From: Bacteroidota bacterium
Lineage (GTDB): Bacteria > Bacteroidota > Bacteroidia > NS11-12g > UBA955
Assembly: GCA_024103355.1 (NCBI GenBank)
Contig: JAGFIU010000033.1
Span: 1 to 34,518, forward strand
DNA: 34,518 nucleotides
Direction: 5' to 3'
This document shows positions 1 through 34,518 of the stretch, one piece after another. A model generated the notes under the pieces. The model saw nothing but the letters and a program-made list of their open reading frames with translations, was not told where the DNA came from and searched no databases. Each line of letters starts with the position of its first letter. Within the stretch, counting starts at the first letter, position 1. A program made the position numbers and the translations under genes.

Positions 1-77
1 ATGAGATATGCTTTAATATATTTTATTTCAGTACTGTCACTTACATAATTTACGTATTCTTTATTCAATAAATCCAT
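1..77 (-). pseudogene. Open frame continuing past the in-frame stop of the upstream secreted protein; runs off the left edge
   Basis: After the TAA at 83-81 the same reading frame resumes (GTA, then ATG at 77-75) and stays open for at least 26 codons to the window edge. The readable peptide begins MDLLNKEYVNYV. Two readings are possible. The 193-residue protein upstream may be the broken 5' part of a longer T9SS protein, with this stretch as its continuation. Or a separate gene may start at ATG 77, coupled to the stop of the first. No recognisable domain is visible in 25 residues, so the choice cannot be made from this window. Confidence 0.4.
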
Positions 78-80
78 TAC

Positions 81-662
81 TTATACTTTGTTTTCATTGT
101 CTTTATCAATTTTTTTTTCTCCTGGAGATTGTACAATGCCTTCTAAAACTTTACCGTATCGGGTTACATTACCTAAACTGTCATATTCTGCCCAAAAAAG
201 TGTCGTCTGAGAATTATTATTTGTTAGACTGGTGGCAATCAAACTGTCATTGGGGCTTAATTTAAGAATTTTCGTTTGAGAATTACCACTAATAAGCCAC
301 ATACCATACACAACAACCCTGTTATTTGCTAAAACCCTGATATTTGATATAATTAAATTATTACTCCCTCCGTTTTTTACATAGATTGTTTTTATCCATT
401 TAACATTCCCGTCCCTGTCAATTTTACTCACAAAAGCATCGCGTCCACCACTTGCACTAACAGAGAAAGTATCTATAAAAAATGAACGTATGTAATACCC
501 CACAACATAGGAGTTATCATTGCTGTCAATGTCTATTGCGTTTACTGAGCTATAACCGTTTGTAAAAGCTGAATCAGGCGTAAAAGACTTCGCCCACTCG
601 TGCATTTGGGCGTGTGCAGTGCCACATAACACCAAAAACAATATGTAAATTAGCTTTTTCAA
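81..662 (-). CDS. Secreted beta-propeller-like (SBBP-type) protein, 193 aa, probably truncated
   Basis: Residues 1-19 form a Sec signal peptide (Lys-Lys start, hydrophobic core, cleavage after AHA). The mature part has short repeats such as IDIDSNDNSYVVGYY and SKIDRDGNVKWIKT. These resemble the SBBP beta-propeller repeats found in long T9SS-exported proteins. Members of such families normally continue for several hundred residues and end in a sorting domain. This one stops after a charged tail (EKKIDKDNENKV) without either. The start is a TTG at 662-660: it is the only initiator between the in-frame TAA upstream and the signal peptide. A full Bacteroidota promoter lies just upstream. A nonsense mutation in a longer gene is likely, because the frame stays open after the TAA. 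Export is supported; any further function is unknown. Confidence 0.7.
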   Translation of the reverse strand: MKKLIYILFLVLCGTAHAQMHEWAKSFTPDSAFTNGYSSVNAIDIDSNDNSYVVGYYIRSFFIDTFSVSASGGRDAFVSKIDRDGNVKWIKTIYVKNGGSNNLIISNIRVLANNRVVVYGMWLISGNSQTKILKLSPNDSLIATSLTNNNSQTTLFWAEYDSLGNVTRYGKVLEGIVQSPGEKKIDKDNENKV

Positions 663-675
663 GGCAATTAGACAA

Positions 676-706
676 CAAAATTAGTTTATTTCGTATTTAA
701 AACAAA
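676..706 (-). promoter_or_regulatory. Bacteroidota sigma-70-type promoter (TTTG-N19-TAATTTTG)
   Basis: On the minus strand TTTG lies at 706-703 and TAATTTTG at 683-676, separated by 19 nt. This matches the -33/-7 arrangement known from Bacteroides and Flavobacterium. The -7 element ends 13 nt before the TTG start at 662, giving a very short leader. The match is exact in both boxes and in spacing. Confidence 0.65.
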
Positions 707-717
707 AAAGTCCCCTC

Positions 718-840
718 TCACCTCATCAGCGTCACTGTCCCTTTAAAGGTCTGCATTTTCCCATAAACATTAACCACTCGCAGGGTAAATGCATAAACTC
801 CTTCGGGCATTGGTAGTGTGTTGTATGTGATTAAAGAGTT
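718..840 (-). pseudogene. 3' remnant of a type-B T9SS C-terminal (gliding-motility-associated) domain
   Basis: Read on the minus strand, about 40 codons end at a TGA (720-718). They include LPMPEGVYAFTLRVVNVYGK, followed by a tail of the form MQTFKGTVTLMR. This is the ending pattern of the type-B T9SS C-terminal domain: a P-(E/D)-GVY motif, a beta strand, then QTFKG-VTL-R at the very C-terminus. In the same frame a TAA lies about six codons upstream of this motif. There is no start codon or body for it between here and uvrA. It is therefore the tail of a large exported protein whose 5' part has been deleted or has decayed. Confidence 0.7.
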
Positions 841-953
841 TATTTAAAGGATTTTCAAAAAAGGGCATGCGAGTTTGTTGTGAAGTTCATATTCACTTTT
901 TTGTATTTGTGTAAGAAAATTCTCAGTTTTTTAAGATTTTCTAAAACAAAGCA

Positions 954-3776
954 TTACAACTCCCTTGCGAGAAATAGACTTGTATAGCCAATTCCCTGTT
1001 TGGCAACTTCTTCCGGAGTTCCTTTACACAGAATTTCACCACCTCTGTTTCCACCTTCCGGTCCCAGATCAATGATGTAGTCCGCAACTTTGATTACATC
1101 CATATTATGTTCAATTACCAATACAGTATTTCCCTTGTCCACCAATTTATTGAGAACATCTAAAAGCATTTTTACATCCTCAAAATGCAATCCTGTAGTT
1201 GGTTCGTCTAAAATATAAAATGTTGCTCCGGTATCCTTCTTAGATAGTTCTTCTGCAAGTTTTACCCTTTGTGCTTCTCCTCCAGACAATGTTGTGGACG
1301 ATTGTCCTAATTTGATGTAACCAAGTCCTACATTTTTTAGGATTTCCAATTTACGTTGAATAAGCGGAATATTTTCAAAAAAATCAACTGCTTCATTAAT
1401 GCTCATATTGAGTACATCTGATATTGATTTTCCTTTGTATCTGACCTCCAAGGTTTCGCGGTTATATCGTTTTCCTTGGCAAGTCGTACAGAGTACTTCC
1501 ACATCCGGGAGAAAATTCATTTCTATTACCTTGTGTCCGCCACCTTTACATTCCTCACATCTCCCGCCTTTAACATTAAAAGAGAACCTACCGGGTTTGT
1601 ATCCCCTGATTTTAGCTTCAGGAATTTCAGCAAAAAGATTTCTGATTTCTGTAAAAAGTCCGGTATAGGTTGCCGGATTAGAGCGAGGTGTTCTTCCAAT
1701 AGGGTTTTGGTCTATGCGAATAACTTTATCAATCTCATTTTCTCCTTTTACAGATTGATATGGCAAAGGGTTTTTACGACTGCCATATTTAGCCTTGGCT
1801 AAAATGGGATAGAGTGTTTCGTTTACCAATGAAGATTTTCCGCTTCCGGAAACTCCGGTAACACAAATAAATACTCCCAAAGGAAAATCCACATTCACAT
1901 TTTTAAGGTTATGTCCGGTGCAGCCTTTGAGTTTAATGGTTTTGCCTGTAATTTTTCTACGTTTTTGGGGAACTTCAATCTTTTTTCTGCCACTCAAGTA
2001 ATCGGCAGTGATAGAATTTAGTTTTTGAAATTCATCGGGTTTCCCTGCTGCCACAATGTGACCACCCTGCACTCCGGCTTTTGGTCCTATATCTACCACA
2101 TAATCGGCCTCTCTTATCATCTCTGCATCGTGTTCTACAACTATTACAGAGTTCCCTATATCACGCAAGTCTTTGAGAGATTCAATGAGTTTCATATTAT
2201 CTCTTTGGTGCAGCCCAATGCTTGGTTCATCAAGAATATAGAGGACATTTACCAACTTTGAGCCAATTTGCGTAGCCAGTCTGATACGTTGTGCTTCTCC
2301 CCCACTAAGCGTGGAAGCGGGGCTATTTAATGTGAGATAATCCAAGCCAACTCCCATCAAAAAACTCATCCGCTCTCTGATTTCTTTAAGTACTTCGGTT
2401 CCTATTTCTTTTTGTCTGCTGCTAAGGTGTTTGTCCACCTTGCTAATCCATTCATTGAGTTCACCAATAGTCATTTGGGCTAATTCGGCAATATTCTTAT
2501 TGGCAATTTTGTACCAAAGCGCTTCTTCTTTAAGCCGAGTTCCCTTGCAGACAGGACAGTTTACAGGCTGCATAAACTCTTCTGCCCACTCCATTAATGA
2601 CTCGCTCCTATTCTCATAGTACATTTCTTCTATAGTGGGAATTACCCCTTTGAAGTTTGTAAACACTTCTACTTTTTTCCCCTCATAGTTTTCATAGGAA
2701 ACTTTAAATTCCTCTTCAGTTCCATGCATGATAACATCCATAATCTCAGGACTAAGTTTTTCAACAGGTTCTGAAAGACTGAATCCAAACTTTTTGCTCA
2801 GTCCTTTGAGTTGTGCAGATACATAATTACCTCTGATTTCTCCTAAGGGTACAATTGCTCCTCTCATAATAGATTTTGAAGTATCGGGGATAATGGATTC
2901 AAAGCTTACTTCGTGCACAATGCCTATTCCGCTACATCGAGAGCAAGCACCATAGGGTGAGTTAAAAGAGAAGGTATTGGGTTGAGGTTCATCGTAGGAC
3001 AAACCTGATTCAGGGTCAATAAGATTTTTGCTGTAATAAAAAGACTTGCCTGATTCAATTTCTATTGCAATGAGTGAGCCTTTGCCTAATTTAAAAGCGA
3101 GTTTCACACTTTCTTTCAGTCGTGTTTTATTTTTTTCACCCGGCTCCAGTCTATCTACAATCAATTCGATATCATGTACTTTATAGCGGTCAAGCTTCAT
3201 CCCCCGAGCGATTTCAAAAACTTCACCATCAATTCTCACCTTGCTGTAGCCTTGTTTATGAAGGTTTTCAAACAATTCTCTATAATGTCCTTTTCTGGCT
3301 TTGATAAGTGGCGCTAAGAGTTGAATCTGTTTTCCTTTAAATTTCACTTGTAAAAGATCCAGCACTTGGTCTTCGCTAAACCGCACCATTGGTTTGCCGG
3401 TCTTATAAGAATATGCTTCTCCTGCACGCGCATAAAGCAATCTAAGGAAGTCATAAATTTCTGTAATTGTTCCAACTGTTGAGCGTGGATTCTTGCTCAC
3501 TGTCTTTTGCTCTATGGCAACTACCGGGCTTAATCCTTCAATTTTGTCCACGTCAGGACGCTCCATTCCTCCAATAAATTGACGTGCATAAGAGGAAAAA
3601 GTTTCCATATACCTTCTTTGACCTTCGGCAAAAATGGTGTCAAAAGCCAATGAAGATTTTCCGCTACCGCTCAAGCCGGTAAAAACAACAAGTTTCCCTG
3701 CCGGTATGGTAAGGTCTATATTTTTCAGGTTATGTTCTCTTGCACCTAAAATTTCAATCTCATTTGAAAGTGTCAT
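954..3776 (-). CDS. uvrA: Excinuclease ABC subunit A (UvrA)
   Basis: UvrA is the damage-recognition ATPase of nucleotide excision repair and loads UvrB on distorted DNA. The 940 residues equal the usual family length. Walker A motifs are visible at about 34-42 (GLSGSGKSS) and about 640 (GVSGSGKSS). There are two ABC signatures, LSGGEAQRIRLA near 490 and LSGGEAQRVKLA near 830. Cys pairs CSRC, CPVC, CEEC and CTTC mark the zinc-binding and insertion modules. Each ATPase half ends with a DEPS/DEPT-GLH element. Its ATG overlaps the stop of rluD by one base (TAATG), so the two genes are probably co-transcribed and translationally coupled. Complete, with no abnormal residue seen. Confidence 0.98.
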   Translation of the reverse strand: MTLSNEIEILGAREHNLKNIDLTIPAGKLVVFTGLSGSGKSSLAFDTIFAEGQRRYMETFSSYARQFIGGMERPDVDKIEGLSPVVAIEQKTVSKNPRSTVGTITEIYDFLRLLYARAGEAYSYKTGKPMVRFSEDQVLDLLQVKFKGKQIQLLAPLIKARKGHYRELFENLHKQGYSKVRIDGEVFEIARGMKLDRYKVHDIELIVDRLEPGEKNKTRLKESVKLAFKLGKGSLIAIEIESGKSFYYSKNLIDPESGLSYDEPQPNTFSFNSPYGACSRCSGIGIVHEVSFESIIPDTSKSIMRGAIVPLGEIRGNYVSAQLKGLSKKFGFSLSEPVEKLSPEIMDVIMHGTEEEFKVSYENYEGKKVEVFTNFKGVIPTIEEMYYENRSESLMEWAEEFMQPVNCPVCKGTRLKEEALWYKIANKNIAELAQMTIGELNEWISKVDKHLSSRQKEIGTEVLKEIRERMSFLMGVGLDYLTLNSPASTLSGGEAQRIRLATQIGSKLVNVLYILDEPSIGLHQRDNMKLIESLKDLRDIGNSVIVVEHDAEMIREADYVVDIGPKAGVQGGHIVAAGKPDEFQKLNSITADYLSGRKKIEVPQKRRKITGKTIKLKGCTGHNLKNVNVDFPLGVFICVTGVSGSGKSSLVNETLYPILAKAKYGSRKNPLPYQSVKGENEIDKVIRIDQNPIGRTPRSNPATYTGLFTEIRNLFAEIPEAKIRGYKPGRFSFNVKGGRCEECKGGGHKVIEMNFLPDVEVLCTTCQGKRYNRETLEVRYKGKSISDVLNMSINEAVDFFENIPLIQRKLEILKNVGLGYIKLGQSSTTLSGGEAQRVKLAEELSKKDTGATFYILDEPTTGLHFEDVKMLLDVLNKLVDKGNTVLVIEHNMDVIKVADYIIDLGPEGGNRGGEILCKGTPEEVAKQGIGYTSLFLAREL

Positions 3777-4813
3777 TATTCCTCTATTCTGTTACTATTA
3801 ACGTATCTTCTTAATTTTTCTAAAACCGCATTAAAATCCTCAGGAAAAGCTGCTTCAAAATACAGTCTTTTTTTTGTTACGGGGTGTACAAATCCCAAAG
3901 AATATGCGTGTAGAGCTTGTCTGGGCATAATGGCAAAGCAATTAGTGATAAACTGATTGAACTTGCCAAAACTCATTCCTTTCAGAATTACATTCCCTCC
4001 ATACATCTCATCATTAAAGAGCGGATGCCCAATATGTTTCATGTGCGCCCTGATTTGGTGTGTGCGACCGGTTTCGAGTGTACATTTGAGTAAAGTCACA
4101 AAATGGAAGCGCTCCACCACTTCGAAGTGTGTAACCGCGTGTTTACCTTGTTCATTGTCATCCGTAACCACAGAACGCCTTCGGTCTTTTGGGTCGCGTA
4201 TTAAATTGCCGATAACAGTTCCTTTGTCCTGTGTTACATCTCCCCATACCAAAGCATAGTAATTTCTGTCTATGCTGTGATCATAAAACTGTTTTGCCAA
4301 GAAATTTAAGGCAAATTCGTTTTTTGCAATCACCAATAATCCGCTTGTATCTTTGTCTATTCTATGAACCAAGCCCGGTCTTGTTATATCCTCTTTATGA
4401 GGAAGGTTTTGAAAATGATATACCAATCCGTGCACTAATGTTCCTGAGTAATTATTGTATCCTGGATGCACCACCATTCCGGCAGGTTTGTTTATTATCA
4501 ACAGATCCTCATCTTCAAATACAATATTCAGCTCCATTTTTTCAGGATAAATTTCCGTATCGCGCGGTGGTTCGGGCATTACCACGGAAATCAAATCATT
4601 GGGCTTGACTTTATAGTTTGATTTTACTGCTGTGGAATTTACTAAAACACTACCTGCCTCAATCCCTTTTTGGACTTTAGTTCGTGTAGCATTTTGAATC
4701 CTATGAGTCAGGAAGACATCAATCCTGACGGGCGTTTGACCCGGATCAACTTTTATGCTAAAATGTTCATATAAATCTCCTTCTTCAACAAGAACTTCCT
4801 GCTCCTCATTCAT
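3776..4813 (-). CDS. rluD: RluD-family 23S rRNA pseudouridine synthase
   Basis: The enzyme isomerises specific uridines to pseudouridine in large-subunit rRNA. Residues about 27-90 form an S4 RNA-binding domain (VRIDVFLTHRI, GSVLVNSTAVKSNYKVKPND). The catalytic domain carries HRIDKDTSGL at 150-159 with the nucleophilic Asp at 153. It also has INKPAGMVVHPG near 107-118 and the ETGRTHQIRAHM signature. The 345 residues match the RluC/RluD group. It is the first gene of a unit with uvrA, sharing one base with it. The -7-like element TACCTTTGC lies only three bases before the ATG. The family assignment is firm, but which uridines are modified (RluD versus RluC type) cannot be decided here. Confidence 0.93.
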   Translation of the reverse strand: MNEEQEVLVEEGDLYEHFSIKVDPGQTPVRIDVFLTHRIQNATRTKVQKGIEAGSVLVNSTAVKSNYKVKPNDLISVVMPEPPRDTEIYPEKMELNIVFEDEDLLIINKPAGMVVHPGYNNYSGTLVHGLVYHFQNLPHKEDITRPGLVHRIDKDTSGLLVIAKNEFALNFLAKQFYDHSIDRNYYALVWGDVTQDKGTVIGNLIRDPKDRRRSVVTDDNEQGKHAVTHFEVVERFHFVTLLKCTLETGRTHQIRAHMKHIGHPLFNDEMYGGNVILKGMSFGKFNQFITNCFAIMPRQALHAYSLGFVHPVTKKRLYFEAAFPEDFNAVLEKLRRYVNSNRIEE

Positions 4814-4816
4814 GGT

Positions 4817-4825
4817 GCAAAGGTA
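4817..4825 (-). promoter_or_regulatory. -7 element TACCTTTGC three bases before the rluD ATG
   Basis: Minus-strand TACCTTTGC at 4825-4817 is followed by ACC and then ATG (4813). It matches the TAnnTTTG consensus with the common trailing C. No TTTG occurs at 19-21 nt upstream; the nearest is 27 nt away. With the usual distance to the start site, transcription would begin at or next to the initiation codon, so the mRNA is predicted to be leaderless. Confidence 0.5.
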
Positions 4826-4928
4826 GTTCTAATTAAAATATTTTATTCTGTACAAATTGAATGTCTGAGATGAACCAAACACTCAACCTTGATAGGAGAG
4901 AAAATTATTAAAGGCGGGTATGTTCAGA

Positions 4929-5411
4929 CTAGTCTATTTTGTTAAATGTAATTTCTCCTTCTACACCAAAACTTTCCACATTTGCCTTTAGCACCAATTG
5001 ACTTTTTGAAACGGATATTATATCTGCAGTATCGGACAGAAATACTACATCAATAAACATCTTATCTTTTCCGACCATATACCAAGCTCCTTCCATTGTT
5101 TGAGCATCGGCACTATCACATTTGGTTTCGCCCTCATCAATCAAAAGCAAATTGTCTTTTTGGAACTGATAGGTATTGTCTTTTTGGCAAGACTCAAAAA
5201 TAGGGAAAACATTATTGTTCCACACATCAATTCCTTGTGACATAAATTTCGTAATCTTCCACGTATTAGCCATCACCAATTCTTCATTGGTAGGAGGCTT
5301 TGGAGTTTCTTTCTTTTCTTCTTCTTTTTTGTCTTTCTTACAAGAGGTAAGATAGAATGTGCTTATAGTAAAAGCAGAAATCAAAATAAGCGGTAGTGTA
5401 ATTTTTTTCAT
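4929..5411 (-). CDS. Small lipoprotein, lipocalin-like (160 aa), function unknown
   Basis: The N-terminus is a lipoprotein signal peptide ending in the lipobox LTSC with the lipidated Cys at about residue 24. A very charged KKDKKEEEKKE linker follows, typical for surface or periplasmic Bacteroidota lipoproteins. The remaining ~115 residues start with NTWKITKFMSQGID and alternate short strands (DNLLLIDEG, GAWYMVGKDKMFIDVVFL, SQLVLKANV). This resembles the small lipocalin-like or DUF5004-type lipoproteins of this phylum. No catalytic motif is seen. It stands alone between rluD and the glycosyltransferase, with a -7 element three bases before its ATG. Lipoprotein status is well supported; fold and role are inferred. 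Confidence 0.8.
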   Translation of the reverse strand: MKKITLPLILISAFTISTFYLTSCKKDKKEEEKKETPKPPTNEELVMANTWKITKFMSQGIDVWNNNVFPIFESCQKDNTYQFQKDNLLLIDEGETKCDSADAQTMEGAWYMVGKDKMFIDVVFLSDTADIISVSKSQLVLKANVESFGVEGEITFNKID

Positions 5412-5414
5412 ATT

Positions 5415-5423
5415 GCAAATTTA
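5415..5423 (-). promoter_or_regulatory. -7 element TAAATTTGC three bases before the lipoprotein ATG
   Basis: Minus-strand TAAATTTGC at 5423-5415 is followed by AAT and then ATG (5411). The geometry equals that of rluD and of the ornithine aminotransferase gene. No clear TTTG is seen at the usual -33 distance. A leaderless or near-leaderless transcript is predicted. Confidence 0.5.
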
Positions 5424-5472
5424 TAAAAGGGATTTTGATATTTAATTAGTCTATACCTATTCTTTGGCGTTA

Positions 5473-6204
5473 TTATTTGAATTCTTTATTTCCAAACATT
5501 GCCTTGAGTCTGAGTTCAATCACCCCAAAGAATGCTTCTTTGAAAATTCCCATACTCATTTTGGATTTTCCACGTTTTCGGTCAGTGAAAATAATAGAAA
5601 CCTCTTCTATCTTAAATCCTTTTTTCCAAGCTTTATATTTCATTTCAATCTGAAAAGCATATCCCTTGAATTTGATTAGTTTCAGGTTTATTTTCTCTAA
5701 AACAGTTCTTTTATATGCCACAAAACCGGCAGTAGCATCATTGATCGGCAGCCCTGTAATCAGTTTAACATAACGTGAAGCATAATAGGACATTACTACT
5801 CTTTTAATATCCCAATTCACAACATTAACCCCTGTTTTGTAGCGACTTCCCACAGCCACATCTGCGCCTTCATCCAAAGCCTTAAACAATTCAGGCAAAT
5901 CATCCGGATTATGGCTAAAATCAGCATCCATCTCTGCTATTTGTTCATAACCGTTCTCCAAACACCAAGTAAAACCGGCAACATAAGCTCTTCCTAGCCC
6001 ATCTTTTTTTGTTCTGCTCAACAAATGAATCTTGCCTTGATACTGCAATGATTTTTGTTCAACCGCCTTGGCTGTTCCATCGGGTGAATTGTCGTCCACT
6101 ACCAATATATCTGTATCAAGAGGCAAACTCATTACTTTATCAAGAATAAGCTCAATATTCTCTATTTCATTGTAAGTTGGTATGACAACAATTCTCTTTC
6201 CCAA
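5473..6204 (-). CDS. Polyprenyl-phosphate mannosyl/glycosyltransferase, DPM1-like GT2
   Basis: This is a GT-A fold family 2 glycosyltransferase. Such proteins move mannose or a similar sugar from its nucleotide donor to polyprenyl phosphate on the cytoplasmic face of the membrane. Visible motifs are VVIPTYNEIENI (6-17), VVDDNSPDG (35-43), the DAD metal site at 93-95 (EMDADFSHNP), GSRY (119-122) and NDATAGFVAYKR (155-166). The 243-residue length, with no C-terminal membrane segments, fits the soluble DPM1/Ppm1 catalytic type rather than the larger GtrB type. The start must be TTG 6204-6202, since no ATG or GTG lies between the upstream in-frame TAG and the first motif. It is divergent from the gmhB-like gene with 55 bp between them. 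Sugar and acceptor are not proven. Confidence 0.88.
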   Translation of the reverse strand: MGKRIVVIPTYNEIENIELILDKVMSLPLDTDILVVDDNSPDGTAKAVEQKSLQYQGKIHLLSRTKKDGLGRAYVAGFTWCLENGYEQIAEMDADFSHNPDDLPELFKALDEGADVAVGSRYKTGVNVVNWDIKRVVMSYYASRYVKLITGLPINDATAGFVAYKRTVLEKINLKLIKFKGYAFQIEMKYKAWKKGFKIEEVSIIFTDRKRGKSKMSMGIFKEAFFGVIELRLKAMFGNKEFK

Positions 6205-6259
6205 AATCTTTTTTAGTTTGGCAAATATGAACTTATTTTGGAAACCCTAAAAGTCAATT

Positions 6260-6742
6260 TTGAATAAAATCTTATTTTTAGATAGAGATGGTGTTCTGAA
6301 CATCGAAAAACAGTCCTATATCTGTAAGGTTGAAGACTTTGAAATAAACGAAGGAGCAGTGCCGTTTTTACTAAGAGCAATTGAAAAAGGCTATAAACTT
6401 GTAGTAATAACCAATCAAGGAGGAATAGCTAAAGGACTGTATAACCACCGGGACATTCATGAGATTCATCAAAAAATGAAACTTCAATTCTCTGAGCAGG
6501 GTATAGTGTTTGACGATATTTTTTACTGCCCTCACCATGATGATTATGGAAAATGTTTGTGCAGAAAACCCGGATCATTATTGATTGAACGAGCTCTGCA
6601 CCGTTATGAAGGGAATAAGAATGAATGTTATATGATAGGTGACCGTTCTCGTGATACAGAAGCAGCATCAAATGCCGGTATTACAGGTATATTGGTTGAT
6701 TCAAATACAAATCTCGACTATCTGATAGAGCGTTTAGTCTGA
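6260..6742 (+). CDS. gmhB: HAD-family D,D-heptose 1,7-bisphosphate phosphatase (GmhB-like)
   Basis: GmhB removes the C7 phosphate from D-glycero-D-manno-heptose 1,7-bisphosphate in LPS core heptose synthesis. The protein (160 aa) has the HAD nucleophile motif FLDRDGVLN (Asp8, Asp10), motif II ITNQGG (50-55) and a zinc site with Cys90, His92, Cys99 and Cys101. It also has motif IV IGDRSRDTEAA with Asp128 and Asp132. The Cys/His zinc cluster separates GmhB and HisB-N from other HADs. HisB-N is the main alternative, but no histidine genes are nearby. The start is TTG: the in-frame sequence upstream is TAA AAG TCA ATT TTG, so no ATG is available. The nearby glycosyltransferase fits an envelope-sugar context. 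Confidence 0.82.
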   Translation: MNKILFLDRDGVLNIEKQSYICKVEDFEINEGAVPFLLRAIEKGYKLVVITNQGGIAKGLYNHRDIHEIHQKMKLQFSEQGIVFDDIFYCPHHDDYGKCLCRKPGSLLIERALHRYEGNKNECYMIGDRSRDTEAASNAGITGILVDSNTNLDYLIERLV

Positions 6743-6772
6743 TTGACGCGTTGTCAAACGGAGTTAAAATCT

Positions 6773-7066
6773 TTAAACAAATTGACGGATAATTTTTTCT
6801 AATTCATGTGCCGGAACCACTCCTGATTGCCTCCATTTCATCTCTCCCTTTTTGAAAATAATGAGTGTAGGAACTCCTTGAATTTGAAGTGCCGCTGCTG
6901 CATTAGGATTCTTGTCCACATCAATTTTAATTATTGAAGCACTATCCCCTATTTGTTTTTTGAGGTCATCTAAGATAGGAGCCATCATTTTGCATGGTCC
7001 GCACCATTCGGCAGAGAAGTCAATAAGTACAGGCTTATCTTGGTTAATTATTTCCTGAAATGTCAT
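6773..7066 (-). CDS. trxA: Thioredoxin
   Basis: A single thioredoxin domain of 97 residues with the classical redox site WCGPC at 21-25 (Cys22, Cys25) and the cis-proline segment GVPTL near 63-67. There is no signal peptide, so it acts in the cytoplasm as a disulfide reductase. It is the last gene of the eight-gene operon and overlaps the end of the DUF6132 gene by 23 bases. Because it sits with a rhodanese, two methyltransferases and a CxxCH lipoprotein, it is probably a dedicated reductant for that system rather than the only housekeeping thioredoxin. That specialisation is inference. Confidence 0.93.
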
Positions 7067-7265
7067 TTTTAGTTTTATTTTCTTTTTTAAAAAGTGAGAA
7101 TGTTAAACCACCCATCAAAGCACCGTAAGCGGTACTGTTTAAGGGTTTGGAGGTAATTGCACAAGTGCCCGATTCACATCCGACATAATGCCAATATAAG
7201 AATCCTGCTACTGCACCCACTACAACACCAATAATTACAATGAGATTTTGTTTTATAAAGTTCAT
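7044..7265 (-). CDS. DUF6132-family small membrane protein
   Basis: A 73-residue protein with two predicted membrane helices (about 8-27 and 47-60). They are joined by a loop containing [16 protein letters not shown]. The loop, with a Cys pair in the pattern GC-x-SG-x-C, and the ending [11 protein letters not shown] are hallmarks of the DUF6132 family common in Bacteroidota. Function is unknown. The Cys pair could bind a metal or take part in thiol chemistry. Its ATG overlaps the upstream gene by four bases (ATGA type) and its end overlaps the thioredoxin gene, so it is translated as part of the operon. Confidence 0.85.
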
Positions 7266-7873
7266 AGTTCTGTATTTAATTTAATTTTCCATAATCCCCT
7301 CAACTGCCCCATTTCATAACCAATCGCCTTGTCATTGGGATACACAGATTTGATAACATCAAATGTTTCTTGGCTTACATCTTTCCCCACTTCTCCATGA
7401 CATGCAAGACAAGCAGGCATAGCAATCGGAATGGCTTTGTAGTAATATACTTCATTATCTTCTTGTAAAATAAGATGTTTATCTGTAATCACTTTATCAG
7501 CCATCATCTTAGAGATTTCTTCCCAAGCTGTTTTGTCTAAATTAGTGTTGAGAGCATTGTTGGGATTTCTGTTTTTTGCACTTACTCTGCCTATCTGTGC
7601 CATAAACATTTCAGAAGCCGAATCTGTTAAATAAACTGCTTTTGTATTGCAAAAATTGACAGCACCCGGAACCCCAAACTCCTTGATTGCGTTGGAAACA
7701 TTGGACAGCAGAATTTGTTGGGTCTGGGATGCCATTTCTTTACCAATAGCAAGAAACTTTGCAGTATCCAATACTTGTTCCTCCTTTACCATCTCTTGAT
7801 CTTTGATGTTTGAACTCCTGTTGTTGCATGCTGACAACAAGGCTATGAACAGAATGATTACAGTTTTTTTCAT
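7262..7873 (-). CDS. Tll0287-like (DUF3365) c-type-heme lipoprotein
   Basis: A 203-residue protein with a lipobox (LLSAC, lipidated Cys16) and one c-type heme site, PACLACHGEVGK (Cys155, Cys158, His159). The region 40-150 has the pattern of the Tll0287/DUF3365 sensor-like domain: a helix with NFCNTKA (Cys75), IGRVSAKNRNPNN, then a strand YYYKAIPI just before the heme motif. Such proteins are periplasmic or membrane-anchored heme proteins that may act as redox sensors or electron carriers. It overlaps the genes on both sides by four bases. Covalent heme attachment would need the cytochrome c maturation system elsewhere in the genome. Confidence 0.88.
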   Translation of the reverse strand: MKKTVIILFIALLSACNNRSSNIKDQEMVKEEQVLDTAKFLAIGKEMASQTQQILLSNVSNAIKEFGVPGAVNFCNTKAVYLTDSASEMFMAQIGRVSAKNRNPNNALNTNLDKTAWEEISKMMADKVITDKHLILQEDNEVYYYKAIPIAMPACLACHGEVGKDVSQETFDVIKSVYPNDKAIGYEMGQLRGLWKIKLNTEL

Positions 7874-8112
7874 TTTATTTCTTCAAAATTTATTTCATCA
7901 TTATTGCTCTCCGATTTCTTTGGTGAAATTGCTGTATTACAACAGGACTTTGTGTTTGCACAACCCATTTTAAATATTCCCATCACCAAAAGAAGTCCTC
8001 CCATAAGTGCTACAAACCATTCTTTAGTTTCAACACCTTGTATTATAATCAAAATGCCCATTACTAAATAGAGCACTCGCATCAGATTCCATCCTTTTAA
8101 TAACTCTTTCAT
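7870..8112 (-). CDS. Small Cys-rich two-helix membrane protein (YgaP/DUF2892-like)
   Basis: From ATG 8112 the protein has 80 residues. Two hydrophobic segments (about 11-25 and 30-46) are followed by a cytoplasmic-looking tail with MGCANTKSCCNTAI, giving four Cys within about eight residues. The size and topology resemble the small inner-membrane modules that accompany rhodanese domains. I do not recognise the exact family. A GTG 42 bases upstream (8154) would add 14 residues and overlap the methyltransferase stop. The ATG is preferred because the extra residues (TERIIFVKLRTIK) are unlike a membrane-protein N-terminus. The Cys cluster suggests metal or persulfide binding, which is an inference. 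Confidence 0.72.
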   Translation of the reverse strand: MKELLKGWNLMRVLYLVMGILIIIQGVETKEWFVALMGGLLLVMGIFKMGCANTKSCCNTAISPKKSESNNDEINFEEIK

Positions 8113-8150
8113 TTTTATTGTTCTTAATTTTACAAAGATAATCCTTTCAG

Positions 8151-8753
8151 TCACTTTTTTCTTGCATATAAACTAACTATGCTTGACTCGCCACGCAAGA
8201 TTATTCCTTCATTCATTTTCAAAATATTTTCTTCAGCTTTCAAAACTTCAAAATTTGCAAAATCACTTTTAAGTTGTTCAAGGTCGTAATAGAGTGGATT
8301 AGGAGTTTTAAAATCTTTATTATCAAGGCTTTTACCATTCCCAAAACCTTGCAAAATCAGCAATCCTCCTTGTTTAACATAAGATGCTAATTTCTGATGG
8401 TAAGCTGTTCTTTTTTCGGGTATAAAATGGGCAAAAATCAAAGCCAACACATCAAAATCTTCCGATTCAAAGTCCAATTGTTCAATATCTCCAACACAAT
8501 AATCAATTTTCACTCCGGCTTTTTGAGCCAAAACCTCTGCTTTTTGTTTTGCTGCTTCACTCAAATCAAAAGCACTGACATTCCATCCCAAACCGGCTGC
8601 AAAAACAGCATTTCGTCCTTCTCCTTCGGCAGGCAGCAGAATCTTACCTGTGTTAAGTGATTTCAGTTTCTCTTTCAAGAAAAGATTGGGACTTTCACCA
8701 AACATATAGACCTCTGAGGCATAAAGATTATCCCAATATTCCTGATTGAACAT
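8151..8753 (-). CDS. Class I SAM-dependent methyltransferase (TehB/thiol-methyltransferase-like), copy 1
   Basis: A 200-residue Rossmann-fold methyltransferase. The N-terminal WDNLYASEVYMFGESPN is followed by motif I, ILLPAEGEGRN (38-48). Next come an acidic SAM-ribose region (VSAFDLS), CVGDIEQLDF and DVLALIFAHF. The substitution of GEGRN for the usual G-x-G-x-G, and the FG-E-PN start, are shared with small methyltransferases of the tellurite/thiopurine-resistance type that methylate soft nucleophiles (S, Se, Te). The substrate is not shown by sequence. It is a clear paralogue of the next gene, eight bases away, so the pair arose by tandem duplication. It is likely cytosolic. Confidence 0.85.
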   Translation of the reverse strand: MFNQEYWDNLYASEVYMFGESPNLFLKEKLKSLNTGKILLPAEGEGRNAVFAAGLGWNVSAFDLSEAAKQKAEVLAQKAGVKIDYCVGDIEQLDFESEDFDVLALIFAHFIPEKRTAYHQKLASYVKQGGLLILQGFGNGKSLDNKDFKTPNPLYYDLEQLKSDFANFEVLKAEENILKMNEGIILRGESSIVSLYARKK

Positions 8754-8761
8754 GAATCAGT

Positions 8762-9382
8762 TTACTTTTTAACGGCAAAAATTCTCACAAGATTTGACCT
8801 CCCCACATGGAAGTCACCTTCACTCAATTCATCTATGATTTCTGAAATCTCAATAAAATCAAAATCTTCAAAATCATTTTTAAAATCCTCTAAAGAAAAG
8901 AGCATGTCAACATCCTTGGGGCCACCTGCTTTTGGGTTTTGGAGTTGATTTTCAACATGTTTTTTTTCAAACCCTTCCAAAATCAAATAACCTCCTTTTT
9001 TAACATATCCACTCAAGGTCCTGTGTAATTCTTTTCTGATTGATGAGGGAAAGTGAGCAAAAATCAAGGCTAAAGCATCGAAGGACTCAGCAGGATAAGC
9101 AATGTTTTCAATGTCAGAAATCACATAATCTATTTTGGCATTGTGTCTTTTTGCTAAATTTTCTGCTTTCTTTTTTCCTTCTATACTTTGGTCAAAGGCA
9201 TGCACTTCCCAACCAAGAGTAGCAGCATACACAGCGTTTCTACCCTCGCCCTCACACGGTAATAGAATCTTTCCGGATTTAATACTGCCTAATTTTGATT
9301 TAAAATATCGGTTAGGCGTTTCTCCATAAACATAAGCAACCTGACCAAATCGTTCATCCCAAAAGGCACTGCTACCGGTCAT
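8762..9382 (-). CDS. Class I SAM-dependent methyltransferase (TehB/thiol-methyltransferase-like), copy 2
   Basis: A 206-residue paralogue of the preceding methyltransferase. It shares FWDERFGQ-Y-YGETPN at the N-terminus, ILLPCEGEGRNAVYAATLGW (39-58), the VISDIENI acidic strand and DALALIFAHF. The C-terminal thirds have diverged most (KKGGYLILEGFEKKHVENQ against QGGLLILQGFGNGKS), which suggests different substrates. Its ATG shares one base with the stop of the rhodanese gene (TAATG), linking sulfur transfer and methylation in one translational unit. As for copy 1, activity on thiols or chalcogen anions is an inference from family resemblance and context. Confidence 0.85.
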   Translation of the reverse strand: MTGSSAFWDERFGQVAYVYGETPNRYFKSKLGSIKSGKILLPCEGEGRNAVYAATLGWEVHAFDQSIEGKKKAENLAKRHNAKIDYVISDIENIAYPAESFDALALIFAHFPSSIRKELHRTLSGYVKKGGYLILEGFEKKHVENQLQNPKAGGPKDVDMLFSLEDFKNDFEDFDFIEISEIIDELSEGDFHVGRSNLVRIFAVKK

Positions 9383-9711
9383 TATTGTTCACTTTTGATT
9401 TCATTAACAATGGCATCCACATTATACCAAGAGCCACCATTAAAGATGTTAGTAATTCCTTGTTGTTCAAGATAGCTTTTTGCCTGTGTGCATCTGCCTC
9501 CACTTTGACAGAAAAGAACAATATTTTTCTTCCCTTTAAACTTTGCAACTTTAGCAGGTATAGTGTCCAAAGGAATATTGACTGAACCTTTTACGCTACC
9601 TCCTGAATATTCTCCCGGTGTACGAACGTCAACCAAAAATGCACCGTCCTTGATTATTTCTTTTAACTGTTCATTGTCTGCACCGAATAATGATTTAAAA
9701 ATTCCAAACAT
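9382..9711 (-). CDS. Rhodanese-like sulfurtransferase
   Basis: A single rhodanese domain of 109 residues. It has the CH2A-like segment FLVDVRTPGEYSGGSVKGSV (25-44) and an active-site loop CQSGGR at 68-73, where Cys68 would carry the persulfide. An additional Cys74 (GGRC) immediately follows. There is no signal peptide, so it is cytoplasmic. Single-domain rhodaneses of this kind carry sulfane sulfur to thiols or other acceptors. It lies 19 bases after the DUF302 gene and overlaps the first methyltransferase by one base, so it belongs to the operon. Substrate is unknown. Confidence 0.93.
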   Translation of the reverse strand: MFGIFKSLFGADNEQLKEIIKDGAFLVDVRTPGEYSGGSVKGSVNIPLDTIPAKVAKFKGKKNIVLFCQSGGRCTQAKSYLEQQGITNIFNGGSWYNVDAIVNEIKSEQ

Positions 9712-9730
9712 ATTTTTATTGATTAATTAT

Positions 9731-10117
9731 TTAAAGATTGTTGATTACTAATTTTAATTTTTCTCTCACCTGAGTTGCAATATCTCCCAACCCATCATTC
9801 TTAACTGCCATCATGGATGCAACAGGATCTATGGCACTCACTTTTACTTTTCCTGCTTCTGATTCTTGTACAATAACATTGCATGGCAGCATGGTTCCAA
9901 TTTCGTCTTCAGCTGACAAGGCCTTGTGTGCAAAAACAGGATTGCAAGCACCCAAAATGACATACTTTCTAAAATCCACATCTATTTTTTTCTTGAGTGT
10001 GTCCTTGATGTCTATTTCGGAAATGACACCAAAACCCTCCTTTTTTAGTTCATCTTTTACATGTGACACTGCTCCTTCAAAGTCAGAATTTACGATTTTA
10101 GAAAATGTATAGCTCAT
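9731..10117 (-). CDS. DUF302 family protein
   Basis: The 128-residue protein is a complete DUF302 domain. It shows the family pattern FRKYVILGACNPVFAHKALS followed by E-x-x-IG-x-MLPCNVIVQE, with two conserved Cys (in LGACNP and in LPCNV). DUF302 proteins are small alpha/beta proteins often found beside rhodaneses, redox proteins and metal-stress genes; biochemical function is not established. It is the first gene of the minus-strand operon, about 25 bases after a -7 element and downstream of a 5-4-5 palindrome. The conserved Cys pair would suit binding of a soft metal, heme or sulfur species, but that is inference. Confidence 0.9.
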   Translation of the reverse strand: MSYTFSKIVNSDFEGAVSHVKDELKKEGFGVISEIDIKDTLKKKIDVDFRKYVILGACNPVFAHKALSAEDEIGTMLPCNVIVQESEAGKVKVSAIDPVASMMAVKNDGLGDIATQVREKLKLVINNL

Positions 10118-10141
10118 AATTGTATAGTGATTAAAACGGGT

Positions 10142-10186
10142 GCAAAACTAATTCTAGTGTTTTTACAACTTGGTAACTTTGGTTAC
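10142..10186 (-). promoter_or_regulatory. Operon promoter: -7 element with an Fnr-like 5-4-5 palindrome in place of the -33 box
   Basis: Minus-strand TAGTTTTGC at 10150-10142 is a good -7 element. At the -33 position (about 10173-10170) the sequence is CCAA, not TTTG. Instead a perfect palindrome GTAAC-TTTG-GTTAC spans 10173-10186, centred at 10179.5. With a start site near 10139 this is about -40, the position of class II activators. The 5-4-5 layout equals that of Fnr-type boxes, although the half-sites differ. The regulator itself is not in this window. Confidence 0.5.
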
Positions 10187-10238
10187 ACACCCGGAAAACT
10201 CTATGTAATTTTGTCATCCTTTCAAAACATACCTACTT

Positions 10239-12488
10239 TTACTCTACAATGATGATTTTCTCAGTGTAAAACCGATTCGCAGAACTGATTTGCAAAAAAT
10301 AAAGTCCCACAGGCTTATGAATTTTATATGAAGAGAATTTATTATCCATAATAAATTTATCAATCAAGCGACCATCAAAGCTGTATAGCTCAACATTTGC
10401 AGCATAATCGCTATTCCAAAACAAAGTGTTTTGAGAAAAATAGAAAGGTTTAGTAGTAGGTAAAATCTCTATATTAAGGACTAAATTCAGAATTTCATTT
10501 TGAGCTGTACAACCCGAAGCATTTTTAGTCACTACCTTATAATTCCCGGCACCTTTATATACCAAGAATGAAGTGTTTGAATCTGACAAAACATTATTGA
10601 AATACCAATATACATCTCCGCTTGCATCTGAAAACAAGGTATCATTGCTAACTGTCAAAGAAGGTGTTAAGGGCAAATCCAATTCTTTAACAAACATTGT
10701 ATCCGAATAGAATCGACAGCCTTTTGTGTCTTCGTATCTAAAACGGTAAATTCCACCTCCTGCATCGGTTGAATACGTTCTGTTTGTTCCCTGAATGACC
10801 ATTGTATCATTTTTAAACAGTGAATATGTTCCGTCAGGTCCTTGGGTTGTAAAAACATTAAAGCTATTTTTACAAATACTGTCAGATGCAGATATCCCTA
10901 TTGTTACATTGGATATAGTCTTAAATTCAGTGAAAAAAGAATCATTATAAGGGAACTGATCCTGCATTCCGTTTGGACTAAAAACCTTATAACTGAGTAA
11001 AGTGTTGCCAATGTTTAAATAATATTCACCAAAATCAACATAAACTCCGGTTTTCTCAACGATTGGAGCATCTAAGACAAAGTTTCTTCGAATGGTTGTA
11101 TCCGAAAAATAAGTTATAATTTCAAAACTGTCAATTGGCAGTTTGCCATGGTTATATACATAATACTTCAGTAGGATATTTCTACAACTCATATCATATT
11201 CTAAAAACTCAGTCCTGATACTCAGATCATAGTCTAAACAATTTGCACTTGGTTGTTTATCACTATCTTTCACACAATAAATACCCAAAACATTATCAAA
11301 GTTTGGATTAGAAATTAAAATTGATTGTCCGGAGTCTATGCTTGGTGAAGATTGAGTAGTAACAATAATTTGACTCCCGTCAAGTTGTTCAAAACAGTCA
11401 TGACTCAAGTCTGTTTTGTGCTTACTTAGTGCAAAGCCATTGGATAATAAACTATAAAAAGTATCATCGACAACAAACATACCTTGAATATCTGAACCGG
11501 CATAGGGGAAAAAGCTGTTATGATAAAGCTCTCTAACTTGAAAGGTAATCGGATTAACGTTCAAGATACAGGCATCGCTAAGGTATTTGCCACCAATCGC
11601 GAGCACACTATCATTGACAGTAAGAACCGAAGTAAACTTGCTTAAGTTTGTATTAGAATAATGACGGGAAGTATTGACTATTAACGAAGTGTCGATTTTT
11701 AGCAAATCAGAATTTTGTGTTACAATAAAAAAACCACTACTATCCGAGATAAATGTAGCCGCTGAGGGTAATAGAGAATCATCAGAAAGGAAAGAGGCAA
11801 GACTATCTCCAGTTGATGTCAATTTTAGTAATGATAACCTATCAGAGTAACTCTGAAAAATCACTAAATTTTCACTCCCAATTTCAAACATGGACAACAC
11901 TTTTGAATTAGTCTCAACTCGTGAATCAATATTAGAATACCATAATAGATTACCAGCAGCAGTTATTCTGAAAATAGCGCTACCCGATACCCTATTCCCA
12001 AAAATATCTTCGCGTTGATTACTTAAAATCGAAACCAGATAATCTCCATTCTTACACAAAATAATTTTATCAGCATAATCATTGCTTGACGTGTTGAGCA
12101 TTTTTGCCCAAAGTACACGACCACTTATAGTCACTTTAACAACAATTACTTGAGCATTCTGTTCAGGAATCTCAAATTGTCCAATCAAAACAAATGTTGT
12201 ATCGTTCTCTGCAATTCCCCCGGCACCTTGCAATTCGCGCATGGGTAAATCCGGATGATTTGAATGAATAAAAAGGCGGTTAGATGCCCCCTTATAAAAA
12301 TCAGTAAAAACTACTCCCATATTTGCGGAAGAACCGAATACCAGATATTCATCTTCGATTGTCTTAAACAACTGAGAACTATTATCTGCCATGAAACGAC
12401 TACCCAATACATTTACTGAGTTGAGCTCTTGACTCTCCCCTATAAAACTCATACTCAATAAACAGATTAATAAAATAAGATGCTTCAT
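10239..12488 (-). CDS. T9SS-exported protein with Ig-like region and type-A sorting domain
   Basis: From ATG 12488 the protein has 749 residues. A TTG 27 bases further upstream would put MLQNIERQR before the signal peptide and is rejected. Residues 1-20 (MKHLILLICLLSMSFIGESQ) are a Sec signal. The next ~370 residues alternate strands such as VIVVKVTISGRVLWAKML and ILLWYSNID-like repeats, suggesting a beta-propeller. The middle has an extracellular Ig/CARDB-like stretch (YDLSIRTEF through VFSPNGMQDQFPYNDSFF). It is followed by an Ig-like module with SICKNSFNVFTTQGPDGTYS and GGGIYRFRYEDTKGC. The last ~70 residues form the type-A T9SS sorting domain (VELYSFDGRLIDKF, PVGLYFLQI, YTEKIIIVE). It is secreted or surface-attached; ligand and role are unknown. 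Confidence 0.88.
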   Translation of the reverse strand: MKHLILLICLLSMSFIGESQELNSVNVLGSRFMADNSSQLFKTIEDEYLVFGSSANMGVVFTDFYKGASNRLFIHSNHPDLPMRELQGAGGIAENDTTFVLIGQFEIPEQNAQVIVVKVTISGRVLWAKMLNTSSNDYADKIILCKNGDYLVSILSNQREDIFGNRVSGSAIFRITAAGNLLWYSNIDSRVETNSKVLSMFEIGSENLVIFQSYSDRLSLLKLTSTGDSLASFLSDDSLLPSAATFISDSSGFFIVTQNSDLLKIDTSLIVNTSRHYSNTNLSKFTSVLTVNDSVLAIGGKYLSDACILNVNPITFQVRELYHNSFFPYAGSDIQGMFVVDDTFYSLLSNGFALSKHKTDLSHDCFEQLDGSQIIVTTQSSPSIDSGQSILISNPNFDNVLGIYCVKDSDKQPSANCLDYDLSIRTEFLEYDMSCRNILLKYYVYNHGKLPIDSFEIITYFSDTTIRRNFVLDAPIVEKTGVYVDFGEYYLNIGNTLLSYKVFSPNGMQDQFPYNDSFFTEFKTISNVTIGISASDSICKNSFNVFTTQGPDGTYSLFKNDTMVIQGTNRTYSTDAGGGIYRFRYEDTKGCRFYSDTMFVKELDLPLTPSLTVSNDTLFSDASGDVYWYFNNVLSDSNTSFLVYKGAGNYKVVTKNASGCTAQNEILNLVLNIEILPTTKPFYFSQNTLFWNSDYAANVELYSFDGRLIDKFIMDNKFSSYKIHKPVGLYFLQISSANRFYTEKIIIVE

Positions 12489-12512
12489 TCTTTGCCTTTC
12501 AATATTTTGCAA

Positions 12513-12520
12513 CAAAGGTA
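12513..12520 (-). promoter_or_regulatory. -7 element TACCTTTG of the T9SS protein gene
   Basis: Minus-strand TACCTTTG at 12520-12513 lies 24 nt before the ATG at 12488. This is the usual Bacteroidota distance for a short leader. No TTTG is seen at 19-21 nt upstream. The assignment rests on the -7 box and position only. Confidence 0.4.
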
Positions 12521-12579
12521 ATTGGATTTTGAAAAAATTAATTGTCTAATCCAAATACAAGCCCTCTTGGATATTTATA

Positions 12580-12588
12580 TAACTTTGC
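12580..12588 (+). promoter_or_regulatory. -7 element TAACTTTGC before the DUF2480 gene
   Basis: TAACTTTGC at 12580-12588 lies seven bases before ATG 12596, so the predicted mRNA would have almost no leader. No TTTG lies at the usual -33 spacing. The element also argues for ATG 12596 over the upstream TTG at 12542. Confidence 0.4.
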
Positions 12589-12595
12589 GCATCCA

Positions 12596-13105
12596 ATGGA
12601 AATTGAAAACAAAGTTCAAGCAAGTGGAATCATCACTTTGGATTTGGAGCAATATTATACTGCCGGAGAACGAATTGTTATTGACCTGAAAGAAAATCTT
12701 TTTATGGGACTTATTCTCAAAGAAAAAGAGTTCAGGGAGTATATCAAAAATCATGATTGGCAGCAGTACGAGGGGAAGCTTGTGGCTATTACTTGTTCGG
12801 CAGATGCAATCGTACCGACATGGGCATACATGCTTGTGGCAAGCAAGCTAATCGGAATTGCAAAAGAAGTAGTTTTTGGCAGTCTTGAAACATTAGAAAC
12901 TGTTGCAATACTTAACAAAATTAGGGAGCATATCAAACCTGCCGATTTTCAAGGTGCAAGAATCGTTATCAAAGGTTGCAGCAAAATCAGAATTACCGAA
13001 GCTGCTTATGTGGCAATAACCAACATGCTTGTTCCCTATGCACAATCCGTAATGTTTGGTGAACCATGTTCAACTGTTCCCGTTTACAAGAAAGCAAAAC
13101 AGTAG
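12596..13105 (+). CDS. DUF2480 family protein
   Basis: From ATG 12596 the protein has 169 residues and matches the DUF2480 family of Bacteroidota. It has MEIENKVQASGIITLDLEQY at the start, a central VAITCSADAIVPTWAYM and a C-terminal IVIKGCSKIRITEAAYVAIT. It is soluble with no signal peptide. No biochemical role is established for the family. A longer reading from TTG 12542 would add 18 residues (SNPNTSPLGYLYNF) that span the predicted promoter, so it is rejected. It stands divergent from the T9SS gene and 55 bases before the isocitrate-lyase-like gene. Confidence 0.88.
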   Translation: MEIENKVQASGIITLDLEQYYTAGERIVIDLKENLFMGLILKEKEFREYIKNHDWQQYEGKLVAITCSADAIVPTWAYMLVASKLIGIAKEVVFGSLETLETVAILNKIREHIKPADFQGARIVIKGCSKIRITEAAYVAITNMLVPYAQSVMFGEPCSTVPVYKKAKQ

Positions 13106-13160
13106 CACACACACCTTCTTGAACTAGCAATTTCTTTGGCAAGTTAATATTTTGTGAGAA

Positions 13161-14003
13161 ATGGAAAATCAATTAACACAAAAAGCCAAATCGTTTTTTG
13201 ACTTACATCATTCCGACAGTATGCTCATTTTGCCTAATATTTGGGAACCTGTCGGGGCATTGTTGCTTCAAGAAATTGGCTATAAAGCAGTAGCAACAGC
13301 AAGTGCCGCCATGGCTTTTACCAACGGAGTTCTTGATGGAGAAAAAATAACATTAGATGAGCTTATTCCTCAAATAGCAAAAATCGCTAAGTCAGTTGAA
13401 ATACCGGTCTCCGTGGATTTTGAAAGTGGATTTGCGGAGAATAACGAACAATTGGCTAAAAATATAGAGGCTTTGATAGATATAGGCGTTGTGGGTATCA
13501 ATATTGAAGATTCCGACAAAAAAAATCATTCTCTTATTTCTGCTGAAAAACAAATTTCAAAAATCAAAACCATCAAAGAAGTAGCTCAAAAAAGAGAGAT
13601 ACCATTCTTTATAAATGCCAGAACCGATATTTATATTTACAAAAAAGAGAAGAGTCCGGAATCAAAACTAAAAGAGAGCATTGAAAGAGGTTTGGCATAC
13701 AAAGAAGCAGGAGCCGACTGTTTCTATCCTATTGTGATGAAAAATCTTGAAGATATTCAAGCAACCGTTGAATCGCTCAAAATGCCTGTAAATATCCTAA
13801 CCCTTCCCGGGATACCGGATTTGCAAACACTGGAAGATATTGGTGTTGCACGCGTAAGTTTAGGTCCTTCCCTACTGAAATATGCAGTCAAGGCGATGAA
13901 AAGCCTTGCAGAACAACTGCAAAACAAAAAAGGGCTTGAAGAGATTACTCAAAATCCCATTACCTCCGATTATCTGGAGGCTTTGCTGATGAAAGTTCAA
14001 TAA
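13161..14003 (+). CDS. Isocitrate lyase/PEP mutase superfamily protein
   Basis: A 280-residue TIM-barrel enzyme of the PEP mutase/isocitrate lyase superfamily. It shows LPNIWEPVGALLLQEIG, VATASAAMAFTNGVLDG, the metal-binding strand VSVDFESGF (Asp86, Glu88) and GINIEDSD (Glu116). ARTDIYIYK and GADCFYPI complete the barrel. The family splits or forms C-C or C-P bonds next to carboxylates (oxaloacetate, methylisocitrate, phosphonopyruvate). This subgroup lacks the KKCGH catalytic loop of true isocitrate lyase, so it is not a glyoxylate-cycle enzyme. The substrate is unknown. It has its own short leader, with no obvious partner gene. Confidence 0.87.
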   Translation: MENQLTQKAKSFFDLHHSDSMLILPNIWEPVGALLLQEIGYKAVATASAAMAFTNGVLDGEKITLDELIPQIAKIAKSVEIPVSVDFESGFAENNEQLAKNIEALIDIGVVGINIEDSDKKNHSLISAEKQISKIKTIKEVAQKREIPFFINARTDIYIYKKEKSPESKLKESIERGLAYKEAGADCFYPIVMKNLEDIQATVESLKMPVNILTLPGIPDLQTLEDIGVARVSLGPSLLKYAVKAMKSLAEQLQNKKGLEEITQNPITSDYLEALLMKVQ

Positions 14004-14132
14004 GCACACATTCTCAATAGATGTTGAACAGCTCAAAGTCAGTTTAAATCAATTGTTTAAAAAGTAAACATAAAAACATTGTAACCTTTTGAGCACAATC
14101 AAACTCTAATATAATGAAATCAAAAAATTATT

Positions 14133-14795
14133 TTGAATAAATTAATCAAAGAGATGAAAGAACTAACTAAAACAGAATTGGAAAAACTCGAACTGCAAGA
14201 AGCTATCTCATTAGAAGACTTTGAACTAAGCGATGAAGAAAAGATAGAACAAATCGAATTTCATTTTGGTAAAATCATGCGTGTATTGGGCCTTGACCTC
14301 ACAGATGACAGTCTAAAAAACACGCCTCACAGGGTCGCAAAAATGTATGTTAATGAAATCTTTAGCGGCTTAAACCCTAAAAACAAACCTGAAATCAGTC
14401 AATTTGAAAATAAATATCATTACCAAAACATGTTGGTCGAAAAAGATATCACTCTCTTTTCTACCTGCGAACATCATTTTGTGCCCATCATCGGCAAAGC
14501 TCATGTTGCATACATTCCCAATGAACATGTAATTGGTCTTTCTAAAATCAACAGAATTGTTCAGTACTATGCAAAAAGACCGCAAGTACAAGAAAGACTG
14601 ACTACTCAAATAGGTGAAGCACTGAAAAACATACTCCAAATAGAAGATGTTGCAGTAATGATTGAAGCAGACCATTTATGCGTTAAATCTCGCGGAATCA
14701 AAGACACTAACAGCTCTACCACAACTTCTTACTTCTCAGGTAAATTTAATAATGAAGCCACTAAAAATGAGTTTCTTACCTATATTCGCAAATAA
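14133..14795 (+). CDS. folE: GTP cyclohydrolase I
   Basis: FolE opens GTP to dihydroneopterin triphosphate, the first step of folate and biopterin synthesis. The 220-residue protein has the zinc ligands Cys112 (FSTCEHHFVPI), His115 and Cys183 (HLCVKSRGIKD). It also has HRVAKMYVNEIFSGL and the QERLTTQI segment. The catalytic domain begins around residue 33. The frame can start at TTG 14133 or at ATG 14154 (MKELTKTELEKL). Both leave the domain intact, and I cannot choose firmly. An FNR-type reductase gene follows after 12 bases, so they form an operon. Confidence 0.96.
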   Translation: MNKLIKEMKELTKTELEKLELQEAISLEDFELSDEEKIEQIEFHFGKIMRVLGLDLTDDSLKNTPHRVAKMYVNEIFSGLNPKNKPEISQFENKYHYQNMLVEKDITLFSTCEHHFVPIIGKAHVAYIPNEHVIGLSKINRIVQYYAKRPQVQERLTTQIGEALKNILQIEDVAVMIEADHLCVKSRGIKDTNSSTTTSYFSGKFNNEATKNEFLTYIRK

Positions 14796-14807
14796 AAATT
14801 AATCATT

Positions 14808-15476
14808 ATGGCACATACAGTTAAAATAAAATCTATCGAACCATTGACACATGACGTGTTAAAATTAATATTGGAAAAGCCGGAGGGCATCACCTATATC
14901 CCCGGACAAGCAGCAGATTTTGCTATCAATAAACCAAATTGGGAAAAAGAATGGCGCACATTTACGTTCACTTCTTTGCCTGAAGAGGATTTTATTGAGT
15001 TTAATATCAAAACTTATACAGACCACAAAGGTGTAACCAACGAATTGCGTTCGCTAAAACCGGGAGATGAAATTATTATTGGTGATGTATATGGCGACAT
15101 CCACTACAAAGGAGAAGGAATTTTTCTTGCAGGTGGTGCCGGAATAACTCCGTTTATAGCCATATTGAGAGACCTTGAGAAAAAAGGCAAATTGGGTAAT
15201 AATAAATTAATCTTTGCTAATAAAACAAAAGCAGATATTATTCAGAAAGAGCTTTTTACAAAGATGCTCGGTGACAAATTTATCAATGTTATCTCAGATG
15301 AACAGGTTCCCGGATTTGAACACGGTTTTGTTACCGCTGAAATCATAAAAAAACATTCGGACAGCAATCTTAAGTATTACTATTTATGCGGCCCTCCCCC
15401 TATGATGAATGCAGTAGGCAAACATCTTGCATCTCTTGGAGTGGACAACGAACATATTGTGAAGGAAGGATTTTAG
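14808..15476 (+). CDS. FNR-family FAD-dependent NAD(P)H oxidoreductase
   Basis: A 222-residue two-domain ferredoxin-NADP reductase-type protein without a 2Fe-2S domain. FAD binding is shown by the RTFTFTS motif near 46-52, preceded by YIPGQAADFAI. The NAD(P) domain has LAGGAGITPFIAIL near 106-119 and the CGPPPMMNAV motif near the C-terminus, ending in an aromatic-type terminus (EGF). It could deliver electrons to a partner such as a flavodoxin, a ferredoxin or a monooxygenase. Close coupling to folE suggests a link to pterin or nitric-oxide chemistry, but that is unproven. A strong terminator follows 30 bases after the stop. Confidence 0.88.
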   Translation: MAHTVKIKSIEPLTHDVLKLILEKPEGITYIPGQAADFAINKPNWEKEWRTFTFTSLPEEDFIEFNIKTYTDHKGVTNELRSLKPGDEIIIGDVYGDIHYKGEGIFLAGGAGITPFIAILRDLEKKGKLGNNKLIFANKTKADIIQKELFTKMLGDKFINVISDEQVPGFEHGFVTAEIIKKHSDSNLKYYYLCGPPPMMNAVGKHLASLGVDNEHIVKEGF

Positions 15477-15505
15477 TTTTTCATATCAGTTAGTTTATTT
15501 GGTTT

Positions 15506-15538
15506 GACAGGTCGGCTTTTGCCGACCTGTCTTTTTTT
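15506..15538 (+). terminator. Strong intrinsic terminator after the folE-reductase operon
   Basis: A perfect 11-bp stem (GACAGGTCGGC / GCCGACCTGTC) with a TTTT loop is followed by seven T residues. It lies 30 bases after the reductase stop codon and before the esterase promoter. Confidence 0.95.
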
Positions 15539-15635
15539 AATTTGTCAACCAATCTATTCGTTTTCTATTGGAATATCAACAGTTTCATAAATAAAAATCA
15601 GTGATTTCTCGTCTTTTTAAGAAACAAAAACTATA

Positions 15636-15643
15636 TATCTTTG
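15636..15643 (+). promoter_or_regulatory. -7 element TATCTTTG upstream of the esterase gene
   Basis: TATCTTTG at 15636-15643 lies 24 nt before ATG 15668, a normal spacing for this phylum. It follows a strong terminator, so a new promoter is expected here. A TTTG at -33 is not clear. Confidence 0.45.
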
Positions 15644-15667
15644 TGATAGAAAACACATCCTAAATTT

Positions 15668-16543
15668 ATGAAAAAAATCATAGTCTCGCTTTCTATCCTC
15701 CTTGCTGTCTATGGCTGCAAAACCGATTCAGGCAATCAAGAAAAAAAACAACTCACTTCAAATATAGACACAGTTTTAACCAATATTGCCTTTGGCAGTG
15801 ATGCAAAGCAAGTCATGGACATAAGACTACCCAAAGGAAGAAGCACTGACAAAACCAAGATCATCATCTTGATTCACGGAGGTGCATGGTCAGGTGGCGA
15901 TAAAGGCGAAATGAACGTTTTTGCTAATTTGATTGAGAAAAAATGGCCTGAAGTTGCTATAGCAAATATCAATTACAGACTGGCAAACGGAAGTTCTGTG
16001 ATTCACGAACAAATTTCAGAGGACTTAAATCTTGCCGTTAACTATCTTCTGGATAGCAGCTCGGTTCTTGGGATTTCCAAAGACATGGCAATGATTGGTG
16101 CCAGCGCAGGAGCGCATTTAAGCTTGCTTTATGCTTACAAATTCAATGACAATCATCATATTAAAGCAGTCAGCAACATATTTGGCCCGAGCTATTTTGC
16201 CGATTGGTCCTTTTATAACTCTTTCAACCTGTTTTTAGGTGGAAATGTTAAAGAGGTTTATAAAAAATATACCGGAAAATATTGGGACTCTGCTCTGTAC
16301 TACGGATTAAGTCCTTATCATTTGGTGAATCAGGACAACTATGTACCCACAATTACATTTCATGGCAACATTGACGTTATTGTACCTATTTATCAAAGCC
16401 AATATTTTGTTCACAAATTAGATTCACTCAAACTAAATAACAAGTATTTTGAATATCCCGGACAAGGACATGGGTTTAATGATGAATATAACAATAAATG
16501 CATGGATGAAACCATTTCATTCTTCAAAGAGAATATGAAATAA
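15668..16543 (+). CDS. Alpha/beta-hydrolase esterase lipoprotein (BD-FAE/HSL-like)
   Basis: A 291-residue secreted esterase. The first 16 residues are a lipoprotein signal ending in VYGC (Cys17). The hydrolase fold shows the oxyanion motif HGGAW at 70-74 and the nucleophile elbow GASAG with Ser146. The acidic member is probably in FHGNIDVIVP and the catalytic His in GQGHGF near the C-terminus. The HGG motif places it in the hormone-sensitive lipase/carboxylesterase group. Substrate (short acyl or aryl esters) is not known. It stands alone after a terminator and converges with the omega-amidase gene, with only nine bases between the stops and no hairpin visible. Confidence 0.9.
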   Translation: MKKIIVSLSILLAVYGCKTDSGNQEKKQLTSNIDTVLTNIAFGSDAKQVMDIRLPKGRSTDKTKIIILIHGGAWSGGDKGEMNVFANLIEKKWPEVAIANINYRLANGSSVIHEQISEDLNLAVNYLLDSSSVLGISKDMAMIGASAGAHLSLLYAYKFNDNHHIKAVSNIFGPSYFADWSFYNSFNLFLGGNVKEVYKKYTGKYWDSALYYGLSPYHLVNQDNYVPTITFHGNIDVIVPIYQSQYFVHKLDSLKLNNKYFEYPGQGHGFNDEYNNKCMDETISFFKENMK

Positions 16544-16552
16544 AGGTTGTTT

Positions 16553-17311
16553 TCAGTCTCTGTCCTGTAAAAACGGGAATCTGTGACGAGTATCCTCCAA
16601 AACTTCTTTTGACAAAGAAGCATATAAGATAGTGTCCTCTCCTTTGTTGCTCACCAGAACATTGCCATCCGGAGCTATAACTTGTGAAGAACCGTTGTGG
16701 GCAATTCCGTTTCCGTCATTACCAATCCTGTTTACCGCTGCAACATAACTCAAATTTTCCAAAGCCCTGGCTTGCAACAAAATATCCCAATGGGCTATGC
16801 GTTTTTCGGGAAAACTTGCGTGAAAAGTCAACAAATCATAGTCTTCCGTATTTCTGCACCATGTAGGGAAACGCACATCATAACAAGTAAGAGGTTTTAT
16901 TTTCCAACCTTTAATTTCAACAATGATAGAATTTTCACCTGAGTGATAATGGGATTGTTCATTTCCCATAGAGAAAAGGTGCTTCTTGTCATAGAATAAA
17001 TAATTTCCATGCGGAAAAACATAAAAGAGCCTGTTGAAATACTGTCCTCTGTCTTCCACCATCAAACTGCCTGCAACCACACAAAGGTGCTCTTTGGCTT
17101 TGTTTTGCATCCATTGCAACCCTTTTTTGAGTGAATCAGCGGCAAGTTTTTCAGGATTCATGCTAAATCCTGTGCTAAACATCTCCGGGAGCATGATTAA
17201 CTCTGTATCTACCTTGATAGTCTCAAACACCGCATCCAAATGAGCCAAATTAGCTTCAATATCTTCCCAAAAAACATGGGTTTGGACGAGTGCAATTTTT
17301 AGAGTTTGCAT
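16553..17311 (-). CDS. yafV: Omega-amidase (nitrilase superfamily, YafV/Nit2-like)
   Basis: Omega-amidases hydrolyse alpha-ketoglutaramate and alpha-ketosuccinamate to the keto acid and ammonia. The 252-residue protein shows the nitrilase catalytic triad: Glu43 in LPEMFSTGFSM, Lys in FYDKKHLFSMG (109 or 110), and Cys143 in LTCYDVRFPTWCRN. The sequences around these residues match the YafV/Nit2 subgroup and not nitrile hydratases or carbamoylases. It overlaps the end of the aminotransferase gene by 13 bases. The pair therefore forms a transamination plus omega-amidase route in which the amide product is removed and the transamination becomes irreversible. Gene order supports this strongly. Confidence 0.9.
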   Translation of the reverse strand: MQTLKIALVQTHVFWEDIEANLAHLDAVFETIKVDTELIMLPEMFSTGFSMNPEKLAADSLKKGLQWMQNKAKEHLCVVAGSLMVEDRGQYFNRLFYVFPHGNYLFYDKKHLFSMGNEQSHYHSGENSIIVEIKGWKIKPLTCYDVRFPTWCRNTEDYDLLTFHASFPEKRIAHWDILLQARALENLSYVAAVNRIGNDGNGIAHNGSSQVIAPDGNVLVSNKGEDTILYASLSKEVLEDTRHRFPFLQDRD

Positions 17312-18453
17312 AGTATTTCTAATCCTTTATCAAGCGTATCGTTATTTTTTGCAAAACAAAAGCGAAGCACTTGATGATTATCATTTTTTCTATAAAAACT
17401 TGAAACCGGTATAGCCGCAATCTTTTTCTCTTTAACCAACCACTCTGCAAATTCCATTTCGCCTAAGTCGCTGATTTTGCTGTAATCTAATAGTTGGAAG
17501 TATGTTCCCACAGAAGGTTTTAGCTTAAATCTCGAACCTTTCAAGCCATTCACAAAATAATCTCTTCTTTCGCGATACATCTCGCTCAAACCCAGATACA
17601 ACTCCTTTTCTTTGAGTATTTCCGCAAAAGCATATTGCATGGGTGTATTACAAGCAAAAGCCATGTATTGATAGATTTTGCGGAATTCTTCAGTCAGAGC
17701 CTCGGGAGCCAACACATAACCCATTTTCCATCCGGTCGCATGGTATGTTTTTCCAAAGGAATATACCAGAAAACTACGTTTTGCCAATTCAGGAAAACGT
17801 GCAATACTTTGGTGCTCAACCCCATCAAATATAATATGTTCATATACTTCATCACTCAAAATCACAATATCGCGGTCTTTGACAAGTTTTTCGAGTTTCA
17901 TCATATCTTGTGCGGATAAGATAGAACCTGTCGGATTGTGAGGAGTGTTGATAATAATCATTTTAGTGCGGGCTGTCGTCAATTTTTTCACTTCATCCCA
18001 ATTGGGTTTATAAGTAGGGAATTTGAGTTCTGCAAAAATTGCTTTTCCGCCATTAGCCTCAATAGCAGGTACATAGCTGTCATAAGCAGGTTCAAAAATA
18101 ATCACCTCATCATTGTCTTTCACAACAGAAGCAATGGCAGCATAAATCCCGATAGTACCACCGGGAACAATGGTTATTTCACTTTCAGGATTATATTGCG
18201 CAGAGTAGTTTTCATACATTTTTTCCGCAATTCGCTCTCTCAGACTTGTCAGACCGGCCATAGGAGCATATTGATTCATCCCGGCCTCCATGTAGTGACT
18301 GACTGCTTTTATTAAAGAAGCCGGAGGTGAGAAATCAGGGAATCCTTGTGACAGATTTAATGCGCCATGTTCTTTTGCCATAGCTGACATCTTGGTAAAA
18401 ATGGTAGTACCAACCTTCGGAAACTTTGATTTTATATTAGCTGCAAAATTCAA
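17299..18453 (-). CDS. ybdL: Methionine/glutamine aminotransferase (YbdL-like, PLP fold I)
   Basis: A 384-residue class I/II PLP aminotransferase. It shows SQGFPDFSPPASLI and MNQYAPMAGLTSLR, then NTPHNPTGS and LSDEVYEHIIFDG. The PLP lysine is Lys235 in SFGKTYHATGWKMGYV, and a C-terminal arginine sits in VLRFCFAKN. The GFPDF start and HATGWK pattern are those of YbdL and kynurenine aminotransferase/glutamine transaminase K. These enzymes use methionine, glutamine and aromatic amino acids to regenerate methionine from its keto acid. Start codon: TTG 18453, because in-frame upstream codons (ATA, AAG, GAT) run back to a TAG without any ATG or GTG. It overlaps yafV and precedes it in the operon. 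Confidence 0.9.
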   Translation of the reverse strand: MNFAANIKSKFPKVGTTIFTKMSAMAKEHGALNLSQGFPDFSPPASLIKAVSHYMEAGMNQYAPMAGLTSLRERIAEKMYENYSAQYNPESEITIVPGGTIGIYAAIASVVKDNDEVIIFEPAYDSYVPAIEANGGKAIFAELKFPTYKPNWDEVKKLTTARTKMIIINTPHNPTGSILSAQDMMKLEKLVKDRDIVILSDEVYEHIIFDGVEHQSIARFPELAKRSFLVYSFGKTYHATGWKMGYVLAPEALTEEFRKIYQYMAFACNTPMQYAFAEILKEKELYLGLSEMYRERRDYFVNGLKGSRFKLKPSVGTYFQLLDYSKISDLGEMEFAEWLVKEKKIAAIPVSSFYRKNDNHQVLRFCFAKNNDTLDKGLEILCKL

Positions 18454-18513
18454 TATCTTATCTATATTATTTATAAAATATATAAGAGTCTAACACCTCT
18501 ATTTATTTTGGTC

Positions 18514-18522
18514 GCAAATTTA
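18514..18522 (-). promoter_or_regulatory. -7 element TAAATTTGC upstream of the aminotransferase operon
   Basis: Minus-strand TAAATTTGC at 18522-18514 lies about 60 bases before the TTG start. TTG triplets occur 17 and 24 nt upstream, neither at the ideal 19-21. It is a plausible but imperfect promoter in the divergent region shared with icd. Confidence 0.4.
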
Positions 18523-18612
18523 TTCTTTCATATCGGTCTCAATTCACAATCCATACACATTTTATCATCTAAAAAAGTGTAAATCAATAATCACCATTCT
18601 TCCTCACACTCG

Positions 18613-18645
18613 TTTGTATTTCAACTTTAAAAAAATTATTTTTGC
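18613..18645 (+). promoter_or_regulatory. icd promoter (TTTG-N20-TATTTTTGC)
   Basis: TTTG at 18613-18616 and TATTTTTGC at 18637-18645 are separated by 20 nt, an exact match to the Bacteroidota promoter in both boxes and spacing. The start codon of icd follows 32 bases later. This is the clearest housekeeping promoter in the window. Confidence 0.75.
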
Positions 18646-18677
18646 ACCCCTTATTATCCATAATAACAAATTGAATC

Positions 18678-19916
18678 ATGCAAAAAATTAAAGTAGCCAA
18701 TCCCGTTGTTGAACTTGACGGTGACGAAATGACCAGAATTATCTGGAAATCCATTAAAGACAAATTGATTTTACCTTATCTTGACCTAGACATCAAGTAT
18801 TATGATTTAGGTATAGAAAAAAGAGATGAAACTAATGACCAAGTTACTGTAGAAGCCGCAGAAGCAATCAAAAAATACAATGTCGGAATTAAATGCGCTA
18901 CCATTACTCCCGATGAAGCAAGGGTTAAAGAATTTAACTTGAAGAAAATGTGGAAATCACCTAACGGTACCATCAGGAACATACTTGACGGAACTGTTTT
19001 CAGAGAGCCAATAGTAACAAGCAATGTACCAAGACTTGTACCCAATTGGACATCTCCTATTTGCATAGGAAGACACGCTTTTGGCGACCAATATAGAGCT
19101 ACTGATTTTGTTACCCAAGGTCCGGGAAAATTAACCATAACATTTACTCCTGAGAATGGCGAAGCACAAACACATGAAGTACATGTTTTCAACGGTAACG
19201 GTGTAGCAATGGCTATGTACAATGTTGATGAATCAATATACGGATTTGCAAGAGCTTGTATGAATCAGGCTTTGGCTAAAGGTTGGCCTTTGTTCCTTAG
19301 CACTAAAAACACTATCCTGAAAAAATATGACGGACGTTTTAAAGATATTTTTGAGGAAGTTTATAACAACGAATTCAAATCTAAGTTTGAAGAAAAAGGC
19401 ATTTATTATGAGCACAGATTGATTGATGACATGGTTGCTTTTGTATTAAAAACACATGGAAAAATTGTTTGGGCTTGCAAAAACTATGATGGTGATGTGC
19501 AGTCAGATACAGTTGCACAAGGTTATGGTTCACTCGGCTTGATGACTTCTACTTTGGTTACTCCGGACGGAAAAACTATGGAAGCAGAAGCAGCTCACGG
19601 AACTGTTACCCGTCACTACAGACAACATCAACAAGGAAAACCAACTTCTACTAATCCAATTGCAAGTATTTTTGCTTGGACCAGAGGTCTTGCGTTTAGA
19701 GGTAAGTTAGATAATAATCAAGAGTTAATTGACTTCTGTAATACTCTTGAACAGGTTTGTGTTGAAGTTGTTGAAAGCGGAAAAATGACTAAAGATTTAG
19801 CTGTTTGTATCCACGGAAATAATGTGGAACACGGTAAACACTACTTATATACAGAAGAGTTTCTTGATGCTCTCGACAACGGCTTGAAAGCAAAACTTTC
19901 AGCTCATTCAGCATAA
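18678..19916 (+). CDS. icd: NADP-dependent isocitrate dehydrogenase, eukaryotic (type II) class
   Basis: The enzyme oxidises isocitrate to 2-oxoglutarate with NADP in the TCA cycle. The 412 residues resemble the animal cytosolic IDH1 class rather than the E. coli Icd class. Features include [32 protein letters not shown] and [16 protein letters not shown], with the catalytic Arg at 132, the same number as in human IDH1. [37 protein letters not shown] and [15 protein letters not shown] follow. There are no missing residues. The gene has its own promoter and a good terminator, so it is monocistronic. Homodimeric type II IDHs are known from Bacteroidota as well as eukaryotes, so recent transfer need not be assumed. 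Confidence 0.97.
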
Positions 19917-19937
19917 GACTTCTATAATAATTTTATG

Positions 19938-19970
19938 AAAAGCTCATGAATAACTTCATGAGCTTTTTTT
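19938..19970 (+). terminator. Intrinsic terminator after icd
   Basis: A 13-bp stem (AAAAGCTCATGAA / TTCATGAGCTTTT) with a TAAC loop is followed by further T residues to 19970. It starts 22 bases after the icd stop. Because the stem ends are A/T-rich, it may also work for the convergent gene on the minus strand. Confidence 0.92.
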
Positions 19971-20018
19971 GTGGAAATGATAATGAATTAAGCTTTGAGA
20001 AGCTGTTTTTAAATAAAA

Positions 20019-20966
20019 CTATAATTCGTCTTTAATCATACTACCAAGTTTCTGAGTAAACAATTCAGCACCGGTCTTGTTCAGGTGCAGTGAATTATAA
20101 AAGTATTTCTTTTCATAACAAATCGAGTCTTTTGTAAAATCAATAAAGCGGCAATTATGCTTTGTTGCAATCTCTTTATATAACTCGACAATATTTTTAT
20201 GACCTTCAATAAACTCTTGACCTTCAATATAAATGGGTGAATATACTAAAACGACCTTTATCCCCGCACTTGAACATTCTTCCAAAAACTGATGAAATAA
20301 TTTGACCGAACCATTATCTATAACAAAACGATAGTAGTCAGTCATTGCTTTTGCTCTTTCTAAATCATCGTTCCAATTTAAATCTTGTCCTTGATAGCCT
20401 CTGACCCTCGTTGCTTTATTTTTACCGGGATTTAGTGCAACACTGATTGCTTCTTTAAATGCAGGATAATTGCCATAATATCTCAGGAATGGAATTTTAT
20501 AATCTAATTTATTAAAACCCTTGTATTCGTGCATTGCATCATAGAAATCGTTGTCCCACAGCATATAAGGCAGAAATTGGTCGGCATTGTACAAATCCCT
20601 GCGAGTCAGAGTTCCAAAATCCACTGACTGGATGATTATGCGTGGTCTTTTATTGTATTTTAATGCTAAGGAATGTCTGAAATACTGCATGGGAAAAGGT
20701 AGTCCGTCAATTCCGAGGTTATAAACCGGTTTGTATAAACTATCTTGTAAGATATCCGGGTCAAATTGTGTCCAAGCTCTTGAACTACCATAAATCCAAA
20801 TATCAGAGTTCAATTTTCCATTCAAAATGTCGTTCCACACAGGATATTCTTTTACAGCAAAACTGTTGGATTTTTTCAACCAATGAGATATCAACTTGTC
20901 AAGCGGATAAGCAGATGCGAAAACAATCAAAGTCAGAAGCGCTATTTTTACTAAAAACCTTTTCAT
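20019..20966 (-). CDS. SGNH-like/DltD-type partner of the MBOAT acyltransferase
   Basis: A 315-residue protein with one N-terminal membrane anchor (about 7-21) and a periplasmic SGNH-hydrolase-like domain. The nucleophile block is YGSSRAW at 59-65 (Ser61 or Ser62), and a His block NSLHLNKTGAELF lies near 290-302, followed by the usual C-terminal helix. Proteins like this sit next to MBOAT acyltransferases (compare AlgI with AlgX/AlgJ, or DltB with DltD). They complete O-acetyl transfer to an extracytoplasmic polymer or glycan. It shares one base with the MBOAT gene (TGATG) and is translated directly after it. The acceptor polymer is unknown. Confidence 0.82.
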   Translation of the reverse strand: MKRFLVKIALLTLIVFASAYPLDKLISHWLKKSNSFAVKEYPVWNDILNGKLNSDIWIYGSSRAWTQFDPDILQDSLYKPVYNLGIDGLPFPMQYFRHSLALKYNKRPRIIIQSVDFGTLTRRDLYNADQFLPYMLWDNDFYDAMHEYKGFNKLDYKIPFLRYYGNYPAFKEAISVALNPGKNKATRVRGYQGQDLNWNDDLERAKAMTDYYRFVIDNGSVKLFHQFLEECSSAGIKVVLVYSPIYIEGQEFIEGHKNIVELYKEIATKHNCRFIDFTKDSICYEKKYFYNSLHLNKTGAELFTQKLGSMIKDEL

Positions 20967-22426
20967 CAGAACTGAAAGTAAATAAATTGCTGTTTATGCC
21001 CCCCGAATACGAAAATCACCAGAATGATTAATAAATAAACTGCCCAATTAATTAAAACATTTTTCCCTTTCAGTTTTTCAATAGCAAATTCACTATCTCT
21101 TCCTATCCATTCTACAATCAAAAAAATCACAATCAGAAGAAATAGTGCGTTGGGCAAAACGTAACTGTTAGTATCATGATTAAGAATATAAGGGATTGAA
21201 AATAAATTCTTATTGAAAATGCCTTTAACCATTGCAACAGCTTGCGTAATACTCTCAGCTCTAAAGAAAATCCATGCCAATGTTGTAGTAAAGAAAGTCA
21301 ATGTAATTGCCAAAAAATCCTTAAATGAAGGAATTAGTCTTCCTTCTGCTACTGTGTCGATGTTATTGCGATTTTTATTCAATAGAATAAGAGGAATAAA
21401 AAGAACAGCATTAATAGCACCCCATGCAATAAAAGTCCAATTTGCACCATGCCAAAATCCGCTGACAATGAAAATAATCATCACATTTCTTATTTTTATC
21501 CAAGCACTTCCTCTGCTTCCACCGAGAGGGATATAAAGATAGTCTCTAAACCATGTTGTCAATGAAATATGCCATCTTCTCCAAAATTCAGCGATATCTC
21601 TTGAAAAATAAGGGAATGCAAAATTTCTCATTAAATCAATTCCAAAAAGCCTAGCTGTACCGATAGCGATATCGGAATAACCTGAGAAATCTCCGTAAAT
21701 TTGAAAAGCAAAAAGTAATGCTCCCAACAAAAGAACACTTCCCGAATAATCAGCATAATGATTGAAAATCATGTCAGCATAGTATGCACAGTTATCAGCA
21801 ATCACAATTTTCTTAAATAGTCCCCAAAGAATTTGCCTCATTCCGTCAACTGCTTTCGTGTCGTTAAAAGTTCGTTTTTTAGAGAACTGTGGCAGTAGGT
21901 TTGTTGCTCGTTCAATCGGCCCCGCAACCAACTGTGGAAAGAAACTTACAAAAGCTGAAAAAGCAATCATATCATTAATCGGCTCAATTTTTCTTTTATA
22001 CACATCAATGGTATAGCTCAAAGTCTGAAAAGTATAGAAACTAATTCCGACAGGTAAGATAATATTGAGAGTTCGCGGATTTATTTGTTTACCAAAAAAT
22101 GAAAAGGCTTCAATAAAATTATCTACAAAGAAGTTGTAGTATTTGAAAAATCCGAGTAAGCCTATATTAACACCTATACTAATACAAAGCCAAAATATTC
22201 TTGAGTTTTTAGTTTCTGTTGTTCCGATTTTCTTTCCTGCAAAAAAATCAGCAACTATGCTGATAACAAGCAAAGACAAAAACCTCCAATCCCACCATGC
22301 ATAAAAAATAAAACTTGCTATAACAATAAATAAATTTTGCACATTGAGATTTCTATTCAAAACGAACCAATAGATGAAAAAAACTATCGGAAGAAATATT
22401 GCAAAATCTACTGAGTTAAAAAGCAT
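20966..22426 (-). CDS. MBOAT-family membrane O-acyltransferase (AlgI-like)
   Basis: A 486-residue integral membrane protein with about ten hydrophobic segments. It moves an acyl group, usually acetyl, across the membrane to an extracytoplasmic acceptor. The MBOAT signatures are AEFWRRWHISLTTWFRDYLY near 280 and the active-site His in GFWHGANWTFIAWG near 325. YIPLGGSRG and QLVAGPIERA are also present. The start ATG follows LFNSVDFAIFLPIVFF as in most AlgI proteins. Its stop overlaps the SGNH partner gene. No polysaccharide polymerase genes are adjacent, so the pair probably modifies a product made elsewhere. Confidence 0.95.
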   Translation of the reverse strand: MLFNSVDFAIFLPIVFFIYWFVLNRNLNVQNLFIVIASFIFYAWWDWRFLSLLVISIVADFFAGKKIGTTETKNSRIFWLCISIGVNIGLLGFFKYYNFFVDNFIEAFSFFGKQINPRTLNIILPVGISFYTFQTLSYTIDVYKRKIEPINDMIAFSAFVSFFPQLVAGPIERATNLLPQFSKKRTFNDTKAVDGMRQILWGLFKKIVIADNCAYYADMIFNHYADYSGSVLLLGALLFAFQIYGDFSGYSDIAIGTARLFGIDLMRNFAFPYFSRDIAEFWRRWHISLTTWFRDYLYIPLGGSRGSAWIKIRNVMIIFIVSGFWHGANWTFIAWGAINAVLFIPLILLNKNRNNIDTVAEGRLIPSFKDFLAITLTFFTTTLAWIFFRAESITQAVAMVKGIFNKNLFSIPYILNHDTNSYVLPNALFLLIVIFLIVEWIGRDSEFAIEKLKGKNVLINWAVYLLIILVIFVFGGHKQQFIYFQF

Positions 22427-22450
22427 GAAAGGGCATCAGAAATGAGCTTA

Positions 22451-22458
22451 CAAACATA
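22451..22458 (-). promoter_or_regulatory. -7 element TATGTTTG upstream of the MBOAT operon
   Basis: Minus-strand TATGTTTG at 22458-22451 lies 24 bases before the ATG. A TTG triplet is 18 nt upstream (22479-22477), one short of the normal 19-21 spacing. Confidence 0.45.
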
Positions 22459-22687
22459 AATTTTATACCCAAATCTCAATCATCTCAGGGATTTAAACCA
22501 AGATTTTTTTTAAGACATCTGCAGTTACAATGATTCAAGATTGAAATAAATTTTTCATCGATATTTGCATAAATAGCCCGAGAAATAAACTAAGCTAAAT
22601 ACAAATGGGCGATAGTGTTATTTTTGAAATGTATAGGTCAATACATTTGAAAATAGGTTTTGGCAATATCATTAATCAAGCACCAAA

Positions 22688-24358
22688 TCATTGTTTAATG
22701 ATTTTCTCAGTATAAAATAATCCGGAAGAATCTGAAATTCTTATAAAGTAGATGCCGGGTGTTAATGTGTTGCCAAATTCATATTTCATCATCTCTTTAA
22801 GTTCAAAATTGTCTATCAGTTTCATGTCTATACTGAATATGCTGCATACAATTGATTGATTTTGATTATTTATTATCCTATAATTATCGCTTGAAGGGTT
22901 AGGATAGATTGTTACAGGTTGGTTAGCTTTATAGGTTATTGGAGTAATTGAATTATGTTTTGATGTTGAGGTATCATATACTGTAATTACTCCCTCTGTT
23001 TTATAATTGTCATAACGTATTCTGACAACAGAACCATCCGTAAATATAATATCCGGCCCAAAAAATCTATACCAGAATATTTGTTTGTGTGCGTGTACTG
23101 AGCTGGAAGATGGATTTACATTTCCTTTATTATCAGGTAAGTAATAGTATTTGTTGAATTTGTTGGCATTATGATCAAAAATGATATACCTGTTAATATA
23201 TGAATAGTCTTCGCCAAAGTCGATACCATCAAAACTATAAGTTCTGCCGGAAGAAAAGAAATACGCGTAGATATTCATATCAATGTCGTTTTCTAACCAA
23301 ATAACGTGTCTGTTATCTACAAAAGGAAGAACTGAAGTGGTATCAACATGTGTGCTGAGGAGTTGTCCATCGGGCGAAAATCTAAGAACACAAGATTTTT
23401 GAACCATTGGGGTTATGTTTCCTTGTGTATAGAACGGTATATCGTGACCTAAAATTGAAAAAGGTGCTTGGTAGTTAACAACCCAAAAAACATTGCCAAA
23501 TTTATCACATCGCAAAAGCTTGTTATCTTGAAGTTCGGCCCATGTATCATTCGCTATCACATGTGTCCATTCTCTTTCATTTTTTGAGTTGATTTTAGTA
23601 AGTATCCACTTAGTTATATTTGGGTTTTCTTCCTTAATGGTAGTATCCAATATCTGAATATCATGAAAACTTACAAAACAATAATAAGAATTTCCCTTAT
23701 CATCCATAACAGCAGATTTGGACTTACTCAAAGGGCCTGCACTTATGAGTTCATTATTAGCGTTAAGCATATAGACCTGCCCGTAACTTGTAAAATTAAT
23801 TATTTTATCATTGTAAGCATTATATGTTATACCTCCATTGCTCTCAATCCCTGTATTAATAAGTTTAATATTTTTTATATTACCCAAAGAGTCAATAATC
23901 GCTTTATGAGTCCCCCCATTGTGAATGGGGTCGGTATAATAAATAGGGTCATTACCCGGTAATTTTACCGAATCTCGTGATCCAAACATAATAAAAACTG
24001 AATTGTCCGGACCTGTTGCATATATAATCATACCGCCAGTTATGTATTTTTTGCCCGGCAATGTGAGATTCCAACGCATTTTCCCATTATTGTCAAAGGC
24101 AAATATTAGAGTTGTATAGTCTTCCATGTTGCCATAGTTAAAATCTTGAATTGCAAAAGAATCTCCCTTAATTCCCCCTTCTACAACAAATACCCAACCT
24201 TCCTTGTTAATGAATAATTCAGGTCTTTGAAACCGAACCAAACAATTCTTGATAGAAAGATGTTCATAGCGTTTTAAATTTAGTTTTTTCTGACCATGCA
24301 GGTTAGAAGAAAAAACAATCAAAAATAAAAATAGCAGTTTGTGTAATGTTGTTTTCAT
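22688..24358 (-). CDS. T9SS-exported beta-propeller-like protein with type-A sorting domain
   Basis: A 556-residue secreted protein. Residues 1-22 (MKTTLHKLLFLFLIVFSSNLHG) are the signal peptide. The body has repeated short strands around Trp/Gly (KMRWNLTLPGKKY, SVFIMFGSRDSVKLPGND, REWTHVIANDTWAEL, GNVFWVVNYQAPF), as in SBBP propellers, and shares this style with the truncated protein at the left edge. The C-terminal ~75 residues are the T9SS type-A domain: VTIYPNPSSDNYRI, CSIFSIDMKLI, LTPGIYFIRI and YTEKIIKQ. It will be exported across the outer membrane and cleaved or anchored by the PorU pathway. No enzyme domain is seen, and the binding target is unknown. Confidence 0.87.
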   Translation of the reverse strand: MKTTLHKLLFLFLIVFSSNLHGQKKLNLKRYEHLSIKNCLVRFQRPELFINKEGWVFVVEGGIKGDSFAIQDFNYGNMEDYTTLIFAFDNNGKMRWNLTLPGKKYITGGMIIYATGPDNSVFIMFGSRDSVKLPGNDPIYYTDPIHNGGTHKAIIDSLGNIKNIKLINTGIESNGGITYNAYNDKIINFTSYGQVYMLNANNELISAGPLSKSKSAVMDDKGNSYYCFVSFHDIQILDTTIKEENPNITKWILTKINSKNEREWTHVIANDTWAELQDNKLLRCDKFGNVFWVVNYQAPFSILGHDIPFYTQGNITPMVQKSCVLRFSPDGQLLSTHVDTTSVLPFVDNRHVIWLENDIDMNIYAYFFSSGRTYSFDGIDFGEDYSYINRYIIFDHNANKFNKYYYLPDNKGNVNPSSSSVHAHKQIFWYRFFGPDIIFTDGSVVRIRYDNYKTEGVITVYDTSTSKHNSITPITYKANQPVTIYPNPSSDNYRIINNQNQSIVCSIFSIDMKLIDNFELKEMMKYEFGNTLTPGIYFIRISDSSGLFYTEKIIKQ

Positions 24359-24685
24359 AATAATTTGATTTTGAGACGGTTCAATTCTTTGAATACGATA
24401 GAAATTGGTGTCATAGCATTATTTTTTAAATTCCAAAAATCTGTGAAGCGAGTTTAAATTAATTTCTTTACAAATAAAATAATTATCGACATAACGGCAT
24501 TTCCAAGTGATTAAAATAACTAAATTCCATATAAAGATGAAAATCGGCTCATAATACAACTTTACACTTCATAAAAAGCAAATTTTCGGGGAATATCAGA
24601 TGAACAAAAAATTCATTCATGATTTATCTTATATCGTTCATCCTTAAATACTGCCCGATAATTCTTAATATCCTACTTTTGCAAC
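24359..24685. other. 327-bp divergent intergenic region without a gene
   Basis: No reading frame with coding character is seen. The right end holds the -7 element of the ornithine aminotransferase gene. A 7-bp inverted repeat (GATGAAC at 24599-24605, GTTCATC at 24636-24642, 30 bases apart) lies 70-30 bases upstream of that element and could be a regulator site. No clear promoter for the minus-strand T9SS gene was found. Confidence 0.5.
24674..24682 (+). promoter_or_regulatory. -7 element TACTTTTGC three bases before the ornithine aminotransferase ATG
   Basis: TACTTTTGC at 24674-24682 is followed by AAC and ATG (24686). At the -33 position there is ACTG (24650-24653, spacing 20), a two-of-four match to TTTG. 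The transcript is predicted to be leaderless. Confidence 0.5.
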
Positions 24686-25915
24686 ATGACATCAGAAAAA
24701 AGAAGCTCACAATTCTATATTGATTTAGAAAAAAGATATGGTGCGTTCAACTATGAACCCATTCCTGCAGTTTTGTCCAAAGGAAAAGGTGTTTATGTTG
24801 AAGATGTGGAAGGCAAAAAATATATTGACTGTTTGAGTGCATACAGTGCGGTAAATCAAGGGCATTGTCACCCGCGCATTGTGAAAGTAATGCAGGAACA
24901 AGCAGAAACACTTACGTTAACATCACGTGCATTTTACAATGACAAATTGGGTGTTTTTGAAGAATACATAACAAATCTATTGGGTTATGACCGTGTATTG
25001 CCAATGAACAGCGGAGTTGAGGCATGTGAAACCGCAGTAAAACTTTGTAGAAAATGGGCGTATTTGGTAAAAGGAATACCCCGTTATCAAGCAAGGATTA
25101 TTTTTGCCAAAGGTAATTTCTGGGGACGTTCAATTGCCGCGGTGAGCACAAGTACTGACCCAAGCAGTTACAAGGATTTCGGACCTTTTGTACCTAATTT
25201 TGATTTGGTTCCCTATAACGACATTGAATCTTTGGAACAAAAACTTAAAGAAGAAAATATTGCAGGATTTATGGTTGAACCTATTCAGGGAGAAGCCGGT
25301 GTGATAGTTCCTGATGAGGGATATTTGAAAAAAGTCTCTGAATTATGCAAAAAATATAATGTACTTTTCATCGCAGACGAAGTTCAGACAGGTATTGGAA
25401 GAACAGGAAAAATGTTATGCTGCGACCATGAAGGAGTAAAACCTGATATTCTTGTTTTGGGAAAAGCCTTATCCGGTGGGATGATGCCGGTTTCTGCCGT
25501 TCTGAGCAACAATGAAATAATGTTAACGCTCAAACCGGGAGAACATGGTTCTACTTTTGGCGGGAATCCTTTAGCTTCAGCTATCGCAGTGGAATCCCTA
25601 AGAGTGATTGTGGATGAGAAACTTGCAGAGAATGCTCATGTAATGGGTGAAATTTTTAGAACTGAATTAAAGAAACTTACAAAACACAGGGTTGGTGCAG
25701 TGAGAGGTAAAGGTCTCTTGAATGCGATTGATATTATTCCTTTCTCTGATGGCAGAGAAGCTAAGGATGTTTGTTTGAAACTTAAAGAGAATGGTTTGTT
25801 AGCCAAACAAACTCATGACCACACTATCCGCTTTGCCCCACCTCTTGTGATTACAAAAGAACAAGTCTTGGAAGCAACCAATATTATCCGCAAGACATTA
25901 GAAGAAATGGAATAA
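24686..25915 (+). CDS. rocD: Ornithine-oxo-acid aminotransferase
   Basis: RocD moves the delta-amino group of ornithine to 2-oxoglutarate and yields glutamate semialdehyde (arginine and proline catabolism). The 409-residue protein is a class III PLP aminotransferase. It has [60 protein letters not shown], and [14 protein letters not shown] with the PLP-binding Asp. The PLP lysine is Lys260 in [15 protein letters not shown]. The [11 protein letters not shown] and ACETAVK patterns are typical of ornithine aminotransferase rather than acetylornithine aminotransferase. No other arginine genes are adjacent; a TlpA-like lipoprotein follows after 13 bases and may be in the same transcript. Confidence 0.94.
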
Positions 25916-25928
25916 TAAAATTAAAAAA

Positions 25929-27161
25929 ATGAAACAACTAAAATATCTTTTTATAGTATTTTTTTCAATCTTTATCACAGCTTGTTCTAACTCAAATAAT
26001 ACCAAAGTCAACAATCATTTGTTAAAAGACGGTTTTTGGTTAGGCTCACTGAATATTCAGGGTTATACGGTATCTTTTTCATTCTTGATTGAAAATGACC
26101 AAATCAAAACACTTTATAACAGTGATGAAGAAATAGAAATGCAAAAACTATCTATTAATGGAGATAGTATCTTGGCTTATTTTCAGAATTACCCCACATT
26201 TTTAAAGTTTAAAATCGAGAATGATACTCAAATCAACGGATATTATCTGAATCCTGATTACGGAGATGAATCAAAATTCAATTTCGCAGCTTTTTATGTT
26301 GGTAATAAAACAATAGCGAAAGCTAACAATAGCAAAGAATCTTACGACTTATCCGGAACTTGGGAAACATACTTTAGACCCGGTACTGAAAAACAATATC
26401 CGGCTGTGGGGCAATTCAAAATGGAAAATGGGGTGATCAAAGGTACATTTCTAAAGCCCTCAGGTGATGCACGTTTTTTAGAAGGTAGTTTTAAAAATAA
26501 CAAGCTGCAACTTTCTAGTTTTGATGGTTCGTATGCTACTGTTTATGTAGCAGAATTAAGAAATGACACCCTGTTTGGCAAATACATGAGCAGAAACAAA
26601 GGAGAAATAGAATGGATAGCCACCAAGAATCCAAATTTTAAGTTAGAAGATTCAGATAAGCGCACAATTTTGGTTAAAGACAAATTTGAATTAAATTTCA
26701 AAACCATTGATGGCAATGACTTTCATTATCCCAATCCTGACTTTGAAGGCAAAACAGTTATTATCCAAATATTGGGGACATGGTGTCCCAACTGCTTAGA
26801 TGAGGGAGATTTTTTCAAAACTTTATATGAAAAATACCATGACAAAGGTTTGGAGATATTCGGGGTTTCTTATGAAAATCCAACGGAATTTAACGCACAA
26901 GCCGAAAGAGTAAGAAGGTTAATAAATGCGAAAAAATATCCTTATCCCATTCTGGTAGGAGGAGATTTGGCAAGCAATAAAATTGCAAAGGACTTTTCGA
27001 TGTTAGACAAAGTCAGAGCATTCCCCACCTCCATTTTTATAAACAAAAAAGGAGATGTTGTAAGGGTAGAAACAGGATTCTCCGGCCCCGGAACCGGTAA
27101 AATGCACGAAGAATACACCAAGATGATAACTCAATATGTAGAATCTCTGTTGGAACTCTAA
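25929..27161 (+). CDS. TlpA-like thioredoxin-domain lipoprotein
   Basis: A 410-residue lipoprotein (lipobox FITAC, Cys19) with two parts. Residues about 30-240 form repeated strand-rich blocks (GFWLGSLNIQGYTVSF, GTWETYFRPGTEKQYPAVGQF) of the kind found in N-terminal domains of Bacteroidota TlpA-like proteins. Residues about 250-410 are an AhpC/TlpA thioredoxin fold with LGTWCPNCLDEG (Cys286, Cys289). FGVSYENP, YPILVGGD and the cis-Pro segment AFPTSIFINKKG follow. It would act on the periplasmic side as a disulfide reductase or thiol peroxidase-like protein. A membrane partner supplying electrons is not in the window. Confidence 0.9.
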   Translation: MKQLKYLFIVFFSIFITACSNSNNTKVNNHLLKDGFWLGSLNIQGYTVSFSFLIENDQIKTLYNSDEEIEMQKLSINGDSILAYFQNYPTFLKFKIENDTQINGYYLNPDYGDESKFNFAAFYVGNKTIAKANNSKESYDLSGTWETYFRPGTEKQYPAVGQFKMENGVIKGTFLKPSGDARFLEGSFKNNKLQLSSFDGSYATVYVAELRNDTLFGKYMSRNKGEIEWIATKNPNFKLEDSDKRTILVKDKFELNFKTIDGNDFHYPNPDFEGKTVIIQILGTWCPNCLDEGDFFKTLYEKYHDKGLEIFGVSYENPTEFNAQAERVRRLINAKKYPYPILVGGDLASNKIAKDFSMLDKVRAFPTSIFINKKGDVVRVETGFSGPGTGKMHEEYTKMITQYVESLLEL

Positions 27162-27195
27162 TAGGATAATTGATATTAAGAATTTAATTTAAAAG

Positions 27196-27948
27196 ATGAA
27201 AACAGTAATAATAACCGGTGCTTCATCAGGCATTGGTCAAGCAATCGCTCGAAAGTTGGCAAAGGATTTCAAGTTAATTATATGCGGCAGAAGGCAAGAC
27301 CGATTAAATGAATTGAAAACCGAACTTTCAAAAACCACTGATGTTCATACACTTAACTTTGATGTACGCGAAAAAGACAAAGTTTTTGAACAGATAAATT
27401 CACTTCCGGAAAATTTCAGAAAAATCGATGTTTTGATTAATAATGCCGGTAATGCACATGGGCTGGCTGCCTTTCAAGATGCAGATTTGGAAGATTTGGA
27501 AAAGATGATTGACGGCAATGTCAAAGGGATGATTTATGTTTCCAAAGCTGTTTTGCCGTTGATGATGAAAAACCAAACAGGGCATATAGTAAACATATCA
27601 TCAACCGCAGGCAAAGAGGTTTACGCAAACGGAACAACGTATTGTGCTTCCAAATATGCGGTAGAAGCACTCAGCAAAGGAATGCGTATTGACTTACTTC
27701 CATTAGGAATTAAAGTAACCAACATAGCACCGGGAATGGTAGAAACCGAATTTTCATTGGTACGATTTAAAAATGACCATCATAAAGCCAAACAAGCTTA
27801 TACAGGTATGACACCTTTGACCGCTGAGGATATTGCAGAAACCGTTTATTTTGCAATCACCCAACCTGAACATGTTCAGCTTGCTGACATAACCATACTG
27901 CCAAAAGCACAAGCCTCTGCGAGCAATATTTTACGGAAGAATTCGTAA
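27196..27948 (+). CDS. Short-chain dehydrogenase/reductase (YdfG-like)
   Basis: A 250-residue classical SDR. The cofactor site is TGASSGIGQAIA (7-18), followed by GRRQDRL with Arg residues that favour NADP. NNAGNAHG and the catalytic Ser136, Tyr149, Lys153 (YCASK) come next. NIAPGMVETEF is the usual PG motif. The nearest well-known members are the YdfG/L-allo-threonine or 3-hydroxy-acid dehydrogenases, which oxidise beta-hydroxy acids. The exact substrate is not set. The gene follows the TlpA-like lipoprotein by 34 bases. Confidence 0.92.
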   Translation: MKTVIITGASSGIGQAIARKLAKDFKLIICGRRQDRLNELKTELSKTTDVHTLNFDVREKDKVFEQINSLPENFRKIDVLINNAGNAHGLAAFQDADLEDLEKMIDGNVKGMIYVSKAVLPLMMKNQTGHIVNISSTAGKEVYANGTTYCASKYAVEALSKGMRIDLLPLGIKVTNIAPGMVETEFSLVRFKNDHHKAKQAYTGMTPLTAEDIAETVYFAITQPEHVQLADITILPKAQASASNILRKNS

Positions 27949-28054
27949 ACTTCGTTTAATCGGTATGGATGTCCTTATTGAAATCCCATAAAACAGCGGT
28001 TTGAAATCAAACAAAATCAGGTTAAAATCATTTTTCATTAATAAAAAATAAGCA

Positions 28055-28063
28055 TATATTTGC
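28055..28063 (+). promoter_or_regulatory. -7 element TATATTTGC of the rimP-nusA-infB operon
   Basis: TATATTTGC at 28055-28063 fits TAnnTTTGC. TTTC at 28033-28036 lies 18 nt upstream, close to but not exactly the -33 pattern. Transcription would start near 28067-28070, directly before the leader hairpin. Confidence 0.55.
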
Positions 28064-28073
28064 AGCGCACTTG

Positions 28074-28099
28074 AAAGAGGGGACGAATGTCCCCTTTTT
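28074..28099 (+). terminator. Terminator-like hairpin in the rimP leader (candidate attenuator)
   Basis: Arms 28074-28084 and 28089-28099 pair with a GAAT loop (28085-28088). The core stem is seven perfect base pairs (AGGGGAC / GTCCCCT), extended by a G-U and three A-U pairs. The 3' arm ends in five Us. It lies between the predicted start site and the rimP ATG at 28117, so it is inside the leader. Since SDR transcription ends upstream, it may terminate read-through from that gene, act as an attenuator of rimP-nusA-infB, or do both. Confidence 0.7.
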
Positions 28100-28116
28100 A
28101 TTTGGCACAGTAAATA

Positions 28117-28602
28117 ATGGACATAAAAGCATTTTTGGATTCAGAATTAGCAAAGGTACTCTTGGACTACCCCGATTTATTTGTGGTTGGTAATGAGCAC
28201 CAAGTGAACAAAGGTTTGTATGTTTTTATTTTGGATGGTGACGAGGGTTTGAGTATTGCACAATGTGGTGAAATTAGCAGAAAACTGATGACCCGTATTG
28301 AACAAAATCCTGAAGCAGAAGCAGAAAGAGAAAATTTCAGTTTCAGCATTACTTCCCCCGGAGCAGAATCCCCATTGTTGTTACCAAGGCAGTATAAAAA
28401 ACATTTAAACCGAGAGTTTTTGATAACACTTGAAGACAACACCAAATTAAGTGCAAAACTAAAAGGTATAACCAAAGATGACATTGAAGTAGTTACCCTG
28501 ATTAAATCAAATGTCAAAGGGAGAACAGATAAAGAAGGGGAAGAAAAATCAATACCTTTTAATCAAATAAAAGAAAGTAAAATAATATTATCATTTAAAT
28601 AA
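28117..28602 (+). CDS. rimP: Ribosome maturation factor RimP
   Basis: RimP helps 30S subunit maturation by assisting S12 and the central pseudoknot. The 161-residue protein has the two family domains: an N-terminal alpha/beta domain with GDEGLSIAQCGEISRKLMTRI and the ITSPGAESPLLLPRQYKKHL junction (the conserved SPG). A C-terminal SH3-like barrel (FLITLEDNTKLSAKLKGI) completes the protein. It is the first gene of the conserved rimP-nusA-infB cluster, with nine bases to nusA. A terminator-like hairpin sits in its leader. Confidence 0.94.
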   Translation: MDIKAFLDSELAKVLLDYPDLFVVGNEHQVNKGLYVFILDGDEGLSIAQCGEISRKLMTRIEQNPEAEAERENFSFSITSPGAESPLLLPRQYKKHLNREFLITLEDNTKLSAKLKGITKDDIEVVTLIKSNVKGRTDKEGEEKSIPFNQIKESKIILSFK

Positions 28603-28611
28603 AAATAGACC

Positions 28612-29847
28612 ATGTCAACAATTGCAGGATTAGTAGATTCCTTTTCAGAATTTAAGGAGTTCAAAAACATCGACAGAGTAACCTTGATGAGGGTTTTGGA
28701 AGATGTATTTCGCAATGTATTACGCAAAAAATACGGTTCAGATGAAAACTTTGATATTATCATCAACACAGAAAAAGGGGATTTTGAAATTTATCGAAAT
28801 CGCCTGATTGTTGATGATTGTGAAGTTGAAGACACCAACTTACAGATTGGGATTACAGAAGCCAAAAAACTCGAAGATGACTATGAAATAGGCGAAGAAG
28901 CAACCGAAATCCTATCAATTGAAGACTTTGGCAGGAGAGCAATATTGGCAGCTCGTCAAACCCTGATGAGTCGTGTTCTAGAATTAGAAAAAGGTGAAAT
29001 ATATAAGAAATATCAGAACAGAATCGGAGAAATAGTTTCAGGTGAAGTGTATCAAATATGGAAAAAAGAAATGATGCTTCTGGATGACGAAGGGAATGAA
29101 TTGATATTGCCCAGAGCAGAAATGATTCCATCTGACTTTTTCAAAAAAGGTGAAGTAACCAGAGCCGTAATTACTGATGTTCGTATAGATGACGGAACCC
29201 CAAAAATTGTCCTATCTCGTACATCTCCCGTTTTCTTAGAAAGATTATTTGAATTAGAAGTACCGGAAATTCTTGATGGATTAATCACAATCAAGAAAGT
29301 TGTAAGAGAACCCGGAGAAAGAGCCAAAGTTGCAGTCGAAAGCTATGATGAAAGAATTGACCCTGTGGGTGCTTGTGTTGGCATGAAAGGAGCAAGAATA
29401 CACGGTATTGTAAGAGAATTGAGAAACGAAAACATTGATGTTATCAACTTTACCACAAACACTACTCTATTCATCCAACGCTCTCTGAGTCCTGCCAAAA
29501 TATCCAATATTAAATTAGAAGGCAATAAAGCCATTGTAACTATGCCGGCAGACCAGGTAAGTTTAGCCATCGGGAAAGGTGGTTATAATATTAAACTAGC
29601 CGGAAGACTCACAGGATATGAAATTGAAATTTATAGAGAAGCCGGAGCAAACGAAGAAGTGGATGTTGACTTAGATGAGTTCCTAGATGAAATTGATGAA
29701 TGGATAATAGACGAATTCAAATCTATTGGACTAGATAGTGCAAAAGCAGTTTTAGATACAGATACTGAAGATTTGATTAAAAGGACTGATCTCGAAGAAG
29801 AAACCATCATTGAGGTTAAAAAAATATTAGCTGCCGAGTTTGAATAG
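28612..29847 (+). CDS. nusA: Transcription elongation/termination factor NusA
   Basis: NusA binds RNA polymerase and nascent RNA and controls pausing, termination and antitermination. The 411 residues contain the RNAP-binding N-terminal domain and an S1 domain near 130-200 (GEIVSGEVYQIWKKEMMLL). KH1 has GACVGMKGARIHGIVRELRN near 253-272. KH2 has SLAIGKGGYNIKLAGRLTG near 315-333. A short acidic C-terminus includes one helix-hairpin-helix-like unit. Length fits the version without the two full acidic repeats of E. coli. It lies between rimP and infB in the classical order, with its start nine bases after rimP. Confidence 0.97.
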   Translation: MSTIAGLVDSFSEFKEFKNIDRVTLMRVLEDVFRNVLRKKYGSDENFDIIINTEKGDFEIYRNRLIVDDCEVEDTNLQIGITEAKKLEDDYEIGEEATEILSIEDFGRRAILAARQTLMSRVLELEKGEIYKKYQNRIGEIVSGEVYQIWKKEMMLLDDEGNELILPRAEMIPSDFFKKGEVTRAVITDVRIDDGTPKIVLSRTSPVFLERLFELEVPEILDGLITIKKVVREPGERAKVAVESYDERIDPVGACVGMKGARIHGIVRELRNENIDVINFTTNTTLFIQRSLSPAKISNIKLEGNKAIVTMPADQVSLAIGKGGYNIKLAGRLTGYEIEIYREAGANEEVDVDLDEFLDEIDEWIIDEFKSIGLDSAKAVLDTDTEDLIKRTDLEEETIIEVKKILAAEFE

Positions 29848-29952
29848 TTTAATTATGTAATAACACGTTCTACCTTGACTTTCATTGGGTTCAATTTCCT
29901 TCCCAAGACAAAGCAAGTAAAAAATAAAAGGAGATAAAAAATTAAGAATTGA

Positions 29953-32760
29953 ATGTCAGACAAAACATATAGAATAAATAAAGTTGCATCGGAGCTCAAC
30001 GTGAGCTTTCAGACACTTGTAGAGAAATTGGTTAATAAGGGATTTGAAATTGAAGCTAAACCAACTGCAAAAATTTCAGCAGAGATGTACGACTTTTTAC
30101 TATCTGAATTCAAATCTGACAAAGCTGCCAAAGACGAGTCAAAATCACTTAAACTCAGTGTGCAGAAGGATAAAATCAAAGAAACTCCGTCAACTGAGAT
30201 AGTAATAAAACCGGGAATTAAGTCTTCACAAAAAGAGGATGAAAAGGAGGAAGAAGATGACCAAGTGATTATTAAGAACAAACTTCTCAATCAGACTGAT
30301 GAAACACAAGAGCACAAACAACAGGAGTTAATTGAGAACAAACTAGTAGAACATCAAAATAGCGCTGAAGAAACAAATAAAAATGATGAGTCAACTGTAT
30401 TGAAGGGGCCTAAGGTAATTGGGAAAATAAACCTCGACAAAATCAGTGAGAAGACACGCCCTGCAACCAAAACAACCAAGGCAAAAGTTACAGACAAATC
30501 TACTGAAGAGAAGCAAACAAAAGAAAACGAAAACAAAGTAGTTAATAAAATTGATACTCCTCCAGTAATTGAGAAAGAGGCTAAACCAATAGAACCTGAA
30601 TCAGAAGAAGTAGAATTAATAAAAACTCAATACGAAAAACTTAAAGGGTTGAGTGTAAAAGGTAAAATTGAACTCAAAGCAGAACCGGTTATCACAAACA
30701 AATCCCATTCAAAATCAAAGGACAACTCTCAAAAACCTTTTGACAAAAAGAAAAGAGTAAGAAAAGTAGTTGAGAAAGTAAAGATTGAAGAGGCAATTAA
30801 AGACAAACCACAATTTGGGAAAAAGAAAAAATCCGATAAGCCGAAAGAAATAACAGAAAAAGAAATTCAAGATAGATTAAAAGCAACTTTATCCAGAATT
30901 GAAACCACAGGTAGAGGAAAAACTGCTAAATCAAAGATTAAACGCCAAAGGAGAGAATACAATGCAGAGGAAAGACTGAGAGATCTTGAGAGGCTTGAAA
31001 AAGAAGAAAAAGTACTAAAAGTAACTGAATTTATTTCTGCAAATGAACTTGCATCTCTTATGAATGTAGGAGTAACAGAAATTATAACAGCATGTTTTAG
31101 TTTGGGTCTGATGGTATCCATAAATCAAAGACTCGATGCCGAAACTATTTCTATTGTAGCAGATGAGTTTGGTTTTGAAGTTGACTTTGTTGATGCAGAT
31201 GCCCAATTATCTATCGAAAAAGAGGAAGATAAACCTGAAGATTTGCTACCTCGAGCACCAATCGTGACAGTAATGGGACATGTTGATCATGGAAAGACCT
31301 CACTATTAGACTATATACGTTCAGCAAATGTTATTGCGGGAGAAGCCGGAGGAATCACTCAGCACATTGGAGCTTACGAAGTAGTCTTACAAGATAAACA
31401 AAGAATTACCTTTCTTGATACACCGGGTCACGAAGCCTTCACTGCCATGCGCGCCAGAGGTGCGAAGCTGACAGACATTGCTGTGATTGTGATAGCTGCC
31501 GATGATAGCATCATGCCACAAACAAGAGAAGCTATCAGCCATGCTCAGGCAGCAGGCGTACCCATGATATTTGCAATAAACAAAATTGATAAGCCGGCTG
31601 CCAACCCAGACAAAATTAGAGAGGAACTATCTCAAATGAATATTTTGGTGGAAGAATGGGGTGGAAAATATCAATGTCAAGAGATTGCAGCCAAATTTGG
31701 GAAAAACGTAGATAAGCTACTTGAAAAAATTATACTCGAAGCCGAACTATTAGAACTTAAAGCTAATCCGAATAAACATGCAAATGGTACTGTGATTGAG
31801 GCTAAGATGGATAAAGGACGTGGAATATTAGCCAACTTGTTGGTACAAGCAGGAACATTGAAAGTTGGTGACCACATGGTTGCCGGTGCATATTACGGTA
31901 AAATCAAAGCTTTATTCAACGAGCGATTTCAAAGAATTGAACAAGCAGGCCCATCATCACCCGTAAGTGTATTAGGATTCAGTGGCGCACCCACAGCAGG
32001 AGACCCATTCCAAGTATTCCCTGATGAAGCTTCCGCTAAAGATCTTGCAAACAGACGTTTTCAATTACTAAGAGAACAAGGAATCCGCTCTACAAAGCAT
32101 ATTACATTAGACGAAATAGGAAGGCGATTGGCTGTAGGTTCTTTCAAAGAACTTAATCTAATTGTTAGGGCAGATGTTGACGGTTCCGTTGAAGCACTTT
32201 CTGACTCACTTCTTAAACTTTCAACCGATGAAATTCAAATAAATATCATCCATAAAGGTGTCGGACAAATCACAGAATCAGATGTGTTACTTGCTTCTGC
32301 ATCTGATGCTATTATCATTGGCTTCCAAGTAAGGCCGGCTCAAGGCGCCAGAAAACTTGCTGAAACCGAGCAAATCGATATCAGACATTATTCTATCATC
32401 TACAAGGCAATAGAAGAAATTAAGTCAGCAATGGAAGGAATGTTATCACCCGAATTGGTTGAAAAAATTGTGGGAGAGGTGGAGGTTCGAGAAGTATTTA
32501 ACATTTCAAAATTAGGAACTATTGCTGGTTGTATGGTTCTAGACGGAAAAATTACTCGCAACTCCAATATCCGACTTATCAGAGACGGGGTTGTTATTCA
32601 CACTGGAAAACTTGCTTCTCTCAAACGTTTCAAGGACGATGTGAAAGAGGTAACCAAAGGCTTTGAATGTGGTTTGCATATTGAAAAATTCAACGATCTT
32701 CAAATTGGCGACAACATTGAAGTCTTCACCGAAGAAGAAGTTAAAAGAAAATTAAAATAA
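29953..32760 (+). CDS. infB: Translation initiation factor IF-2
   Basis: IF-2 is the GTPase that brings initiator tRNA to the 30S subunit and promotes 50S joining. The 935-residue protein starts with an IF2_N domain ([21 protein letters not shown], residues 10-30). About 300 residues of Lys/Glu-rich linker (70-370) follow, then a second IF2_N-like element. The G domain has GHVDHGKT at 442-449, DTPGH at 489-493 and NKID at 543-546. Domains II-IV fill the rest, with a good C-terminus ([19 protein letters not shown]). Its ATG is 105 bases after nusA, with AAGGAG about 20 bases upstream, too far for a normal Shine-Dalgarno site. IF-2 alternative starts inside the gene are possible but not evident. 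Confidence 0.97.
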
Positions 32761-32765
32761 TTGCT

Positions 32766-33764
32766 ATGCCCAAGAATATTGCGGTAATAGGCTCGGGTAG
32801 TTGGGCAACTGCCATTGTTAAGATTTTGGAAGAAAGCCCGCTCATTGACCAAATATTTTGGTGGATGAGAAAACAGGAATATGTTGATTCATTTGACCAA
32901 TACGGACACAATCCGGGGTATCTCAGCAGCATTTTTTTCAATAAAAAAAAGGTAATTGCAAATAATCAACTTGATGTTTGTATAAAATCATCTGAAATTA
33001 TTGTCATTGCCACACCTTCTGCCTTTGTGCATAACGCTTTGAACAGTGTCCCAAAGGACATTTTTCAGAATAAGAAAATGATTTCTGCCGTTAAAGGAAT
33101 GATACCCGAAACTAACCAAATTGTTTCGGATTATTTGCATACACAATTCAATAAGTCTTCAAAAGAAATTGCTTGTATCAGTGGCCCTTGTCATGCGGAA
33201 GAGGTTGCTCGGGAGAGATTATCATATTTGACAATTGCATCAGAGAACCAACAATTGGTTGAAGAGTTGTTACCATTGTTCAGATGCAGATATATTAATT
33301 GCATTGGTTCGGACGACATTGTAGGAATTGAACATGCAGCAGTTCTAAAAAACATTTATGCAATTGCTGCAGGGATTGCTAATGGCTTAGGTTATGGCGA
33401 CAATTTTAAAGCAGTTCTCATTTCTTGCGCTATAAGAGAAATGGAACTCTTTCTCCAAAAATTGGGAATTGAATCTACCAATGTAAACGATAGTGCATAT
33501 TTGGGTGATTTGTTGGTTACTGCTTACAGTCAATTGAGTCGCAATCGAACCTTTGGTAATATGCTAGGGCGAGAATACTCTGTTACATTTGCACAAATGG
33601 AAATGAAAATGGTTGCAGAAGGATATTATTCAACAAAACAAATATTTTTGCTAAATCAGAGAGTTGGAGCCAATATGCCTATCATGGACTCTGTTTACAA
33701 AATTATTTATGAGAATATCAGTGCTCGGTTCATCTTTGCTGAATTATCCAAACTTTTAAATTAG
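32766..33764 (+). CDS. gpsA: NAD(P)-dependent glycerol-3-phosphate dehydrogenase
   Basis: GpsA reduces dihydroxyacetone phosphate to sn-glycerol 3-phosphate for phospholipid synthesis. The 332-residue protein starts with the Rossmann motif AVIGSGSWATA (6-16, Gly9 and Gly11). It continues with IATPSAFVHNAL, SAVKGMIPETN, CISGPCHAEEVARERLS and the catalytic region LKNIYAIAAGIANGLGYGDN, where the Lys is the general acid. GDLLVTAYSQLSRNRTFG is the standard late motif. The start ATG lies five bases after infB, so it is in the same operon. The cofactor (NADH or NADPH) cannot be told. Confidence 0.94.
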   Translation: MPKNIAVIGSGSWATAIVKILEESPLIDQIFWWMRKQEYVDSFDQYGHNPGYLSSIFFNKKKVIANNQLDVCIKSSEIIVIATPSAFVHNALNSVPKDIFQNKKMISAVKGMIPETNQIVSDYLHTQFNKSSKEIACISGPCHAEEVARERLSYLTIASENQQLVEELLPLFRCRYINCIGSDDIVGIEHAAVLKNIYAIAAGIANGLGYGDNFKAVLISCAIREMELFLQKLGIESTNVNDSAYLGDLLVTAYSQLSRNRTFGNMLGREYSVTFAQMEMKMVAEGYYSTKQIFLLNQRVGANMPIMDSVYKIIYENISARFIFAELSKLLN

Positions 33765-33766
33765 AA

Positions 33767-34390
33767 ATGATAACCTATCTTCTTATTGCTCTGACTGTGC
33801 TTATTTCATGGCTATCACTTTCTAATGGAGATCTTTTTGATAGATTGAAATACAATCCGTACTTGGTTAAACACAAAAAAGAATTTTATCGATTGCTTAC
33901 ACATGGCTTCATTCATGCAGATTATGGACACTTATTCATCAATATGTTTGTTCTTTGGTCTTTTGGAACTGCTGTTGAGAATATTTTCAGCGATTATTTT
34001 AGTGGATTGAGTATTCCTCTTTTTATATTTATGTATCTCGGTGCTATTTTAATCTCTGCCATACCGGCTTTGAGAGAACACGGAAATACCCCGGAATACA
34101 ATGCTGTTGGAGCTTCGGGTGCTGTGTCAGCGGTATTATTCAGTTATATTTTGATGCGCCCGGTAAATATGCTCGGTGTGATGCTCGTTATCCCGGTACC
34201 TGCTTTTATTTTTGGTATTCTTTACCTTTGGTATGAAGCAAAAATGCAGAGTAAAAGAGATGGTATAGCGCATGATGCCCATATTTCAGGAGCACTTTTT
34301 GGGGTAACAATCACGATACTGTATAATCCCAAATTTGTTATCAATTTCTTTTTACAAATAGGTGAAAAATTGCAAGACATTCTAAAATGA
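33767..34390 (+). CDS. Rhomboid-family intramembrane serine protease
   Basis: A 207-residue membrane protein with six predicted helices. The catalytic dyad is Ser117 in AVGASGAVSAVLF and His172 in DAHISGALFG. The conserved HGFIHADYGHLFINMF (46-61), with Asn59, helps form the oxyanion site. Rhomboids cleave membrane proteins inside the bilayer; the substrate is unknown. The gene begins two bases after gpsA and ends with an ATGA overlap with the following MATE transporter gene. Confidence 0.93.
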   Translation: MITYLLIALTVLISWLSLSNGDLFDRLKYNPYLVKHKKEFYRLLTHGFIHADYGHLFINMFVLWSFGTAVENIFSDYFSGLSIPLFIFMYLGAILISAIPALREHGNTPEYNAVGASGAVSAVLFSYILMRPVNMLGVMLVIPVPAFIFGILYLWYEAKMQSKRDGIAHDAHISGALFGVTITILYNPKFVINFFLQIGEKLQDILK

Positions 34391-34518
34391 GCGCAGTTGA
34401 AGAAGCTAAACGCACAACCACACTTGCAATTCCTATAATTCTTGGAGAATTGGTTCAGATGGCGTTGCACATCATAGATGCTGCGATGGTAGGTGCTGTT
34501 GGATACAAACATCTTGCT
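34387..34518 (+). CDS. MATE-family efflux transporter (5' end only)
   Basis: The first 44 residues of a MATE-type multidrug or toxin exporter. They read MSAVEEAKRTTTLAIPIILG, then ELVQMALHIIDAAMVGAVGYK and HLA. The first membrane helix and the LVQMALHIIDAAMVGAVG pattern are typical of MATE helix 1. The ATG overlaps the rhomboid stop (ATGA). The remainder lies outside the window. Confidence 0.85.
   Translation, partial: MSAVEEAKRTTTLAIPIILGELVQMALHIIDAAMVGAVGYKHLA

Follow-up and report, generated by a model that had tools for sequence, protein, structure and literature searches.

In Escherichia coli, class II promoters that depend on CRP or FNR carry a palindrome centred at -41.5, from which the activator adjoins the core promoter. 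With regard to sulfide and persulfide, the known regulators are of other families, BigR/SqrR being ArsR proteins, CstR a CsoR protein and FisR a sigma-54 regulator. A literature search that left most subscription journals outside its coverage returned no Crp/Fnr sulfide regulon of Bacteroidota. On the other hand, the HcpR2/HcpR regulon of Bacteroides, Thermotogales and clostridia was described in a 2005 comparative study, which gives GTAACnnnnGTTAC as the HcpR2 consensus for hcp, ties this GTAAC-type motif to loss of Glu-181 and describes HcpR2 with Pro at 181 (PMC1274295). As the regulator of hcp, HcpR2 detects NO through heme.

Promoter and operon in the window

The window, that is, the whole stretch of 34,518 nucleotides that was analysed, contains an operon on the minus strand with the following features.

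10173..10186, minus: putative operator GTAAC-N4-GTTAC, centre 10179.5 (-41.5), supported by sequence and by conservation in 13/15 Bacteroidota DUF302 promoters
10151..10172, minus: 22-bp spacer, length kept and sequence variable; gap 22 in 77/111 phylum pairs
10143..10150, minus: -7 element TAGTTTTG, fitting TAnnTTTG; predicted +1 at 10138
9731..10117, minus: DUF302 gene, first of the operon (PF03625, E 4e-26)
9382..9711, minus: rhodanese (PF00581, E 7e-16); homologues in 33/125 regulon loci
8762..9382, minus: TehB-like SAM methyltransferase A (PF13649, PF03848)
8151..8753, minus: TehB-like SAM methyltransferase B (PF13649, PF03848), 36-37% to L017 and L021
7870..8154, minus: small Cys-rich membrane protein, weak sub-cut-off DUF308 match; homologues in L118, L188 and L234
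7262..7873, minus: Tll0287-like protein with CxxCH motif (PF11845, E 2e-16)
6773..7066, minus: thioredoxin (PF00085, E 3e-28), 71% to L118, preceded by a 196-bp gap

As the earlier note had claimed, a perfect palindrome GTAAC-TTTG-GTTAC lies upstream of the -7 element, at 10173-10186 on the minus strand and 22 bp 5' of TAGTTTTG. Along this strand, GTAACCAAAGTTAC (10186-10173) is followed by 22 bases, TAGTTTTG (10150-10143), 25 bases and the ATG of the DUF302 gene at 10117. When the -7 element is numbered from T-12 to G-5, as for Flavobacterium johnsoniae in PMC6847099, the palindrome spans -48 to -35 from an inferred start site at 10138. The class II position proposed in the note holds, the centre coming to -41.5 by this numbering rather than "near -40". 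The wording that the palindrome "replaces" the -33 box was loose, as the palindrome ends at -35 and the -33 motif is weak in F. johnsoniae anyway, according to the same source (PMC6847099), which also reports G at -10 to be rare among F. johnsoniae promoters. The window element has G at -10, as do 8 of the 77 sites with the same gap found in the phylum (below), and no clear base preference is seen at -33 across these 77.

The operator is two-fold symmetric in the 5-4-5 form, perfect and conserved; the -7 numbering and the fixed gap of 22 place its centre at -41.5 relative to the predicted start; and TAGTTTTG fits the -7 element TAnnTTTG of Bacteroidota primary-sigma promoters. This arrangement is like that of the E. 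coli class II promoters in the position of the palindrome, with the activator expected beside the core promoter, but differs from them in having TAnnTTTG at -7 instead of TATAAT at -10, and in its half-site GTAAC. Judged from such features, a conserved class II Crp/Fnr-type operator is well supported as the kind of site.

Homologues of all seven gene types of the operon occur among 125 regulon loci searched by tblastn, for example in L118 for the rhodanese (61%) and the thioredoxin, the latter probably marking the end of the operon. In L017 and L021 the regulator gene is followed by methyltransferases, to which methyltransferase A shows 46-47%, and a Tll0287-like homologue in L046 lies directly behind a gap-22 site.

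Conservation and spacing of the palindrome

As sequence alone, the palindrome is weak evidence, and the case rests on position and conservation. Shuffling the window 100 times gave a match in 41 cases when up to one mismatch was allowed, and the 2.3-Mb genome of the window holds 2 perfect palindromes versus 14 per strand for a reversed control pattern. The second perfect copy (L002:571-584, G000:C30) is part of the coding sequence of an OmpA-like protein and is probably due to chance. Among sites in this genome, that of the window alone has at most one mismatch; at up to two mismatches there was no excess over the reversed control, either in this genome or in 11 genomes of the family.

The DUF302 gene is present in 2 of 59 sampled family genomes, namely that of the window and one congener, which retains both palindrome and gap. 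A scan of the species-genome collection gave 16 further DUF302 loci, 13 of them from Bacteroidota, making 15 Bacteroidota promoters with the window and the congener and excluding the non-Bacteroidota loci L201-L203. Of these 15, 13 have a gap of exactly 22 bp between a palindrome carrying 0-2 mismatches and nAnnTTTG, versus 2 loci for the next best gap and 3 for the best of 59 permuted half-sites. The exceptions are L189, which is apparently mid-operon, and L200. At up to one mismatch per element, none of the three non-Bacteroidota loci has the site. According to the note, absence of the palindrome upstream of orthologous operons would have refuted the proposal, which passed this test at unchanged spacing; position and conservation support the expectation that a Crp/Fnr-family class II site would turn on this operon. 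The frequent matches in shuffled windows and the lack of enrichment of perfect copies would suit a chance match without any role, but a spacing kept in 13 of 15 orthologous promoters despite diverged spacers makes such a coincidence scarcely credible.

For the phylum, we scanned 392 Bacteroidota genomes at least 90% complete for GTAACNNNNGTTAC with TANNTTTG 14-30 bases downstream. The pair was found in 58 genomes and 111 times in all, including a second match in the genome of the window (plus strand, gap 19): 77 pairs had gap 22, 10 had gap 23, 4 had gap 21 and the others were scattered. Only 7/77 gap-22 sites fell inside open frames of at least 150 codons, versus 16/34 at other gaps, and the median gap-22 site stands 21 bases before an ORF, so that these sites look mostly intergenic.

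Genes behind the sites

Pfam families were tallied for the genes directly behind gap-22 sites, 76 in number because one of the 77 sites had no ORF; one protein may count in several families. Rhodanese was found 23 times, OEP (TolC type) 17, Lactamase_B 16, TauE 6, Sulfate_transp (SulP) 3, Tll0287 3, and Pyr_redox_2, DUF302 and DUF983 2 each, while cytochrome bd, Prismane, Sulf_transp, YgaP-like TM, OsmC and others appeared once each. Judged by these domains, sulfur genes make up most of the gap-22 targets. The Lactamase_B targets may be read as persulfide dioxygenases; that of L015 joins metallo-beta-lactamase and rhodanese domains in one protein and matches the model of the bifunctional sulfur transferase/dioxygenase Blh, far below the model cut-off. 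Such targets recall those of BigR/SqrR, CstR and FisR, which likewise include rhodanese, persulfide dioxygenase, TauE, a YgaP-like TM protein and SQR. However, BigR/SqrR and CstR are repressors of unrelated families, in contrast to the Crp/Fnr-type activator geometry seen here.

Of the 34 sites at other gaps, 25 had an ORF and gave Rhodanese 2, cytochrome bd 2, TauE 1, Sulfate_transp 1 and Prismane 1. Gaps 21 and 23 are probably also functional, because the sulfur-gene targets among these 25 sit at one or the other.

Some targets deserve mention in their own right. The 17 TolC-type outer membrane efflux proteins (L055, L056, L064, L068, L072 and others) are followed by efflux partner genes in the loci read and speak against a sulfur regulon, as do other gap-22 targets not obviously related to sulfur; HMA genes are among the targets as well. 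At L123:7087, L248 and L251, sites with gaps of 22, 21 and 23 precede genes for cytochrome bd oxidase, a type of enzyme known to resist sulfide. Moreover, a 36-kb region of one genome (L118-L119, G327:C1:2648000-2684000) has seven gap-22 sites, with one palindrome serving both directions, together with a regulator gene of the R-V-V type (below) and Lactamase_B, rhodanese, TauE, SQR-like and YeeE-like genes. This region is a sulfur island.

With regard to HcpR2, the motif GTAACnnnnGTTAC of its regulon is indeed found at the window, and the noncanonical half-site pointed out in the note does differ from TTGAT/ATCAA, but it was already on record as the HcpR2 consensus in PMC1274295. This identity, together with hcp genes that follow a site in G296 (gap 22) and in G288 (gap 23), might suggest that an HcpR2 orthologue binds the site and that the operon answers nitric oxide, as hcp does in Bacteroides. 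Such an assignment is very unlikely: the genome of the window gave 0 Prismane matches (control genomes match in 5/14), Prismane accounts for 1 of the 76 gap-22 targets versus 23 for Rhodanese, and the regulators adjoining sites in relatives are of the R-V-V type, whereas the 2005 study gives Pro at 181 for HcpR2. No such Pro was found in the four cNMP-domain proteins of this genome, which read V, E, E and E, and no hcp-linked regulator was found next to L043 and L243 in the stretches searched. We rejected the HcpR2/nitrosative reading for the window operon because its genome lacks hcp. The nitrosative response suggested earlier suits few of the targets, as hcp is behind 1 of 76 gap-22 and 1 of 25 other-gap sites, and the redox response survives only in the broad sense that the targets indicate reactive sulfur species. 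The system of the window is like HcpR2 in its consensus, in a candidate regulator of the Crp/Fnr superfamily and in a non-Glu residue at 181, and unlike it in the absence of hcp, the sulfur targets, Val at 181 and a conserved cysteine.

Candidate regulator and its signal

The genome of the window encodes four proteins with a cNMP-type domain, three of them with a Crp-type HTH. One, L005, is a Crp/Fnr protein of 227 aa (G000:C36:16153-16833) with the recognition helix R-V-V-V-S-R. Its phmmer alignment to E. coli CAP gave R180=R, E181=V and R185=R. Position 181, read by eye, is Glu in the remaining three, leaving L005 as the sole Crp/Fnr protein of the genome with a non-Glu residue there. L006, a truncated cNMP-domain protein without an HTH_Crp_2 match, and L010, a 218-aa protein with an HTH match but without a sensor domain, were set aside as candidates.

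Among ten loci of L005 relatives in the family (L015-L024), nine have a near-palindrome at gap 22 with at most one mismatch per element; they hold 12 gap-22 sites in all, against an average of 0.25 for the 60 permutations of the half-site, GTAAC among them. As a rule, these sites immediately follow the regulator gene, and their targets are Lactamase_B-rhodanese, YgaP-like, TauE, DUF6132, HMA, rhodanese or methyltransferase genes. The regulator loci of the window genome and the congener (L013 and L014) were excluded from the ten and scanned separately, and neither has a site near the regulator gene. Taken together, L005 is, by strong inference from these comparisons, the most likely activator at the site in its own genome.

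To follow this type of regulator through the phylum, we used a DNA pattern for the helix R-V-V-[VI]-S-R-L-L-K, hereafter RVV, which matched in 46/392 genomes. A first pattern, A-R-V-V-[VI]-S-R (30/392 genomes), was too narrow, as flavobacterial regulators read S-R-V-V; the broader one was chosen after viewing neighbourhoods and is partly post hoc. It matched in 22/41 gap-22 genomes versus 24/351 others (Fisher 1e-12, kinship ignored), and within the class in 22/40 versus 8/65 (p 4e-6, kinship likewise ignored). Of the 45 sites in RVV-pattern genomes, 17 are within 10 kb of the regulator. Among the 19 gap-22 genomes missed by the pattern, 13 have an RVV regulator whose flanking residues deviate slightly from it, four (G157, G212, G220 and G446) gave only Glu-181 regulators, and G288 and G296, both with hcp behind a site, gave none. 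The Fisher test uses pattern matches alone, and the follow-up total of 35/41 is not comparable with 24/351, which had no such follow-up in site-less genomes.

As an observation on the recognition code, one DUF302 promoter in a Bacteroidia MAG (L188:5900-6001) carries, at gap 22, the variant GTGAC-N4-GTCAC, for which a Glu-181 regulator would be expected to have a preference, and offers a natural case for its study.

The predicted fold of the L005 type is Crp/Fnr-like (model pLDDT 79). In cAMP receptor protein, Glu72 and Arg82 contact cAMP. The cAMP-contact stretch GELGL...ERSA is not conserved in the phmmer alignment of L005 to CAP; the Crp fold is shared. C95 is the only invariant cysteine in 16 aligned RVV regulators, and a cysteine occupies its place in 30/30 pattern-matched loci read (25 by strict motif, 5 by eye). 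Its value as a specific RVV marker was weakened, since Glu-181 paralogues carry a cysteine too, and persulfide sensing through C95 is a guess.

It is rather unlikely that the class II Crp-type site serves another Crp/Fnr protein (L003, L004 or the truncated L006) or another signal, such as oxygen, peroxide, metals or cyanide. The four cNMP-domain proteins, the 4/41 gap-22 genomes with only Glu-181 regulators, and the TolC-type efflux and HMA genes among the targets would be consistent with such an arrangement, but L005 alone is without Glu-181, RVV regulator genes adjoin sites, and sulfur genes predominate among the targets.

Taken as a whole, a class II Crp-type operator, an L005-type activator and a reactive-sulfur regulon are probably the best explanation. 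Site, spacing and conservation, and the association with sulfur genes and the RVV regulator subfamily, are results of computation. We infer that a dimer of the activator, most likely L005 in this genome, would bind GTAAC-N4-GTTAC centred at -41.5, recruit RNA polymerase with the Bacteroidota primary sigma to a TAnnTTTG promoter without a clear -33 element and so activate the operon. The DUF302-rhodanese-methyltransferase-thioredoxin operon would represent, in this genome, a reactive-sulfur regulon that extends across the phylum and comprises persulfide-dioxygenase-like enzymes, rhodaneses, TauE/SulP/YeeE transporters, SQR-like enzymes and cytochrome bd. The signal may be sulfide or persulfide, perhaps via C95, as the targets and the cysteine suggest.

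More generally, it is possible rather than probable that Bacteroidota use a dedicated Crp/Fnr-type subfamily of activators, with the R-V-V-[VI]-S-R helix and the conserved sensor-domain cysteine, as sulfide/persulfide sensors for a phylum-wide regulon whose class II promoters keep a strict spacing, a task that falls to ArsR, CsoR or sigma-54 regulators in other phyla. The half-site is already known from HcpR2, but the regulon and the regulator subfamily found here are different and oriented to sulfur. Because a second regulator group shares the HcpR2 consensus, GTAACnnnnGTTAC alone is no proof of nitrosative stress and should not be read as such. If our reading is true, a widespread phylum would be seen to respond to reactive sulfur through a defined operator in a fixed promoter geometry, with a candidate for the regulator, and thereby the uncharacterised genes behind the site (DUF302, DUF6132, the small membrane proteins and the TehB-like methyltransferases) would gain a testable role.
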